Part shown: in pieces, positions 1-64,000 of the stretch | How the letters are laid out: each line of letters opens with the position of its first letter | How positions within the stretch are numbered: position 1 is the first letter of the stretch | The notes under the pieces: generated by a model | What the model saw: the letters and a program-made list of their open reading frames with translations, nothing else | Told to the model about the DNA's origin: nothing | Database searches by the model: none | NCBI RefSeq assembly: GCF_017874375.1 | Contig: NZ_JAGGLK010000001.1 | Span: 496,001-560,000 of the forward strand | DNA from: Methanohalophilus levihalophilus | GTDB taxonomy: Archaea; Halobacteriota; Methanosarcinia; Methanosarcinales; Methanosarcinaceae | Length of the DNA: 64,000 nucleotides | Direction of reading: 5' to 3' | Position numbers and translations under genes: made by a program

Positions 1-1854
1 CATTACATCCTCAAGGGTAAGTGGTTCAAAGAATAGCTTGTCGGATGTATCATAGTCAGTGGAAACCGTTTCGGGGTTGTTGTTGATGATATGTGTTTCA
101 ATTCCCTCTTCCCTTATTGCACGTACTGCGTGTACGGTACAGTAATCAAACTCAATACCCTGACCGATACGAATTGGACCTGCGCCGAGAATCAGGATTT
201 TCTTATTGTCAGAGGGCTCACATTCATCCATGGTTTCATAACATGAATAATAGTAAGGAGTTGCAGCAGCAAACTCAGCTGCACAGGTATCTACCATCTT
301 GTACGTGGCATTAATTCCTGCTTCTCTCCTGATATCATTAATTTCTTCACGGCTTCTTGATGTGAGTTCTGCAATACGGGCATCAGTCAATCCCATCTGC
401 TTTGCTGTTCTCAGCAGTTCTGAATCAATGGCACCTGAAACAACAAGAGAACTTGCAAGCTTCTTTTCCGTTTCCACAATGTTGCTCATCTTCTCGATGA
501 AGAAGGGATCAATACCTGAAAGTTCGGATATCTTTTCAATGGAATAGCCTTTCTGCAGGGCATTGTAGATGACATAAAGACGCTCACTGGTTGGGGTCTT
601 CAATAATGTTACAATCTCTGCATCATCCCATTCATCTACTCCAAGACTCATACCATTTTCAAGGGAACGCACCGCTTTGAGAAGGGATTCCTCAATTGTC
701 CTTCCAATGGACATTACTTCTCCAGTACTCTTCATGGAAGTGGTAAGTGTTTTGTCAGCAGTTACAAACTTGTCAAAGGGCCAGCGTGGAATCTTTGTTA
801 CAATGTAGTCAATAGTAGGTTCAAATGAAGCAGGAGTTTTCTTTGTAACATCGTTAGGGATCTCGTCGAGAGTCATACCAACAGCAATCTTTGCTGTTAC
901 CCTTGCAATCGGATAACCTGTTGCCTTTGACGCAAGAGCTGATGATCTTGATACACGTGGATTGACTTCAACAATCCTGTAGTCCCCATCCTTGGCGGCA
1001 AACTGGATGTTACATCCACCCTCAATATCGAGTTCCCTTATGATCTTGATTGCTGCTGTACGGAGCATCTGGTGTTCCTCATCATTAAGAGTCTGTGAGG
1101 GAGTAACCACCATGGATTCTCCGGTGTGGACACCCATTGGGTCAAGGTTTTCCATGTTACAAATTACAATACATGTATCATTGGAATCACGCATTACTTC
1201 GTACTCGAATTCTATCCAGCCGAGTACACTTTCCTCAATAAGCACCTGGTTAATACGGCTTCGGCGAATACCACGTTCCACAATCTCAAGGAGCTCTTCA
1301 CGTGTGTGGGCAATTCCACCACCTGCTCCTCCAAGAGTGTATGCTGGTCTGATGATAAGTGGAAGGCCGAGTTCGTCTATGAGTTCTTCAGCTTCCTTTA
1401 ATGATGAAATGGCTTTGCTGCGGGGTACTTTCTCACCGATCTTTTCCATGGTTGCTTTGAAAAGCTCCCTGTCTTCGGTGTTTTTAATAGCTTCAAGGGA
1501 AGTTCCAAGCAGTTTTACACCGTATTTGTCAAGTATACCACGCTCTGCCAGTTCACTGGTAACATTGAGACCGGTTTGTCCACCAAGACCTGCAATAATA
1601 CCGTCAGGACGCTCTTTCTCAATGATTCCTCCAATTATTTCGGGATCAAGGGGTTCAATATAAACAGCATCCGCAGTCTCAGGATCAGTCATGATAGTTG
1701 CAGGGTTGGAGTTTACGAGAACAACCTCGAAACCTTCCTCGCGAAGGGACCTGCATGCCTGACTTCCTGAGAAATCAAATTCTGCTGCCTGACCAATCAT
1801 AATTGGGCCGGAGCCGATAAGCATAATCTTTTTAATTCCTTCCTTAACTGGCAT
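1..1854 (-). CDS. carB: carbamoyl-phosphate synthase large subunit (3' end beyond the window)
   Basis: ATP-grasp subunit that makes carbamoyl phosphate from bicarbonate, ammonia and two ATP for pyrimidine and arginine synthesis. The 618 codons present cover the N-terminal carboxyphosphate half and the start of the second half. The N-terminus carries the nucleotide-binding motif [17 protein letters not shown], and the duplicated [17 protein letters not shown] begins near residue 555, as expected for the internal repeat. The protein continues past base 1, so the gene is cut by the window, not truncated. Its ATG (1854-1852) overlaps the carA stop by one base (TGATG), so translation is probably coupled to carA. 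Confidence 0.97.
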
Positions 1855-2948
1855 CAGTTGTCACCTCCCATCATCTTGTTAACCCTGCCAAAAAACAGTT
1901 TCTCGGTATCAAGTGGACCGGGATGTGCATCCGGATGATACTGGACACTGAGAACATCCAGATCACGGTGAGCCACTCCTTCCACTGTTTTGTCATTGGC
2001 ATTGAGTTCCGTAATTGTAAGATCTGTGTGTTCAAGTGAGTCCCCATCCACAGCAAAACCATGGTTCTGGGAAGTAATGTGTACAATGGATGTTGCAAGA
2101 TCCTTCACAGGCTGGTTTCCTCCCCTGTGACCGAATTTTAGTTTGTATGTATCTGCTCCAAGAGCAATGGAAATTACCTGATGACCAAGACAGATTCCGG
2201 CTATCGGAAGTTCGGAAGAGAATTCCTTGACAGCCTTAATGGCCTCAGTAGCGTTTTGTGGATCTCCAGGACCATTGGAGAAAAAGAGCAAATCCGGTTC
2301 GTAGCTTGCAATGTCGTTAACAGATGTTGAAGCCGGGACAACCTGCACATTAATCCCTCTTGCAATAAGGCTGTCAATGATTTGAGTCTTCATACCGAGA
2401 TCAACAAGAACAACTGTTTTTGATTTTTCAGTTGCCCCTATTCCTTTTACAAGATAAGGTGACTGGCATGTTACTTTTGATATAAGATCGATTTCAGAAA
2501 TCGGAGGAACTTCACGGGCAAGTTGAACGGCTTCATCGCCGTCATCACTGCCTACAATCAGGGCAGCACGCATTGTACCGTGTTCCCTGTTGTTGATAGT
2601 GAGCATTCGGGTATCAATACCGGAAATTCCGGGTTTACCCTCATCCTCCATAAGTTTGTAAATTGTTTTCTTTGACCTGTGGTGTGATGGCTCTGGACAG
2701 GCTTCCCTGACAACCAGACCTTCTGCTTTTACACCGTCTGACTGGAAGCATTCTTCGCTTACACCATAATTTCCTATAAGTGGATAGGTGAACATGAGAA
2801 TCTGACCCTTGTAGGAAGGATCGGACAGAGCCTCCTCATACCCGGTATATTGGGTTGTAAAAACAAGTTCTCCACAGACTGTACCTTCGGCACCAAAACC
2901 AGTGCCTTTAACAACCGTACCATCTTCTAATCCAAGAACTGCATGCAT
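1854..2948 (-). CDS. carA: carbamoyl-phosphate synthase small subunit (glutamine amidotransferase)
   Basis: Hydrolyses glutamine and channels ammonia to CarB. The protein is 364 aa, the normal size. It has an N-terminal CPSase_sm domain (residues 1-135) and a C-terminal class I amidotransferase domain with the nucleophile elbow GICLGHQ and the catalytic His/Glu near [11 protein letters not shown] chose the ATG at 2948 (Met-His-Ala-Val-Leu) because CAGGT lies just upstream and the family begins there. An in-frame ATG at 2984 would add twelve unconserved residues. It forms a two-gene operon with carB, which follows with a one-base overlap. Confidence 0.96.
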
Positions 2949-3034
2949 AATCGGAACCTGCGTATACATGTTAAAGGTCAGCAATAAGTATTTCGATAGA
3001 AAAAGGAAAAAGAGTGTTCATTAATAGTATTTTC

Positions 3035-3994
3035 TTATAATTCCCTGAGGAATAATAATACAAAAAGAACAATAAAGAATGCGACAACCACACCAGCCAC
3101 AGCTGTTGCATAAATTGGTTCTTCCTCAAAGAGATCTATTATTGAGTCAATTGTTCCCTTTGGGGCGTCTTCATCTGCAGGATCATAGACGATATCATCA
3201 AGTTCAAATTCTGCCAGCCAGATTCCATTCTCATCTCCCAGATCGGAAACATATGCTATTGTTCCACCATTCGGATTCCATGAAGGGGATTGTTCGATAG
3301 CAGAATCAAAAGTAAGTCGTACCGTTCTGGTTCCTTCAAGGTTCATGATCCAGAGATCAGTGTATTCACCTTCGTCCGAAACAAATGCTATCCATTCCCC
3401 ATTAGGGCTTACAGATGGAGATTTTTCAGAATATGACGTATTTGTAACCTTGAAAGCAGGACGACCATCAAGATAGGAAATCCAGAGATCGCCGTTCAGG
3501 GAATAAATTAAGCTATCCCCGGATGGGAACCAGCTGACTTTCTCTTCAGCACCGGTAGTAGATGTCACCTGTGTCCTGTTTTCCCCGGAAGCATCCATAA
3601 GCCAGATATCATTTGTTCCGGATATCTTAGAAAGATAAGCAATATATGTACCGTCAGGTGAAGATACCGGATAGCGGGAGTCTGCATTTTTGGTTATCTG
3701 TGTACGGTTTTGGCCGTTAGTATCGATTACATGGATGTTTATATGATCTCCGGTGAACGGACTACGTTGCTGTGAAGCAAAGAAGATTTTCTCACCGGTT
3801 ACATCAAAACATGGGTCTCCATCCCATGCAAGACTATCATAGACTCGCTTCTGGTCTGACCCATCAGGCTTCATAATCCAGATACTCTGGTCTTTCACAA
3901 ATGTGATTAAATCGCCATCAGAGTTCCAGCACGGTGAAATATAATTTTTACCTTCGGTGATCTTAATATTATCAGAGCCTGCTGTAAGGCCCAC
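3035..3994 (-). CDS. TolB/PD40-type beta-propeller protein, exported and C-terminally membrane anchored
   Basis: The protein consists of about six PD40/WD40-like repeats with recurring motifs such as SPDGTYIAYLS, SPNGEWIAFVSDEG and NPNGGTIAYVSD. These are followed by a Pro/Asp/Glu-rich linker and one C-terminal membrane segment (about residues 295-317) with a short Arg-containing tail. The first conventional start is GTG at 3994. The reading frame stays open for 23 more codons upstream and encodes a good signal peptide ending SVGLTAG, but without ATG, GTG or TTG. A GGTGATC ribosome-binding sequence sits just before an ATA at 4063, so the real start is probably at 4063. Function is unknown. 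Related propellers act as extracytoplasmic binding scaffolds. Confidence 0.8.
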   Translation of the reverse strand: MGLTAGSDNIKITEGKNYISPCWNSDGDLITFVKDQSIWIMKPDGSDQKRVYDSLAWDGDPCFDVTGEKIFFASQQRSPFTGDHINIHVIDTNGQNRTQITKNADSRYPVSSPDGTYIAYLSKISGTNDIWLMDASGENRTQVTSTTGAEEKVSWFPSGDSLIYSLNGDLWISYLDGRPAFKVTNTSYSEKSPSVSPNGEWIAFVSDEGEYTDLWIMNLEGTRTVRLTFDSAIEQSPSWNPNGGTIAYVSDLGDENGIWLAEFELDDIVYDPADEDAPKGTIDSIIDLFEEEPIYATAVAGVVVAFFIVLFVLLFLREL

Positions 3995-4087
3995 GCTCAG
4001 GATGGAAATTAATAATGCAACAAAAATAAATAATGAAATATTACCGATGTTATTGCGGATTATTTGATCACCGGTAATTATATTACT

Positions 4088-5992
4088 TCATTTGCTATTT
4101 AAAAATGTCTCAATTTTCTTTTTAAGAACTTCACTCACAAGCTTGCCATCGGCTTTCCCCCGGAATTGCCCCATAACAATTCCCATGAGAGGGCCTACGG
4201 CACCATGTCCTTTTTCCAAAACGAAATCCGCTCTTTCCACAACTATTTTTTCGGCAAACTCTTCAATCTGGGAGACATCAACGCCGGTGAACCCAAGAGA
4301 ATCAAGTGCATCCTCAAGTTTTTCCCCGGGGTTCTTTGCAAATTCACGAAGGAGGTCTCCAATTCCTTCCTTAGCTGCTTTGCCTTCTGCAACTGCACCA
4401 AAAACAGATAGGAAATGCGAATCAGTGAGCCTATCGGTTTCAACTCCGTTACGGCGCAGCTCCGGAATCATCCCTGTAAGGGTTCTGGATATGAGAGTTG
4501 GGGTAACCGTATTATCTGAACTGAATTTGTCCATCAGTTCTTCGAAAAGTGGAAGATACTGAGAGTATACGATTTTTTCCGCGAGCTCTTCATTTAGGTC
4601 GTATTCCTGCACAAACCTGCCGCATTTTTCCGTAAGCAGTTCAGGAAGTACAATTGAATCGTAGTAATCCCTTGAAATATCAATCGCTGGAACATCTGTT
4701 TCAGGATACATTCTGGATGCTCCAGGAAGCGGTCTCATGTATGCGCTATTGCCATCAGGGAGTGCTCGACGTGTTTCCTCCGGGACAAATTCTAGAGCTT
4801 CCTGTGCCCTTATTAAAACGCTTTCCATGGCTCCATATGCTCTTTCTTTTCTATCAGCAACCAGAGCTACGGCACCTCCTTCCATTGCACCTACTGCATC
4901 CCTGAGAGCATCAACTTCTTCCTGGGTAATGCCATATTTTGGCAACTCATCTGTGTGGAAAATACCTCCCACACCTGATGTTTTTGCCCTGTCGGAAAAT
5001 TCCGTCCCAAGCCTTCTGCCGGGCTGGACTTCCCTGCCAATCAGGCCGTCAAAACCACGCAGCAGGACGGCATAGACTTTACCTTTCTTAATGGATTTCT
5101 TGATGACTTTGGACTCTGTGTCCTTGAAAATGTCAGTTACATCAAATATCTCATCAACAACAGACGCATTTCTGGAAAGCAATTCTTTGCGAATTTCCAG
5201 CAGGTTTACCTGGCGTTCAACTTCTCTTTCCACAATGGTTTCAATCATATCAAGTGCCTGTACACCCTTGATTTCAACCCTTGCACCTTCTGCAATAGAG
5301 ATGTTAACATCCTGACGAATTGTTCCCAAGCCACGCTTCACTCGACCTGTCGAGCGCAGGAGCATTCCTATCATTTCCGCGGTTTCCCTTGCATGTGACG
5401 GAGAAATTATATCCGGGGCTGTTCCAATTTCCACAAGCGGTATCCCGAGCCTGTCAAGGGAATAAATAATTGTGTCTCCGGCATCCTCCAGCTTCTGGGA
5501 AGCTTCTTCTTCAAGACATAGAACGTCCACGCCTACATTTAATTCGCTTGTCGGGACCACGCCTGCATTTGCAAGGAAAGCAGTCCTCTGGAACCCCGAG
5601 GTATTTGATCCATCCACAACAATTTTCCGCATTACATGAAGCTGATCAACCGGCTGCATCTCAAGAAGCTTTGCAACGGTAAGTCCTATTTCCAGAGCTT
5701 CGGAATTCAATTCGGATGGTGGTTCTTCATCATATTCTACCAGACAGGTGGTATCATATCCCTTGTACACATAGCGGCGATTCACCTTAAGCTGCTCCAC
5801 TGCAGCCCTGTCTTTTTCTCCCATTTCGCTTTCAGTAGCGCACAAGTAGCGGAAAAACTCAATGTTGGATTCTGAAGTATCACGAAGAACCGTAGGACAG
5901 TGACAAAACAGTTTTTCCTTCGAATCAAGTTGCTGGTGGATTTCCAGCCCGCATTTTAGACCTAATTTCCTGTAATCAATTTCAGCGCTCAT
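4088..5992 (-). CDS. gatE: glutamyl-tRNA(Gln) amidotransferase subunit E
   Basis: The tRNA-binding and kinase subunit of the archaeal GatDE complex, which converts Glu-tRNA(Gln) to Gln-tRNA(Gln). The protein is 634 aa, full length. The family signature GLEIHQQLD is at residues 16-24, followed by CHCP and [11 protein letters not shown], then the GatB-like cradle with [12 protein letters not shown]. The AspRS-type insertion lies in the middle (about 270-410), and the helical and YqeY-like tail is at the C-terminus. The partner gatD is not adjacent: the gene upstream is an unrelated regulator, so gatD must lie elsewhere. Confidence 0.97.
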
Positions 5993-6166
5993 GGGAACAT
6001 CACCGATAATAAGAATCCGCTATCATGGAATTAGAGAAATTTATAGTAAAGTTACAATTACAGTCCATCATTAAAGGTATAGGTTGTATTAAACTTCACC
6101 TATTGTTTCAATAAAGCTGTCTGGGAGATTACTTCAACCCTTATTGAAAAAAAGAAAAATATTATC

Positions 6167-6883
6167 TCAGGTTTTGATATAGAGAGCGTTTTCTACATTT
6201 TCTCTGATGGACGGATTAATAAAATATCTCTTGTATTTTCCATCAGATTCAAAATCAATGATTCCTTCATTGTGCATGTCACTTATGTGCCAATGTACCG
6301 TGCTTTTATCCAGATTAAAAGTTTGTGTGATTTCTTGATTTGTCATCCCAGGCTTTTGAATTATAGATAGCAAAATCGATTTTCTTGTACTATTTCGCAT
6401 AGCATGTGCGATCTTCTTTTCAGTATCCGTATATTTACTGGATTTCTTAAAAAGAAGTGTGAATTTACCTTTTTTTGCATGAGTTATTTTGTTGGACAAT
6501 TGAAGAGTTCGCACATGATATCGAACGCTACTTCTATTCAATCCCATATCTTTTTCGATATCAGTTATCGTGCTTCCAGGATTCATGGTTATGTAACAAA
6601 GAATTCGATTCCTATTTTGATTTCCATTATATTTCTTTATTCTTCCTAAAAACAGTGGCAAGAATTTATAAAATGCAAATGAGATTCCCAACAGACCGGA
6701 TATATAAACAATTTGAAGGGACAATGGAAGCTCAAAAAATGAAAGGTTGGCATCTGCTCCTCCACCTTCATACAGACCTCTTTCAGGTCCAGTATATGGA
6801 ACTATTTCATACTCGCTTGCATTTACCAAAACAGGACTGCAAACAAATAAAAAAAATAAAAGAGAAATCAGTAATTTACTCAT
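6167..6883 (-). CDS. membrane-anchored winged-helix transcriptional regulator
   Basis: The protein is 238 aa. It has an N-terminal signal-like segment (residues 3-22), a short extracytoplasmic stretch, a membrane segment (about 55-80), then two tandem winged-helix domains in the cytoplasm. The motifs are DIEKDMGLNRSSVRYHVRTL near residue 108 and QEITQTFNLDKSTVHWHISD near residue 182. The layout suggests a one-component sensor whose outer part detects something at the cell surface. It begins 18 bases after the stop of the secreted-protein gene 6902-7324, has no clear ribosome-binding site of its own, and is probably coupled to that gene. It lies divergent from the secretion cluster starting at 7606 and is a candidate regulator of it (inference). 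Confidence 0.85.
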   Translation of the reverse strand: MSKLLISLLFFLFVCSPVLVNASEYEIVPYTGPERGLYEGGGADANLSFFELPLSLQIVYISGLLGISFAFYKFLPLFLGRIKKYNGNQNRNRILCYITMNPGSTITDIEKDMGLNRSSVRYHVRTLQLSNKITHAKKGKFTLLFKKSSKYTDTEKKIAHAMRNSTRKSILLSIIQKPGMTNQEITQTFNLDKSTVHWHISDMHNEGIIDFESDGKYKRYFINPSIRENVENALYIKT

Positions 6884-6901
6884 ATGTAATAAAAGTATTT
6901 T

Positions 6902-7324
6902 TTAGATATAATAGTCTTCCGTCCCTGTTACACGATAACCATAGACCTCATAATGCCACGTTCCAAGGTCAATTCCTCCGGATTTCTTAATCTCAATATT
7001 TATTCTTCCATCGGTGGCACCGTCAGAGCTATCATAAAATGTTCCGACTAGCTGGTTATCTGGATTGTAAACTTTTAATCGGAGTGAATCGCTTGTGTCA
7101 CCCCAATTCAAATCTATGTGAAGGGAAGTTGCGTAAGAACTGACTGACTTGCTATGCCAGTTTGTTTCTCCCTGTGTAATTGTATCGCCAACCCATCTTG
7201 GTGTTATACTGGTATCTGATTTGACAGGAACAACAGTGTACCCGTTATCCTGATTGGCTGTAGCACCGGCAAAGGATACTGAGAAAATCAGCACAATTAA
7301 TAATATTCCTATTTTCTTCATCAT
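6902..7324 (-). CDS. small secreted protein, function unknown
   Basis: The protein is 140 aa with a clean signal peptide (two Met, two Lys, hydrophobic core, cleavage near FAGATA). The mature part is about 118 residues and predicted mainly beta. It has motifs such as NWGDTSDSLRLKVYNPD and a C-terminal GTWHYEVYGY resembling pre-peptidase C-terminal or jelly-roll modules. I chose the ATG at 7324 because AGGAG lies seven bases upstream and the signal peptide starts there. The frame also opens further upstream with no such support. It is first in a two-gene operon with the membrane-anchored regulator 6167-6883, so it may be that regulator's periplasmic partner (inference). Confidence 0.8.
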   Translation of the reverse strand: MMKKIGILLIVLIFSVSFAGATANQDNGYTVVPVKSDTSITPRWVGDTITQGETNWHSKSVSSYATSLHIDLNWGDTSDSLRLKVYNPDNQLVGTFYDSSDGATDGRINIEIKKSGGIDLGTWHYEVYGYRVTGTEDYYI

Positions 7325-7365
7325 AAAAATTCTCCTATAATTTATCAAACTTTCATGTGAAAAAT

Positions 7366-7383
7366 GTAGGATATAACTTTTGT
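7366..7383 (-). promoter_or_regulatory. putative promoter of the 7324/6883 operon
   Basis: On the minus strand the sequence AAAAGTTATATCC lies about 45 bases upstream of the ATG at 7324. It looks like an archaeal BRE/TATA pair that would start transcription about 20 bases before the ribosome-binding site. Confidence 0.4.
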
Positions 7384-7433
7384 GACCATATCGTCCAACT
7401 GAAAGAAAACAGTTTGATGATTTGGTTAGAAAA

Positions 7434-7443
7434 TTTATATATT
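7434..7443 (+). promoter_or_regulatory. putative TATA box of the secretion cluster
   Basis: TTTATATATT preceded by purine-rich GAAAA (BRE-like). Transcription would start near 7462-7468, giving a leader of about 140 bases before the ATG at 7606. That leader contains the hairpin at 7487-7523. Confidence 0.5.
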
Positions 7444-7486
7444 GTTTCTTCATAGAGCATTGTGAGCATCTTTATGGTGTTCGGGA

Positions 7487-7523
7487 GTGGGCTAAGCTAT
7501 CTGAAATTGGTAGCTGAACTCAC
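7487..7523 (+). promoter_or_regulatory. long stem-loop in the leader of the secretion cluster
   Basis: GTGGGCTAAGCTA (7487-7499) pairs with TAGCTGAACTCAC (7511-7523) across an 11-base loop. Eleven of the thirteen positions pair, counting one G-U. It lies between the presumed promoter and the start codon at 7606, so it is in the transcript leader. It may stabilise the messenger or control translation. It matches no riboswitch I recognise. Confidence 0.45.
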
Positions 7524-7605
7524 AGAATGAGCAGGGGTATGTTTGAGATTTCGATTGCAAGCATAGCTTTGCTTTTGAATGAATTGAATAAATAGAGGAA
7601 AATAC

Positions 7606-8853
7606 ATGAAAACAAGAGAAACAAGAATTGCATCACTTTTTATGACGATGCTTATCATAGGTATGTTTGCAGTTGTGCCTGCAATGGCTTGTGTACCTGG
7701 AGAACCGAGTGGTTGTGAAGGAAGTTTAACAAATGCGGAAGAAACTAATTTAATAGAAATAATTGGTGCAGATAAAGAGAACTTCTATAATATAGCAGTT
7801 AAAAATGAACGAGTGAATGAAGTGAAAAGCGATCTTAGTGAACAAGGATTTAAAGAAGCAAACTTTGAAGCCTACGCTAAAGTCATAACACTCGATGACG
7901 GATCTATTCTTGAGACACAATTTGGTGTAATTGAGTTTGAATCATCTGAAGAAACAAAGGAATTGTTTTACATTTATGATCAGGAAACTGGTGAAAATCT
8001 AGTTTTGCTTGCTTCTGAAACAAATCTTGATCTAAATGAAATGAAGATTGGTGCTACTAATAAAAAGGAATATAAAACAACCGAAGTTAATGTCTATGAT
8101 CTTTTTAAAGTAAAGCCAAACAAACTTCCAGTTCCTTTGTTAAGGTACAATAATCTTAATACAGATATGAAAACTGATATACAGTCAATTGCTGACAAAG
8201 CAAATATCAAATCTGAAGATGAAATCGTTGGTATGCTAGAATACAACAATCAAAAAATAGTGCTTGTTGATTCAGATAATGAAGTAACTGAAATAGTTAC
8301 AGACGAACAGGGAAATATTATAGCAACATATCAGCTTGAGCCAACATTTGTTGGCAGTACCGAATACATGAACGAAGAAGCCAACATTCCACTGAAAACA
8401 ACAGTTGACCTATACAAACTAGACATTACAGTTCCTGACAGTAAAGGAAGTCCAGTTCAAACCTTGACAACAAACATCATCACTGCGGAAAATTCAGCAT
8501 GGAAAGAAATTGTTTGTGAACCATGTAAGTATACTAGCAAGGATATGAATGTTGTAGCGAAAGGTAAGTTTTACATAGACTATGGAAATGAAGTAGAATC
8601 TGTAACTCAAATGTCATATTCAGAAACAAATTGCAATATATGTATATCAAAATGTAGTTTTGAAAGATCTACCTCCGGAGGAAGCTATGAAAGACAAGTT
8701 GATGCTACTGGAATATGGGCCGTTAATCTAGCACCAGTAACAGCAAATTTCGAAATATCTTCATGGGTTTCTGTTGACAAATATGGAGATATGGATAGTG
8801 GTGCTTCAGAAGACTCTTGGCTAACTCCCGGATTTGGATGTTACGGTCCCTGA
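7606..8853 (+). CDS. secreted cysteine-rich protein, function unknown (first gene of the cluster)
   Basis: The protein is 415 aa. A signal peptide (residues 1-28) ends VVPAMA before Cys29. Eight cysteines are all predicted outside the membrane: two just after the cleavage site (CVPGEPSGC) and six in the last 125 residues (VCEPCKYT, TNCNICISKC, FGCYGP). The even number suggests four disulfides. An acidic Asp/Glu-rich N-terminal half is followed by a C-terminal half paralogous to the next gene (shared PVPL, LVDSDNEVTEIV, LYKLDITVP, EDSW). GAGG lies seven bases before the ATG. A terminator hairpin follows the stop, so this gene may be made in excess over those downstream. I do not recognise the family. 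Confidence 0.85.
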   Translation: MKTRETRIASLFMTMLIIGMFAVVPAMACVPGEPSGCEGSLTNAEETNLIEIIGADKENFYNIAVKNERVNEVKSDLSEQGFKEANFEAYAKVITLDDGSILETQFGVIEFESSEETKELFYIYDQETGENLVLLASETNLDLNEMKIGATNKKEYKTTEVNVYDLFKVKPNKLPVPLLRYNNLNTDMKTDIQSIADKANIKSEDEIVGMLEYNNQKIVLVDSDNEVTEIVTDEQGNIIATYQLEPTFVGSTEYMNEEANIPLKTTVDLYKLDITVPDSKGSPVQTLTTNIITAENSAWKEIVCEPCKYTSKDMNVVAKGKFYIDYGNEVESVTQMSYSETNCNICISKCSFERSTSGGSYERQVDATGIWAVNLAPVTANFEISSWVSVDKYGDMDSGASEDSWLTPGFGCYGP

Positions 8854-8871
8854 GTAATAGGCTATGACTAA

Positions 8872-8900
8872 AAGGTTGCATTTTAGCAACCTTATTTTTT
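8872..8900 (+). terminator. hairpin terminator or attenuator between the two secreted paralogues
   Basis: The perfect eight-base-pair stem AAGGTTGC/GCAACCTT with a six-base loop is followed by ATTTTTT. It lies 18 bases after the stop at 8853 and before the ribosome-binding site of the 8925 gene. It would end or reduce transcription after the first gene. Confidence 0.65.
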
Positions 8901-8924
8901 GCAGCAAGAGGAGAGATTGATCTT

Positions 8925-9764
8925 ATGTACAAAATGGTTTCTAAAAAAACAATTGCTATAACAATAAGTATGCTTTTGATTTTCAGTCTAATTTCTGCTT
9001 TAGCTACGTTACCTAGGAATCCTGCTCAATCAAGTAATCAGTTCGAGTTTTCAGAATTGTTTAGCTCATCTTTTCAGAAATTTCCAGTTCCTTTGAATAG
9101 CTATTCCATTTCACATAATTACATCGATTCAATTATTGATTCCGCATCTTTTACCACTAATCCTCAAAATGTGATCGGTTTCAGTGAGCTTGAAGAGGCG
9201 AATATTGTACTTATAGAATCAGATGGAAATATAACGGAAATAGTAGTTGATGACAAAGCCAATATTTTAGAAATAAATACATTTGAGATGAAAACACTTG
9301 CTTCAAGAGATTTTTCTGCATCAGGAGAATTAATAGAGGGTACAGTAATAGAATTATATGAGCTTGAAATTCCCCTACCAAACTCAAACAATTCTTCCTT
9401 TCTTACTGTAAATGCCCTCGGAATATCCCATGAAAGTTGGAAGGATGAAAACGGTTGTAAGAGAGATATAAATAAAAAAGTACGCCTTAAAGGACTTTTC
9501 TTTGTTGATAGTTCTGATAACGTACTTGTTACAGGAAATTCAGAGGTATTCACAAATTGTACTTTATTGTCAGTTACTGAAGCTAAAAGCAAATCACAGA
9601 GCGGCGAGATTGTTGGAGAATTCATCAATTCAGTGAAATGGGGAAGTAAAGGACTATTCATAAGTTCTGAATCAGAAAGAGAATCTCACATTGTTGTTGA
9701 TAAATTTCTGAATATCGAAATCTGGGTTACAGAAGATTCATGGATGGGCTGGAAGTTGTTTTGA
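8925..9764 (+). CDS. secreted paralogue of the 7606-8853 protein
   Basis: The protein is 279 aa with a signal peptide (about residues 5-27). It aligns with the C-terminal two-thirds of the preceding protein: PVPL, IVLIESDGNITEIVVDD against LVDSDNEVTEIVTDE, LYELEIPLP against LYKLDITVP, SWKDENGC against AWKEIVC, TNC against TNC, and a shared VDK...EDSW end. It lacks the acidic N-terminal region and has only two cysteines, matching two of the eight in the larger protein. GAGGAG lies about eleven bases before the ATG at 8925. A second Met four residues in is possible. Function is unknown. Confidence 0.85.
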   Translation: MYKMVSKKTIAITISMLLIFSLISALATLPRNPAQSSNQFEFSELFSSSFQKFPVPLNSYSISHNYIDSIIDSASFTTNPQNVIGFSELEEANIVLIESDGNITEIVVDDKANILEINTFEMKTLASRDFSASGELIEGTVIELYELEIPLPNSNNSSFLTVNALGISHESWKDENGCKRDINKKVRLKGLFFVDSSDNVLVTGNSEVFTNCTLLSVTEAKSKSQSGEIVGEFINSVKWGSKGLFISSESERESHIVVDKFLNIEIWVTEDSWMGWKLF

Positions 9765-9839
9765 AGCTCTAAGATCGTTAGATTCACCATACTTAGAGAG
9801 ATTTTTTGAATTTGCTTACTACTATAGGAAGGTATTTAA

Positions 9840-10661
9840 ATGAAATTTCAATTTTTCTTAATTTTATTAGTATTATCAATTTCAACTGTAGGATGTGTCG
9901 AGAACATTCAACAAGACACTCAGGAAAAATACAATTTGGAATATGATTTCCATAAAGGAGACGTTTTTTCATACCAAATTGATACAGTAATACACAATCA
10001 ATACAAAAGCGATTCTAAATTAGCTGATATGGTAGTCAATAGCGCAGAAATAAACGATATTATTTTGGATATCTCAAATAGTGTGATAGTAAATGACGAC
10101 GAGTCGAATGAAAATTATTACCACCTAAACATAAACAACTATGGAGATATTCTAGAGCACAATTCTAGCGACTTAATAATACCTGAAATCGAACCAAAAT
10201 TCATGCTGATATTACCATTTCCAAAAAAAGAAATCGTTAATGGGGACGTATGGGAATCAACTTTGAATGAAAATAATAGTCATTTTGCAGAGAGAAAAAA
10301 TATTGAATATCAGTTATTTGCAAATACCACATTCAGATGTCTTGGCAATGAAATAATTTCAGTGAATGCAGGTGATTTTAATTGCGTAGGGATCGAAAGA
10401 CGCACAAACTATGTTCTTAGTATAAACTCTATACACCAAAATAGAACTGTTTATACCCAGAAAATAACTGGAACCATTATAGGAGCAAGCTGGTTCGATC
10501 TAGAAAAAGGATTTCTTGTGGAATCTGAACATGATTTCAATAAAAATATAAAAACAAATTATTTAGAAATCAATGAAGAACTTGGATTTGAAAGTTTATA
10601 TCAAGAAACTCCTATAAATTCAACTATCGCAATTGAGCTGCTAAATGTACAAGGAGATTAA
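9840..10661 (+). CDS. exported lipoprotein, function unknown
   Basis: The protein is 273 aa. The N-terminal hydrophobic segment ends in the lipobox-like STVGC, with the modified Cys expected at residue 19. The mature protein is rich in Asn, Asp and Glu. A C-terminal pattern (FNCVGIERR, GASWFDLEKGFLVES) resembles beta-rich DUF3108-like exported proteins, which I note as a resemblance only. AGGAAGG lies upstream of the ATG. It ends two bases before the next gene, so it is co-transcribed with the thioredoxin-CcdA gene. A lipoprotein plus thioredoxin-CcdA pair is repeated at 45560-47096. Confidence 0.8.
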   Translation: MKFQFFLILLVLSISTVGCVENIQQDTQEKYNLEYDFHKGDVFSYQIDTVIHNQYKSDSKLADMVVNSAEINDIILDISNSVIVNDDESNENYYHLNINNYGDILEHNSSDLIIPEIEPKFMLILPFPKKEIVNGDVWESTLNENNSHFAERKNIEYQLFANTTFRCLGNEIISVNAGDFNCVGIERRTNYVLSINSIHQNRTVYTQKITGTIIGASWFDLEKGFLVESEHDFNKNIKTNYLEINEELGFESLYQETPINSTIAIELLNVQGD

Positions 10662-10663
10662 AT

Positions 10664-11647
10664 ATGGAGAAGCAGCTCATATGTTCATTTTTTTTGATTT
10701 TTATATTATCCATCCCCACATCTGCCGCACAACCTATTTCCATAGAATATTTCCACCAAACCGGCTGCCATGATTGTGAGGTGACGAACCCTATTATAGA
10801 CAAAATCGAAAATCAATATGAAGATATTATAATTGTGCGGACTAATGTCATAAATATTGAAGGATTTAACCGGTGGAACCAGTATGGGTTTATTGAAGTT
10901 CCGGCCATCGTCATAAATGATGAAACAAAAATTCCAAAGGAAGAAATTACTGAAGAGAATCTCAGGATATCAATTGAAAAATATCTTGAAGAAGACAAAA
11001 CTGAAAAACGACATATAAACCGTGAACTAAACATCCCTTTTGCTTATTCATTAGGCCTTTTTGCAGGATTGTCTCCATGTTTGATGGCAATACTCGGATT
11101 CCTATTAAGCTTTACAGCCGGCACCGGTGAATCTGCGCGTAGCGGTATGGAAAGAGCAGTGGTTTTTGGAATCGGATTGATGGTATCTTACCTTACTATA
11201 GGAATCGGATTACTGGTATTCAAAACATCACTCCCTGATTTGAATCTGTTTTCTTTGCTTACAGGGATTATAGTTGTTGGAATTGGGCTCTATCTGATGG
11301 GAGTTTTTAACTTGCCATTATCACTTGACAACTATTTCCAAAATACTGCCAGAAAACATGCTGGTACAATTGGAGGATTGTTTTTTCTGGGTATTTTATT
11401 TTCCTTGGTAAAGGTACCGTGTACTGTACCAATGCTTCTAGTTTTGCTGAATAAAACCATCACAGAAGGAACAATCGGTGATTTGGGACTGCTATTTGCC
11501 TTTAGTTTTGGAGTACTAACACCATTTATCGGAATTGGGTTGATTGGAGGATATACCTTATCCAAACGTATTCGTGAACATAGAAAATATCTAAAATTGA
11601 TCAGTGGAATATCCCTTGTGTTGTTAGGCATATGGGTGATGATTTAA
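10664..11647 (+). CDS. thioredoxin-like domain fused to a CcdA/DsbD-type membrane domain
   Basis: The protein is 327 aa. A signal peptide (1-21) leads into a thioredoxin-fold domain outside the membrane (about 22-110) with the redox motif CHDC and the cis-proline segment EVPAIVIND. Six or so membrane segments of the CcdA family follow, carrying the two conserved cysteines in LSPCLMAIL and KVPCTVP. The family moves reducing equivalents across the membrane to extracytoplasmic thiols. Its position next to a cysteine-rich exported protein suggests it makes or repairs that protein's disulfides (inference). AAGGAG lies before the ATG. A second copy of this fusion lies at 45560-46684. Confidence 0.9.
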   Translation: MEKQLICSFFLIFILSIPTSAAQPISIEYFHQTGCHDCEVTNPIIDKIENQYEDIIIVRTNVINIEGFNRWNQYGFIEVPAIVINDETKIPKEEITEENLRISIEKYLEEDKTEKRHINRELNIPFAYSLGLFAGLSPCLMAILGFLLSFTAGTGESARSGMERAVVFGIGLMVSYLTIGIGLLVFKTSLPDLNLFSLLTGIIVVGIGLYLMGVFNLPLSLDNYFQNTARKHAGTIGGLFFLGILFSLVKVPCTVPMLLVLLNKTITEGTIGDLGLLFAFSFGVLTPFIGIGLIGGYTLSKRIREHRKYLKLISGISLVLLGIWVMI

Positions 11648-11663
11648 GAAAAGAAAGGTAATC

Positions 11664-12119
11664 ATGCATGCAAAACAATTCCAAGCAAAAATTCTCACAG
11701 TTGTAGGAGGGCTGCTTGGACTTCTTTTTTATTATCTATATATCATCTTTTTGATGAGATTAAAAGCCCATTTTTTTTCTAAGACAGATGAAACGATTTC
11801 GAATTTAGTGGTCGTTCAAAACTGGGGACCTGTAGACTACTGGTTAGATGCCGGTTTGATCGCATTCTTTGTTGTAGCTGGAATCTACATCCTAAACAAT
11901 GATAAGTTACCTGCATCTGAAAGAGCTCGTACTATTGAATTTATAAAGAGTACGCTGATCGGTTTTTTGCTTTATATTCCTATTACAGTAGTAGCTTTTC
12001 TTTCAAATTTTATAATATCAACCAAAATTACTATAGCTGGAGGATATATTTTTATCTTAATTATATACTTAATATTCAGAAGAAAAGTGCCATACAAGAA
12101 TGACTTAAAACGAGGATAA
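11664..12119 (+). CDS. membrane protein with about four transmembrane segments
   Basis: The protein is 151 aa with hydrophobic segments near residues 10-32, 60-80, 98-118 and 122-142, separated by short charged loops. No enzymatic motif is visible. AAAGGT precedes the ATG. It follows the thioredoxin-CcdA gene by 16 bases and is followed two bases later by the first of a run of very small membrane-protein genes, so it is part of the same operon. It could be a transport, immunity or assembly component of the cluster, but nothing in the sequence decides. Confidence 0.75.
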   Translation: MHAKQFQAKILTVVGGLLGLLFYYLYIIFLMRLKAHFFSKTDETISNLVVVQNWGPVDYWLDAGLIAFFVVAGIYILNNDKLPASERARTIEFIKSTLIGFLLYIPITVVAFLSNFIISTKITIAGGYIFILIIYLIFRRKVPYKNDLKRG

Positions 12120-12121
12120 TA

Positions 12122-12301
12122 ATGGAAAAGAAACAATTATTGAGACTATTCCCAGTTTTTTTAGTTATTGGTATAGGAATTCTTAGTAGACTTGTAGCTC
12201 AAAAGATAGTTTGTGATGCCCAATTAATCCAAATAATTCTCATTGTCTTTTTTCTCATAGGTTTTCTTACATATTGGATTATAGCTAAGCTGGAAAGTTA
12301 A
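12122..12301 (+). CDS. 59-aa membrane protein
   Basis: A small protein starting MEKKQLLRLFPVFLVIG with two hydrophobic segments separated by a short polar stretch containing one Cys, and a charged end. It starts two bases after the previous stop and is followed twelve bases later by another small membrane-protein gene with its own AGGAG. Tight packing and an intact frame support that it is real. Function is unknown. Confidence 0.6.
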   Translation: MEKKQLLRLFPVFLVIGIGILSRLVAQKIVCDAQLIQIILIVFFLIGFLTYWIIAKLES

Positions 12302-12313
12302 TAAGGAGATTAC

Positions 12314-12520
12314 ATGAAACCCATGAGGAAAACAAAAGCAATGGATTTCTTAATCAAAACACTAGTTTCAATAGCTCTCATAGCTGCATTTTATAATGCG
12401 TATTTAGAGTTGTTCAAGGATGATTTTAGCCCATTCCTTCTATACATCACATTGATGTTCGTCTTGATGGCAAGTTTTGCTCAGAAAATAAGAAAAGCAA
12501 AACTGAAACAAGTACAATGA
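12314..12520 (+). CDS. 68-aa membrane protein
   Basis: A basic N-terminus (MKPMRKTKAMDF) is followed by two hydrophobic helices (about 13-30 and 40-55) and a Lys/Arg-rich tail. AAGGAG lies seven bases before the ATG. The charge pattern predicts both ends in the cytoplasm. It belongs to the micro-gene run of the secretion cluster. Function is unknown. Confidence 0.65.
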   Translation: MKPMRKTKAMDFLIKTLVSIALIAAFYNAYLELFKDDFSPFLLYITLMFVLMASFAQKIRKAKLKQVQ

Positions 12521-12579
12521 TACTATTCATACTGTTATTCAATCAAATAAAACTCAAAAATCCAGAGGTGAGTCTGTAA
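12517..12579 (+). CDS. possible 20-aa hydrophobic micro-ORF
   Basis: The ATG overlaps the previous stop (ATGA), and its own TAA directly abuts the next ATG at 12580. The peptide begins MILFILLFNQ. The exact tiling with both neighbours suggests translational coupling, but a peptide this short could be chance. Confidence 0.25.
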   Translation: MILFILLFNQIKLKNPEVSL

Positions 12580-12746
12580 ATGGATACAAAACCAATAAAG
12601 AAAATGATCCTAGGAACACAAATTATACTTCTAGGGGGATTTATGATAGTAGATCCTTCAACTGACTAGGTGGGTTAGAATATCTCATAATAATTGCCGG
12701 ATTAGTTATGGGAATAATCGGATTTTCAACTACGGATCTAGCTTAA
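12580..12746 (+). pseudogene. frameshifted two-helix small membrane protein
   Basis: AGGTG lies nine bases upstream of the ATG at 12580, and the first frame encodes a hydrophobic helix up to residue 29 (ending VDPSTD) before TAG at 12667. Directly after this point another frame continues as LGGLEYLIIIAGLVMGIIGF and runs to TAA at 12744-12746. Joined, the two parts make a normal two-helix protein of about 54 residues. A one-base deletion near 12664 would explain it. It could also be a sequencing error. The TAG here is a by-product of the frameshift and not a read-through candidate. Confidence 0.6.
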
Positions 12747-12766
12747 CTTCTTGAGAGTGGATTATT

Positions 12767-12853
12767 ATGGAAAAAAATGCTAAAACTGCTGTAGGTTTCA
12801 TAGTGCTGTGTGTTGCATTCTATGCTTTCTTTTTGATATTGAATTATAGGTGA
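12767..12853 (+). CDS. 28-aa single-helix membrane micro-protein
   Basis: A Lys-containing start (MEKNAKTAVG) is followed by one hydrophobic helix and the end LNYR. A weak GAG-containing ribosome-binding sequence precedes it. The composition resembles the other small membrane proteins here, but it is short enough to be uncertain. Confidence 0.4.
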   Translation: MEKNAKTAVGFIVLCVAFYAFFLILNYR

Positions 12854-12889
12854 ATTGAGAAAAAATGATAACTAAGATGAGATGCTGCT

Positions 12890-13078
12890 ATGAACTCAAA
12901 TTTTACGCAAGTATTTAGCGCACTTTTTATTATTTTTCTATTACTGAATCACATTAATTTATTTGAGCTTACAGTAGTAGCTGTTATCGGTTCAATTTTT
13001 ATCGCATTGATAGAAGCAGCTATTCCGTCAGCTATTCTGTATATTATTTATCGTTTTGCTGTGAAATCTACAACTTGA
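12890..13078 (+). CDS. 62-aa two-helix membrane protein
   Basis: Two hydrophobic segments (about residues 8-28 and 30-55) carry a short polar N-terminus and a basic end (RFAVKSTT). No family recognised. It is part of the micro-gene run on the plus strand downstream of the thioredoxin-CcdA gene. Confidence 0.55.
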   Translation: MNSNFTQVFSALFIIFLLLNHINLFELTVVAVIGSIFIALIEAAIPSAILYIIYRFAVKSTT

Positions 13079-13102
13079 ATTGAAATATTGGATCAGAGAA
13101 AC

Positions 13103-13189
13103 ATGAGAAAATACCAAATGAAAAAACGAGCTTTGTAATTCGCTATAGCTCTTATTGTATGCACATTATTAGGCTACTTATCTAATTAA
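13103..13189 (+). pseudogene. small membrane protein gene with an internal stop
   Basis: ATG followed by a basic start (MRKYQMKKRAL), then TAA at 13136-13138, then in the same frame a hydrophobic helix beginning FAIALIVCTLLGYLSN up to TAA at 13187-13189. Without the internal TAA this would be a typical 28-residue one-helix protein like its neighbours. A TTA, CAA, AAA or GAA codon mutated to TAA would explain it. Confidence 0.45.
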
Positions 13190-13272
13190 TGAATGGAATG
13201 CTTGCTGGAGTTCTCATTGGAATAGGACTCATCGCAGGGATGGAGATTACAGGGAAAAGAAAAAAGTTATGA
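13189..13272 (+). CDS. 27-aa hydrophobic micro-protein
   Basis: The ATG overlaps the preceding TAA (TAATG). The peptide begins MNGMLAGVLIGIGLIAGM and ends in a cluster of Lys and Arg, as expected for a small inner-facing membrane peptide. It is the last member of the plus-strand cluster, 43 bases before the convergent polyferredoxin gene. Confidence 0.4.
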   Translation: MNGMLAGVLIGIGLIAGMEITGKRKKL

Positions 13273-13315
13273 GTTGTTTTGAATTTAGAAAATCTAATTA
13301 TTTTGTCATATAAAC

Positions 13316-14626
13316 TCACTGTGAACAACCACAGCCACTACCTTCATCAGTATCTCCACGTCCCCTTTGCGTTTTTTCTTCCCATTTTCTTCGGGTGGTT
13401 ACATTGCGAAGCTTAGGACGCGCTTTATCCATGCGATCTTTCAGAGCCTTCATAACATTCTCATCAGTTTCAGGGAGTTGGATATCAAGGCGTTCTCGTG
13501 GAGGTTCTTCCTCGGCTTCGAGCGTACGGGACATGTCCGGCCTTTTCCGTACTTCACCCGAAATTGCTGCAATTGCATCTTTCCACTGGGAAGTCCAGGG
13601 TTTATCCGGGATTTCAGAATGGTGGACTTCATCCCTTTTTACCTTCATCACATCATCCGGGCAGGCATTGACACAAGCGCCGCAATATGTGCACATTTCA
13701 GTCCTTGCCGCAATGTTGGTCCCATCATCAGGAACATACCACAAATGAGAGGGACAGATGTTAAAGCATGCATGGCAACCTGATGGATCACATTTCTTGA
13801 CATTGGTGTCTATGAGTGTTAGTTCACCTTCGAAGGGTTTGGAAATATCAACTGCATCGTATGGGCATACAATTTTGCACCACCCACATACCGTACATTT
13901 GTCAGGATCAACTTTTGCCTCACCCTTAATTTCAGGTGCCTCGCCTCTTCGCTCTCCCTTCACGGTTATTGCATCCTCGGGGCAGAGATCAGCACACAGG
14001 ACACAGTAGTCACAAAGATCTTCATCAACGAGTAATTGTTCAAATGGGAAAGGATCTTCCGGAACAGGGTCCTTTTCAAGAAGCAGGAAAGCATCACAGA
14101 ATCTTGCACAAAGCCCGCACAAAGTACATTTATCCGCATCTATTTCGATTTCCCCTTCTTCGCCTTCCTTAAAAGGTGCAATCTCTTCCTTTTTAGGGAA
14201 ATCATAATCAACTGAAATTGCATCTTCAGGGCAGGAAGTCATGCAAATATCACAGGGGAGGCACGTTTCATTGAATGAAACATCCCACTCGAGTTTAGGA
14301 TATTCCTCATCTTCAGGAAAATCTCCTTCTGATTCCATTTTAAAAGCAGAAATCGGACACAGGTTTGCGCACATTGAGCAAAAAGTACACTTATCAAGAA
14401 CCATCATCACAGGAGGGATTTCCATACCCTTTGCAATATCGTAAATCAGACCAAGTTCAAGTGCTTCCGTTGGACATACATCCACACATATTCCGCATCC
14501 TGTGCAGCGTTTGGAATCGTAATCAAGAGTTTTCCTACCCTTGTCGGTTTTCAGGCGGTAGAGCAGGTGAGTGCCTTCTACATCCATATTCCTTGAGACC
14601 TCAAGGGATTTCTCCTCATCACTCAT
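13316..14626 (-). CDS. polyferredoxin with eight [4Fe-4S] motifs
   Basis: A 436-aa electron carrier. Seven standard CxxCxxCxxxC motifs and one variant (CDPSGCHACFNIC) are spaced along residues 35-340, enough for eight [4Fe-4S] clusters, as in FwdF-type polyferredoxins. The last 100 residues are acidic to basic linker ending GSGCGCSQ. I chose the ATG at 14626 because GGAGG lies six bases upstream. It overlaps the hdrA stop by eight bases, so it is translated with hdrA. It probably carries electrons between HdrA-type flavoproteins and ferredoxin or formylmethanofuran dehydrogenase. Confidence 0.92.
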   Translation of the reverse strand: MSDEEKSLEVSRNMDVEGTHLLYRLKTDKGRKTLDYDSKRCTGCGICVDVCPTEALELGLIYDIAKGMEIPPVMMVLDKCTFCSMCANLCPISAFKMESEGDFPEDEEYPKLEWDVSFNETCLPCDICMTSCPEDAISVDYDFPKKEEIAPFKEGEEGEIEIDADKCTLCGLCARFCDAFLLLEKDPVPEDPFPFEQLLVDEDLCDYCVLCADLCPEDAITVKGERRGEAPEIKGEAKVDPDKCTVCGWCKIVCPYDAVDISKPFEGELTLIDTNVKKCDPSGCHACFNICPSHLWYVPDDGTNIAARTEMCTYCGACVNACPDDVMKVKRDEVHHSEIPDKPWTSQWKDAIAAISGEVRKRPDMSRTLEAEEEPPRERLDIQLPETDENVMKALKDRMDKARPKLRNVTTRRKWEEKTQRGRGDTDEGSGCGCSQ

Positions 14627-16970
14627 CCTTAACCTCCGACAACTCGGAACCAACCGGCCCAAGTTCACTTAACTCATCAACAAAATTCTCAATTGAATGA
14701 GCAAATTTCTCGCATTCAGATGCCGAAATCCATTCAACCCTCAACCTGTGTGGATCAAGTCCCATTTCTTGCAGCAATGCGGCAACATTCTTCATTCTCG
14801 TTGCTGCGTGATAATTACCGTTAACGTAATGACATTCGCCAAGCCTGCAGCCTGCAACCATTACCCCGTCTGCACCCTTTTCAAGGGAGTGAAGGACAAA
14901 GTCAGGATCAACACGACCTGCACACATCAATTTAATAATTCGAATATTTGTCGGATACTGTATACGGGACATCCCTGCAAGGTCTGCAGCAGCATAACTG
15001 CACCAGTTGCACAGGAATCCAATAATCAGTGGGAATTCATCCTTGACTTCCAGAGCTGCGTCTATCTGGGCGTAAATCTGTGCATCACTATACTGATTCA
15101 TGTAAATTGCATCTGTGGGACATGAAGCGCTGCATGTACCGCATCCGCTGCATGAGATTTCATCCACTACTGCTTTACCATCTTTTATTGTGATATTTCC
15201 GTAGTCACATACTTCAGTGCAGACTCCGCAACCAATGCATTTTTCATGATTGATAAAAGCAGTTAAAGGATCCGTCTTGAGCTCACCTTGCTCAAGAAGG
15301 CGAACTGCACGTGCTGCCGCTGCTGCTCCCTGCGCAATTGAAAGTTGAATTTCCTTTGGCCCGGAAACACAGCCTGCCACAAAGATACCGTTTATGTGGG
15401 AATCTACAGGTCTCATTTTAGGATGCGCAACCGCCACAAACCGATCTTCCCTGCATGTAACCTTGAGTTTGCGTATCAGCTCTGAATCCTTGTTGGCTTC
15501 CATTGCTGTGGAAAGAACCACCATGTCATATGGATCCTCTCGGATTGTACATTCAAGGGTATCCTCATAACGAAGCAAAAGATCTTCTTTCTCACCGATT
15601 ACCTCTGCTACTTTACCCCGGATAAAATTGATTCCCATTGACTGGCTTTTTGTGTAATATTCTTCGTACATCTCACCGGAAGCACGAATGTCGATGTAAT
15701 GTATTGTTATATCAATATCAGGATAGCGTTCCTTAAGAAGCTGTGCGTTCTTCATTGCAGACATGCAGCAAACTCTGGAACAGTAGGGGTTTCCAACGGA
15801 TTCATCCCTCGAACCCACGCACTGGATAAATGCAACCTTTGATGGAATGTTCCCTGAAGATGGGCATACCACTTTTCCTCTTGTGGGTCCTGATGCATTG
15901 AGCAACCTTTCAAGTTCCATGTTTGTGAGTACATCCGGGTAAACTCCATACCCGTACTCTTCTTTGCGGTGTGGATCAAACAGATCAAATCCGGTTGCTG
16001 CAATTATTGCACCAACATTTAGCTTAATTTCCTCTGCTTTCTGGTCAAATTCCACTGCATCTGAAGGACAAGCCTGTACGCAAAGACCACATCCAACACA
16101 AAAGGCAGGATCAATTACCGCTACAGGCGGTACTGCCTGCGGTATAGGAATATTGATTGCCTTGGCTTTCCCCATGCCCTGATCAAATCTGGAGGGCATT
16201 GCAACCGGGCAAACGCGTGAACACTCGTCGATACATCCTTTGCATTTTTCCTCGGAAACATAACGTGGACTGCGTGTTACTGTAGCATGGAAGTTACCTA
16301 CATTGCCTGAAAGAGCGGTAACTTCTGACAGTGTATAAAGATCAATATTCGGATGGTTCTGGACATCAGTCATCTTCGGACCCAAAACACAGATAGAACA
16401 ATCATTAGTGGGGAACACTTCATTAAACAGTGCCATTTTCCCTCCGATTGTCGGTTCTTTTTCAACCATGTAAACGTGATATCCTGAATCCGCAAGGTTA
16501 AGGGCAGCTTCGATTCCTGCAACCCCTCCGCCTACAACCAGAACTTCCCTGATTACAGATGTCTTCCGAATCTGGAGAGGAATCAGATTGCTAAGTCTTC
16601 CAATGCCCATTTTGATAAGATCATATGCTTTTCTGGTTGCAATCTGCGGGTTTTCCATGTGCACCCATGAACATTGTTCCCTTATGTTTACAATCTCAAG
16701 CATATATGGATTTAAACCAGCCTTTTCCATCACTTTCCTGAAAGTGGTTTCATGAAGTTTAGGAGTACATGCTGCAACCAGAATACGGTCAAGCCCATGT
16801 TCTCTTATGTCCTCTATCATGCTCTCCTGGCCGGAATCAGAACACATAAACTGGATATCTTTTGCCACTTCAATATCGGGAACTGATTCAAGCATTTCCA
16901 TGAGCTGCCTGATATCAATAACATTTGCAATATTGAGCCCGCAGTGACAAATGTAAACTCCAATTTTCAT
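14619..16970 (-). CDS. hdrA: heterodisulfide reductase subunit A fused to an MvhD-like domain
   Basis: The protein is 783 aa. The N-terminal HdrA domain is followed by the FAD-binding motif VVGGGVAGIEAALNLADSG near residue 145, then [4Fe-4S] motifs in CKGCIDECSRVC, CVGCGLCVQAC, CIGCGVCTEVC and CSGCGTCSASC. The last 140 residues are an MvhD-type [2Fe-2S] domain with CNWCSY, CAGR and CRLGECHY. HdrA is the flavin bifurcation subunit of cytoplasmic heterodisulfide reductases. The MvhD fusion would accept electrons without a separate hydrogenase subunit. AAGGAG precedes the ATG. hdrB and hdrC are absent here, so the gene pairs only with the polyferredoxin. Confidence 0.95.
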   Translation of the reverse strand: MKIGVYICHCGLNIANVIDIRQLMEMLESVPDIEVAKDIQFMCSDSGQESMIEDIREHGLDRILVAACTPKLHETTFRKVMEKAGLNPYMLEIVNIREQCSWVHMENPQIATRKAYDLIKMGIGRLSNLIPLQIRKTSVIREVLVVGGGVAGIEAALNLADSGYHVYMVEKEPTIGGKMALFNEVFPTNDCSICVLGPKMTDVQNHPNIDLYTLSEVTALSGNVGNFHATVTRSPRYVSEEKCKGCIDECSRVCPVAMPSRFDQGMGKAKAINIPIPQAVPPVAVIDPAFCVGCGLCVQACPSDAVEFDQKAEEIKLNVGAIIAATGFDLFDPHRKEEYGYGVYPDVLTNMELERLLNASGPTRGKVVCPSSGNIPSKVAFIQCVGSRDESVGNPYCSRVCCMSAMKNAQLLKERYPDIDITIHYIDIRASGEMYEEYYTKSQSMGINFIRGKVAEVIGEKEDLLLRYEDTLECTIREDPYDMVVLSTAMEANKDSELIRKLKVTCREDRFVAVAHPKMRPVDSHINGIFVAGCVSGPKEIQLSIAQGAAAAARAVRLLEQGELKTDPLTAFINHEKCIGCGVCTEVCDYGNITIKDGKAVVDEISCSGCGTCSASCPTDAIYMNQYSDAQIYAQIDAALEVKDEFPLIIGFLCNWCSYAAADLAGMSRIQYPTNIRIIKLMCAGRVDPDFVLHSLEKGADGVMVAGCRLGECHYVNGNYHAATRMKNVAALLQEMGLDPHRLRVEWISASECEKFAHSIENFVDELSELGPVGSELSEVKDE

Positions 16971-17111
16971 TATAGCACTCCTTCTTACGAAAAGATGATA
17001 CTCATTTAGACAAATTATAGTTTTGGATTAGCTTTTGCTGCTTGGAAAACTAATAATAAAGATGAGAATTATAATTACCTGTTGAACATTTTGTAAAGGA
17101 GAGTTGTGATT

Positions 17112-17528
17112 ATGGGTTTGGGAGATGTAGTTGCTAAGATTCTTGGAAAAGAAACGAGTGCTGAAAAAGCTGTTCCACAGGTGGAACAGATAAATGATAA
17201 CCTGCATATGATAAACGCAGCTGCTTTTGATGATGAAGTCCTGCAATCTGAGTTGCCTGTAATCGTTGATTTTTTCTCTAAAACATGTGGACCATGCAAA
17301 AAAATGGCTCCGGTATTTGAGAAAATGGCACTGGAATATGATGGAAAAGTTAAGTTTGTTAAAATCGAAGTTGACAAATCAAAGGATCTCGCAAAGGGCT
17401 ACGGGCTTATGGCAGTACCGACACTTATGCTTTTTAAGGATGGTGAACTTCAGGATAAATTAATAGGAAACATGCCTGAAGATAAAGTAAAGGCAGGTCT
17501 AGAAAATACCTTTGGAATAACACTATAA
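17112..17528 (+). CDS. trx: thioredoxin
   Basis: The protein is 138 aa. An N-terminal extension of about 30 residues precedes a classical thioredoxin fold with the active site SKTCGPCKKMAP and the cis-proline segment LMAVPTLMLFKDGE. AAGGAG at 17096-17101 could serve either GTG at 17106 or ATG at 17112. I chose the ATG. The ferredoxin-thioredoxin reductase gene follows 28 bases downstream, so this is very probably its substrate. It is divergent from hdrA, with about 140 bases of shared promoter region. Confidence 0.93.
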   Translation: MGLGDVVAKILGKETSAEKAVPQVEQINDNLHMINAAAFDDEVLQSELPVIVDFFSKTCGPCKKMAPVFEKMALEYDGKVKFVKIEVDKSKDLAKGYGLMAVPTLMLFKDGELQDKLIGNMPEDKVKAGLENTFGITL

Positions 17529-17556
17529 TTAAACATTTACAATCAGGCGATTTACC

Positions 17557-17832
17557 ATGACAGAAAAGGATGAGATTAAAAAACAGATGTATGAATGGAC
17601 TGCAAAATACGCAGAAAAAAAAGGACTACGGGTAAATCCTGATGCTGAAATGCTGGATCTTGTGATAGAAGGACTCACCAACAACAAGATGAAACACGGA
17701 AAGAATTACTGTCCCTGCCGAATCTTAAGTGGTGACGAGGATGAAGACAGGAAAATAATTTGCCCCTGTGTATACCATCTTGACGAAATTGAAAATGATG
17801 GTAGCTGCCATTGTGAACTTTTCTTTAAATAA
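17557..17832 (+). CDS. ftrB: ferredoxin-thioredoxin reductase catalytic subunit
   Basis: The protein is 91 aa and carries the three diagnostic motifs CPC (YCPCRI), CPC (ICPCVY) and CHC (SCHCELF), which bind the [4Fe-4S] cluster and the redox-active disulfide. The enzyme reduces thioredoxin with electrons from ferredoxin. It lies directly behind a thioredoxin gene and ahead of Fe-S proteins and fwdB, so it ties thiol redox control to the same ferredoxin pool. Confidence 0.95.
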   Translation: MTEKDEIKKQMYEWTAKYAEKKGLRVNPDAEMLDLVIEGLTNNKMKHGKNYCPCRILSGDEDEDRKIICPCVYHLDEIENDGSCHCELFFK

Positions 17833-17870
17833 TTAATAAGAACACCCGGAAATGGGTTTTTGGAGGATTA

Positions 17871-18329
17871 ATGCCCAGTGCAATGGAAATCTATCAGTTT
17901 CTTCCACGCACCAATTGCAAGGAATGTGGAAAATCAAGCTGTATGGCATTTGCTGCAGCTTTGCTTGCAAGGGAAGTAACTGTGGACGATTGTCCCCCTT
18001 TGAAGGAAGAGAAGCATAAAGCAAACTATGAAAAGCTAATTGAACTGCTGCCACCTACGGAATCTGCTTCTGAAACCGGAATGATAGTGCATACTGAACT
18101 ATGTACCGGTTGTGGCAATTGCGTGGTAGCATGTCCTGTAAATGTCGCAGAAGATCCCCATGGTGCAGGCTCAGGAAAAGCACCTACCAGTGACAAAATC
18201 ATACTTAAGGTTGAAGACGGAGTTGTAAAGCTTTCAAACGTGGAGTCTTGCAGACGTTTTGGTCCCAAGGGCCGCCCCTGCACAGGATGTATTGCAACCT
18301 GTCCGACGAAAGCTATTGAATTTGTGTGA
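17871..18329 (+). CDS. Fe-S cluster protein of the formylmethanofuran dehydrogenase operon
   Basis: The protein is 152 aa. An N-terminal four-cysteine Fe-S domain (TNCKECGKSSCMAFAAALL, with the fourth Cys in VDDCPPL) of the type seen in corrinoid Fe-S proteins and RnfB is followed by a two-cluster ferredoxin part (CTGCGNCVVACPVN and CTGCIATCPTKA). GGAGG lies upstream of the ATG. It precedes fwdB by about 30 bases and is probably an electron donor to it. I would call it FwdG-like from context, but the N-terminal domain is an addition to a plain FwdG. Confidence 0.85.
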   Translation: MPSAMEIYQFLPRTNCKECGKSSCMAFAAALLAREVTVDDCPPLKEEKHKANYEKLIELLPPTESASETGMIVHTELCTGCGNCVVACPVNVAEDPHGAGSGKAPTSDKIILKVEDGVVKLSNVESCRRFGPKGRPCTGCIATCPTKAIEFV

Positions 18330-18360
18330 CCCACAGGATGATGCTTGAAGGAGGCATGGC

Positions 18361-19605
18361 GTGGAAATCAAGGATTTTGTGTGCACCGGATGTGCACTTT
18401 TATGTGATGATATTGGCGTAAAAACCAATGGGAATACAATTGAAGAGACATATAATACCTGTCGCAAGGGTGCCGCAAGAATAAGGGGCGATAAAGAAAG
18501 GCTCAAATGTACTATAAAAGGCAAAGAAGAAACTATTTATAATGCAATTGGTGAAGCAGCTGCCATTTTATCAGGGGCAAAGAAGCCATTAATATACGGT
18601 TTTGGGAACTCCACCCTTGAAACACAGGAAAAAGCCATTGAGCTGGCAGCTAGTCTCAATGCCTATCTAGATGATACCTCCTCTTTCTGCCAAGGACCGG
18701 TAGTTGAAGCAATCCTTGAAGGCAAAGTTCCGACATGTACACTCGACGATGTCCGCCATCAGGCCGATGTATCCCTTTTCTGGGGTTGTGATCCTGCAAA
18801 CTCCCATCCAAGACACCTGTCAAGGTTTTCCTATTTCCCACGTGGTGAAAAAAGGCAGCGTGGGTGGGAAGACGACAGGACGGCTATAGTCATTGACGTA
18901 AGAAAATCAGATACCGCTGAAATCTGCAACAAGCACTTCTATAGTATACCGCCTGGAAGTGATGGGGAACTGGTTGAGGCACTTACCTCCGCCCTTACAG
19001 GAAAAATCCCGAAAGTGTCCTTCAATATGAGTTCAAAGGAAATCCTTGAACTTGCCAATCTCCTGAAAAAGGCGGAATTCGGAGCTATTTTTGTTGGACT
19101 CGGATTGGTGTATTCATTACCACAAATTGAACCAATTCTCAAGCTCATTGAAGCACTAAACAAATCATCAAATTTCCATCTTATCCCAATGGTCGGGCAA
19201 TATAACATGAGAGGCTTTGACCACCTGCTTTTTGAGAAAACAGGTTACATAAACCGTGTGAAGTTTGACGGGGAAAAAGTTGATCATGGACCACATTGCT
19301 CTGTCATGGAAGTCCTGAATTCCGATAAAGCAGATGCAGCCTTAGTAATTGGATCAGACCCATTGGGATCTTTCCCGAAAAGCATCGCTGAAAAACTGGA
19401 GACTATCCCGACAATATTGATTGATCCTGCCAGAAACTTTACTTCAACAGTTGCAGATGTGACCATTCCTTCAGCCTACAGTGGAACGGAAACAGGTGGA
19501 ACAGCTATCCGAATGGATGGGGAAAGAATTGAACTAACACCTTTCTTTGATTCCGAATACCTGTCAGATGAGGAAATCCTTACGCGTATTCTGGAGGCTT
19601 TATAA
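18361..19605 (+). CDS. fwdB: formylmethanofuran dehydrogenase subunit B
   Basis: The molybdopterin-containing catalytic subunit that reduces CO2 to formate in the first step of methanogenesis (or the reverse, oxidising step in methylotrophic growth). The protein is 414 aa. The [4Fe-4S] cysteines are in VCTGCALLCDD and TCRKGA, and the metal ligand is the Cys in SSFCQGP near residue 111, so it is the Cys and not the selenocysteine form. The start is GTG at 18361: GGAGG lies six bases upstream, and the nearby ATG at 18357 is in another frame. Its stop overlaps the fwdD start. fwdA and fwdC are missing from the locus. Confidence 0.95.
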   Translation: MEIKDFVCTGCALLCDDIGVKTNGNTIEETYNTCRKGAARIRGDKERLKCTIKGKEETIYNAIGEAAAILSGAKKPLIYGFGNSTLETQEKAIELAASLNAYLDDTSSFCQGPVVEAILEGKVPTCTLDDVRHQADVSLFWGCDPANSHPRHLSRFSYFPRGEKRQRGWEDDRTAIVIDVRKSDTAEICNKHFYSIPPGSDGELVEALTSALTGKIPKVSFNMSSKEILELANLLKKAEFGAIFVGLGLVYSLPQIEPILKLIEALNKSSNFHLIPMVGQYNMRGFDHLLFEKTGYINRVKFDGEKVDHGPHCSVMEVLNSDKADAALVIGSDPLGSFPKSIAEKLETIPTILIDPARNFTSTVADVTIPSAYSGTETGGTAIRMDGERIELTPFFDSEYLSDEEILTRILEAL

Positions 19606-20009
19606 TGGGATTTGGACAGTTTATTTCAAAACCGGAAGTTGATATCCTGATTGTTACCCACAGGAATATATTCCAGAATTCGGCTCTTGAATCCTCAAGA
19701 TTTTCCGTGGAATATGCAGAACAATCAGCAGTAATTATGCTAACGGCTTCTGATATGAAAAAATTGCAGGTTGAGAACAATGGCTCTGTACTCCTGCAAA
19801 ATAAATGGGGTAAAGTTGTTGTCAGAGCCAGACAGTCCGAAGAAGAGAAAGAACACAATGGAGTTGGCTATATGGTCAACAGCCCGTGGTCCAATATGCT
19901 TGTCTCACCCGAAACAAACGGTACAGGTGTTCCTGACTTCAAAAAAATAAAGGTGACTGCTTCTTCAACTGAAGATGAGGATGTGACAGTGATTCCTGCT
20001 GCTAAGTGA
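19605..20009 (+). CDS. fwdD: formylmethanofuran dehydrogenase subunit D
   Basis: A 134-aa molybdopterin-dinucleotide-binding subunit, corresponding to the C-terminal domain of larger molybdopterin oxidoreductases. It shows the expected SAVIMLTASDMKKLQVENNG and a late GYMVNSPWSNMLVSPETNG segment. The ATG overlaps the fwdB stop (TAATG). It is the last gene of the operon and is followed by a hairpin. Confidence 0.93.
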   Translation: MGFGQFISKPEVDILIVTHRNIFQNSALESSRFSVEYAEQSAVIMLTASDMKKLQVENNGSVLLQNKWGKVVVRARQSEEEKEHNGVGYMVNSPWSNMLVSPETNGTGVPDFKKIKVTASSTEDEDVTVIPAAK

Positions 20010-20055
20010 TGAAATCAAACTGATTTTTAGAAATGAATTGTGAAAAAAAGAAAGG

Positions 20056-20084
20056 CATGGAGCTGCATAATTTTACAGCTCATG
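20056..20084. terminator. hairpin between convergent genes
   Basis: CATG-G-AGCTG and CAGCT-CATG form a nine-base-pair stem with one bulge and a ten-base loop, followed by TTTCGTTT. It sits between fwdD and the convergent small gene at 20091, so it may end transcription from both sides. Confidence 0.45.
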
Positions 20085-20090
20085 TTTCGT

Positions 20091-20282
20091 TTACATCTTA
20101 AGGGCAATCAGTGAAACGCCGAGTTCATCTTCAAGAGCTTTCACTTCTTTCATAGCGGCATCATCAAGATCTGCAAAAGTTGTGTCATCGTTGGAGAATG
20201 CAACTAAAGCAATACCCAGTTTCTTTTCCAGATCAGTTACAGCTTTGACATTATCTGTGCTTAATTTTGAGAAAATCCACAT
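20091..20282 (-). CDS. 63-aa conserved-looking acidic protein, function unknown
   Basis: A compact soluble protein starting MWIFSKLS, with two halves that resemble each other (DLEKKLGIALVAF and ALEDELGVSLIAL), so it may be an internal repeat. I chose the ATG at 20282 because GGTGAG precedes it. The ATG at 20294 has no ribosome-binding site. It is a single gene between the fwd operon and the marker 8 gene. I do not recognise the family. Confidence 0.65.
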   Translation of the reverse strand: MWIFSKLSTDNVKAVTDLEKKLGIALVAFSNDDTTFADLDDAAMKEVKALEDELGVSLIALKM

Positions 20283-20440
20283 TTCACTCACCATTTATAA
20301 TTTAGACTCTCAAAAGCAATAAATCAACCCTAAAACCTGAGACTAATATATGTTAGTTATTTGGGTAATACGACAAAATGAAAAAAAAATCAAACAGATA
20401 ATTTCAACCAGATAAAAAAAATGGAAACAAATGGAATGAT

Positions 20441-20496
20441 GGTAAGCCCCGGAATTAGCTGTTAAATGAGAACGAAAGGAGATTGCAGGGCTTACC
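20441..20496. ncRNA. candidate structured element with perfect terminal stem
   Basis: GGTAAGCCC (20441-20449) and GGGCTTACC (20488-20496) are perfectly complementary over nine bases and enclose 38 bases. It lies in the 20300-20600 gene-free stretch upstream of the 20282 gene and downstream of the marker 8 gene on the minus strand. It could be a small RNA, a leader structure or a 3' hairpin. No known RNA family recognised. The strand is not determined. Confidence 0.3.
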
Positions 20497-20534
20497 AGTA
20501 AAACACTCCCCAATTCAAAACAAATATTGTTGTA

Positions 20535-20600
20535 TAAAAACAAATCTATTTGTTTTCTTTGTATTAGCTTTGAAGCTAACAATGAAATACCAACACCCAA
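20535..20600 (-). terminator. hairpins after the marker 8 gene
   Basis: Two inverted repeats lie just after the stop at 20603 on the minus strand: TTAGCTT/AAGCTAA with a two-base loop, and AAAACAAAT/ATTTGTTTT further on. They are A+T-rich, and one or both could end transcription of the 21451-20603 operon. Confidence 0.35.
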
Positions 20601-20602
20601 AA

Positions 20603-21451
20603 TTAAACCAGATCCTTTGGCTGCTTGTGCTCGGGTAATGCAGGCAGAGGCATGGTATTGATGAGTATTGGAGAAGTAACTTCCTTGGCTCTCTCAAGCA
20701 GAAGTTCTTTTCCTTTTTGAGTTAAAGCAAACAGTGGAACTGCTGTCCCTACCTGTGCAAGGGGTTGTGCTAACTCCCTGACCCATTTTGAGCCACAACA
20801 GGTAATGATATCCAGATAACCTAGTAACTCCTGTGTTTCTTCTTTGCTAAGACCGGTGACATGCGCACCTACAACAACGAGATCAAGACTGTGTTCTTTT
20901 TCAATCTCACGTAATTTGGATGCAACAACAGGGTCGATAGTAGTTGCTAAAATGCTCCTGAAACCCAGTTCCTTAGCCTTCAGCACTCCGGCAATAATAT
21001 CTAATTTTGCGTTTTCCGGATCAAGTACAACGCCACCACGCTCGGTAATTCCCTTAATGACCTCAGGAATCGGCTCGGTTTCTACAAGACCTGAAATCCT
21101 TGCACCCATTCCCTGAACAAGGGTAGGATTGGAAGTAATGACTGTTCCGGCGCCGTCACAGACGGTTACCGTAGCATCCAGCATTCCCCGGTTAAATGCG
21201 GTCATTGTGACTTCAGAAACACCAAAACCTACAAAGACATCCATTTCAAGCTGTCTTTCAGGGGTAAAAAGACCGAAATTCCTGATACGGTATTCCATGT
21301 TCCATTTGACAGATTCGGGAGTTATCTCCTGGATATCATGGACTTTGGCAAAAATTGGACACCACTTAACCTGCGGTTCCCCTACTTCGATTACTTTTCC
21401 GTCTTTTACAACTACACGGGTTTTCCCGAGCATTTCCATTATATGAGGCAT
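20603..21451 (-). CDS. methanogenesis marker protein 8 (DUF2099)
   Basis: A 282-aa protein found in methanogen genomes and their relatives but not biochemically assigned. Visible features are an early WCPIFAKVHD, a glycine-rich FVGFGVSEVTMTAFNRGM, and a Cys pair in IITCCGSKWVRE. I chose the ATG at 21451 because GAGGAG lies seven bases upstream. The longer frame begins inside the preceding gene. It starts 11 bases after the phenylacetate-CoA ligase family gene, so the two are co-transcribed. Confidence 0.85.
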   Translation of the reverse strand: MPHIMEMLGKTRVVVKDGKVIEVGEPQVKWCPIFAKVHDIQEITPESVKWNMEYRIRNFGLFTPERQLEMDVFVGFGVSEVTMTAFNRGMLDATVTVCDGAGTVITSNPTLVQGMGARISGLVETEPIPEVIKGITERGGVVLDPENAKLDIIAGVLKAKELGFRSILATTIDPVVASKLREIEKEHSLDLVVVGAHVTGLSKEETQELLGYLDIITCCGSKWVRELAQPLAQVGTAVPLFALTQKGKELLLERAKEVTSPILINTMPLPALPEHKQPKDLV

Positions 21452-21462
21452 CCAAAATCTCC

Positions 21463-22764
21463 TCAAATAGCTTCACGACGATCAATAACTCTCTGGGCTT
21501 TTCCGGTTGTCCTCGGGATTGTGCCTTTTTCCACAAGCTCTACATTGGTACGGATGTTAAGAACACTCTTGAGCTCGTTTTCAACCTTCTTCTTGGTTGT
21601 AGCAAGATCCTTCAATTCACCGGTAAATGCAATGTCTGCGAGCTCTACACGAACGGTAATTTCATCCATCCTGCGCTGGTTGCGGTCAAGTACAATCTGG
21701 AACTGGTCTGTGATTCCGTTAATTCCCACAAGCACGTCTTCAATCTGCGAAGGGAAAACATTGATTCCACGGACAATTAGCATGTCATCTGCCCTTCCAA
21801 GAATACGTGAAATACGGGTAGTAGTCCTGCCACAGCCACATTCCGGTTCAAGAAGACGGGTTATGTCGCCTGTACGATAGCGGATTACAGGGAATGCTTC
21901 CTTTGTAAGGGAAGTCAGGACAAGTTCACCCTTTTCTCCTTCAGCAACCGGTTCCCCTTCCGGATCAAGTACTTCGATGAGGAAATGATCATCCCATATG
22001 TGGAGTCCGTCCTGCTCCTCACATTCGAAAGCAACACCCGGACCAATCAATTCGGAAAGACCATAGGAATCATAGGCTTTTATTCCTAAAGCGTTCTCAA
22101 GCTCTTTCCTTGTACTGGAAGACCAGGGTTCTCCTCCAAATGTACCGATGCGAAGGGAAAGCTTATCTGTGACATCAAGTTCTTCTGCAGTTTCTGCCAG
22201 GTACAATGCATAGGAAGGAGTACAATTAAGCACAGTCACGCCGAAATCCTGCATCATTTCAAGCTGACGAGCTGTGTTTCCGGTAGCCGCGGGAATAGCC
22301 ATTGCGCCAAGTCTTTCAATACCATTGTGGAAACCCATTCCGCCTGTGAATAAACCGTAATTAAGAGAATTCTGAAACACATCCTCGGAACCCACGCCAA
22401 CCATTGCAAGGTCACGGGCCATCATGTCCGCCCACATATCAATGTCATTTGCTGTGTATCCTACAACTGTAGGTTTGCCACTTGTACCGGATGAGGCGTG
22501 AATCCTGACTACATCTTTATTTGGGACAGCAAATAGTCCGAAAGGATAATTTGCACGAAGATCAGGTTTTCGGGTAAAAGGTAGTTTGGAAGCATCTTCC
22601 AGAGACTTTAAATCATCTGGTTTGACTCCAGCTTCAGAAAATTTCTGCTGGTAGAAAGCAACATTATTATAGACAGCGGCAGCCGTTTTTTTGAGACGTT
22701 TTAATTGCAATTCCTTTAAACTGTCACGATCCATTGTTTCATATTCAGGCTGCCAGTAACTCAT
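21463..22764 (-). CDS. paaK: phenylacetate-CoA ligase family protein (acyl-adenylate forming)
   Basis: A 433-aa AMP-forming acyl-CoA ligase. The ATP-binding P-loop is IHASSGTSGKPTVVGYT near residue 90, followed by YGLFTGGMGFH, the SYGLSELIGPG acid-site region, the hinge FPVIRYRTGDIT, and a C-terminal domain with RADDMLIVRGINVFPSQIE. CECGCGR-like cysteines (PECGCGRTTTR) may bind metal. The enzyme probably activates aryl acetates such as those formed by indolepyruvate oxidoreductase. In this genome its operon partner is the marker 8 gene, so the natural substrate is uncertain. Confidence 0.92.
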   Translation of the reverse strand: MSYWQPEYETMDRDSLKELQLKRLKKTAAAVYNNVAFYQQKFSEAGVKPDDLKSLEDASKLPFTRKPDLRANYPFGLFAVPNKDVVRIHASSGTSGKPTVVGYTANDIDMWADMMARDLAMVGVGSEDVFQNSLNYGLFTGGMGFHNGIERLGAMAIPAATGNTARQLEMMQDFGVTVLNCTPSYALYLAETAEELDVTDKLSLRIGTFGGEPWSSSTRKELENALGIKAYDSYGLSELIGPGVAFECEEQDGLHIWDDHFLIEVLDPEGEPVAEGEKGELVLTSLTKEAFPVIRYRTGDITRLLEPECGCGRTTTRISRILGRADDMLIVRGINVFPSQIEDVLVGINGITDQFQIVLDRNQRRMDEITVRVELADIAFTGELKDLATTKKKVENELKSVLNIRTNVELVEKGTIPRTTGKAQRVIDRREAI

Positions 22765-22846
22765 AAAAAAATCACCTTTTGCTCTTGATATAGACCTTAT
22801 AGTTATAACTCTTTACCTTAACAACCCCACTGTAAACAAAAAAAGG

Positions 22847-22890
22847 TATGTACACATAAATTCGGCAGTTATCGCCATTTTATGTACATA
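22847..22890. promoter_or_regulatory. inverted repeat in the paaK/UbiA divergent promoter region
   Basis: TATGTACA-C-ATAAA (22847-22860) mirrors TTTATGTACATA (22879-22890) across an 18-base spacer. The right arm contains the perfect palindrome TATGTACATA. It lies between the two divergent starts (22764 and 22946), as expected for an operator. Confidence 0.4.
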
Positions 22891-22945
22891 TTATCTTTTT
22901 TTAACCTCATACCATTTACATGCATGTCCATAAAAAGTAGGGAAT

Positions 22946-23881
22946 ATGGGCCCTGGAAGCGATACACATCTTACTGCATGGAACAACACAGGTCTACCTG
23001 ACCTCTTTATCTTCCAGCAGAAATTCCAAAAGGAATTCATGTATGGAGGACACCTGTTCGCACTGGGTGCAATCTGTGTAGTATACATGTGCGCTGTACT
23101 TTCCTCAATACCAATTACATGGGACTTCATGGCCCTTGTCTATTTGATTTTCTATTGCATATACCTGTATGATTATTCAAGCGGAGCAGAGGAAGATCTG
23201 ATCAATAATATAGATAGGAGTGAATACCTTCAGGAAGAAAAAAACAGCAAAAAAATTGCTTTCACTTTGTATGCTTCCATATTGACAGTTGCAGCCATCT
23301 ATGTTGTTAAAAGCGACATTGTAAACATGCTCGTAGGATTCTCTGTCCTGACGCTGGGTGTTCTTTATCACCCATATTTCAAACACCTGACAAAGGTAAT
23401 CCCGGCATTTAAAAACATATTTGTTTCAGCAGTCTGGTCTTTGCTCGCTATTTTCCTGTTTATGTACTATTCCTACCCGATTACCCCCACTGCACTGGTA
23501 CTTGCAGCATTCGTGTTTCTCAGGATGCTGACTATCCAGATTGTATTCGATATGCGTGATGTTGAAGGAGATAAGAAAAACGGCCTTCTTACAGTTCCTC
23601 TCCTGTTCAAGGAAAACGATAGCATAATCCTCAATCTCCTGAACATCATGACAATCGGAGTTCTCATTTATGGGATTTACATGGGAATTGTACCTGCAAC
23701 TTCCATTATGATGCTGTTTGTCTTTTTCTATGCATACAGCTACATCAAAAATGTACACCTTGGACGCTCTGAAAAAACCAATTACTTTAACGCGGCAGCA
23801 GAACCCATCGTTTGGGCACTTCTCATACAGTCCGGACATCTGTGTATTGATGTACTCCAGACATCCGCACAATTCCTTTAA
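22946..23881 (+). CDS. UbiA-family prenyltransferase-like membrane protein
   Basis: A 311-aa protein with about eight transmembrane helices. It has two Asp-rich loops of the UbiA superfamily: a degenerate first one (YLYDYSSGAEEDLINNIDR) and a well-preserved second one (FDMRDVEGDKKNG). The superfamily transfers prenyl groups to aromatic or lipid acceptors, for example in quinone, methanophenazine, carotenoid or lipid synthesis. The unusual first motif leaves the acceptor open. No clear ribosome-binding site is present, so the transcript may have a short leader. The MFS gene follows after 55 bases. Confidence 0.75.
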   Translation: MGPGSDTHLTAWNNTGLPDLFIFQQKFQKEFMYGGHLFALGAICVVYMCAVLSSIPITWDFMALVYLIFYCIYLYDYSSGAEEDLINNIDRSEYLQEEKNSKKIAFTLYASILTVAAIYVVKSDIVNMLVGFSVLTLGVLYHPYFKHLTKVIPAFKNIFVSAVWSLLAIFLFMYYSYPITPTALVLAAFVFLRMLTIQIVFDMRDVEGDKKNGLLTVPLLFKENDSIILNLLNIMTIGVLIYGIYMGIVPATSIMMLFVFFYAYSYIKNVHLGRSEKTNYFNAAAEPIVWALLIQSGHLCIDVLQTSAQFL

Positions 23882-23936
23882 TCGAAATCCTTTACGCAAG
23901 CTGTTTTAATATCTTGCATACAAATTATGCTAACAG

Positions 23937-25130
23937 ATGCAAAATACTGAAACGGAAGTCCTGATTAACCGGCAGCTCTACATCCTGTCAATTTCAAAGA
24001 TCTTCAAGGATGTAGCAACCGGAATGCTGGTTTTGATTATCCCTCTCTATGTTGCAAATGTGGATACACTACTGCTAAACGACATACCTGCAGTGCTCAA
24101 AGCCGGTCTTGCAGCCGCCCTTTTCGGGCTTGCAAATTCCATATCCCAGCCCTTTATGGGAAAATTGAGTGAAAGGCTGGATCGCAGGAAACTCTTCCTG
24201 ACAATTGGATATTCAATTTTTGCAATTCTTTGTATATTGTATGCAAGATCAGAATATTTGGAATCAATTCTTTTCTTAAGGATTATTCAGGGAATTGCAA
24301 TCGGTGCAACAATTCCTGCCATTATTGCGATGGTGACTCACCTTTCCGAATCCACTGTAAGGGGACAAGCAATCGGTATTTACTCCAGCCTGCGAGGGTT
24401 TGCATTTGGCATAGGATCTGTCCTCGGGGGAGCAGTCGTAACCTATTACGGCTATGTTTCCGGGTTCTACATCAGTGCTGCACTTGTTCTGTTGAGTCTG
24501 GTTCTCATATCTTTTTTTGTAAAAGAAACACACATTCCGCAGACAAAACCCATACAGGATACTGCCGATGAGAAATCATCCATCATCAATGTTCTTGCGG
24601 TGGCTATGTTTATGATGATGGTAGGAATAATGCTTATCCTTTCCCTGCTACCGGCTTACCAGAGCAGGCTTATTGCCACTGAGTTTGCCCTTTCAATCGC
24701 ATTTTCGGCTTATGTAATTACAAGAATCGTTTTCCAGGTTCCAATGGGAATAATTTCAGACAGGTTTGGCCGGAAATTTCTGATTATTGCGGGTATTTTC
24801 CTTAACGCTGCAATAGTCTACGGATTGGGCCATGTGGGAGATATTAATTCATTAATTTTCCTTCGTGTGCTGCAGGGAATCGCCATGGCAGCTGTTGAAA
24901 CTCCGTTATTGGCACTGGCGGTTGAAATTTCCGGAGAGGAGAAAGTTACCAGCAGGGTAAGCACCATCACCGGCATGCAGGCAGCAGGGATGGCAATGGG
25001 CCCGCTTGTGGGAGGAATTTTCGGAGGATATGTCAGCTTTGAGACCCCATTCCATCTTAGCAGTGTATTGATTTTGCTTTCAGGTTTGCTGGTTTGGTGG
25101 ACTTTAAGAACACAAAAAGAGATTACCTGA
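23937..25130 (+). CDS. MFS transporter
   Basis: A 397-aa protein with twelve predicted helices. The family motif appears as GKLSERLDRRKLFLTIGYS between helices 2 and 3 and is repeated in the second half as GIISDRFGRKFLIIAGIF. The pattern fits drug/H+ antiporter-type transporters, but the substrate cannot be read from the sequence. It follows the UbiA-like gene on the same strand. Confidence 0.92.
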   Translation: MQNTETEVLINRQLYILSISKIFKDVATGMLVLIIPLYVANVDTLLLNDIPAVLKAGLAAALFGLANSISQPFMGKLSERLDRRKLFLTIGYSIFAILCILYARSEYLESILFLRIIQGIAIGATIPAIIAMVTHLSESTVRGQAIGIYSSLRGFAFGIGSVLGGAVVTYYGYVSGFYISAALVLLSLVLISFFVKETHIPQTKPIQDTADEKSSIINVLAVAMFMMMVGIMLILSLLPAYQSRLIATEFALSIAFSAYVITRIVFQVPMGIISDRFGRKFLIIAGIFLNAAIVYGLGHVGDINSLIFLRVLQGIAMAAVETPLLALAVEISGEEKVTSRVSTITGMQAAGMAMGPLVGGIFGGYVSFETPFHLSSVLILLSGLLVWWTLRTQKEIT

Positions 25131-25173
25131 GAAATTCAAACATTACTTATATCAGGAAACCTGCTATGAAATC

Positions 25174-25512
25174 ATGGAAGATTCCGTAAAAAAGGCAATT
25201 ATTCGCGATGTCCTGATTTTTGCAATTGCCCTTACAGTAGCCGTTATTTTCTGGAAGAATAACCTGTTGCTGACATTTCTGATTATCTCCATCTACGTAA
25301 TAAGACAATATTTCTGGTCAATAAAAGGAGATAATGTAGTTTTCGTAACCGGTACAGCACTTGGATGCGCTGCGGAATTTATCGGCACCTTTCTTGGGGT
25401 CTGGACTTATGCAGAACCTGTTTTCCTGAACATTCCCCTCTGGCTTCCGTTTGCCTGGGGACTTGTTTCAGTGATTATTATCAGGGTTTCCCATCCTTTC
25501 ATCGAACACTGA
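25174..25512 (+). CDS. small membrane protein, four helices
   Basis: A 112-aa protein with four hydrophobic segments. A distinctive second half (GCAAEFIGTFLGVWTYAEP, then IPLWLPFAWG) has conserved-looking Glu, Trp and Pro residues within the membrane, the sort of pattern seen in small membrane enzymes of lipid or carotenoid metabolism. I cannot assign it. It lies 43 bases after the MFS gene, and its 3' end overlaps the convergent gene 25499-26482 by 14 bases. Confidence 0.7.
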   Translation: MEDSVKKAIIRDVLIFAIALTVAVIFWKNNLLLTFLIISIYVIRQYFWSIKGDNVVFVTGTALGCAAEFIGTFLGVWTYAEPVFLNIPLWLPFAWGLVSVIIIRVSHPFIEH

Positions 25513-26482
25513 TAATCTTCTTTGAAGTGGTGTAAACAATCCATAGAAAAAGCAGTGTTCCTACCAGCAATAACAGGAAATAGGTGACTGCCAGTATTCC
25601 AGGGCTTATGTCCGGCATTAAGCAGGCAAAGCTTACCGCCAGAACAGATATCGGGAGGAATGTAGCAAGATCCTTTTTTGAATAGGAATAAGGCTCCGGA
25701 GTTTCAACATAAACACCTGTCCATTCCGATTTGTAGATCAAAGCAATTGGAATCGCATAGAACACAGCTATCGTAAGATATGGAGTTATTGTGGTTGGTA
25801 TCCTATCGGGCAAGAGGTAAATGAATGTAATAATGTAAAGTAGAAGCAGGTAAAGGCTAAGCAATCCGAAACCTCGCTTTCCAAACTCCAGATCCGTTAT
25901 GGATGCGCCTTTTGACAGGTGCAGGAATAAAATTACTATTGCAATTGTTCCGAGGAAGGAAGCATTTGCAAACACGATATTGAACCCATTTCCATTTGCT
26001 ATGAATGTAGCAACCAGAATCAGGAAAATTACTATTAGGGATGTTTTCCTGCGGGTTTTTTTCAGAATCCACTCATGTCCCGATAGTACTTTGCCTGTCA
26101 GGATTTCAAAAACCAGAATTGGAACAATAAAGGACATTATCGGATGCCAGAAAAAAGTAAGAACGGGGAATTCAGTCAGGCCAACTCCAAGAAAAGTTCC
26201 TGCATTAGGGCCTTCTGAATCCATATAACCAGCCCAGAGAACTTTGGTTATCCATGCCTCATAGAGTGCGAAGATAACGCCGAAAAGGTATAATTGCGAC
26301 AGGGAAGTTTTCCCGGTTTTCAGGGCAATCCCGAGGAAGAACAGTACGTGAGCCAGATAAAGTGGGAAGGTTACCAGTATGCCCCATCCATTGATGAACC
26401 ACATCTGGGAAGCTCCTGAGAAGACTTCGGCAAAGAGCATTGAGAGGGTTCCAATAAGCAGGATCGGGAATAATTTTCTCAT
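25499..26482 (-). CDS. polytopic membrane protein, function unknown
   Basis: A 327-aa protein with nine or ten hydrophobic helices. Recognisable features are FAEVFSGASQMWF near the N-terminus and the loop YEAWITKVLWAGYMDSEGP with several acidic and aromatic residues. No transporter family signature is obvious. Its end overlaps the end of the plus-strand gene 25174-25512. It appears to be transcribed alone. Confidence 0.75.
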   Translation of the reverse strand: MRKLFPILLIGTLSMLFAEVFSGASQMWFINGWGILVTFPLYLAHVLFFLGIALKTGKTSLSQLYLFGVIFALYEAWITKVLWAGYMDSEGPNAGTFLGVGLTEFPVLTFFWHPIMSFIVPILVFEILTGKVLSGHEWILKKTRRKTSLIVIFLILVATFIANGNGFNIVFANASFLGTIAIVILFLHLSKGASITDLEFGKRGFGLLSLYLLLLYIITFIYLLPDRIPTTITPYLTIAVFYAIPIALIYKSEWTGVYVETPEPYSYSKKDLATFLPISVLAVSFACLMPDISPGILAVTYFLLLLVGTLLFLWIVYTTSKKIISVR

Positions 26483-26569
26483 AGCATCACTGCATTCCCT
26501 TTTTAGAATGATTAGAAAAAGAAGAAAATGAGAAAAAGTGCCAGAACTTCATTCTGGCCTGTTTTTTAA

Positions 26570-27994
26570 TCAGTCTTCAGGGAAATGCTCGATGGCTTCT
26601 GCAAGTTCCTTGTGGTTTTTGGAATACTCATGGATATCAATTCCCTTGAGATATGCTTCACATGACTGGACAAGCGCCCTTGCTCCATCCTGAGTTCCAC
26701 CGGGGTGTGCATGAACACCTGAACCCATTGTTGTGATGAAATCCACGTTGCCCATTACATCGATAAAGGGTTTGAGCCTGACAGGGTTAAGTCCACCGGA
26801 TACGATTGGACAGCACTTTTTCATTGCTCTCCAGCTGTCTTCCTCGAGGATTACATGATGAGCCATGTCTTCGTGGACAAGACTGATTGCATCCTTGTCG
26901 GAATCCATTATTTTGGCCCATGACTGGTTGAAGAAATGGCCGTCGGATTTGAGATACTGGATACCGTGTGCTGCAACAACGTCGTCCTCGGGTGTGCCTT
27001 TCATTTTGCCGACACCGGCTGTTCCGGTGTGGATACCTGAAGCACCTGCAAGCCTTGCGAATTTGGACAGGACGAGTACTGAGAACCCCAGTGGGTTTTC
27101 AGGCCTTGTGAAAGCTCCGTGGCCTGCCCTGTGGAAGTGCAGGAACACATTTGGATACCTGCGCCTGATGGTCTGTACAGCCATCCAGCCGGCGGTGATA
27201 CCGTCAATGAGGAAAGCATAGCTTCCAGGTTCAAAGCCAGCGTTGACTATCATTTCACACCTTTCGATCATTGTGTCGAAGTCAGGTGCTGATACATTGA
27301 ATGAGTGGACTTTCTTCTTTCCGGTTTCCTTGACTGCCTTGTCCATGGCTTCCTTGACGTGGGCTACCATTTTCTCATACGGACAGAAGTCCTGGTTTGC
27401 CTGAGGTTCGTCGTTCTTGACGAAATCCCCGCCGCCAACCCAGAAATCATAGCAAACTTCGGCGTACTCGGCGGATGTAAGTCCCATCTTTGGCTTGACG
27501 ATGGTTCCGAGAATCGGCCTGTCATAGACGTCAAGGTATTTGCGCATGTCGTCCACGGTGAATCCGGGACCGTCATACTGCTCAAGCATGGATGGCGGGA
27601 ACCAGACATCCAGCAGTTTGAGTGCTGCTACTTCTTTCATGCCGAGAATGTTTCCGACGATGTATGTGAGGATGTTCTGGACATTTCCTCCCCTGTCGAA
27701 AAGCCTCCATGGATAAGCTACCCAGACCAGATCCCTCTCAAGATCGAGCTGGTAGACCAGTGCATTCATGGTCCTGGAAAAAGGAGTTTCAGTGTTCACC
27801 TTGAAGTTAGTACCTGTGGATGATTCGGCTGCAATCTCTGCTGCTGCCTGAAGTACATTCAACTTCCCCCCCGGGATCATGTGGAATACCGCTAGAAGAT
27901 ACTCCCCATTGGTGGGTTCGGGAAGATCAAGGTTTACGTATGCTGCCTGTTTGGAATCGAGCGAGTTAACAAGCTCTTCAATAATCGAACTCAT
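26570..27994 (-). CDS. rbcL: ribulose-1,5-bisphosphate carboxylase, form II/III
   Basis: The 474-aa large subunit. Active-site residues are present: Lys167/Lys169 in TIVKPKMGL, the carbamylated Lys193 with Asp195 and Glu196 in GGGDFVKNDEP, His287 in HFHRAGHGA and loop-6 Lys330 in GVGKMKG. Between loop 6 and PIVSGG there is an extra segment of roughly 30 residues (about 345-390, including YLKSDGHFFNQ) that matches the position of the assembly insertion described for Methanococcoides burtonii RuBisCO. In methanogens the enzyme works in AMP/nucleoside recycling. No ribosome-binding site precedes the ATG. The other pathway genes are not here. Confidence 0.96.
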   Translation of the reverse strand: MSSIIEELVNSLDSKQAAYVNLDLPEPTNGEYLLAVFHMIPGGKLNVLQAAAEIAAESSTGTNFKVNTETPFSRTMNALVYQLDLERDLVWVAYPWRLFDRGGNVQNILTYIVGNILGMKEVAALKLLDVWFPPSMLEQYDGPGFTVDDMRKYLDVYDRPILGTIVKPKMGLTSAEYAEVCYDFWVGGGDFVKNDEPQANQDFCPYEKMVAHVKEAMDKAVKETGKKKVHSFNVSAPDFDTMIERCEMIVNAGFEPGSYAFLIDGITAGWMAVQTIRRRYPNVFLHFHRAGHGAFTRPENPLGFSVLVLSKFARLAGASGIHTGTAGVGKMKGTPEDDVVAAHGIQYLKSDGHFFNQSWAKIMDSDKDAISLVHEDMAHHVILEEDSWRAMKKCCPIVSGGLNPVRLKPFIDVMGNVDFITTMGSGVHAHPGGTQDGARALVQSCEAYLKGIDIHEYSKNHKELAEAIEHFPED

Positions 27995-28021
27995 ACTAAT
28001 AGAAAAGACTTGGAATGTATT

Positions 28022-30334
28022 TTAGGTTTTGGAATGTTCAACACTCTTTTTTAGAGTTTCAATTTGTTCTAAAATCTCACGTTTCAACTTTTTATTTTTA
28101 TTATAATCAAGCTCTCCATAATCTTCTGAGTTGAACTTAGTTGAAGCATTCACCAAAAAACTATAAATTTCATCTAAGCAACGCTCTGCTTCATGTGTAA
28201 CTCCAAAATTTCTGCTGGTGCTTGCTTTTACCCCAATTTCATATATTCTAAAAGCTATATCTCTTGTAATTTTGTAATTTTCATTGTTTATTGAAATTTC
28301 AGAAATTGAGCACATCGAATTCAATATTTGATTTATCTTAGAGCGAGCAAACCAAGTTAAATCAAAATCTAGTATATTTATTCCTATGTTACTTAAAGCA
28401 GAAATCGAGTAAAAAGCTTCTTTGTTTAGACCATTGAGTATAGATTTACTGCCAATTTTTTCAAGTGTCTTGATTGAGAAATTGGAATCGAGTAATGTAT
28501 CCATTTGTTCTTGATTTCTAATGTTTATTTCAGATATTTGTATTGATTTGATAATAGTTGGTAATAGGAAATAATAATCTTCTATATAGTGATCAATCAT
28601 CAATATTCCTATTTCTTCAAGAACTTTGGAAGAGCTGATTGTTGAATAAAACATGTTGGAGTCAACAGAACATTTTCTTGCAAGCTCGTTAATCGTGCCA
28701 ATTGTTTCCGAAACAACATCTGTATTTCCATCCATTAGTGCAATTATTGTGATTGAACCTAAATTTTTTATAAATGCAGAAGCTGCAGAATCTAACTTAT
28801 TATTAACTAGTGAATCGCCATATCTGTAGAAAGGATCAATCCGATGGGTTGAAGCTTTTGCATTGTCTTTTTTTAGTAGCAATTTTTCAATATCTAAAAA
28901 TGCAAATGAAATTTTTAGGCAAACATCCTCCATACGTCGGTCGGCAGACTCATTTCCTATGTGAACATAAGAAAAAGATAAAGCTTCGAGATCAAGTATT
29001 CCATTGTTAGGTTCCAATTCGTATTCATCATACATTTGCACATAATAATTGAAGAAATCTAAAACTGTCTCTACGGCTTCCTCTAGATTATTCTTTGCTG
29101 CCAGAACTCCTATTTTTTCCAATAGCGATAGTGTTAGAATATTTGTGTGAGAATTAATGCTATATACTCCGTTTTCTCCAAGCAGATTGCAAATAAGCTT
29201 TGTAACTTCTTCTGAACCCCCTTTTGCTGCTGTTATACCAATATATCCAATATCTTCAAAAAGATCGCTTAAATAAATTCTTTTTTTAAAGTCATCCAGT
29301 TGTTTATTGTCAATTATGCTCTCGGTTTTTTTCTGAAGCAAATACAAACCATATTTAGTAGTTTCAAAATCAGAATTTCTAGCAGAACTTTTTAAAATGT
29401 CTAATACAGCATGAACTGGTTTTTTTGAGGACGACAATGTGTGCTCATTTTCAGCTTTGTTTAAGATATCCTCATATGCAGATTCAATTATGTCAGGATG
29501 GTCTATTTTTTCAGAAAGTAGTCCAAGTGTCAAATAGGGATTAAATAAATCAAGTGTTCGTTTAATGTAAATATACAACGAAAAGAGACAAAAAATTCCG
29601 AGAGCATATGTGATTTGTATCTGGATTTCTATATTTTCAGCAACAACCCTATCCTATAGACTTGACGCTTCGATTTGCTTAATCACAAATAAACCAAATA
29701 TTATTGATAGCATATATGTAAATAATAATATATATAAATCAGGATTTGTCTTCCAATCTTTAAAAAATTCGATGACTCGAGTTGAATAAGTCGTTGATAA
29801 ATGTTGTATAGCTACTAAACTAAGAGTAACCACTATTGCCATTATAGCTGCTTCACTTTGTACTAAAGCACTTAGCATGTACAGTGCACTATCTGTACTC
29901 GTTAGTTCATCGGATTTTCTTGCTATTATTAAAAAAAATGTGGAAATAACCACAATTGTAACTAAATAAATTTGACATTTTTGAAGGAATGAATTGTTGT
30001 TCTTAGTTATTTTAACTTTTTTAAACAAGTCTACTGCAAATGGAAACATCAAGATTAAGATAGTAAAAAATACAGCTATACTAGTAAAAATCGAATCTGT
30101 GGACAAATTTAGACCATATGCAATAAATAAGAAAGATAAACTCATCAAAAACAAATAGATTTTCAGTACAACTAAAAAGAGATGTAATGTCGGCGATTTG
30201 ACATGTGAAATTTGAAAGAAATATGAATAAATAGATAATATTTGATCTAGAATCATTTTAACTGTGATTTCTTTAATTAAATATAAATTTATGTAAAATA
30301 GCAGTCTACTAAAAAAAGAATAAACAGGAAGCAC
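28022..30334 (-). CDS. DUF2254-like membrane protein read through an in-frame TAG
   Basis: Two open stretches (30334-29657 and 29653-28022) are in the same frame and separated only by TAG at 29654-29656. Before the TAG lie four hydrophobic segments with the family-like stretch SEAAIMAIVVTLSLVAIQHL. Directly after it comes another membrane helix (IQITYALGIFCLFSLYIYI), then about 500 residues of soluble helical protein. DUF2254 proteins have just this order, with the last helix before the soluble part, so the two stretches make one 770-residue protein. The second stretch has no good start of its own upstream of that helix. The TAG falls in the loop before the final helix. I read it as decoded UAG (pyrrolysine), with recent nonsense mutation as the alternative. 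The region is A+T-rich. Confidence 0.75.
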
Positions 30335-30371
30335 ACAAGCTTCCCATTTATCCTAAAGAGACCAAATTAAA

Positions 30372-31121
30372 TTACCTAATTAAATAAACCACATACACGG
30401 ACATTGAAACAGTTGACTCCCCGGGCATGATTGGGGTAGAACTGCCGACGCCTTCGTCAAATGCGGCTTCTTCTGCGACGTCGAAGTACATCCTTGGGCT
30501 GAAGCCATCACTGATTGATGAGGACTGCACACCAACTATCCTGACGCCCAGGCTGTCGGCGAGCATCTCGGCTTTTGCGGATGCATCTGCTACTGCTTCG
30601 TCAATCAGCTCCTCACGAAGCTCTTCCTGCATCTCATCGGAAACTAAGAAGGAAACACCGCCTATCTGGTTGGCTCCGGCTGCTGCAGACCTGTCGATGA
30701 TATCGCTCAGGAGTTCAAGATCAGTGGTTGTAACCTCTACACTGTTGGAAGCGGAGTAACCCTCTACTGTGCGTACCCCATCGTAGTTGTAGATTGGATA
30801 AACAGAAACATAGGACGTCCTGATATCCTTATCCTCCAGACCAAGAGCCTCAAGCTCCTCCAGAACGGCTGTCATAATAGCTGCGTTTTCAGCGGATGCT
30901 TCTGCGGAAGTATCAGCTTCGATTACTACACCGATGTTAATTGATGCAGTATCAGGAACCACCTTTATCTCGGAGCTTCCACTCATCTCAATTGTGTTTT
31001 CTGAAACTCCCTGCACAGAAGTACCTGAACCTGCAAACAAAGCTGCAGCCATCAGTACAAGAGCTATGGACAGGGCCAATACAACGTAAAATAATTTACT
31101 ATTCGAGTTTTCTTGTGTCAT
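30372..31121 (-). CDS. SIMPL-domain (DUF541) exported protein
   Basis: A 249-aa protein with one N-terminal membrane anchor (residues 10-30) and a SIMPL domain outside (about 42-245). Family marks are SGSSEIKVVPDTASINIGV at the start, the YSASNSVEVTT strand and a late VSMSVYVVYLI. SIMPL proteins resemble BP26/OMP28, and their role is not established in archaea. GAGGTG lies six bases before the ATG. It appears to be transcribed alone, divergent from the flavodoxin. Confidence 0.9.
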   Translation of the reverse strand: MTQENSNSKLFYVVLALSIALVLMAAALFAGSGTSVQGVSENTIEMSGSSEIKVVPDTASINIGVVIEADTSAEASAENAAIMTAVLEELEALGLEDKDIRTSYVSVYPIYNYDGVRTVEGYSASNSVEVTTTDLELLSDIIDRSAAAGANQIGGVSFLVSDEMQEELREELIDEAVADASAKAEMLADSLGVRIVGVQSSSISDGFSPRMYFDVAEEAAFDEGVGSSTPIMPGESTVSMSVYVVYLIR

Positions 31122-31270
31122 ACATCACACCTCATCATAGTTTACTAAGAAATAATAGGCACTATAAGCTTATATTCTTGTCTTAAACTACAGGTTAAAT
31201 TGAACTTATCATCCCGATAAAATAAGGTCTATTGCTGCTGATTTAATTGTTTATTTCAAAATAGAATTTA

Positions 31271-31293
31271 GTATCATATTTTGGAAGTGATAC
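31271..31293. promoter_or_regulatory. inverted repeat upstream of the flavodoxin gene
   Basis: GTATCA (31271-31276) and TGATAC (31288-31293) form a six-plus-six inverted repeat with an 11-base spacer, 20 bases upstream of the likely TATA box (TTTATAAAC at 31311-31319). The position suits a transcription activator or repressor site. Confidence 0.35.
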
Positions 31294-31362
31294 AACTTAC
31301 TAACCCCTTTGTTTATAAACCTGTAAAACCAATTATTTTTATCAGTTATAGGGTGGGATTTC

Positions 31363-31860
31363 ATGAAGACATTAGTAACCTACATGACACAAACAGGAAA
31401 CACACAGAAAATAGCAGAAGCAATTTTTGATGGAATTACCGATGAAAAGGATATCAAGGACATTAACGACATAAGCAGCTTTGAAGGCTATGACCTTGTA
31501 TTTGTAGGCTTTCCGGTACTGCAGTTCAATATTCCAGAGAATGTCTCAAAATTTGTTTCTGAAAATGTAGCTGGCAAGAATATTGCATTCTTCATGACAC
31601 ATGGTGTTCCTGAAGGCTTTGAAGCCATTAAGTCATGGACAGGATCAACAAAGGACATCGCAGCCTCTGGAAACTTACTTGGTACATTTGACTGCCAGGG
31701 TAAAGTTGCACAGCCAATCATAGAAAGGCTCGAAAAGTCCGATGACCCCGAGATGCAGGCATTTGCAAAAATGGCGGCAGCAGCACCAAACAAACCTGAT
31801 GAAACCAGTTTCCAAAAAGCAAAGGAATTTGCAAAGGAAATTCAGGCAAAGGTCCAGTGA
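31363..31860 (+). CDS. flavodoxin-family protein
   Basis: A 165-aa FMN-binding electron carrier. The phosphate-binding loop is TYMTQTGNTQKIAEA at residues 5-19, followed by the flavodoxin strand order (LVFVGFPV, IAFFMTHGVP). The tail carries an amphipathic helix rich in Ala and Lys. GGGTGGG lies upstream of the ATG. It is followed 61 bases later by a small Cys-containing protein gene on the same strand, possibly co-transcribed. Confidence 0.92.
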   Translation: MKTLVTYMTQTGNTQKIAEAIFDGITDEKDIKDINDISSFEGYDLVFVGFPVLQFNIPENVSKFVSENVAGKNIAFFMTHGVPEGFEAIKSWTGSTKDIAASGNLLGTFDCQGKVAQPIIERLEKSDDPEMQAFAKMAAAAPNKPDETSFQKAKEFAKEIQAKVQ

Positions 31861-31921
31861 CCTAAACCCTGTCCTTTTTTTACTTTTTGGATTTGGCAAC
31901 TACAAAAAGGAGATATATCAG

Positions 31922-32113
31922 ATGGCAGACCGAAAAGCTCCGGTTTTCTGTGAGAAATATTGCATTATCTGTAAAGGTGCACGCAGTGGAAACAGTATTT
32001 GCAAGTCACTCCAAAACATCGAGTTGAAGATTACTGGCCCAAATGGTTGTCCATGGGGCAAAGCACGAACCAGCTACTATGGCGTCACTCCTGATCAGCC
32101 AGTTCCAAAATAA
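31922..32113 (+). CDS. 63-aa cysteine-containing protein
   Basis: It starts MADRKAPVFCEKYCIICKG. Five cysteines (FCEKYCIIC, ICK, GCPW) could bind a metal or Fe-S cluster. AAGGAG lies nine bases before the ATG. A longer frame reading in from inside the flavodoxin gene is not needed. Its position directly behind a flavodoxin suggests a redox role (inference). Family not recognised. Confidence 0.75.
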   Translation: MADRKAPVFCEKYCIICKGARSGNSICKSLQNIELKITGPNGCPWGKARTSYYGVTPDQPVPK

Positions 32114-32170
32114 TTTTTAAAAAAGAGCATGTGTATAAGGAACAAAGAGGAAGGAAGATGGGGGTAAATC

Positions 32171-32752
32171 TTATTTTTTCCCGGCCAGCTTCCTGCATTC
32201 CTCATGCCTGAAGCAGCCAACTTCATGATCATTAACCATCCCCACAGCCTGCATGAAGGCATAGATTATAGTAGGCCCGACAAAAGAAAATCCTCTTTTC
32301 TTCAGATCTTTGGTTATCTTCTCAGATAACTCAGTGGATGCGGGAATCTCACTCATGGACTTGAAAGAGTTCTGTACGGGTTGATAGTCAACAAAACCCC
32401 AGATATACCTGTCAAAAGACCTGAATTCATCCACAATATCAATGAATGCCCTTGCATTAGTTATTGCAGACAGGATTTTCCGTCTGTTGCGTATGATGCC
32501 ACTGTCCTGCATCAACTCCTCGACTTTCTTATCATCATAGGCCGCCACCCGATGAAAATCAAAACCATCAAATGCGTTCCTGTAATTTTCCCTTCTTTTC
32601 AGGATGATATCCCAGCTCAAACCTGCCTGTGCACCTTCCAGTAGCAGGAATTCAAAAAGAATCCTGTCATCATGCACAGGTACACCCCAATGTTTGTCGT
32701 GATATTCTTTTTCAAGGTCATTCCAGCCTGCCCACTCGCACCGATGTTTCAT
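32171..32752 (-). CDS. tag: DNA-3-methyladenine glycosylase I
   Basis: A 193-aa base-excision repair enzyme that removes 3-methyladenine. It shows the family start RCEWAG, then HDDRILFEFLLLEGAQAGLSW, the NRRKILSAITNA helix and the zinc-binding end (HEVGCFRHEEC). I chose the ATG at 32752, which has a TATA-like TTATAAT about 26 bases upstream and no ribosome-binding site, so it is probably leaderless. A TTG fifteen codons earlier is less likely. Confidence 0.93.
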   Translation of the reverse strand: MKHRCEWAGWNDLEKEYHDKHWGVPVHDDRILFEFLLLEGAQAGLSWDIILKRRENYRNAFDGFDFHRVAAYDDKKVEELMQDSGIIRNRRKILSAITNARAFIDIVDEFRSFDRYIWGFVDYQPVQNSFKSMSEIPASTELSEKITKDLKKRGFSFVGPTIIYAFMQAVGMVNDHEVGCFRHEECRKLAGKK

Positions 32753-32829
32753 AATAAAGAGAGGGGTTTTCGGGGTATTATAATTAATCCGGGGCAAACT
32801 TCCAACACAGGATAGGGGTCTGTAAAAGT

Positions 32830-33081
32830 TTATTTGTATTTCAGTAAGCGAAAAAGGCCTCTGGATGGTTTATATATCCTGTCGGGAAAGTGTTCAACAA
32901 GTTTCCAGATACATCCGTTGACAGTTTTCGGATGAAAAGCGGGATCTGAATCCTGAATCGCTGAAAGCAGATCCGACCAGTGCATACCTTCCGGATGCCT
33001 CTCAAGCAACTCAAATGCCTTTGCGTTTATCCGCTCAGTGACTTTGGATGATTGGAAACCTGGTTCAGACGATTGGAACAT
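32830..33081 (-). CDS. 83-aa winged-helix protein
   Basis: A basic small protein whose core (residues 17-80) has a winged-helix pattern resembling HARE-HTH-type domains: RINAKAFELLERHPEGMHWS, then KTVNGCIWKLVEHFPDRIYK and the closing strand GLFRLL. Probably a DNA-binding protein. It lies between the glycosylase and a histidine kinase, all on the minus strand, with gaps of roughly 75 bases. Confidence 0.65.
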   Translation of the reverse strand: MFQSSEPGFQSSKVTERINAKAFELLERHPEGMHWSDLLSAIQDSDPAFHPKTVNGCIWKLVEHFPDRIYKPSRGLFRLLKYK

Positions 33082-33157
33082 GCACAGGATATTTCTTTTA
33101 TATCAATAACTGTTTTTCCGCAAAGCCGGTTTTGAAAGGAATAAGGGGCATTTCTAC

Positions 33158-35044
33158 TCAGGGATTTTCATTTAAAGGAATAGTAAATGAAAAAGTACTG
33201 CCCTCTCCACACTTGCTTTCGACCCAGATATCCCCACCATGCATTTCCACGTATTTCTTTACCAATGTTAACCCCAGTCCTGTTCCACCATATTGACGAC
33301 TGGTAGAAGAATCAACCTGCCTGAAAGGTTCAAAAATATACCTTAATTTTTCTTCAGGAATACCGATACCAGTGTCTGAAACGGAAATCTGGACTTTATC
33401 CTCAGCTATTTTTGCATTAACACACACCCTTCCATTTTCAGGTGTGAACTTAATTGCATTGCTTAACAGATTGTAAAGAATTCCCTTGAACTTGATTTTT
33501 TCAGCAAAAATTCTGATATCAATAAACTCAATACTAAATCGGAGATGAATAGACTTCTTATATGCAAGAGGAGTCATTAAAAGCTGAACTTCATCAAGCA
33601 CTTCCGGAAGGGAAATGTTTTCCGGCTCAAAAGACATTTTTCCAGCTTCAATTTTTGACAGATCCAGCACATCGTTGATAAGTTCCAGCAAATGTTTTCC
33701 GCTTTTCACAACGTTGTTTGCATAGTGCGTCTGCTTCTCGTTGAGTTCACCGGTCTTCTTCATGAGAAGCACTTCTGAAAATCCGATTATTGAGTTAAGT
33801 GGTGTCCGCAGCTCATGACTCATATTGGCAAGGAATTCGGATTTTGTCCTGTTTGCAGCCTCCGCTTCCAATTTAGAAGCAATCAACATATTTCTTGCTT
33901 TGTTTTGAATTGTAACATCTTCACCGGAACTTAATGTTCCTATGATTTTTCCATTTTGATCCTTTAAAACCGAATTTTGCCATCTAATAGTCCTCTCTTC
34001 ACCTTCTTTTGTGACAATACTGGTTTCTATGGTTCTATTAGTTTCAGTGTTGCCATCCATTAGTTCATTGAAAATCCTCAAAATATCGGATTTAGTTCTT
34101 TCAGGAATAAAATTATCAAACCAATTCAAACCGATTAGTTCATCCTGAGAATAGCCAAGCACCTCTTCTGCTTTTTTATTTGCCAGGGTTATACGTCTAG
34201 TTTCATCTATTGCAATAAACATTGAACCGGCAATGTTCAGGTAATTTTGAGCCTGCTCCTTTGATCGTTTTAGATTATTAAATAGAGCTTCTTGAGGAAT
34301 CTGTATACTGGACACGACTATTGCCTTGTACATAAAGTAAAAGGCTCCCACTTTCAAAACGTGGCCAGTAAAAATTTGAGAACCAGATAGGTCAGCATAT
34401 ATTGTAAAGGACAATTCCGCAAGAATAGAGAAGATGATTGAAACAATCAGATAATTTAATATTCGTGAGTTAATCAGCTCACGCTTTTTGTAGAACATGA
34501 AAATCGATAAAAGAAAAATAATGGAGATTATGTGTTCACTGTAAATTTTATAATCTGTTACCCCTGCTCCTTCAACGTAACATATTGGAAAATTAGAAGA
34601 AAAAATCAAGTATGCAAAGAAAATTGTCAGCAATAAGTATGCAATTACTGTTCTTTTTCCATGAACGAACTTACTGACAAAGAAAGTGGCAGTCAGCAAG
34701 GAAAAGCTCTCTAAGTATCGTGCGTTTATCCAAAACTGTAGAAAAAGATTGGTGTTTGCTTCAGGAAGCAAATTCATTCCTTCATAGGAAATGAGATGCA
34801 ACAAATCAAAAACACCAACAAAAACATATGCGATTCCTAAAAAAAACAAATAGCTCCTTTCGATTCGATCATGAGAATTCCATACAATAGTAAAAAGACA
34901 AAGAATTATCAAAATTCCAAAAAGATCAGCCAGGGAATGAAACAAACGAAGATCGTACAAACTTATCTCATAGAATATGAGAAAAATGAAGAAAAGTGCA
35001 AGACTCTCAAATAGTAAAGCCTTTTTTTCTTTGAGATTTATCAT
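33158..35044 (-). CDS. MASE3-PAS sensor histidine kinase
   Basis: A 628-aa protein. The N-terminal MASE3-type membrane sensor has about eight helices (residues 10-245, with YLFFLGIAYVFVGVFDLLHL). A PAS domain (about 265-385), HisKA with the phosphorylated His in NMSHELRTPLNSIIGF, and a HATPase domain (N box NLLSNAIKFT, G1 DTGIGIP, G2 GGTGLGL) follow. I chose the ATG at 35044 because GAGGAG lies five bases upstream. It has no receiver domain and no response regulator nearby. The kinase core is nearly the same as that of the 51590-54232 kinase, although the sensors differ completely. Confidence 0.94.
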   Translation of the reverse strand: MINLKEKKALLFESLALFFIFLIFYEISLYDLRLFHSLADLFGILIILCLFTIVWNSHDRIERSYLFFLGIAYVFVGVFDLLHLISYEGMNLLPEANTNLFLQFWINARYLESFSLLTATFFVSKFVHGKRTVIAYLLLTIFFAYLIFSSNFPICYVEGAGVTDYKIYSEHIISIIFLLSIFMFYKKRELINSRILNYLIVSIIFSILAELSFTIYADLSGSQIFTGHVLKVGAFYFMYKAIVVSSIQIPQEALFNNLKRSKEQAQNYLNIAGSMFIAIDETRRITLANKKAEEVLGYSQDELIGLNWFDNFIPERTKSDILRIFNELMDGNTETNRTIETSIVTKEGEERTIRWQNSVLKDQNGKIIGTLSSGEDVTIQNKARNMLIASKLEAEAANRTKSEFLANMSHELRTPLNSIIGFSEVLLMKKTGELNEKQTHYANNVVKSGKHLLELINDVLDLSKIEAGKMSFEPENISLPEVLDEVQLLMTPLAYKKSIHLRFSIEFIDIRIFAEKIKFKGILYNLLSNAIKFTPENGRVCVNAKIAEDKVQISVSDTGIGIPEEKLRYIFEPFRQVDSSTSRQYGGTGLGLTLVKKYVEMHGGDIWVESKCGEGSTFSFTIPLNENP

Positions 35045-35129
35045 ATGCACTCCTCTAGAATTGCACAATTGCAACACACGTTTTTAAGCAAAATGATAGT
35101 TCTACTAAGCATACATCAGAACCATATAT

Positions 35130-35141
35130 AAGTATATACTT
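35130..35141. promoter_or_regulatory. palindromic TATA region of the MASE3 kinase gene
   Basis: AAGTATATACTT is a perfect 12-base palindrome overlapping a likely TATA element (ACTTATATAT on the minus strand), about 90 bases before the start at 35044. A similar palindrome precedes the kinase gene ending at 40806. The rest of 35045-35349 is A+T-rich with no gene seen. Confidence 0.35.
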
Positions 35142-35349
35142 ATTAATAAAAAAAATTCAAAAGCTATTTTTTACTATGGTATTTAGTAGATATTGAAGAG
35201 ATAAACATTATTTTTTCTCTCTGTCTCCTTTATAGCTTCAAAATACAGTATACCAAAATAAAGATTAATTGCAGTATTTCACATATGTAGAAAAGAGAAA
35301 GAAAGTAAGCAAGTAATACATGTGTAAAGATATTACTGAAAAACTTGCC

Positions 35350-35502
35350 TCATAAATATCCAGGCATGCAAAGATACTTCATATCATTTGATACCCGTCC
35401 ACAATTCTTACAATAGTATTTTGCATCCACGACACGTTTTTTAAACTCATCCCCTTCATTTATTATGTCCTCTTTTTTCCACACACACATATTTTTTGAC
35501 AT
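35350..35502 (-). CDS. 50-aa protein with a CxxC knuckle
   Basis: It reads MSKNMCVWKKEDIINEG with a later YYCKNCGRVSND and a third cysteine pair partner in YLCMPGYL, which could form a small zinc site. GAGGTG lies six bases before the ATG at 35502. The good ribosome-binding site and zinc-finger pattern make it a convincing small gene, although nothing indicates its function. Confidence 0.65.
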   Translation of the reverse strand: MSKNMCVWKKEDIINEGDEFKKRVVDAKYYCKNCGRVSNDMKYLCMPGYL

Positions 35503-35611
35503 CTGCGACACCTCATAATGATATATCCAAAAAAATGAATTATAGAGGGTTTTAATTGCAATACAATTAAACCCTCTTATTGAGCGCTACTTCAAAAGCG
35601 GCCTTTTTTTA

Positions 35612-36595
35612 TTACATTTCCCGTCTCAGAAACAAAGCAACTGCCAGCCCGATTCCACCTATTACCAACAGTGGATTAGCGGTTGGAATATCAGAACTGC
35701 CACTGCTTGTACTGTATCCGAAATAATGACTCAGATCGTAATCCATAACGTAGTGGTTATTAAGATTACCATTCTCGAAATTGCGGTTAACAGCTGGAGT
35801 ACCAACTGCTGTCGCATTGTTCTCATACTGCCCAAATTGGGCAATTCCAATTTCGGTGAGCTCCATTGATTCACCCGGCATGAGTAACGGAATCACACCA
35901 ATAAGTCCAATCATGTCATCGGTGACTGTAACGTTGGTCAAATTGATATTACCGGTGTTGGTTACATTGTAAGTCCATGTTACATCATCCAGACGTGGAA
36001 TCGTGGGCCCTGGTGCTTCATCAGCATCGTCTCCGTTGGTTGATTTCTCAAGATCAAGGGATGCATCGATTGGAATCATAGTACACGTCATATTTTCATC
36101 AGGACTGCTCCACCTGCCCCAGTCAGCAGGGAACTGTTGCTGAACACTGCTTGTATGACCCGGCCAGGTTGCTTCCACATTGATGGCCCAGCAGAAATAC
36201 TCTCCCCCGTTACCCAACAGGGATTGTGAAACCACAATTATATATTGCTCCGAATTTGGTGCCCCAATTACAGCCATCCCTTCAGGCAATGGAGATGCAG
36301 ATGACCATCCGCCGTTGTACTCCTTGTAAACAATACCTTCCGCAGGAGAGCGGCCAAGCATGAAAGTTTGTGAACTATTGTTTATCAAAAGCTGGGTGCC
36401 TGTGGACCAATGGCCGTCAATCCCACTAAGGTTCACATACCACGTCATATTGTCTCCAGCACTGTCCAGCGTAAGATTGATGCCAAATTCCTGCTGAGAA
36501 AAATCACTTTCATTCCAGCTTTCTGCAGCCGCCATACCACTCATAGCTAATAGCAAAGCTATGCAACTGATTAACAGGATTTTATACCCCACCAT
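35612..36595 (-). CDS. secreted surface protein with a C-terminal sorting-type anchor
   Basis: A 327-aa protein with a signal peptide (cleavage near GMAAAES), a beta-rich body with many NxS/T sites, and a DUF11-like repeat (DVTWTYNVTNTGNINLTNVT). Its end has the tripartite layout of archaeosortase substrates: a short motif after a Ser/Gly linker (DIPTANPLL), one hydrophobic helix (VIGGIGLAVALFL), then RRE. It is therefore probably anchored or processed at the surface. I chose the ATG at 36595 because GGAG lies five bases upstream. Confidence 0.8.
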   Translation of the reverse strand: MVGYKILLISCIALLLAMSGMAAAESWNESDFSQQEFGINLTLDSAGDNMTWYVNLSGIDGHWSTGTQLLINNSSQTFMLGRSPAEGIVYKEYNGGWSSASPLPEGMAVIGAPNSEQYIIVVSQSLLGNGGEYFCWAINVEATWPGHTSSVQQQFPADWGRWSSPDENMTCTMIPIDASLDLEKSTNGDDADEAPGPTIPRLDDVTWTYNVTNTGNINLTNVTVTDDMIGLIGVIPLLMPGESMELTEIGIAQFGQYENNATAVGTPAVNRNFENGNLNNHYVMDYDLSHYFGYSTSSGSSDIPTANPLLVIGGIGLAVALFLRREM

Positions 36596-36831
36596 AATCA
36601 CTCCTCATACTAATTTAGTACCACTAATTATGTACAATTTATTATTAGGTGAGGCAGCACTTAAAACTCTGAGAAAACTTGTTACTGACCTGTCGTTATA
36701 AAGATAGTTAATCTTTAACGTATTTCTTTCTCCTGATAGTAATCGGGATAAGCTTAACAAAGTTCACACCGTATACCTAAAATGGGGATGAACTGCAGGA
36801 GACCTGAAAGGAAAACTTTCCGGGGCATTTC

Positions 36832-37551
36832 ATGGAAAAAACAGAGAGGGACAAAACAGTTGGTATTTTCGGCGGCATGGGTTCGGAATCAACAGCACAC
36901 TTTTTCTTCAAGCTGATAAAGAGCACGCCGGTAAAAAAAGATCAGGATCACCTCCACATCATCATAGACAATAATTCCAGTGTACCTGACAGGACGCAGG
37001 CTATCCTCGGAAATGGAGAAAGTCCTGTTGAAGAAGGGAGAAAATCAATTCGTATGCTGGAAGAAGCAGGTGCGGAAATAATCGCTATTCCCTGCAATAC
37101 CATGCACTACTACCATTCTGAACTTCAAAGCGTCACATCTGCTCCAGTAATAAACATGGTTTCGGAGACGGCTTCCCACATTTCCAACATCTATCCAGAA
37201 ATAGAGAAAGTTGGGCTGCTGGCAACCACAGGAACCCTGAAAAGCAAACTCTATCATGAGGCAATCCAGGATACAGAGGTATTGACACCTGATGATGAAA
37301 TGCAGGAAAAAGTAATGAATGCAATTTACGGGGAAAAAGGGATTAAAGCCGGATACACAAAAGGAAATCCTCATGATAAGGTGATGGAGGTGGTCAATGT
37401 GCTTCTCGAAGAAGATGAAGCAGAAGCAATCATCCTCGGATGTACTGAGCTTTCCCTGTTGCCTGTACAAAATGAAATAGATGTTCCGGTGATAGACCCT
37501 CTTCAGGTTCTGGCAGATGTGGTTGTAAAAGAAGCAAAAGCTGATCTTTAA
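36832..37551 (+). CDS. aspartate/glutamate racemase family protein
   Basis: A 239-aa protein. The start GIFGGMGSESTAHFF is typical of the family, and the two catalytic cysteines are in IPCNTMHYY and LGCTELSLL, about 110 residues apart. It interconverts L- and D-amino acids (aspartate or a relative). The substrate cannot be told. The leader contains a small inverted repeat (GAAAG/CTTTC) just before the ATG. Confidence 0.9.
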   Translation: MEKTERDKTVGIFGGMGSESTAHFFFKLIKSTPVKKDQDHLHIIIDNNSSVPDRTQAILGNGESPVEEGRKSIRMLEEAGAEIIAIPCNTMHYYHSELQSVTSAPVINMVSETASHISNIYPEIEKVGLLATTGTLKSKLYHEAIQDTEVLTPDDEMQEKVMNAIYGEKGIKAGYTKGNPHDKVMEVVNVLLEEDEAEAIILGCTELSLLPVQNEIDVPVIDPLQVLADVVVKEAKADL

Positions 37552-37591
37552 ACATACAGGTTACTATCGATAGCAACCTGCTTTCTAAAAA

Positions 37592-38245
37592 TCACTTATT
37601 CTTAAGTTCCTTTGCAATTGCCTCACCCATTTCTTTTGCACTTTGGACAGCATCAGGTTGATCTTCAAACGTGTTAACACCTGCTGACTCAACCGTGGCA
37701 TCTGGTCCATAAAGCATTTTTATGGCGCTCATATCACATTCATCACCGTGTCCACACCTGATGCATGGAACGTTGCCTAATACATTAACTGAACCTATAA
37801 GATTCATACCCTCTTCCATCATGTAATATGCAACTGCATTGATCCCGTTTTCACAAGCTGGTGGTAACATCTCAATCCCTTCCGGGACAGCGCACGTCAT
37901 TATTATTCCACCCGGTTTTCCCCGCATGAAACCATGATTATGACGAAGCGGGTAAAGACGTTCAATGAATGCCTTTGTACGCCCGTCAAGGGAAGAGTAG
38001 GGCGTGAAGCCTGCAACTATTAATGCATCAGCTTGTTTAGCTTTCTCTGCCAGGACATTGCCACCGTCATTAACCACACAAGTATTTGTTTCAACGCATC
38101 CCAAACAGGCGCGACATGGCTCAATGTCGTAGTCTTTTAGCTTAACAAACTCAGTTTCCAAACCGGTAGCATCCAACGCAACTTTTAGTGCCCTGTCAGT
38201 ATTGCTATCAGATCTTGGAGAACCGGATACTCCTAATACTTTCAT
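37592..38245 (-). CDS. iron-sulfur flavoprotein / NADPH-dependent FMN reductase family
   Basis: A 217-aa protein. The N-terminal flavodoxin-like fold has the phosphate loop GVSGSPRSDSNTD. A compact cysteine motif CRACLGCVETNTC follows (residues 44-56) and binds a [4Fe-4S] cluster in the methanogen iron-sulfur flavoproteins. A second cysteine cluster lies at PCIRCGHGDEC. Such proteins act in oxygen and peroxide detoxification and electron transfer from ferredoxin. GGTGGGG precedes the ATG. The MTH865-like gene lies 31 bases upstream on the same strand. Confidence 0.92.
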   Translation of the reverse strand: MKVLGVSGSPRSDSNTDRALKVALDATGLETEFVKLKDYDIEPCRACLGCVETNTCVVNDGGNVLAEKAKQADALIVAGFTPYSSLDGRTKAFIERLYPLRHNHGFMRGKPGGIIMTCAVPEGIEMLPPACENGINAVAYYMMEEGMNLIGSVNVLGNVPCIRCGHGDECDMSAIKMLYGPDATVESAGVNTFEDQPDAVQSAKEMGEAIAKELKNK

Positions 38246-38276
38246 ATGACCCCACCAAAAATTAAAAAATCAGGGA

Positions 38277-38516
38277 TTAGAGCCCTGCTCTTTTAACAAT
38301 GACGTCTGCAACCTGTTTTGCACTTTCAAACGGAAAATCTTCGGCTGTAAGAAGTTTTCCTGCTTCTCCGGCGGTTACTTCAACATCCCCTGCCTTGCAT
38401 GTAGTATCTGCTCCTGCAGGAAATGCTGCAAGAAGGGCATCGGGAGTTTCAATCGGGAAAGTTGCGTTTGCAAGCCCACCGACAATCTGGGAATGGATTT
38501 CATCTCTTACACTCAT
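38277..38516 (-). CDS. MTH865-family protein
   Basis: A 79-aa acidic protein matching the MTH865 family: MSVRDEIHSQIVGGL, TPDALLAAFPAGADTTCKAG and a late EDFPFESAKQVADVIV. The fold is helical (EF-hand-like) and the function unknown. AAGGAG lies eight bases before the ATG. It precedes the iron-sulfur flavoprotein gene and is probably in the same transcript. Confidence 0.88.
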   Translation of the reverse strand: MSVRDEIHSQIVGGLANATFPIETPDALLAAFPAGADTTCKAGDVEVTAGEAGKLLTAEDFPFESAKQVADVIVKRAGL

Positions 38517-38704
38517 GTTTTTATCTCCTTAGATTCCAATCTGTGATTTTGATTTCCCCGGAGAATTAAACCACGATACAAGATTTACTGCTAACGATAT
38601 ATACTTGAGCGGCACTGGAATACACTAACTACATTTGAGTAACTGTAATGACCTTTAAAGTCTTGTCAGAAACTCTTATAAATTAGATAAATGCATTTCA
38701 TATT

Positions 38705-39454
38705 ATGGACGATAGCAAGGATTCAGAAATAAATGATATTCAGGAAAAACTCAATGAGATTCACCGGGATATTCGTACATTTATTGAGGATTCCAACAGA
38801 CAACATCTGGAATCTATTCTGGCCTTTGTAAGAAGTGATTATTCCAATGTTCTTGAAAATCATTTGAAAAAGGACATTGAAACAGGGCTCGCAAAAAATA
38901 TGGTGAAAAAGTGTGACAGGCTTGAAGAATGCAGGGCAAACTTTACGGCTACTTTGAATCAAAGCGCATCTCTCATAAAAAAGTCCAGTGTTGATGAAAA
39001 ATTAATTGATACAAAACGCTCCGATTTCAAAGATTTGCGGGCTACAATGCCTTACAAGAAGTGTGACATCTGTTTTGCAGAAGCCTCAGATCTATTTGAA
39101 AAACAGGTCATTCTTATGAAATCGTTGAAAATATACGAAACAAAAACGGATCAAAAGCAAGCCATCTCTCTTATTCCCTCACAATCGGCCATTGAAGATG
39201 TGCTTGAGCCCTGCTGTCACACGAAACGATTTGAAATCCTAAAGGCAGTTTCCTGTCAATCGATGAGTTTTTCCTCGCTTTCACAGCTTACGGGACTTCG
39301 TGGAGGAAACCTTTTATTTCATCTCCAAAAGCTCACCGATAGCGGGATGATTATTCAAAAACATGAGCGTGGAGATTACATTATTACAGGAAAGGGCTTC
39401 AGGGTAATGGAAGGAATCAACGATATATATTGCTCTCTTTTCAATGAACATTGA
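38705..39454 (+). CDS. winged-helix regulator with a Cys-containing sensory half
   Basis: A 249-aa protein. The N-terminal coiled-coil region (residues 1-40) is followed by a helical domain with five cysteines (KKCDRLEEC, YKKCDICF, EPCCHTKRF), and a C-terminal ArsR-like winged helix (about 165-245, SLSQLTGLRGGNLLFHLQKL). The cysteines suggest metal or redox sensing (inference). A TATA box (TTATAAATT) lies about 35 bases upstream, so the transcript has almost no leader. It is divergent from the MTH865 gene and its flavoprotein, which are possible targets. Confidence 0.82.
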   Translation: MDDSKDSEINDIQEKLNEIHRDIRTFIEDSNRQHLESILAFVRSDYSNVLENHLKKDIETGLAKNMVKKCDRLEECRANFTATLNQSASLIKKSSVDEKLIDTKRSDFKDLRATMPYKKCDICFAEASDLFEKQVILMKSLKIYETKTDQKQAISLIPSQSAIEDVLEPCCHTKRFEILKAVSCQSMSFSSLSQLTGLRGGNLLFHLQKLTDSGMIIQKHERGDYIITGKGFRVMEGINDIYCSLFNEH

Positions 39455-39495
39455 ATCCTTAAGCTGAAAATAAGAATGGATGAATATAAGCACTA

Positions 39496-40806
39496 TCAGA
39501 CCATTTCTCCGTTAACCGGAATAGTAAAAGAAAAAGTACTTCCTTTGCCTACTTCACTTTCTACCTGAACGGTGCCGCCATGCATATCAACATACTCTTT
39601 TACAAGGGCAAGTCCCAGGCCGGTTCCGCAAACTTCAGGATTTCTGGATGATCTTACCTGCCTGAATGGATCAAAGATAGTCCGTTGCTCGTCAACAGGA
39701 ATACCAACGCCGTTATCAGAAATTGAAAAGTTCATTACTCCGTCATTCTGATCAACCTTGATATTGACATCCCCGCCTTCGGAGGTAAACTTGATTGCAT
39801 TACTGAGCAGATTGTAGAGAATCTCTTTTAGTTTCGTGGGATCAGCATACAATTCATCATTTTCTGATGAAATTTCCTCAGTAACATTAATAGATTTTTT
39901 GTCTGCCAGTGGCTGCACCAGCATTTTCGAGCTTGCAATTGTGGGTTTCAGGTTTATCATTTTAGGCTCAAAGGACATCTTTCCGGATTCTACTTTTGAA
40001 AGATCAAGAATGCCGTTAATGAGATCCAGAAGATGTTCACCACTTTTCAGGATATTGAACGTGTACTTGTCCTGTTTCTCATTTAACTCACCAAATTTTC
40101 CGTCACCCAAAATCTGTGCAAATCCGATTATTGAATTTAGAGGTGTACGGAGTTCATGGCTCATGTTTGCCAGAAAACACGATTTTATCCTGTTTAATTC
40201 TTCAGCCTCAGCTTTTTCAGAAATAGCTCTTTGAATCTCCTTGCGTTCGCTGATATCCCTGACAATTGAAATCGTATGGGAAACGCCATCATAAGTAAAG
40301 CTTCTGTTACTTATTTCCACAGGAATCGTTGTACCGTCTTCCCTCGTTCCATGAGTCTCAAAAATTGCACTGGATTCGGTTTTTAAGGAACCAAAAGGCT
40401 CAGAGTCATACAAATCAAATATAGACCTATTCAATAGTTTATTCTTTGTATAACCCATTTCGTTTATGGCTGTCTTGTTGGCATCCATAATAGTACCATC
40501 ATTTCTAAGAACAAACAGGGAATCGTTTGAGTTATCAAAAATATCCTGGAATTTAGTGTTGGCTTCTTCCAGATGAGTAGATTCGGTTCTGATTCCCTCA
40601 TAAAGCCGCATAGAAAACACTGAAAGACTTCCCACAAGGAAAAGAGAAGTTATCAAAAGATGGGATAATTCATAGTTCCCGTAGAGAGTTAAATCCATTA
40701 TGTGCTCATGGAATAAATCGAAAGTTACCGTGGAAATACTTACAGCAACAGTTAAAATCGCAATAATGACCAGATCACGATATGCATTTTTTGAATAAGT
40801 ATCCAC
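39496..40806 (-). CDS. PAS sensor histidine kinase with two membrane helices
   Basis: A 436-aa protein. Two N-terminal helices (about 12-30 and 42-62) are followed by a PAS domain (80-195, ending with VRDISERKE), HisKA (NMSHELRTP) and HATPase (NLLSNAIKFTS, DNGVGIP, GTGLGLA). The start is GTG at 40806 with GGAAGTGA upstream. No response regulator is adjacent. It could signal to a soluble regulator encoded elsewhere, as with other methanogen kinases. Confidence 0.93.
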   Translation of the reverse strand: MDTYSKNAYRDLVIIAILTVAVSISTVTFDLFHEHIMDLTLYGNYELSHLLITSLFLVGSLSVFSMRLYEGIRTESTHLEEANTKFQDIFDNSNDSLFVLRNDGTIMDANKTAINEMGYTKNKLLNRSIFDLYDSEPFGSLKTESSAIFETHGTREDGTTIPVEISNRSFTYDGVSHTISIVRDISERKEIQRAISEKAEAEELNRIKSCFLANMSHELRTPLNSIIGFAQILGDGKFGELNEKQDKYTFNILKSGEHLLDLINGILDLSKVESGKMSFEPKMINLKPTIASSKMLVQPLADKKSINVTEEISSENDELYADPTKLKEILYNLLSNAIKFTSEGGDVNIKVDQNDGVMNFSISDNGVGIPVDEQRTIFDPFRQVRSSRNPEVCGTGLGLALVKEYVDMHGGTVQVESEVGKGSTFSFTIPVNGEMV

Positions 40807-40868
40807 AGGCGTTCACTTCCACGATAATATAAGATCATGTGATCTGCTCAATAAAATAAAATTAGTAT

Positions 40869-40882
40869 ACTTATATATAAGT
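40869..40882. promoter_or_regulatory. palindromic TATA region of the 40806 kinase gene
   Basis: ACTTATATATAAGT is a perfect 14-base palindrome about 65 bases before the GTG, next to AGTATAC. It resembles the palindrome at 35130-35141, which precedes another kinase gene. Confidence 0.35.
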
Positions 40883-41020
40883 GTGTGGTCTAAAAATCTC
40901 ATATTCTTTTTTTTGTTGTAGATCAAAAATCTGATTAAATTCATTGATACATTTAGTTTTGCAACTGTTTATCCAATTCAATGATTAATAACCACAAAAA
41001 ATGATCGAAAATGAAAGGTA

Positions 41021-42466
41021 TCAGTGTCTCCAAAAAGCAGGAGTAAGGAGAACAATGACAGTAAATACCTCAAGTCTTCCTATCCACATATTCGCTATCA
41101 GGATTAATTTTCCAAGATCAGGAATTGCATCGAAGTTAGCCATAGGACCCACAAGACCAAGACCCGGACCAACGTTTCCAAGGGTTGCGATAGACGCGCT
41201 CAAAGTTGTAACAAAATCCATTCCCATCAGGGAAAGAAGGGATGAGCTGACAACGAAAATCATGAAGTAAATAACCATAAAAGACACGATTGACTGAATT
41301 ACTTCGTCGGGAACAACTTTTTCGTTAAAGCGGATGGGTTTGATGGCCTTTGGATGAATTACCTTGAAAAGCACATTTCCTGCATATTTCACCAGAAGCA
41401 GGAAACGAACCACTTTTATGCCGCCGGAAGTAGAACCTGCACATCCTCCTATAAACATCAGCAAAAAGAGAATGAAACGGGAAGAATCTGGCCACAGGTT
41501 GAAATCCGCTGTTGCATAGCCCGTAGTTGTCAGGATAGAAATAACCTGAAAACTACTGTACCTGAAAGCATCAGTTATGGAATAGACTTCAGTCCTGAAA
41601 AGCATGAAAGCAAGGACAAGAGTTGCAACAGCAATTATTAAAAAGTAAAACTGGAATTCCTGATCTTTTACCAGACTTGTTTTATCAGCAAATATTGTTT
41701 TGTAATGGAGGGCAAAGTTAGCTCCGCCAAGAAACATGAAAACAAGGAAAATAGCTTCAACTGTCGGATTCCCAAAAGCTGCGATGCTATCAGAATAGGT
41801 GGAAAATCCTGAGCATGAAATAGAAGTGAATGTGTGGGTAACTGCATCATAAAAAGTCAGACCGGCGATACTCAATGCAGCAATTTCAATTAATGATAGA
41901 ACTATATAAACAAGCCAGAGGATTTTTGCAGTTTCCCTGATTCTGGGACGCAATTGCTCTTCTTGAAGGCCGGGAACCTCAGCACGGAACATTTGACGTC
42001 CTGCAATACCAAGTTTTGGCAGGATAGCAATGAACAACATAATTATTCCCATACCACCGAGCCATTGGGTCATAGCTCTCCAGAATAGCAGGCTTCGACT
42101 ATGGCTTTCAATATCCGCAAGCGCAGTAGCCCCTGTGGCAGTTACACCGGACATGGCTTCAAAAAGAGCATTTATTGGCGGAACGCCTTCAATGATGTAA
42201 GGCAAAGAACAAAATATTGCAGCTACAAGCCAACCTGAAGCTACTATAAAAAAACCTTCTCTCATATTCCATTCTTCATCTTCCCTTGTGAGGAAAAGAG
42301 TAAAAATCGCTGCAACAAAGACCGTAACAGTTAGAGGTATACCAAAAGTAAAAAGAGATTCACCGTAGTAAACAGATACAAGCAACGGGATGAACATAAA
42401 ACCGGAAATTAACCAGAGAATTGATCCCACTACGCCTACAACTACACCAAATCTCAAACTGATCAC
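41021..42466 (-). CDS. trkH: Trk-type potassium uptake protein TrkH
   Basis: A 481-aa polytopic membrane protein of the Trk/Ktr/HKT superfamily with the four pore loops: [34 protein letters not shown] and [11 protein letters not shown]. It takes up K+ driven by the ion gradient, important in a halotolerant methanogen. The gating subunit TrkA is not in the window. Its 5' end lies next to a rubredoxin-like fragment and the rsgA gene on the opposite strand. Confidence 0.95.
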
Positions 42467-42513
42467 ATCACATGTTGCATTTGAAGTTCTTCTATAACAG
42501 GTATACTCAGCAC

Positions 42514-42627
42514 TTATATTTTCCTGCTAATTACAATTAAGTTATCGGCAGAAAATGAATCAAAATCCACTTCTTCATCGTAAACCCAATTGCAAACCGA
42601 GCACCTGTATTTCCCTATGTAAAACAC
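42514..42627 (-). pseudogene. rubredoxin-like fragment (single knuckle)
   Basis: A 37-codon frame starting at GTG (42627) encodes KYRCSVCNWVYDEEVDFD, the first metal knuckle and loop of a rubredoxin, but stops without the second CPxC knuckle. Either it is a rubredoxin remnant or a very small one-knuckle protein. The rest of the 42467-42768 stretch is A+T-rich with no other gene seen. Confidence 0.4.
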
Positions 42628-42768
42628 CTTTCTGATTACCAAAATAAATTTGAAATAACCTCTACAACAGAATAAATTTTGTTGGTAATACTTGATAAAG
42701 TGTTCTTAAAGGAAGAATACAGAAGCAAGCAAAAGACATATTCATGTTGTTAGCGCTACATTATTCCA

Positions 42769-43863
42769 ATGAATGAGAAGAGAGATTGCGGAACTTTTAA
42801 AGAAACAGAAATAACTTCGATTCCGGGGTGGAATACAGAGCTTGAAGAAGCTTTTGCAGTTTATAAGGGACCCTATGTTGCAGGAAGAGTGGCAGCCCAA
42901 CACAAGACCGTATTTGACATAATCATTCAAAATGCAATGATACAGGCAGCAGTTTCAGGAGCAATGCGACGTATTGGAAAACAGCCTGTTGTAGGGGATT
43001 ATATCGTATTATTGGATCAAGCTGAAATAAACACCTATACAATTGTGGATATCCTGCCACGAAAAACATGTCTTGCCCGTGGATCAACCGGGGAAAGCAG
43101 CGAAGAGCAGGTAATAGCTGCCAATATTGATACAATCTTTATTGTCACAGCTGCAGGAAAAGATCTCAATTTAAGGCGGCTTGAAAGATATCTTACCATT
43201 GTTTATGCATCGGGAGCAAGACCTGTTATTCTTCTGAATAAAATAGATCTTACTGAAGATGAGAATAATTTAGCAAGAGAAATAAAGGAAATTGCAGACG
43301 AAGTACCTGTTATTCCAATTAGCGCCCTCACAAAAAGAGGCCTTGAAGGTCTGGAACCTTATATCAGCAATGATAAAACAGTAGCCCTTATAGGTTCATC
43401 TGGAGTTGGAAAATCAACTCTAATTAACGCTTTTTGTGGTGAAACCATTCAGAAAACCCTTGAAGTGAGGAAAGATGATGACAAGGGGAAACATACCACT
43501 ACGGTAAGACAATTATTCATCCTTCCAAATGGAGGGATTTTCATTGATAACCCCGGAATCCGGGAAATCCAGCTGGGTGATAGTTCCGAAGGCCTTGACA
43601 AAACTTTCTCGGATATTGCCGAAATTGCAAAAAATTGCAGGTTTAAAGACTGTACTCATAATGATGAACCAAAATGTGCTGTCAGGAAAGCAGTAGAGAA
43701 AGGAGTAATTTCGCAGGATAGATTGGATAGTTATCATAAGCTAGTCAGTGAACTTGCTTTTCAGTCAGAAAAAGCTGAACTTGGACTGAAAAGGCTGGAA
43801 AAGAAAAAGTATAAAGGTATAGCTCAAACCGCAAGAAAATACCGGGAATATACGGGGAAATAA
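42769..43863 (+). CDS. rsgA: ribosome biogenesis GTPase RsgA family
   Basis: A 364-aa circularly permuted GTPase. G4 (ILLNKIDLT) and G5 (ISALT) come before G1 ([12 protein letters not shown]) and G3 (DNPGIRE). An N-terminal OB fold includes PVVGDYIVL, and the C-terminal zinc motif is [20 protein letters not shown]. In bacteria it assists late small-subunit maturation. It is less usual in archaea but recurs in Methanosarcinales. It appears transcribed alone. Confidence 0.93.
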
Positions 43864-43964
43864 GTTGCAATACTTGCAAAACCCGTATCTGAGCATCAAA
43901 TAGAATTAATAAAAAAATGAGAAAGTATATTAATCACCTATTTTATTGAGTTATAGGGATCTTT

Positions 43965-45497
43965 GTGGACAATATTGGTCATGATAAAGATGGGAACTCG
44001 GCCCAAAGAGCAACAGTAAACAATGAGTTACTTTTAAGAAAAACTGCTCTTGAAAATTCTATAAGTCCAATTGTATTCCTTGATCCTGACTGGAATTTAA
44101 CTTATGCAAATAATGCTTTTCTCGAATTATGGGAATTTAATACAGAAAACGAAGTTTTGGGCAAACCCGTAACTGAATTCTAGCATGATGCGAATGAGCT
44201 ATTACATATTCAGGAAACGCTCTTGTCAATTGGTCTTTGGGCAGGAGATATTGCCTGCAGAAAAAAAAGTGGCAAAGCATTCATGATAACCCTGTCCGCA
44301 AATCTTGTTCGGGAAGACAATGGTGATCCTCTTGCAATTGTAGTTTCTTATACAGAACCACACGGCAATGATACCAAAAAGGTGGATCGGAAACTGGAAA
44401 AACTACATCAGGATTTGCTGGATTCCCTCCCACATACTGTTTTTGAAGCAAATCTGCTTGGTAAAATAACCTTTGCCAATTCTGCTGCCTACAAAATGTT
44501 TGGCTATACACCGGAAGATGTCAAAAAGGGGCTAACTATTTTTGACACTCTGGTCCCGGAAGACCATCACAGAACAAGAGAAAATATTCTTAAATTTGTC
44601 AAAGGCGAAAAAGTCCTGAACATGGAATATACAGCAAAGACAAAGACGGGTGAGACATTTCCAATGCTAATAAATATTACCTTGCTTTACCGACGAAGAA
44701 TTCCAGTCGGGATGCGAGGTACGATTGCTGATATCTCTGCCTTCAAAGAGGCCGAAAAAGAAATTATTCAGGCCAAGCTCGAAGCCGAAGCCGCTAATCG
44801 CTCAAAAAGTGAATTTCTGGCTAATATGAGCCATGAACTCCGCACACCTCTAAATTCAATAATCGGTTTTTCTGAGATTCTTCTTTTGAACAAGTTTAAC
44901 TCCCTTACTGATAAGGAATTAAAATTTACGCACAACATTGCAACCAGCGGAAAACACCTTCTTGAAATAATAAATGACATTCTTGATCTTTCAAAAGTAG
45001 AAGCCGGAAAGATGGAGTTTCTGCCAGAAGATATGGACATTCTGGATACGTTTGAAGAAATCGAAAGACTTATGCTCCCACTTTGCATAAAAAAGAATCT
45101 GGATTTGGCTTTCAATGTCGAATTTGAAGATCCAATAATAAATGCTGACAGGCTCAAATTAAAGCAGATTCTCTACAATCTGATTAGCAATTCTATTAAG
45201 TTCACACCTGAATACGGGCGTATTACCACAACTGCAAAAAAAATAGGAGATAGTTTAGAAATCGCGGTTAATGACACCGGAATCGGAATTTCTCCTGAAG
45301 CACAGGAAAAGCTCTTTTTGCCATTTGTACAAATCGATTCATCTATTAACCGTAACTATGAAGGTACGGGTCTTGGGCTAACGCTTGTTAAGCATTTTGT
45401 GGAAATGCATGGCGGAAGACTTAATGTTGAAAGCAGTGAAGGTGTTGGAACCATTTTTACTATAACATTTCCGGATCAGATGATAGACAGCCAGTAA
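43965..45497 (+). CDS. PAS-PAS histidine kinase containing an in-frame TAG
   Basis: A soluble kinase of 510 residues when read through TAG at 44181-44183 (codon 73). Codons 1-72 begin a PAS domain (SPIVFLDPDWNLTYANNAFL) and end GKPVTEF. After the TAG the frame continues HDANELLHIQETLLSIGLW, the rest of the same PAS domain, then a second PAS (about 155-275), HisKA (NMSHELRTP) and HATPase (NDTGIGI, GTGLGLT). PAS proteins often have Trp right after this GKPVTEF-type motif, so TAG may replace TGG. I read it as suppressed UAG (pyrrolysine). A nonsense mutation is the alternative. The start is GTG at 43965. Confidence 0.8.
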
Positions 45498-45559
45498 GCA
45501 TTCGTTTTTTCGACAGAACAAAGACTCTCCATCTAGCTGCCTATATCCAGCCGGATGTT

Positions 45560-46684
45560 TTAGATCACGTTAAAATACAACAGTACAGCAAGTAGTATCA
45601 GCACTACACCTGTAACAAAACGTATTGCTGAACGTCTTTTCTCCCTGAATTCCATCACTGTTTCAGGGCTCAATCCAAATGCCAGGAAAATACCGAGTCC
45701 AAGCACCGGAAATACAACACCGAAATTGTAAATGACGAGATAGAAAGCACCTTCCAGAAGATCGGTTCTTGAGATTAACATATCCAGTATGGAAAGGTAA
45801 ACCGCTCCGACACAGGGAGCTTTGACCAGCGAGAACAAGCCGCCTGCAAGGAATGACAAAGCAAGCGCATTCTTCCCATGTATGTTATTCATAAATGAGA
45901 TTACCGAACCTGGTGTTTTGAACGTTGATTCAGAATGCTTTCTAAGGTAATACGCATCATAGACATGCCAGATGCCCAGGATACCTATGATTACCGTCAT
46001 GAATAATGTAATAGCGCCTCTGGATTCCGGAAGTATGCTTACCGCCTTAAGAAAACTTAATCCGGCTATCATGTAGGTTGTAAAAATACCCGCGCAGAAG
46101 CTCCCGACTACTATGAGCATTTCTTTCTTGCCACCGTTTGATGAAATTGTTACCGATGCAAGAAATGCCATTACTGCTAGAAGGCAAGGATTAAACCCCG
46201 CAAGGAAACCCGCTATCAATACAACAGCCGGAGATAGCTCAAAGGGAGTACCTTCTTCCTCATTCTCTTCTGCTAAGTGCTCAATTGTCTCATCATCAGG
46301 AATTGCAGGAGCATTCTCAATCGCATCAATCAACAGGTTCTCAAGTACTGCAGGATCGCCTTCATAATCTGAATAAGAGATAACGGTCGTCTTATTCACC
46401 ACAATAGCAGGAACAGTGTAGATTCCATAGCTCTTCAGAAGGCTGTAGGAAGTTGCTATATTGTGTGTTGTGTAATTACTGTTGTCATATTTGTTGATTA
46501 CAGAATCTATGACAGGTGATGTTTGCTCGCATTTCAGGCAACCATCTTCATAAAAGTACTCAACCAGTATTTCATCCGAAGGTGCTGCCATAGCAGGAGA
46601 AATACCTGAAATAGCAAGGAGAAACACCAGAAAAAAGATTATTGAATCAGTGGCATACTGTCGTAGCACATGTCTCTTTGTCAT
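45560..46684 (-). CDS. thioredoxin-like domain fused to a CcdA/DsbD-type membrane domain (second copy)
   Basis: A 374-aa protein. A signal peptide ends at AMAAPSDE. The thioredoxin-like domain carries CLKC and VPAIVVNK, then an acidic linker (EENEEEG), then the CcdA-like membrane part with NPCLLAV and KAPCVGA. It is the same architecture as the 10664-11647 protein but clearly diverged. It starts inside the 3' end of the upstream lipoprotein gene (38-base overlap), so the two are translated together. It probably supplies electrons or disulfides to that lipoprotein, which has its own Cys pairs (inference). Confidence 0.9.
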   Translation of the reverse strand: MTKRHVLRQYATDSIIFFLVFLLAISGISPAMAAPSDEILVEYFYEDGCLKCEQTSPVIDSVINKYDNSNYTTHNIATSYSLLKSYGIYTVPAIVVNKTTVISYSDYEGDPAVLENLLIDAIENAPAIPDDETIEHLAEENEEEGTPFELSPAVVLIAGFLAGFNPCLLAVMAFLASVTISSNGGKKEMLIVVGSFCAGIFTTYMIAGLSFLKAVSILPESRGAITLFMTVIIGILGIWHVYDAYYLRKHSESTFKTPGSVISFMNNIHGKNALALSFLAGGLFSLVKAPCVGAVYLSILDMLISRTDLLEGAFYLVIYNFGVVFPVLGLGIFLAFGLSPETVMEFREKRRSAIRFVTGVVLILLAVLLYFNVI

Positions 46685-47096
46685 AGTTACGCTCTGAAAC
46701 CTTCATTTTTTCGACATGCAACAATTCACCTGTCTCTGCTGAAATATAGCTTTCAACAACATATATATCGCTGATTTTCTGGCAGGCGCAGCTTCGCTCC
46801 ATAATTTCCACTTTCCAGATATTGTCTTCAGACATATCGGTTCCATTTAGGGCTTCAGGCACTTCCTGAATCAGAGTTGTCCGCGTGACTCTCCAATCCG
46901 GTTCATCGTAGTACCTTGACATAAAATCAGCAACATCAGAGTCATTCATCGTTATTGATATTGCCTGAGAATCATTAAAATTCAATACAATTCCTTCATC
47001 GGTTGTCGGCGGTTCCGCTATTGAAACACAGCCTGCGCTTACAATACTAACTAAAACCACCACAGCAACTGCTGCAAGCATATTTGTTTTTTGCAT
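46647..47096 (-). CDS. cysteine-containing exported lipoprotein
   Basis: A 149-aa protein with lipobox VSAGC, modified Cys at about residue 23. The mature part has a beta-rich body and two Cys groups, RSCACQK and ETCATTVC. These thiols and the overlap with the thioredoxin-CcdA gene point to a thiol-redox role at the cell surface. Family not recognised. The divergent neighbour is larB. Confidence 0.82.
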   Translation of the reverse strand: MQKTNMLAAVAVVVLVSIVSAGCVSIAEPPTTDEGIVLNFNDSQAISITMNDSDVADFMSRYYDEPDWRVTRTTLIQEVPEALNGTDMSEDNIWKVEIMERSCACQKISDIYVVESYISAETGELLHVEKMKVSERNYDKETCATTVCH

Positions 47097-47246
47097 TTGT
47101 GTACCCCACTATTATATACAGATTAAAATTTATATAATATAAATCTAATTAGCCGATTTCGCGTATTTCAGGAATTTTTAAGGCTGAAAAACGTCAAAGT
47201 GTAGCTACTAATCAGCAAAACTATTCACGAAAAGGCAGGAGTGCAA

Positions 47247-48035
47247 ATGAAACTAGAAAAAATTCTGGAACAGATCAAAAATGGTGAAATTGATCTGGAA
47301 ACAGCCAAAGCAAGCATCAGTTCAATGGGTTACACTCCTGTTTCGGAAATTGCCAAAATAGATACCTGCAGAAGACATCGAACAGGTATCATGGAAGCGA
47401 TTCTTGCAGAGGGAAAAAAGCCGCATGACGTTGTGGATATAGCAAACGTCCAGATAACTGCAACAGGCAGGGTCCTGATAACCCGAATTGGAAAAGAGCA
47501 CAAAGACGCACTGGAAGTTTCATTTGCTCCCGAGCAAATAGACTGGAGCCTTAATGGAACTACAGCAGTTGTTCATAACAACACCCCTGTAACCAGGACC
47601 GGAGGAGTTGTAGCCATTATCACTGCTGGAACTGCGGATATTCCTGTGGCGGAAGAAGCCAGAATGGTAGCTTCGGAAATGGGATGTGATACTCTTGCCA
47701 TTTATGATGTTGGAGTCGCCGGCCTTCACAGGCTGGTTGGTGAAATGCATAAGCTACAGGAAAGGAGACCAGATTCAATTATAGTCGCTGCAGGTCGGGA
47801 AGGAACACTTCCAACAATTGTGTCCGGACTTGTGGATGTTCCGGTAATCGGCCTTCCCGTATCCACAGGTTATGGAGCAGGAGGAAAAGGAAAAGCAGCC
47901 ATGTTTTCAATGCTGCAATCGTGTTCTGTTATATCCGTTGTAAACATCGATGCCGGGTTTGTTGCCGGGGCTTTTGCCGCAAGAATTGCAAATACTGTTG
48001 CAGAAGCAAGAAAACAAAGTGGTGATTGTGAATGA
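47247..48035 (+). CDS. larB: nickel-pincer cofactor biosynthesis protein LarB
   Basis: A 262-aa protein of the AIR carboxylase fold. LarB adds a carboxyl group to nicotinic acid adenine dinucleotide, the first step toward the nickel-pincer nucleotide cofactor of lactate racemase-type enzymes. Recognisable motifs are TGIMEAILAEGKKP near residue 50 and ITAGTADIPVAEEA with DVGVAGLHRL. I chose the ATG at 47247 because AGGAG lies five bases upstream. The stop overlaps larC by four bases (ATGA). larA and larE are not in the window. Confidence 0.93.
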   Translation: MKLEKILEQIKNGEIDLETAKASISSMGYTPVSEIAKIDTCRRHRTGIMEAILAEGKKPHDVVDIANVQITATGRVLITRIGKEHKDALEVSFAPEQIDWSLNGTTAVVHNNTPVTRTGGVVAIITAGTADIPVAEEARMVASEMGCDTLAIYDVGVAGLHRLVGEMHKLQERRPDSIIVAAGREGTLPTIVSGLVDVPVIGLPVSTGYGAGGKGKAAMFSMLQSCSVISVVNIDAGFVAGAFAARIANTVAEARKQSGDCE

Positions 48036-49234
48036 AAGCCCTTGTTTTTGATGCATTTTCTGGTGCTTCCGGAGACATGATACTTGCCAGCCTGCTTGCG
48101 CTGGGTGCAGACAGGAATAAAATTACCACTACACTTGAAAATGCACTGGGAATTTCTGTTTCCGTAGGAAAAACAAGCAAAAAGGAAATCGAAGCCACGG
48201 ATGTCCACATCCATGTAAAAGAGAAAGAAAAAACCAGATGTTATGCTGAAATTGTGGAAACTGTTAAATCTATGGGGCTTTCGGATGAAGTTGAAGAAAA
48301 CACATTATCCGTTTTTGCAATAATAGCTGAAGCCGAAGCAAAGGTTCATGGAGTTTCCCTTGAAGAACTTCATTTCCATGAAGTAGGACAAAATGATGCC
48401 TTTGCCGATGTAATCGGCTCCTGCATGGCACTTCAGGATCTGGGTTTTAGTTGTGGGGACTCAATTTTCTGTACAGCGTTAAATGTCGGCGGAGGTATGG
48501 CTAAAACAGCACATGGAACACTGCCGGTGCCGGCTCCTGCAACCCTTGAAATACTGAAAAACAGAAAATTACCGTTTTACGGCGAAGGAAACAGGGAACT
48601 GCTAACCCCTACTGGAGCAGCACTTCTTGCTCATTTTGCAAAACCCATAAAGACACTGCCCTGCGGAAATCTGCTTGAAATCGGATACGGTGCAGGGGAT
48701 GCAGATATGGAAACTCCCAATGTCCTTCGCATAATGCTGATGGATTTGGATGAAGAAGCGGCGTGTCTTTCAAAAGATACAATTGAAGTGCTGGAAACAA
48801 ATGTTGACGATGTCACCGGGGAAATACTTGGAAATCTCTTTGACAGGCTCCTTTCAATGGGTGCCAGGGATGTTGTCATAATTCCTGCAACCATGAAGAA
48901 AAACCGGCCGGGATACGTTATAAAAGTGATTACATCTCCAGAAAGCAGTGCACTTCTGGCCCGGGAGATAATAAAAGAAACCGGTACACTTGGTGTACGT
49001 GTGATGCCATCCAGACACAGATTCAAAACCGAAAGGAAATTTGAGACTATAAACGTCCAATTCAACGATCTTAGTTCTGACGTAATCGTAAAAATAGCTC
49101 AGGATTTAAGTGGTGAAATACTTCACATCTCGGCTGAATACGAAGATTGTAAGATTGTTGCCAGAAAAACCGGTTTGCCACTAAAAGATGTTATACGAAA
49201 GGTAGAGGATGAAGCCTGGCGGAAATATATGTGA
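48032..49234 (+). CDS. larC: nickel insertion protein LarC
   Basis: A 400-aa protein that inserts nickel into the pincer cofactor. It starts FDAFSGASGDMILASLLALG, has a His-rich stretch (ELHFHEVGQNDAFADV) and GAGDADMETPNVLR, and the second domain contains LETNVDDVTGEILG. In several species LarC is made as two frames by frameshift. Here it is one continuous frame. It forms a two-gene operon with larB. Confidence 0.93.
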   Translation: MKALVFDAFSGASGDMILASLLALGADRNKITTTLENALGISVSVGKTSKKEIEATDVHIHVKEKEKTRCYAEIVETVKSMGLSDEVEENTLSVFAIIAEAEAKVHGVSLEELHFHEVGQNDAFADVIGSCMALQDLGFSCGDSIFCTALNVGGGMAKTAHGTLPVPAPATLEILKNRKLPFYGEGNRELLTPTGAALLAHFAKPIKTLPCGNLLEIGYGAGDADMETPNVLRIMLMDLDEEAACLSKDTIEVLETNVDDVTGEILGNLFDRLLSMGARDVVIIPATMKKNRPGYVIKVITSPESSALLAREIIKETGTLGVRVMPSRHRFKTERKFETINVQFNDLSSDVIVKIAQDLSGEILHISAEYEDCKIVARKTGLPLKDVIRKVEDEAWRKYM

Positions 49235-49264
49235 AATAAATACTATCCTGTTTTCCTGAAATGC

Positions 49265-51190
49265 TTATGCTTTGGCATTTAGTGGTAGCGTAAAAGTAAA
49301 TTCACTGCCCTTGTCAACTTCGCTTTTTAGATTGATGGTTCCGCCATGCATTTCAACATATTTCTTGACTAAAGCAAGTCCAAGACCAGTTCCCTCATAC
49401 TGACGATTAGTAGCGGAATCAACCTGTCTGAAAGGATCAAAAATATCTTTCTGGTATTCCCGTGGAATGCCAATTCCTGTATCTGCAACTGATATCCGGA
49501 TCTTGTCGCCGGTCAATTCCAAATTTATATCAATTTTTCCCATTTCCGGAGTAAACTTGAGTGCATTGCTGAGAAGATTGTACATTACTTCTTTAATTTT
49601 GATACCGTCAGCAATAACTTCTAGATTTTGAGGATGCAAATTGATTGTCAGATTAATAAATTTTCTCTTTGCCATGGGTTCCATCAACGTACCTATCTCA
49701 CCAATTAATTCAGAAATGTCAATTAAAGAAGGTTCAAATTCCATTTTGCCGGATTCTACTTTTGAAAGATCAAGAATGTCATTTATTATTTCAAGAAGGT
49801 GTTTTCCACTGTCCGAAATGTTTCTTGCATACTTTGATTGCTTTTCGCTAAGATCTCCAAACTTGTTTAACTGAAGAAGTTCGGAAAAACCGATTATTGA
49901 ATTTAGAGGTGTGCGGAGTTCATGGCTCATGTTGGCCAAGAATTCACTCTTTGATCGATTAGAAGCTTCAGCTGCAATTTTAGCATGGAGTAGGGAATCC
50001 TCTACTTTCTTCCGATTAGTAATGTCCCTCCCAATACCTAATACCCCAATTAGCTTTCCTTCAACATCATACATGGGTGTTTTGATTGTCTCAAGCAATT
50101 CTCTGTGCCCATCATCAGCATAAGTGATTTCTTCTTCGTTTATGGATGATTTACCGGCATACATCGCATCCAGATCTTTTTTCCTGAAAAAAGATGCAAG
50201 TCCCTGATCTAAAAAATCATAGTCTGATTTTCCAACAATTTCCAGTTCTTTTGCACCAAAAAAACGTTCAAATTTTGAATTGCATGCAAGATAGACACCA
50301 TCAGGATCTTTAAGCCAGACTAAATCAGGGATAGTGTTAACTAGTGTCCTGAGTCTTCCCCTGCTTTCTATCAATTCCCTTTCTATCTTTTTACGCTTAG
50401 TAATATCAATTGCAGTAGCTGCCAGATATTTAGGTTTGCCGTTCTCATCTTCTACAATTGCAACACTCATCAAAGTAGGGAATTCAGTACCATCCTTGCG
50501 GACATGCCAACTTTCAAAATAACTGAAACCTCCGTTTTCCAGCAGTGACCCATTGATTCTATTAACGTCTTCCATTTGTTTTTCATTATGACATATGGAA
50601 ATGTCATTTCCAATCATTTCATCAGGACTATACCCATGAATTTTCGCAAAATAGGAATTCATGTACAAAATGTTGCCCTGAAGATCAGCAATAGCATTAC
50701 CGAAATTTGCAGTGTCAAATATCGTCTTGAACTTGCCGGCTTCTTCTTCAGCTTCTTTTCTTACAGTTATATCAATTAGATTCAAAAGAACAAAAGTTGG
50801 GTTTGTTTTGGAAAGAGGAGAAACTTTCATCAAAAACCATTGCTTTTCGTCTGGAAAGTGACATGGATATTCAATTTCAAAATAGTCTATTTCCCTTTTT
50901 ATAACACTCTTTATCCCCATAGCAGCATCGGAGAATACACCGGTGTTTTCTTTTTTGTTTTTAGAGCATATATTCAGGCAAAGAGACTCTTCCAGACTTA
51001 TGACTGGATTTAACCGATTGCTTTCAACAAAAGACTTCCAGCTCTCATTTGTATAAACAATTGCTCCATCGGGGGAAAAGATCGCAATTTTGTCTTTCCA
51101 CAGATCAAATTGTTCAGCAGATTTTAGGATATCTGATAGCCCTGCTGATACAGACTACTTTGATAAAGGATTTTGACAACGTTTTTTCAA
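49265..51190 (-). CDS. multi-PAS histidine kinase with an in-frame TAG near the N-terminus
   Basis: The frame is open from TTG at 51190 (AGAGGTG five bases upstream) with one TAG at 51155-51157, codon 12. Downstream of the TAG a PAS-like segment (DLWKDKIAIFSPDGAIVYTN) matches the N-terminus of the 57307 kinase (DLKKDIFSIISPKGIILYAN). No ATG, GTG or TTG occurs between the TAG and 50920, so starting at 50920 would lose half a PAS domain. Three further PAS domains, HisKA (NMSHELRTP) and HATPase (ADTGIGIP, GTGLGLA) follow. The total is 641 residues. UAG read-through near the start is the best explanation. A TATA box (TTTATATAA) lies about 55 bases upstream. Confidence 0.72.
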
Positions 51191-51589
51191 GAAAACACCT
51201 CTAAGTAAATCGCAATCCTATACGATATATGAAAAGTAAATTATATAAATTGAACTAAATAATAATAGTTTTAATAATTTAAAATAAATGGACCTGCTGG
51301 ATTAAATTGTATTGATTTGCTATCCACTAATTTTCCAGTTTTGACTCTAAAAGGAAAGGCATTTTCAGAAGCTGTTAATCATAATATGAAGGCATATTTG
51401 CAATTAATGCTATTGAATTTGCTACATATTGGAAAATGAGATTTATTTAATAGACAAATTCAATAAATAATCAATAAATAATTGTTATATTATATTTTCC
51501 ACTGGAAAATAGGGGGTGAAATCAAAGATTAAAATTGAATTTAAACCATATTTAGCCTATGAGAAAATTACTAAACTAAAAAATATTGA

Positions 51590-54232
51590 TCAATTTTTAT
51601 TCTTTCCAAGTGGAATAGTAAACGTAAAAGTGCTCCCCTTTCCAACTTCACTTTCCAGCCAGATTGTTCCATGGTGCATCTCAACGTATTGCTTGACAAG
51701 AGCAAGCCCGAGCCCGGTACCCTCATATTCACGACTGAAGAATGAATCAACCTGCTTAAAGGGTTCAAAAATTCTTTTTTGTTCTTCTTCGGGGATTCCA
51801 ATACCGTTATCTGAAACAGAAATCTGCACTTTATCCCTAACCTTACGTGCATTTACACGTACTTTTCCATTTTCAGGTGTAAATTTGATTGCATTGCTGA
51901 GAAGGTTGTACAGGATTTCTTTTACTTTGATTTTTTCAGCAAATATTTCCATATTGATAAATTCGATGCTGAAACGAAGATGGATAGATTTTTTATGGGC
52001 AATAGGTTCCATCAAAAGCTGAACTTCATCAAGCACTTCCGGAAGACTGATATTTTCAGGTCCAAATTCCATATTCCCGGCTTCAATCTTTGACAAATCC
52101 AGTATTTCATTGATAAGTTCCAGTAGATGCTGGCCACTTATTGAAATATTCTTGGCATACCGTACTTGCTTATCGCTGAGTTCCCCTGTCCTGTGCAGGA
52201 GAAGCGCTTCTGAGAAGCCTATTATTGAGTTAAGCGGGGTACGGAGCTCGTGACTCATATTTGCAAGGAATTCAGATTTTGTCCTGTTTGCTTCCTCTGC
52301 TGCTATTTTGCTCTGCAAGAGGGCATGCTCGGCATTTTTCCTTTCAGTGATATCATAAGAAATGAACATAATTCCTGACAATTGACCATCTTTAGAGAAA
52401 ATGGGAGTGTCATCTACATTTGCAAAAAATTCATTCCCATCCCTTCTCTGTACTTTGATTTCATCTCCCCAGCTACCCTTTTCCTGCAAAGATTTTATGA
52501 CTTCAGCGGTCTGATCAGGCTCAATATCAGCCCGCATCACCTGTGCAATATGCAAACCCTTGACATCATTAAACTGACATTCATAAAGTTTTTCCGCTGC
52601 TTTGTTCATATATTCAATTTTACCATAAGGATCGGTCGTAATCACAGCCTGGGTTATGGAATCCAGCATATGAGCCTGAGCCCTGATTGCTTTCTCTGAT
52701 TCTTTACGTTTCAACAAGTGACTGATGTTCTCACCTACAAGCTGCAACAGTATCAGTTCGTTTTCTGTCCACCGGCGATGCTTACATACTGAATCAAAAC
52801 CTAAGAAACCAGTCAGTTTTTTTTCCTGAAACATAGGAACAACAACAAGTGACTTGATACCCTGAATTTCAAAATGCTCGCGTTCAAGTTGTGCTTCAAA
52901 TGAAAGGGAAGCTACATCCTCTACATAAAAAATCTCATGGCTACGCATCGTTTGCGTAAAAAAGGGCAATTCCTTGCTCAAATGAATGCCCTGAAGGTTC
53001 TTGATTTGTGGTGATATACCTTCATCACACCATTCATGAGTATTGTCGGCATAATTTTTGTCTTCCCTGAAAAGGAACACATATGCCCTGTCAGAATTGG
53101 TGAAGCTTCCTATTAAACCCATGGCGTTTTCGATTGTGGAATCGATTTCATCAATACTTATTTCCACAAAATCCGTCGAGATGTTGGTAATGAGTCGCTC
53201 AAAATCAATACGCTGCTTCAAGTCATATTCTGTTTTCCTGGCTTCAATGCCCTTGCCAATGATGTTTGCTATTGTATAAAGTATGGAAATATCGTCTCTG
53301 TCCCACCCACCAATATTATTTACATTATCCATTCCAATAAAACCAGATATTTCACCTTCAATCACTACCGGAAAAACAATGAGGGATTTTATATCCTGCA
53401 TCTCCAAAAGTTCTTTTTCCACCTTTGCTTCAGAAGGTAAAGTTGATACGTTGGAAATAAGAATAGTTTCTCCAGAATTGATTTTCTGAGTCCACCAGGG
53501 AATCATACCAGATGGCATATTCTGCAGGTTTTCTTTTTGACGACTCACCCCGCATGCACACCATTCATGTGTATTGTCCATCAATGTTCTATTTTCACGG
53601 TACTGAAACAGGTATGATCTGCTTGCACAGCACAATGAACCCATCCGTGCAAGGGCGTCATCTATAGCTTCATCAATATTAAAAGGTGAAACAAACATCG
53701 AAGATACCGATGCGATTGTTTCTTCTATTGCAAGCTTTCTCTGGATTAAGGCCTCTGAATTCTTGCGCCGGGTGATCTCACGAATAATTGCAATAGCATG
53801 CCAAAAACCATTCTGAGATTTTACTGAGGAAAGAGACAATTCAATCGGTATTATTCTCCCTGATTTCGTTATTCCTTCCAGTTCCAGAATATTCCCAATA
53901 GCAGAGCCTGTGCCTGTTTTCGTAAAGTGATCAAAAAATGATTCGTATTGCAGCCTATCCTTTTCAGAACAAAGATAATTGTGAACATTTTTGCCTAGCA
54001 TTTCTTCTAAAGAATATCCAAAAATAGACTCTGCTGCTTTGTTCCAAAAGATTACTTTCCCTGAGTTATCAATCATGATTATAGCATCACGGGCATTTTC
54101 AGCCAGCAATTGAAATATCCCTCTTGAATCGATAGATGGAAGAGACGTATTGACGTCCTCCAAAATGTTTGTATATTCCGAGAAAGAAATTTTTTCACAC
54201 TTTTTGTCAATCAGACCAGATTTTGTGGTCAT
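51590..54232 (-). CDS. PAS-GAF-GAF-PAS histidine kinase
   Basis: An 880-aa soluble kinase. The domains in order are PAS (about 38-155), two related GAF domains (about 170-340 and 350-525, each with SLIVFPV- or SLVVVPM-type strands and a NTHEWC motif), a second PAS (540-660), HisKA (NMSHELRTP) and HATPase. The two GAF domains look like an internal duplication. GGAGGC lies three bases before the ATG. The kinase core closely matches that of the MASE3 kinase at 33158-35044. The 51191-51589 interval upstream of the next kinase holds a promoter and a short palindrome (ATTTTCCACTGGAAAAT) but no gene. Confidence 0.94.
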   Translation of the reverse strand: MTTKSGLIDKKCEKISFSEYTNILEDVNTSLPSIDSRGIFQLLAENARDAIIMIDNSGKVIFWNKAAESIFGYSLEEMLGKNVHNYLCSEKDRLQYESFFDHFTKTGTGSAIGNILELEGITKSGRIIPIELSLSSVKSQNGFWHAIAIIREITRRKNSEALIQRKLAIEETIASVSSMFVSPFNIDEAIDDALARMGSLCCASRSYLFQYRENRTLMDNTHEWCACGVSRQKENLQNMPSGMIPWWTQKINSGETILISNVSTLPSEAKVEKELLEMQDIKSLIVFPVVIEGEISGFIGMDNVNNIGGWDRDDISILYTIANIIGKGIEARKTEYDLKQRIDFERLITNISTDFVEISIDEIDSTIENAMGLIGSFTNSDRAYVFLFREDKNYADNTHEWCDEGISPQIKNLQGIHLSKELPFFTQTMRSHEIFYVEDVASLSFEAQLEREHFEIQGIKSLVVVPMFQEKKLTGFLGFDSVCKHRRWTENELILLQLVGENISHLLKRKESEKAIRAQAHMLDSITQAVITTDPYGKIEYMNKAAEKLYECQFNDVKGLHIAQVMRADIEPDQTAEVIKSLQEKGSWGDEIKVQRRDGNEFFANVDDTPIFSKDGQLSGIMFISYDITERKNAEHALLQSKIAAEEANRTKSEFLANMSHELRTPLNSIIGFSEALLLHRTGELSDKQVRYAKNISISGQHLLELINEILDLSKIEAGNMEFGPENISLPEVLDEVQLLMEPIAHKKSIHLRFSIEFINMEIFAEKIKVKEILYNLLSNAIKFTPENGKVRVNARKVRDKVQISVSDNGIGIPEEEQKRIFEPFKQVDSFFSREYEGTGLGLALVKQYVEMHHGTIWLESEVGKGSTFTFTIPLGKNKN

Positions 54233-54466
54233 TTTGCCTCCAGAAAAACAGGGAGGTTTCGGACATTTAATAAATTGTTTTTCAGTATTAGGGTGTTAAA
54301 GTTTGAAATTTGTGGTATAAAAAAGTTGTGACAAATGATCTTTACTTGGTTGAAGATAGAATTTATATAAAGCTTAAAGAACAGATGTCTAAGTAGTAGT
54401 GAAAAATCTTGTTAGAAAATTGATAGTTATTAATTTCCTTTTTTCCACTTTCATAAACCGAGGACA

Positions 54467-57307
54467 TTAATTTAAGGGAAAGAAAGCTTCAGAAGAACCC
54501 TGGTTTAATGGAACAGTAAATGTAAACGTACTTCCCTTTCCAACTTCACTTTCAACCCAAATTTCTCCACCGTGCATTTCTACATATTTTCTGACTAAAG
54601 CAAGTCCTAAACCAGTTCCACCATAATTGCGGCTGGTAGAAGATTCAACTTGCCTGAAGGGATCAAAAATGGTATTAAGATTCTCAGGAGAAATTCCAAT
54701 ACCACTATCCGAAATCAGTACTTTCAATTCATCATTGTCAATCCTTGAATTAACACAGATTTTTCCATAATCAGGTGTGAACTTAATTGCATTACTAAGG
54801 AGATTATACAAAACTTCTTTGAGTTTGAGCCTGTCAGCGCAGATTTCCAATTCATCATAGTCAAGAGTGAAATCAAGAGAAATAGACTTACTTTTTGCAA
54901 GAGGCTCCATTTGTGAAATCGTTTCAATGATTAGCTCGGAAATATTCATTAACTGAGGGGTGTAATCCATTTTACCGGATTCTATTTTTGAAAGATCCAG
55001 CACGTTATTGATTAACTCCAATAAATGTTTGCCACTTCCCAGGACATTTGATATATATTTTGCCTGCTTCTCATTCAATTCCCCATAATTTTCATTTTTC
55101 AGAAGTTGAGAAAAACCAATTATTGAATTAAGCGGGGTACGGAGTTCATGACTCATATTTGCAAGGAATTCGGATTTTGTCCTGTTTGCTTCCTCAGCCG
55201 CAATTTTACTCTGTATCAATGAAAATTCAGCGTCTTCACGAATGGCTTCCAGTTCCAGATTGGAAAGCGCAAACGATATATCTCCAACCACTTCTTCAAA
55301 AAGTTCTATTACTTCTTCATCCTCTGAAAACTCCACAGGAACAGCAGTCGAAATTACCCCGTATATCCTGTTTTTGTATTCAAGTTTTGAAACAAAAACA
55401 ACTGAGTCTTCACAAGCCTGTGATATAAGACACGCATTACAATCCTCAGAGGATCTTATGCAGCGCATAATAGTATTTTTAGTTAGGGCCTCAAGGGTAC
55501 AATGGGGTAATCCCTCATTATCTAATTGCTCAAGTAAAAGTTTATAGGAGTCACCAAGCCCGGCTTCCTTCACAACGACTGGAATCTTATTTTGATCAAG
55601 GAGACAAATCCATGTATTGGAATAACCATGTCCTTCAGTAAGAGTGGTGCAGATCTCCTGTATTAACCTGAAAGGATCTTTTTCTTTTACAATTATCTGG
55701 TTTACATTTCGAATTGATCGAAGGATGGAATCAAGATACCTGATGCGCTCCTCATTCCTTTTCCTCTCGGTGACATCGTTAACGATAAAAATTGCCCTCT
55801 CGAACCTTCCATGCCTATTAGTGAGTCCCGAAGAGTTTACGACTACGTCAATGAGAGCCCCGTCTTTTCTCACCATTTTGTATTCCTGGTTGTATGAAAA
55901 ACCTGTAGCAAGTACTTCTGAAAGGGAAGCCATGGCTTCATCCATGCATTCAGGATGGACGATTTTTGACAGGTGCTGGCCAACTACTTCATCCCTCTCA
56001 TAACCAAGAAAGGTTTGTATCCGATGATTGCAATCTACAATTATACCTTCTTCATTTACTGAAGTTATCAAATTGGCAGCGGTTTCAAAAATTAAGCGAT
56101 AATTTTCTTCACTTTCTTTCAGTGAAATTTCAGCCTTTTTTTGCTCAGTGATATCGCCGAATACAGTCGCAAACTGGTTGCCTTTCAGGGAGAATACTGA
56201 AATTACAAAATACTTATCCGTTGGGGGGAAGAAGGTCTCAAATTGGTAAACCTCGCCTGTTTGAGCCACCTTTGTGTAAATATCCAGATACGGTGCATCA
56301 GTTGAACCATAGATTGCCGATGCCTGCTTACCTATGACTTCTGTCTTTTTAAGGCCGAGGATGTTTTCATATTGATGGTTCACATCAATTATCCTGTAGT
56401 CAATTGCATTACCGAAATCATCATAAACCAGCTCATGGAAGCAAACTCCTTCCAGCATTGAACTGTAGAGGGATTTGAATCTTTCCTCAATCTCAAAACG
56501 TGATTTTTCCGCACGTTTTCTCGCAGTAACGTCATGAACCGTAACAAAAACCATTGAGGGCTGTTCTTCTAATTCCCGGGCCTTTGGGATTGCATTGAAA
56601 TTTACCCAGACATTCTCTTTTTTGTTTGGGTTATAAACACCTAAAACGACGTCCTTAACAGGCTTGCCGGTTGATAAAGCACGTATAGGAGGATAATCCG
56701 CAGAAGCAAGTGGAGAGCCATCCTCCTGAATTATATCCTGTTTCATAGCGGAAGGGTCCATGTCCAGAAACTGGTCACGGGTCAATCCGAATATTTCAAG
56801 CGCTGCAGGATTTACATCTTCGATAGTGCCGTCAGATTTCTGAAAAAAGGCTCCCTGAGCCATATTGTTAAACAGCAAATGGTATTTTTCTTCTTCCTGC
56901 TCAAATTTGAGAAAATTACTTTCCAGCTCTTTATATCTGGTGATATCAACAAAGCGCAGTATTGCACTGGTGGGACATTGAGTCGAAAGTGGCTCTACCT
57001 GCATCAAAAACCAGCGTATTTTCCCTGAATTGCTACAAAAATGCTCCATCTCAAAGGGTTTCGCAGTTTCATGCAAAGTATTGCTTATTGCCAATGCTTC
57101 ACTTGAATCCCTGTCAAATAAATCCAGAAAAGATGCTCCTTCACTATATTTATCAAGATCCAGATTGTGACATTTTAAGAATGAATCCCAATTTTTATTT
57201 GCATAGAGAATGATACCTTTGGGGGAAATAATTGAAAAAATATCTTTTTTGAGATCAATTATTGGATGAGGCACAAGCGAATCATATGAATTTGTCCTGA
57301 TAGTCAT
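54467..57307 (-). CDS. multi-PAS-GAF histidine kinase
   Basis: A 946-aa protein. The N-terminal PAS (15-125) is followed by three more PAS domains (roughly 135-260, 275-395 and 395-520), a GAF-like domain with several cysteines (HCTLEALTKNTIMRCIRS, EDCNACLISQAC) near residues 535-700, HisKA (NMSHELRTP) and HATPase (SDSGIGI, GTGLGLA). The CxxC group in the GAF-like domain could bind a metal, haem or Fe-S cluster. I chose the ATG at 57307, with GGAGATC upstream, over the one at 57358. Confidence 0.92.
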   Translation of the reverse strand: MTIRTNSYDSLVPHPIIDLKKDIFSIISPKGIILYANKNWDSFLKCHNLDLDKYSEGASFLDLFDRDSSEALAISNTLHETAKPFEMEHFCSNSGKIRWFLMQVEPLSTQCPTSAILRFVDITRYKELESNFLKFEQEEEKYHLLFNNMAQGAFFQKSDGTIEDVNPAALEIFGLTRDQFLDMDPSAMKQDIIQEDGSPLASADYPPIRALSTGKPVKDVVLGVYNPNKKENVWVNFNAIPKARELEEQPSMVFVTVHDVTARKRAEKSRFEIEERFKSLYSSMLEGVCFHELVYDDFGNAIDYRIIDVNHQYENILGLKKTEVIGKQASAIYGSTDAPYLDIYTKVAQTGEVYQFETFFPPTDKYFVISVFSLKGNQFATVFGDITEQKKAEISLKESEENYRLIFETAANLITSVNEEGIIVDCNHRIQTFLGYERDEVVGQHLSKIVHPECMDEAMASLSEVLATGFSYNQEYKMVRKDGALIDVVVNSSGLTNRHGRFERAIFIVNDVTERKRNEERIRYLDSILRSIRNVNQIIVKEKDPFRLIQEICTTLTEGHGYSNTWICLLDQNKIPVVVKEAGLGDSYKLLLEQLDNEGLPHCTLEALTKNTIMRCIRSSEDCNACLISQACEDSVVFVSKLEYKNRIYGVISTAVPVEFSEDEEVIELFEEVVGDISFALSNLELEAIREDAEFSLIQSKIAAEEANRTKSEFLANMSHELRTPLNSIIGFSQLLKNENYGELNEKQAKYISNVLGSGKHLLELINNVLDLSKIESGKMDYTPQLMNISELIIETISQMEPLAKSKSISLDFTLDYDELEICADRLKLKEVLYNLLSNAIKFTPDYGKICVNSRIDNDELKVLISDSGIGISPENLNTIFDPFRQVESSTSRNYGGTGLGLALVRKYVEMHGGEIWVESEVGKGSTFTFTVPLNQGSSEAFFPLN

Positions 57308-57614
57308 TGAACTGATCTCCAAGCAATTTCCAGTGAAGGAAGACGTCCTCCGGCCCATACCATATAAAGTAGGTCTTCGTACAATTATTTAGATTTAAAA
57401 GTATTAAGTAAGTAGTATCAAATAATATAGTTAGTTCTTTTTTAATACTCATTTTAACTAAAGGATGATGAAATGTGAAGCTCAAACGAAAGGTTAGGAA
57501 GAACAACTTCAAAAGAACAATATATTTTGGCAAAATGTGTTTGACAAAATCCCGCTTACAAACCCTCGAAAAACAGATGTATTTGCTCCTAAAAACGCTA
57601 TCAGAAGAAAAAGG

Positions 57615-57688
57615 TGGGCTCGGGGAGGTTCGAACTCCCGACCTCCGCCGTGTGAAGGCGACGTCATAACCAGCTAGACCACGGGCCC
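57615..57688 (-). tRNA. tRNA-Val (anticodon CAC)
   Basis: A cloverleaf on the minus strand: acceptor GGGCCCG pairs with CGAGCCC (one C-A mismatch), the anticodon stem TCGCC/GGCGG encloses loop TTCACAC with CAC at positions 34-36, and the T arm GGGAG/CTCCC has loop TTCGAAC. The 3' CCA is not encoded. A TATA-like CTTAAAAATTG lies about 25 bases upstream. It decodes GUG. Confidence 0.95.
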
Positions 57689-57847
57689 CCTGTCAGTAAC
57701 AATTTTTAAGGTTGATTATCGGTAATAAGGCTTTTTATTAGCAGTAAATGTGGGGAGCTTAATATATTTTGATTCCAGTGTTTTACTTATCCTTGAGCAT
57801 AAGGAGGGGTTCTTACGATTGACAATATAATTCCGAGACAAAGAACA

Positions 57848-58228
57848 ATGTCCACAAAGCTGGGCGGCATTCTGATGCTGATCAGTGAAACCATGTTCCT
57901 GTTTTCAATCATGAATTTTATCATGATAACAAGGCTGCAGTATTACAATGCAACCGACTCGTTTATGAGATCGCTGTTTCCGCATTACCTCTACTTCTTT
58001 ATAGCTCTCTCCCTTGTTGCTTTTGGAGGAATGTGGTTTGCCTATGTTTTTGTCATTCCCAGCAAGCAGAAGTTCTCACAGGAGCAGGCGGTGAAAGATG
58101 CTCGCAGTCCTACCTACAATCGCCTTGTGGAAATGCATGAAGACCTCACAAGAATCGAAAACTCAATCCTCAAACTCAACGAAAGGCTTGACAGAATGGA
58201 AAGCCATGCTGCTGGAAAAAAACAATAA
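57848..58228 (+). CDS. membrane protein with C-terminal coiled coil
   Basis: A 126-aa protein. Two helices (about residues 7-28 and 45-70) are followed by a charged coiled-coil end (LVEMHEDLTRIENSILKLNE). A strong AAGGAGGGG at 57801-57809 lies about 40 bases before the ATG, too far for it, while the frame stays open to 57803 without ATG, GTG or TTG. The true start may be a rare codon (ATT at 57818 is ten bases past the site). Its stop overlaps the next start by one base, so it is in an operon with the phosphoesterase and the helicase. Confidence 0.75.
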   Translation: MSTKLGGILMLISETMFLFSIMNFIMITRLQYYNATDSFMRSLFPHYLYFFIALSLVAFGGMWFAYVFVIPSKQKFSQEQAVKDARSPTYNRLVEMHEDLTRIENSILKLNERLDRMESHAAGKKQ

Positions 58229-59094
58229 TGCCTGTAAAAACCTATCCGATTCCCGATGAGCCTGCCCTTATAGTGGAAGGGGAAAGCAAGGCTCTTGTTA
58301 TAGCGGACATCCACATTGGCATCGAGTGGGACCTCTACAGCAGTGGATTTCTCGTACCCAGCCGCCTTGAAGAGCGGATGAAAAGGATAGAAGAATACAT
58401 CCAGCAAACCCAACCCGACCGAATAATACTGCTGGGGGATATCAAGCACAATGTACCCCAGATCTCATGGCAGGAAAGGGATGAAATACCCTACTTCCTC
58501 GGAAAACTGGCAGGACATGCACCTGTAGATCTCTTTCCCGGAAACCATGACGGAAACATGGAATTACTCCTCCCTGACGAAGGCGATGTTACCCTGCACC
58601 CTTCCAGAGGTGACGTTATAGAAGATGTTGGTTACTTCCACGGTCATACCTGGCCTTCCCCGGTAGTTGCATCCGCACCCCTCATAATTACAGCTCACAA
58701 TCATCCCACCGTTCGGCTCACCGATTCACTCGGCTATGCTGCCACAGAACAGGCATGGCTTCGCACACACCTACTCACCGACGTCATTGCTGAACATTAC
58801 AGCAAAGTGGGAATCTCAATGGAAAACTCACCCACAAAACCGGAAGTAATCGTTGTCCCTGCTTTCAATGAAATCTGTGGAGGAGTTCCCTTCAACGAAG
58901 CAGGGATGGATGAATTGTTGGGTCCTGCTTTCTCCTCAGGGGCAATTGATGTGGATAATGCACAGGTCTACCTCCTTGACGGTATGCAACTGGGAAAAGT
59001 CAAGGATATCAGGAAACTTGACGTCACAAAAAAACGACCTCCAAGAAAACGAAGAAACAAGGGTAAGAAAAACGGAGGGAAAAAGTGTGACTGA
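58228..59094 (+). CDS. metallophosphoesterase
   Basis: A 288-aa protein with the calcineurin-type metal motifs in order: DIHIG (27), GDIKHN (about 71), GNHDG (about 110), HGHTW (139) and HNHP (about 156). The C-terminal tail is very basic ([19 protein letters not shown]), suggesting nucleic-acid binding. It overlaps the helicase gene by eight bases, so the two act together. Pairing of a metallophosphoesterase with an Lhr-type helicase recurs in archaea and points to nucleic-acid repair. Confidence 0.92.
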
Positions 59095-61915
59095 GAATGT
59101 TTTCAAACTCCTTTCCCCTGCCATACAGGAGGAACTGGATGCAAAAGGCTTCATAGAACCCACCGAGCCCCAAAAACAAGCCATACCTCACATACTCAAC
59201 GGAGAAAACCTGCTGCTCATAGCCCCAACAGGTTCCGGAAAAACGGAAACCGCTATTTTCCCCGTATTCAATCACATTCTTGCAAAGCCTCCTGAAGAGA
59301 GAACCGGGATTTCTGCCCTCTATATCACTCCGTTGCGTGCCCTGAATAGAGATATGCTCGGAAGGATACAGCTATGGGGAAAAGAACTCGGCGTCAAAGT
59401 CATGGTCAGGCACGGGGATACCAGCCAGTATGAGCGGCAAAAGCAGTCAAAAAATCCCCCTGATTTGCTGATTACAACCCCTGAAACACTGCAGGCAATG
59501 TTCACAGGAAAGCGGTTGAGACAGAACCTGAAATCCGTAAGTTTTGTTGTGGTGGATGAAATTCACGAGCTTGCAGCCTCCAAAAGGGGAGCACAGCTTG
59601 CAATCGGTCTGGAAAGACTTGTTGAGCTTTCAGGGGAGTTCCAGAGAGTTGGACTCTCGGCAACTGTGGGAAACCCCGAAATTGTAGCTAAGTTCCTCGC
59701 GGGTGCAGAACGGGACATTCGTATTGTAAAGGTTGAAATGCTGAGCCTGCTGGACTTCAATGTAATTACTCCTTCAGTAACCGAAGATGATCTTAAAGCA
59801 GCCCGGAATATCGGCTGCTCATCTGAACTCGCATCACACCTGCGAATAGTCGGAGATATAGTAGAAAAGAAAAAATCCACTCTCATTTTTGTCAACACAC
59901 GACAGAGTGCAGAAATGCTGGCATCGGGATTCCGTATCCTGGAGGTGCCAATCGGTGTGCATCATGGTTCCCTGTCCTACGAAGCGAGACTGGAAGCCGA
60001 GGAATCATTCAAAGGTGGAGACCTCAGGGGTCTTATCTGCACTTCATCAATGGAACTGGGAATTGACATCGGCGACGTGGATCATGTAATCCAGTACGGA
60101 TCTCCCAGACAGGTTTCACGACTCCTGCAAAGGGTGGGAAGAGCAGGCCACAAAATCCACAAGATTTCCGAAGGAACAATTATCGCAATGGATTTTGATG
60201 ATATTGCGGAAAGCATGGCAATAACCCATGATGCGACCCTGGGACTTGTTGAGAACGTTTTTCCACAAAACAATTCCCTTGATGTAATCGCCAATCAACT
60301 CTCAGGGATAGTACTTGATTTCGGAGACGTGGAAATCGAAAAAGTCTTCAAAATACTGAAACGTACCTATCCTTTCAGAAATCTCACTCTTGAAAGCCTG
60401 AACAGGATTGTAGACCAGACAGTATCCAATCGCCTTGTATGGCAGGATGAGGGATCAAGCAAGATCTCAAGGAGGCGCAAGAGCTGGCAGTACTACTACG
60501 AGAACCTGTCAATGATTCCCGATGAACGAAAGTTTGAGATATTCGATATCGTTTCCGGTAAAATCGTGGGAAACCTTGACGAAGCTTTTGTAGTAAATTT
60601 TGCAACTCCTAGAGCCATATTCATAACAAAGGGTGAAGTCTGGAGGGTTATCGAAATGCTTCCTGACAGGGATCGAATCAAGGTTGAGCCGGTGAAAAGC
60701 CTTGGAGAAGTCCCTAGCTGGGTAGGGGAAGAAATTCCCGTACCTTTTGAAGTGGCACAACATGCAGGACGCCTCCGAAGGCAGGTAGCAAATCTTCTCA
60801 TATCAGGAATGGATGAAAACGCTGTTTCTGAAACTATCCGGGAGGAGTATCCGGTTGATGAAGAAGCGCTTAGAGTTTTCATCGATATGATTCAGGAGCA
60901 ACTGGATTCAGAGGCACCTGTGCCGGATGACAAACATATCGTAATTGAGGAACATGGCGATTCTCTGGTAATCAATTCATGTTTCGGCCACAACACCAAT
61001 GATACACTGGGAAAAGTTCTCACGGCCCTGCTTGCAGCACGTAGTGGCAGCAGTGTGGGACAGGAAACCGATCCATACAGAATAAGACTTCGTTTTACAA
61101 AACGCATGAGAGCGGAAAGACTGCGTGCGGTTTTGGAAGAAATAGAACCGGAACATGTCGAACCTATCATTGAGATGACACTCAAGAATACATCCCTGAT
61201 GAAATGGAAAATGGTTCAGGTAGCCCGGAAATTCGGAGCACTCAGCAAGCAGATAGATTATGACAAAATCAGCATGAAAAAGCTGCTTGAGATTTACCAG
61301 CACACCACTATGTATGATGAAGTGCTCAGGGAAATTTTCCAGAACCTCCTTGATGTAAGACAGGCTGGCAAAGTCCTGAAAGCTATACAGTCCGGGGAAA
61401 TAGTATTACTTACGGGTAAGGCATCACCTATTGGTTCTGCCGGATTTGATGCCAAGAAAGATTTAATTGCACCTGACAGGCCGGAGGGTGCCATTCTTGA
61501 AACAATGAAAGAGAGGATACAAAATGACAGGGTAATCCTCTTTTGTGTTCATTGTACCAAATGGGTTTCCCGGAAGAAAGTAAAAAGTGTTCCTGATGAC
61601 ATCATTTGTCCAATATGCAATTCAAAAATGATTGCAGCCCTGAAGCCCTGGGAAGAAGAAGACGTCAAACTTGTTCGCAAGAAAGACAAAGTCACTGCAA
61701 AAGAAGACAAGAAACGCATCCAAAGAGTTTACAGGAATGCAAATATCGTTATGACTCATGGAAAAGATGCGGTCATAGCCCTTGCAAGCAGGGGCGTGGG
61801 ACCTGAAACCGCCTCCAGGATCATACAGAAAATGAGGCTTGAGGAAGATGAATTCTACAGGGACATTATGGAAGCCGAACGAAACTATGCCAAGACAAAA
61901 CAATTCTGGAGCTGA
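59087..61915 (+). CDS. lhr: Lhr-type DEAD/DEAH helicase
   Basis: A 942-aa superfamily 2 helicase. Motif I is [12 protein letters not shown] is VVDEIHE, III is LSATVG, IV-VI include [25 protein letters not shown] and [11 protein letters not shown] winged-helix and the Lhr-specific domain follow, then a C-terminal zinc ribbon (CVHC and CPIC near residues 817-845). The start is GTG at 59087 with GGAGG upstream. An ATG further upstream reads through the phosphoesterase gene in another frame. Probably a DNA repair helicase. Confidence 0.94.
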
Positions 61916-61968
61916 GAAATCGATTCTCAGCGGGTAATTTTTTATTGATTCAGGACAAAAATAAATTC

Positions 61969-62259
61969 ATGGACTCACAGGAATCATTTATCAACTCGGG
62001 AAATTCAAAAATGAATGAAAGCGCTCCTACTGCACAGGATCTTTTTCCCGATGCTTTCATCCGCAATAATACTGATTTTGAAACTTCCGAGGCTTTCATT
62101 GCAGCTTGTGAAGAGCTAATGGGGACTAAATTCAGCGAAATTGATGGAGTTGACGAGAAGTTTGTCGCATTTATCAACGAACATACTGAATTCAAAGACT
62201 TCGCTGAGATGTTCACAAAAGCAGCCGGTGACTGGGTAGTTTCGTGTTTTACTCTGTGA
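61969..62259 (+). CDS. small acidic protein, function unknown
   Basis: A 96-aa acidic protein with a Ser/Asn-rich start and a helical body (SEAFIAACEELMGTKFSE, EFKDFAEMFTKAAGDW). One Cys lies in the middle and one at the end (VVSCFTL). The start is uncertain: ATG at 61969 or 62011, or TTG at 61945. It lies about 50 bases after the helicase stop, so co-transcription is possible. Confidence 0.6.
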   Translation: MDSQESFINSGNSKMNESAPTAQDLFPDAFIRNNTDFETSEAFIAACEELMGTKFSEIDGVDEKFVAFINEHTEFKDFAEMFTKAAGDWVVSCFTL

Positions 62260-62365
62260 GCATTTCGCTTACAAAAACCGGCAGTTAATTAGTCTAAAAA
62301 TGTGAAATTGGAAGGATATAGTTACCATTCCTCAATTCTCGAAACCAGGAACTTAAATGCCCAAG

Positions 62366-62788
62366 TCAGGTAATCTCAATTGACTTCACCCGGGATTGGT
62401 CAAGGTCCCTGACAGCTTGAACCCCTATAGTGAATAATCTGACTTCTCCCGGAGCCAGTTCGGTATTCACGTCTACTTCAAAAGGCTTGGAGACTGAGAG
62501 GTTATCATCAACATATATTTCCACAGCTATTTTGTTCACTAAAATCTCTGATTCTCCTGTATTCTCAAGGTTTATCTGCACCTTGTCAACAATTATTTTC
62601 CATTCATTGATCTGGAGACCTTCAGAAACTGTAATCTGCTCTCCAGTGTCACCTTCATTGCTATCCAGTCCCGGTTCATCTTCCTGACATCCGGAAACCA
62701 TAACCATGGCAGTTACCAGAAATAAAATTAGGAGGGGGAACAGCCAATTTGTCTTACCTGAAAAATTAAACTTGTTTTTATCATCCAT
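62366..62788 (-). CDS. exported lipoprotein, DUF4352/FxLYD-like
   Basis: A 140-aa protein. The signal peptide ends at the lipobox MVSGC (Cys near residue 34), followed by an acidic linker and a beta-sandwich-like domain (NEWKIIVDKVQINLENTG, ILVNKIAVEIYVDDNLS, ELAPGEVRLFTIGVQ). I chose the ATG at 62788, with GGATGG upstream. The 120 upstream bases of open frame overlap the end of the next gene. Substrate unknown. Confidence 0.75.
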   Translation of the reverse strand: MDDKNKFNFSGKTNWLFPLLILFLVTAMVMVSGCQEDEPGLDSNEGDTGEQITVSEGLQINEWKIIVDKVQINLENTGESEILVNKIAVEIYVDDNLSVSKPFEVDVNTELAPGEVRLFTIGVQAVRDLDQSRVKSIEIT

Positions 62789-62858
62789 ACTTTGTACCAT
62801 CCTTACATCAAATATACTTAAAATTAAACCTGAACTAAAACCCGACCCGAAAAATGCC

Positions 62859-64000
62859 TCATCCATATTTTGACATGTAGCTTCGATATGCAGATATGAA
62901 TTCTGCATGTGGCCATATAAGCGGCATTGTCACGTAAGCAAGACCATCTTCCCATTTAGGATGACTGCGGGTATGCTCAATCATTTTGAGCTTACTATCC
63001 CTGAGAATTTTTGCGCTTGTATAGTCTTCAAACCACATTTCAAATCGCTCGATGGTTGAAATATGTTCAGGTAACTGGTTTTCATGAGCCATATCAATTA
63101 CCCACTCAAGGTACATATCCGCCATATCCTGATTATCAACACGGATATAATGATGCGCTAATTCACAGGTAAAATGCGGCCATGGACCGTATCCGCCATT
63201 ATTGCGATCCCACATTTCCGGATAGCGATTAAGACCACCGATTTCCTTATCCCAGAGTCTCTCATGGATACGTTTGACAGTCGATTTTACCTTGATATCC
63301 GTATCATCTACCAACCCGAAAAATGCAGGAGCATATTCCACAGCATCCACATCGATGACACTGGAAGCAAATGCGTCATAGCCAATTGGATTACTGGTCC
63401 TGTCCTTGACACGTATACATTTGATAAAAGAGCGCCTTCTGGCACTGTAAAGTTTTGTCATAATGGAATCACGAATTTTGTTGGCTTCCTCTTCCCAGAG
63501 CGAAACGTCTTTCCCAAGAGCCTTGCCCATCTTCACCGCAGCAAAAATTCCGGCGCAACATGCTGAGTTTGCATATATTTCAAAACCGTGTTCATAGGCA
63601 GGATATTCATGAATACTGTTTACCGTGTGAATAAGGTCGACTTCTTCATTCTTGTTCATAAGAATAAATCCAACCGCCTTCTCAACAGCTTCCCAGTGTT
63701 TCAGCACAAACTCCTTATCCGCCATCGCCTCAAAAAAAGAGCCTCCGCTGCCTTCAAAATATTTTCCGAGAGCATACAGTACAAGACCGTTACCGTCAAT
63801 CTGCAGATCCTTGTAACTTGCATCATTTCCGTCAACATCATAGCGCTGGGAAAACTCACCAAGTGGTTTCTGGGAACTTAAAACAAAATCAAGCCCTCTG
63901 CGAGCCTGATCCATTAGATCAGCATCTACAGAACCAATAATGGCCATAGAGTGATCTCTTGGATAAATGAAAGGATATCTGGTTCCAGGAGGACTGGCAT
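62859..64000 (-). CDS. glucoamylase-like glycoside hydrolase (GH15-type), 5' end beyond the window
   Basis: 380 codons of an (alpha/alpha)6-barrel enzyme. The visible N-terminal part contains the YPRDHSMA motif typical of GH15, then LQIDGNGLVLYALGKY, PAYEHGFEIYANSACCAG and a late WPHFTCELAHHYI. The frame is open up to base 64000, so the gene is cut by the window edge. It probably hydrolyses alpha-glucosidic bonds (glycogen or trehalose). The lipoprotein gene at 62366-62788 follows on the same strand. Confidence 0.88.
   Translation of the reverse strand, partial: ASPPGTRYPFIYPRDHSMAIIGSVDADLMDQARRGLDFVLSSQKPLGEFSQRYDVDGNDASYKDLQIDGNGLVLYALGKYFEGSGGSFFEAMADKEFVLKHWEAVEKAVGFILMNKNEEVDLIHTVNSIHEYPAYEHGFEIYANSACCAGIFAAVKMGKALGKDVSLWEEEANKIRDSIMTKLYSARRRSFIKCIRVKDRTSNPIGYDAFASSVIDVDAVEYAPAFFGLVDDTDIKVKSTVKRIHERLWDKEIGGLNRYPEMWDRNNGGYGPWPHFTCELAHHYIRVDNQDMADMYLEWVIDMAHENQLPEHISTIERFEMWFEDYTSAKILRDSKLKMIEHTRSHPKWEDGLAYVTMPLIWPHAEFISAYRSYMSKYG

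What the first reader, a model, noticed from the sequence alone, without database searches (positions are those of the whole stretch)
7606..13272. Secreted cysteine-rich protein cluster with its own thiol oxidoreductase
Seen: an exported eight-cysteine protein, a two-cysteine paralogue, a lipoprotein, a thioredoxin-CcdA protein, a four-helix protein and a chain of tiny membrane proteins, all on one strand and A+T-rich. Such a set recalls loci for disulfide-rich secreted effectors or peptides with export and self-protection proteins. I find no known halocin signature, so this could be an undescribed system.
Basis: partly seen in the sequence, partly recalled or inferred. Interest (0 to 1): 0.7.

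Follow-up and report, generated by a model that had tools for sequence, protein, structure and literature searches.

The report
Halocin-type locus with swapped cargo
A methanogen carries a small accessory island related to the gene sets with which archaea appear to make halocin-like antimicrobial peptides, but in this copy the toxic peptide has been replaced by a different secreted domain whose membrane-anchored twin is encoded next door.

Summary
The genes are real: all eight reported ORFs exist. They lie in a 7.2 kb A+T-rich island (about 6109-13342), absent from 7 of 7 congeners (one keeps a regulator remnant). The first gene is not an orphan. Its N-terminal domain, signal peptide excluded, matches over a dozen 200-222 aa Cys-rich secreted precursors in Methanosarcinales (best E=4e-17). 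A relative sharing its signal region ends in the halocin C8 domain. At 25 of 26 such precursors, homologues of the window's lipoprotein and/or thioredoxin-CcdA follow. So the window holds a derived halocin-type locus. Its precursor has exchanged the hydrophobic Cys-rich peptide (8-14 Cys; here 3, not hydrophobic) for a 265-aa domain, a paralogue of the next gene. Two wider results: in Methanosarcina the known antisense sRNA162 lies over the 5' leaders of exactly these precursors, so its cis-target of unknown function, MM2442, is probably one. And a covarying two-hairpin 5' leader RNA, without an Rfam family on its own strand, precedes secreted-protein genes in 97 of 185 genomes of the order. 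The window's copy is degenerate.

The parts
6109..13342 (.). accessory island, GC 0.338
   Evidence: DNA similarity to closest congener G111 stops at 6108 and resumes at 13343; in 7/7 congeners gatE and the hdr-like gene are neighbours without it; G111 keeps a decayed 3' remnant of the HTH gene; GC
6167..6883 (-). gm1: signal peptide, short ectodomain, TM, two winged HTH; membrane-anchored regulator of the MM2441 type
   Evidence: Pfam HTH_24 E=6e-17, HTH_HVO_0163_N 6e-11; hydrophobic segments 4-22 and 61-79; homologues beside Methanosarcina precursors
6902..7453 (-). gm2: small secreted protein; true start probably at 7324
   Evidence: homologues 35-76% identical next to gm1 homologues; Met44 start matches orthologues
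7480..7577 (+). degenerate copy of a two-hairpin 5' leader RNA, 28 nt before the start codon of g1
   Evidence: folds at -35.7 kcal/mol; 31.8 bits with a model that included it; only 11.8 bits, E=0.012 in 1 kb, with an independent model and nothing in the 64 kb scan
7606..8853 (+). g1: fusion of halocin-type precursor N-terminal domain (about residues 1-150) with a 265-aa cargo domain carrying 6 Cys
   Evidence: residues 38-145 match Cys-rich precursors, best E=4e-17; C-domain 68% identical in SMBSF02/G023
8871..8901 (+). terminator-like hairpin (8 bp, -11.5 kcal/mol, then T run) between g1 and g2; also after g1 in G023
8925..9764 (+). g2: paralogue of the g1 cargo behind a long hydrophobic N-terminus (probable signal anchor)
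   Evidence: hydrophobic segment mean 2.3-3.05 in orthologues, no conserved AxA cleavage site
9840..10661 (+). g3: lipoprotein, DUF3108-like family
   Evidence: PF21347 matches 8 of 9 family members, best E=6e-7; found in 14 of 185 genomes, mostly directly at precursor loci
10664..11647 (+). g4: thioredoxin (CHDC) fused to CcdA/DsbD transmembrane domain
   Evidence: CHDC and the two TM cysteines invariant in 11 homologues
11664..12119 (+). g5: four-TM membrane protein
   Evidence: 54% identical homologue near g2 in G092; TM count
12122..12301 (+). g6: two-TM small protein
   Evidence: no homologue found
12314..12520 (+). g7: two-TM small protein of a wider family, often near g2
12890..13078 (+). 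g8: two-TM small ORF
   Evidence: no homologue found

Best explanation
The island is a derived halocin-type precursor locus. Shown: gene 1 keeps the signal peptide and N-terminal domain of a Methanosarcinales family of Cys-rich secreted precursors, and the locus keeps that family's lipoprotein and thioredoxin-CcdA, with an MM2440/MM2441-type regulator pair beside it. Also shown: at the place where relatives carry a hydrophobic Cys-rich C-terminal peptide, gene 1 carries a different 265-residue domain, and the next gene is a paralogue of that domain. Inferred: gene 1 is exported by Sec; Trx-CcdA, which carries electrons outward, keeps the cargo's six cysteines correctly paired; the N-terminal domain keeps the cargo inactive or is cut off; the cargo acts on related cells; and the membrane-anchored paralogue (gene 2), with the lipoprotein and small membrane proteins, protects the producer or serves as receptor.
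For: Leader domain homology without the signal peptide. Precursor loci carry g3 and/or g4 homologues in 25 of 26 cases. TIGR04449 halocin C8 domain at the C-terminus of a precursor that shares the signal region; the leader profile finds other C8-domain precursors at E=2e-10 to 3e-8. Junction at the peptide start. Canonical last 72 aa: 8-14 Cys, GRAVY +0.6 to +1.35; window 3 Cys, -0.21. Same fusion in G023 with its own g2. Six cargo cysteines conserved in g1-type proteins, two in most g2-type proteins. In G183 a halocin C8 precursor is followed by remnants of g2 and g3 and then g4, the window's gene order. Catalytic cysteines of g4 invariant. Purifying selection on orthologues.
Against: g2 occurs without g1 in five to six genomes and in G023 the pair lacks g3/g4 nearby, so the pair may have its own function. 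The N-terminal domain has no significant sequence match to the classical haloarchaeal ProC8 examples (best 9e-4 and 2e-3).
Confidence: 0.45

Rival explanations
1. Exapted locus: the antimicrobial peptide was lost and the g1/g2 pair is now a secreted plus membrane-anchored surface or adhesion pair, with Trx-CcdA simply folding its disulfides.
For: The cargo is soluble and has no halocin peptide; g2 orthologues occur alone among other secreted proteins in genus g7; the pair stands without g3/g4 in G023; the 5' leader RNA is degenerate in the window.
Against: Retention of leader, lipoprotein, Trx-CcdA and regulator under constraint; fusion exactly at the peptide junction; patchy island that was lost in sister G111, typical of conflict loci.
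Confidence: 0.3
2. Immunity locus: g1 (leader domain plus soluble domain) and g2 are decoys that bind a rival's halocin-type peptide; the genome is a resistant non-producer.
For: In haloarchaea the N-terminal part of ProC8 is the immunity protein HalI (PMC11509114); g1 has lost the peptide; g2 without g1 would be orphan immunity.
Against: A six-Cys secreted cargo with dedicated Trx-CcdA is not needed for a decoy; no cognate halocin with g2 in intact form was seen.
Confidence: 0.15
3. Ordinary secreted proteins side by side, without a joint function.
For: g5, g6 and g8 have no or few homologues near precursors.
Against: g3 and g4 homologues recur at 25 of 26 precursor loci; discrete island boundaries.
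Confidence: 0.08

Closest known systems
Halocin C8 (ProC8 = HalI + HalC8; domain TIGR04449)
   Same: Secreted precursor with signal peptide, N-terminal domain and C-terminal effector; a relative sharing the window gene's signal region ends in TIGR04449.
   Different: Window gene has no C8 domain and no hydrophobic Cys-rich peptide; secretion signal looks Sec-like rather than Tat; locus has Trx-CcdA and lipoprotein, which the short haloarchaeal stretches read here did not show.
M. mazei MM2440-MM2442 locus with antisense sRNA162 (PMC3510493, RF02792)
   Same: Same gene set: gm2-gm1 type regulator pair beside a leader-type Cys-rich precursor and a Trx-CcdA gene (L047).
   Different: No sRNA162 match in the window; regulator pair is divergent; precursor cargo swapped. 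The paper calls MM2442 a protein of unknown function.
Bacteriocin loci with dedicated thiol-disulfide oxidoreductases (e.g. sublancin/BdbB; papers listed)
   Same: A thiol oxidoreductase gene sits in the locus of a disulfide-bonded secreted peptide (general knowledge).
   Different: There a BdbB-type oxidase; here a thioredoxin fused to CcdA, expected to reduce or isomerise. No homology tested.

Membership tests
Halocin C8 family (TIGR04449) | C-terminal halocin C8 domain | tested here: not met
   window g1 has no NCBIfam match; G000 has no TIGR04449 match
Halocin C8 family (TIGR04449) | hydrophobic Cys-rich C-terminal peptide | tested here: not met
   last 72 aa: 3 Cys, GRAVY -0.21 against 8-14 Cys and +0.6 to +1.35 in relatives
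Methanosarcinales leader-type Cys-rich precursors | signal peptide plus homologous N-terminal domain | tested here: met
   residues 38-145, E=4e-17 to 6e-7 against twelve precursors
Methanosarcinales leader-type Cys-rich precursors | followed by lipoprotein and/or Trx-CcdA genes | tested here: met
   g3 and g4 present; 25 of 26 precursor loci
Methanosarcinales leader-type Cys-rich precursors | C-terminal Cys-rich hydrophobic peptide | tested here: not met
   hence filed as a variant, not a member
Methanosarcinales leader-type Cys-rich precursors | two-hairpin 5' leader RNA | tested here: inconclusive
   right place and spacing, but 11.8 bits, E=0.012 per 1 kb with the independent model, no hit in 64 kb
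CcdA/DsbD_TM | DsbD_TM domain with paired TM cysteines and outer CxxC thioredoxin | tested here: met
   PF02683 above cut-off; CHDC, SPC and KVPC cysteines invariant
sRNA162 (RF02792) | covariance model match antisense to the precursor leader | tested here: not met
   none in window
Antimicrobial effector | inhibits related archaea | not testable with these tools
   needs culture

The most novel reading that the evidence does not exclude
Archaeal halocin-type precursors are modular, polymorphic-toxin-like proteins: a conserved leader exports interchangeable cargoes, here a large soluble domain guarded by a membrane-anchored paralogue. Their expression in Methanosarcina is controlled by antisense sRNA162, acting on a 5' leader RNA that is shared with much of the secretome.
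Probability: 0.35. Interest if true: 0.8.

Novelty: new variant of a known kind. Interest (0 to 1): 0.62.

Why it matters
It gives a testable identity to a whole class of methanogen loci. The unknown cis-target of a well studied archaeal sRNA (sRNA162/MM2442) becomes a candidate halocin-like precursor with its own Trx-CcdA, which would add antagonism to a story so far about carbon sources. The cargo swap suggests that archaeal halocin leaders can carry different effectors. The 5' leader RNA, found in about half of the order's genomes, offers a handle on how methanogens control secreted proteins.

Tried and rejected
Pfam, NCBIfam and PHROGs gave no family for g1, g2 or the small ORFs. PDB profile searches with cargo and leader alignments found nothing credible. 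No shared repeat longer than 10 nt at the island ends. No sRNA162 in the window. g7 and gm1 were considered as locus-specific markers and rejected because both belong to wider families. The first leader-RNA models R1 and R2 had the second helix one column out of register; corrected in R3 and before the covariation count. The key survey (doi 10.1128/mBio.00715-19) and the HalI paper are not in the library, so I could not check whether methanogen loci of this kind are already listed there.

Full report
Observation. The eight reported genes exist at the stated places on one strand. Their GC is 0.338 against 0.44 on the left and 0.43 on the right. Comparison with seven congeners shows that gatE (4088-5992) and the hdr-like gene (13316-14668) are neighbours in all of them. 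In the closest one, G111, similarity stops at window 6108 and resumes at 13343, and the gap in G111 keeps a decayed 3' piece of the HTH gene (KRYFINP...). So 6109-13342 is one accessory island that includes the divergent pair gm1/gm2, and G111 probably lost it. No long repeats flank it.

What gene 1 is. Residues 1-136 match 200-222 aa secreted proteins in several families of the order, about 30-40% identical. Without the signal peptide, residues 38-145 still match twelve of them at E=4e-17 to 6e-7. These proteins end in 8-14 Cys per 72 residues, GRAVY +0.6 to +1.35. A relative that shares the signal region (G183) carries the halocin C8 domain TIGR04449 at E=1.6e-12, and a profile of the leader domain finds other C8-domain precursors at E=2e-10 to 3e-8. 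The C-terminal 265 residues of gene 1 are different: 3 Cys in the last 72, GRAVY -0.21, and 29% identical to gene 2. The same fusion occurs in Methanosarcinales archaeon SMBSF02 (G023), 68% identical in this domain and with an internally deleted leader, again directly upstream of a gene-2 orthologue. The domain family is in 10 of 185 genomes of the order, though two of these show only short matches; gene 2 orthologues stand without gene 1 in five genomes of genus g7, and a more distant relative in G136. G183 shows precursor, remnants of g2 and g3, then g4, which is the window's order.

The locus type. For 25 of 26 leader-type precursors, homologues of g3 and/or g4 follow, usually with a small 2-4 TM protein (the remnant g4 in L035 is). 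g3 belongs to a DUF3108-like lipoprotein family. g4 keeps CHDC in the thioredoxin part and both CcdA cysteines in all 11 homologues compared. By analogy with DsbD/CcdA, g4 should carry electrons outward and so reduce or isomerise disulfides; this is inference. In haloarchaea ProC8 is cut into immunity protein HalI and HalC8 (PMC11509114).

Link to sRNA162. Rfam RF02792 lies antisense over the 5' leaders of twelve Methanosarcina precursors (L041 x2, L042, L043 x2, L045 x3, L046 x2, L047, L050). In M. mazei this RNA binds the 5' UTR of MM2442, a protein of unknown function, and masks the ribosome-binding site of the regulator MM2441 in the MM2440-MM2441 mRNA (PMC3510493). L047 has the described order gm2, gm1, sRNA, precursor, a Trx-CcdA gene, then a second regulator and a second sRNA, as in MM2440-MM2449. 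I infer, from order and distances, that MM2442 is such a precursor. The paper finds no RBS before the MM2442 start; in L047 an in-frame TTG 14 codons further upstream has one (GAGGTG), and taking the internal ATG as the annotated start gives 118 nt to the sRNA 5' end against the 119 nt that follow from the paper.

A 5' leader RNA. The precursors share a leader of two hairpins ending about 25-28 nt before the start codon. A model built on these leaders finds matches in 97 of 185 genomes of the order, up to 21 per genome. In 27 matches outside the training set, the corrected three-helix structure is 91% paired, with 56 double-changed cells against 20.5 in shuffles and at most 17 when slid. The alignment was fitted to a related model, which leans the counts towards it, but helix 1 varies at every pair. 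Of 51 copies with an ORF behind them, 50 encode a hydrophobic N-terminus; 24 of these copies were chosen because they precede precursors, but all 13 further copies from other loci that have an ORF do so too. About a third of large ORFs in the window would pass that hydrophobicity test by chance. On its own strand the leader matches no Rfam family. A model without any training precursor recovers the precursor leaders but gives the window copy only 11.8 bits, so the window copy is degenerate or lost.

Mechanism. Shown: fusion, locus membership, separate g1-g2 pairing, catalytic residues, constraint (dN/dS about 0.2 between orthologues). The two G023 copies of g1 and g2 have dN close to dS, meaning relaxed or diversifying selection; one g1 copy is truncated. 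Inferred: secretion, disulfide care by g4, cargo action on relatives, protection by membrane-anchored g2. A terminator-like hairpin directly after g1, present also in G023, would give more g1 than downstream products, as expected for a secreted product over its helpers.

Limits. The N-terminal match to classical haloarchaeal ProC8 proteins is weak. The main survey of archaeal antimicrobial loci was not readable, so earlier listing of these methanogen loci cannot be excluded.

Noticed in passing
L043:7436-7537, L047:10402-10503 and many loci; 97 of 185 genomes: Covarying two-hairpin 5' leader RNA in front of secreted-protein genes across Methanosarcinales, no Rfam match on its own strand.
   Followed up: partly
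L041, L042, L043, L045, L046, L047, L050: sRNA162 (RF02792) is antisense to the leaders of halocin-like precursors, one copy per precursor; its cis-target MM2442 is probably such a precursor.
   Followed up: partly
L047:10333-10375: The presumed MM2442 start seems annotated 14 codons too far downstream; an RBS-preceded TTG lies upstream.
   Followed up: partly
6167-7453: gm1 ectodomain and mature gm2 both begin with a Y-x-V-x-P-like motif (YEIVPY / YTVVPV), also in relatives; perhaps they interact.
   Followed up: no
45563-46684: Second protein with a thioredoxin-like CLKC motif after a signal peptide (VEYFYEDGCLKC), with a small lipoprotein upstream; possibly the housekeeping relative of g4.
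   Followed up: no
L031:5112-6563: Near the G023 g1-g2 pairs, repeated C39-like peptidase ORFs alternate with signal-anchor proteins.
   Followed up: no
L031/L032 g1 and g2 copies: Tandem g1-g2 duplicates in G023 have dN about equal to dS, unlike orthologues.
   Followed up: no

Follow-up and report, generated by a model that had tools for sequence, protein, structure and literature searches.

Archaea that use the genetic code known as the Pyl code read TAG as a sense codon. In MtmB, MtbB, and MttB, the pyrrolysine at an in-frame TAG is catalytic and conserved, and mtmB further carries a PYLIS. These methanogens seldom terminate translation with UAG (PMC3941956), and a reporter amber codon was read through at 20-30% in M. 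acetivorans (PMC2933860). Two further cases come close to the gene described here. Thg1 (tRNA-His guanylyltransferase) in Methanosarcina acetivorans has acquired a pyrrolysine that it can do without (reviewed in PMC2933860), and for an amber codon in the citrate synthase gene of Methanohalophilus mahii, translation as pyrrolysine has been proposed (PMC3017947).

Here, we set against these systems a gene of Methanohalophilus levihalophilus for a DUF2254-like membrane protein, which lies in a stretch of 64,000 nucleotides analysed as a whole (the window) and is made up as follows:

28022-30334, minus strand: DUF2254-like gene, 226 + 543 sense codons and one in-frame TAG, terminal TAA included
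29657-30334, minus strand: pre-TAG segment, with all predicted membrane helices except the last
29654-29656, minus strand: codon 227, an in-frame TAG with pyrrolysine as the predicted residue, located in the loop that joins helices 198-224 and 230-263
28022-29653, minus strand: post-TAG segment, with the last predicted membrane helix and the C-terminal helical solenoid

Like Thg1, this gene carries its in-frame TAG in one species only, encodes a non-methylamine protein of a pyl archaeon, and apparently does not need the residue, but for Thg1 the pyrrolysine was physically observed and the activity tested, whereas the pyrrolysine of the DUF2254-like membrane protein is a predicted one. The citrate synthase gene of M. 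mahii comes from the same genus, is likewise interrupted by an amber codon alone, and likewise has a proposed pyrrolysine, but it is a conserved gene of central metabolism while ours is accessory and AT-rich. An in-frame TAG is also what the gene has in common with those for MtmB, MtbB, and MttB (MtmB and MttB are present in the source genome), yet their residue is conserved and the TAG site here is variable, and, in contrast to mtmB, no PYLIS-like structure was detected 3' of the TAG, where folding was weaker than in most shuffles (z = +1.12). At the level of the genome, TAG is rare and often intragenic as in the Pyl code, though pylB and a few other genes look like TAG stops.

Read on the minus strand from 30334 to 28022, the gene agrees with what the sequence-only reading had described, namely stretches of 226 and 543 codons in one frame with TAG alone between them. 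Because the other frames of 28022-30334 are rich in stops (29-63 TAA or TGA codons each, no run free of them exceeding 104 codons) and protein homology spans the TAG, this frame is not a product of chance. Translation could begin at GTG 30334 or at the in-frame ATG 30256 (codon 27), and most homologues have a shorter N-terminus than the product starting at GTG 30334. There is no usable start for a restart downstream of the TAG: the earliest candidate, a TTG 26 codons on, already lies within the last membrane helix, while the nearest ATG follows 207 codons on, in keeping with the earlier statement that the helix right after the TAG has no start of its own upstream.

The membrane part of the protein matches PF10011 (DUF2254) above the Pfam cut-off (34.4 bits vs 28.8, residues 120-267), but the match is partial, covering profile positions 8-153 of 368, and the solenoid half falls outside it, in which respect the protein differs from DUF2254 membrane proteins. 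An AlphaFold2 model built from 22 sequences, of middling quality (mean pLDDT 69.8, pTM 0.57), is all-helical, with long N-terminal helices followed by a helical solenoid, and places residue 227 in a five-residue loop (225-229) between long helices 198-224 and 230-263. By the charge pattern and the positive-inside rule, as opposed to a computed topology, this loop would be extracytoplasmic and the solenoid cytoplasmic. The earlier proposal of a 770-residue protein with pyrrolysine in an extracytoplasmic loop before its final helix is supported: the model puts the residue in such a loop, while the outward face and the decoding as pyrrolysine are what we infer. Comparison of sequence and fold with solved structures returned only generic helical-repeat proteins, many of them designed, and the fold matches had low TM-scores; the architecture faintly suggests that the protein may be a membrane-anchored scaffold binding a partner through its solenoid.

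Homologues were found in 75 of the 186 genomes of the order, the source genome included, and the best matches in other genomes of the order reach about 30-41% identity over the matched part. Two of the homologues are paralogues in the source genome:

G000:C2:86963-87889: further DUF2254-like gene without TAG
G000:C2:669615-670424: further DUF2254-like gene without TAG

The sequence-only reading had called for an alignment of homologues at the TAG, and the homologues read at that point, both paralogues included, proved to be continuous single chains on both sides of it; none of those read there was split or ended at the TAG point (a natural split was what would have told against a single protein). 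At the TAG column itself stood various residues or a gap, within a loop of varying length and rich in indels, and the site was conserved among homologues neither as TAG nor as any single residue, so that no conserved residue was replaced. A homologue in genome G089 with two TAGs was considered as a parallel case and rejected, as both TAGs precede its first ATG.

The source genome (2.1 Mb, 98.8% complete; other genomes of the genus, 1.6-2.1 Mb) has the means to decode UAG. A search for pylTSBCD, proposed earlier as a check, recovered the complete set of five: tRNA-Pyl (pylT) was found, and PylS, PylB, PylC, and PylD are encoded together in one stretch. Also present are two mtmB genes with an in-frame TAG and a PYLIS, one mttB gene with an in-frame TAG, and three eRF1_2 matches, of which one is a long candidate for a release factor (424 codons, 138 bits). 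The pylB gene (L057:7127-8299, minus strand) has a terminal TAG followed by non-coding-like sequence, and a TAG at the end of pylB is known from other species (PMC2933860).

TAG use was surveyed in a sample of 834 kb (39% of the genome) with a home-made gene caller and a simple codon model, whose rough starts make the following counts approximate. TAG ended 22 of 768 called genes (2.9%), whereas out of frame within long genes it accounted for ~16% of stop triplets (0.0082 vs 0.0159 for TAA and 0.0265 for TGA). About half of the 22 TAG-ending genes plainly continue past the TAG. Coding sequence directly after the stop with no start within 15 codons was seen for 6/22 TAG but only 3/742 TAA or TGA codons (p = 2e-8, a nominal value, as the pattern was tested in several ways, i.e., open extension, coding score, start codon, and domain span), and coding extensions after TAA or TGA nearly all opened with a nearby start codon, as neighbouring genes would be. 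The DUF2254-like gene is absent from the 22 because its AT-rich pre-TAG part scores negative in the codon model. Pfam or NCBIfam models spanning the TAG were MtmB, MTTB, Dam, TPD, CcmF_C, beta-helix, TSP3, and Lipocalin_4, and in a LEU3_arch gene the model reaches just past it. In the following genes the TAG lies inside the domain or repeat region:

L104:9798-10730, minus strand: Dam methylase gene
L093:7924-8853, plus strand: CcmF_C-like gene
L107:10193-10984, minus strand: TPD-family gene
L068:10300-11769, minus strand: beta-helix gene
L064:777-1970, plus strand: TSP3-repeat gene
L072:14184-14864, plus strand: lipocalin-like gene

The TPD gene and its nearest relative, in genome G007, are 76% identical before and 78% after the TAG, with dN of 0.125 and 0.133, respectively, and dS near saturation; the TAG site is TAT in that relative and Leu in five further members of the genus. 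These values are compatible with a functional product of readthrough, but a TAG of very recent origin would give the same picture. In the RuBisCO gene of a genus mate (L086, G001:C18:207417-208835), one in-frame TAG stands where the source genome has Ser. TAG thus looks like a tolerated sense codon in the source genome, as reported for Thg1 and proposed for citrate synthase, and since pylB and several other TAG genes look like genuine TAG stops, UAG is probably read both ways there, as stop and as sense.

Three further frames were noted alongside. In the window, a PAS-domain histidine kinase gene (43965-45494, plus strand) has as its sole interruption a TAG at 44181-44183 (codon 73), in a PAS-like stretch. 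A frame at L109:5443-7038 (minus strand) holds two in-frame TAGs; on visual inspection its end is similar to a tyrosine recombinase, with no Pfam match. The RuBisCO of another genus mate (G005:C2:280214-281631; L091, L092) appears as two overlapping match pieces, as if frameshifted.

We consider it likely that the DUF2254-like gene is an accessory, AT-rich gene whose UAG is at least partly decoded as pyrrolysine, giving a full-length product in which the residue is incidental. In this scheme, at least some rounds of translation would have tRNA-Pyl insert pyrrolysine at the UAG, and the product would be the full-length protein, an N-terminal membrane domain followed by the C-terminal helical solenoid. 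Drift may have brought the TAG into a loop where nearly every residue is tolerated, and its persistence may be due to the cell reading TAG as sense, with pyrrolysine presumably having no chemical task in the protein. A special role for pyrrolysine, which the sequence-only reading did not claim either, is not supported, as the site is not conserved among homologues and the genome has many other, unrelated genes with an in-frame TAG. Points that weaken the favored reading are the codon score of the first 40 post-TAG codons (1.4 bits only), the lack of a PYLIS-like structure, the TAG genes that seem to end at their TAG, and the reporter readthrough of only 20-30%.

The foremost alternative, which we regard as unlikely, is early gene decay, i.e., a nonsense mutation would recently have created the TAG in an acquired gene that the cell can spare, and any readthrough product would be useless. 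Base composition and distribution speak for this. The pre-TAG and post-TAG parts of the gene have GC contents of 0.27 and 0.31, respectively, vs 0.42 in the sampled genome, several homologues elsewhere carry stops at other places in their sequence, and the family is patchy, with very weak matches at best in the remaining seven genomes of the genus. The sets searched (genome contigs scan, genus, and order) held no close relative. Plasmid and phage records held no match to the protein, nor did the defence-system library. The gene is flanked by RuBisCO and by gene 30372-31121, which we take to be a SIMPL-domain gene, and these two are far apart in genome G003 and on separate contigs in G007, so that either the region was rearranged or the DUF2254-like gene was acquired. 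Around nine homologues (two in the source genome), the neighbours, listed without a family search, showed no obvious common partner, and these neighbourhoods consist mostly of AT-rich genes among GC-richer ones. Against decay, however, only one lesion interrupts the ~770 codons, and it is of the sole type that the cell is able to translate, whereas the codons of the gene are such that 25% of random nonsense changes should yield TAG; moreover, the post-TAG segment keeps genome-like codon use, and in-frame TAGs also occur in conserved genes of the source genome.

Less probable still is dominant termination at UAG, with the cell using the truncated 226-codon membrane part and translating little of the rest. 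UAG is both stop and sense in pyl archaea, and the 20-30% readthrough of the M. acetivorans reporter (PMC2933860) is compatible with such an outcome, but the unbroken homologues speak against a natural end at this point, and truncation would, by the predicted structure, cost the protein its last membrane helix and the solenoid. We give little credence to the TAG as a switch, by which methylamines and charged tRNA-Pyl would yield the full solenoid protein and otherwise mainly the truncated part would be made, the gene in effect reporting pyrrolysine supply. A sequencing or assembly error at 29654-29656 is the least credible account: one base could decide the TAG, but the mtmB and mttB codons, where TAG is expected, are among the in-frame TAGs found elsewhere in the genome, and the excess triplet is TAG, not TAA or TGA, a preference that random errors would not have.

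With readthrough as pyrrolysine the favored reading, the DUF2254-like gene adds one more probable pyrrolysine-bearing membrane protein. We judge as the more useful result that, in one Methanohalophilus-type genome, in-frame TAGs are dispersed among conserved genes unrelated to one another, genes that standard gene calling would cut or drop. Such TAG genes are ready targets for proteomics, which could indicate to what extent these archaea now treat UAG as an ordinary sense codon.
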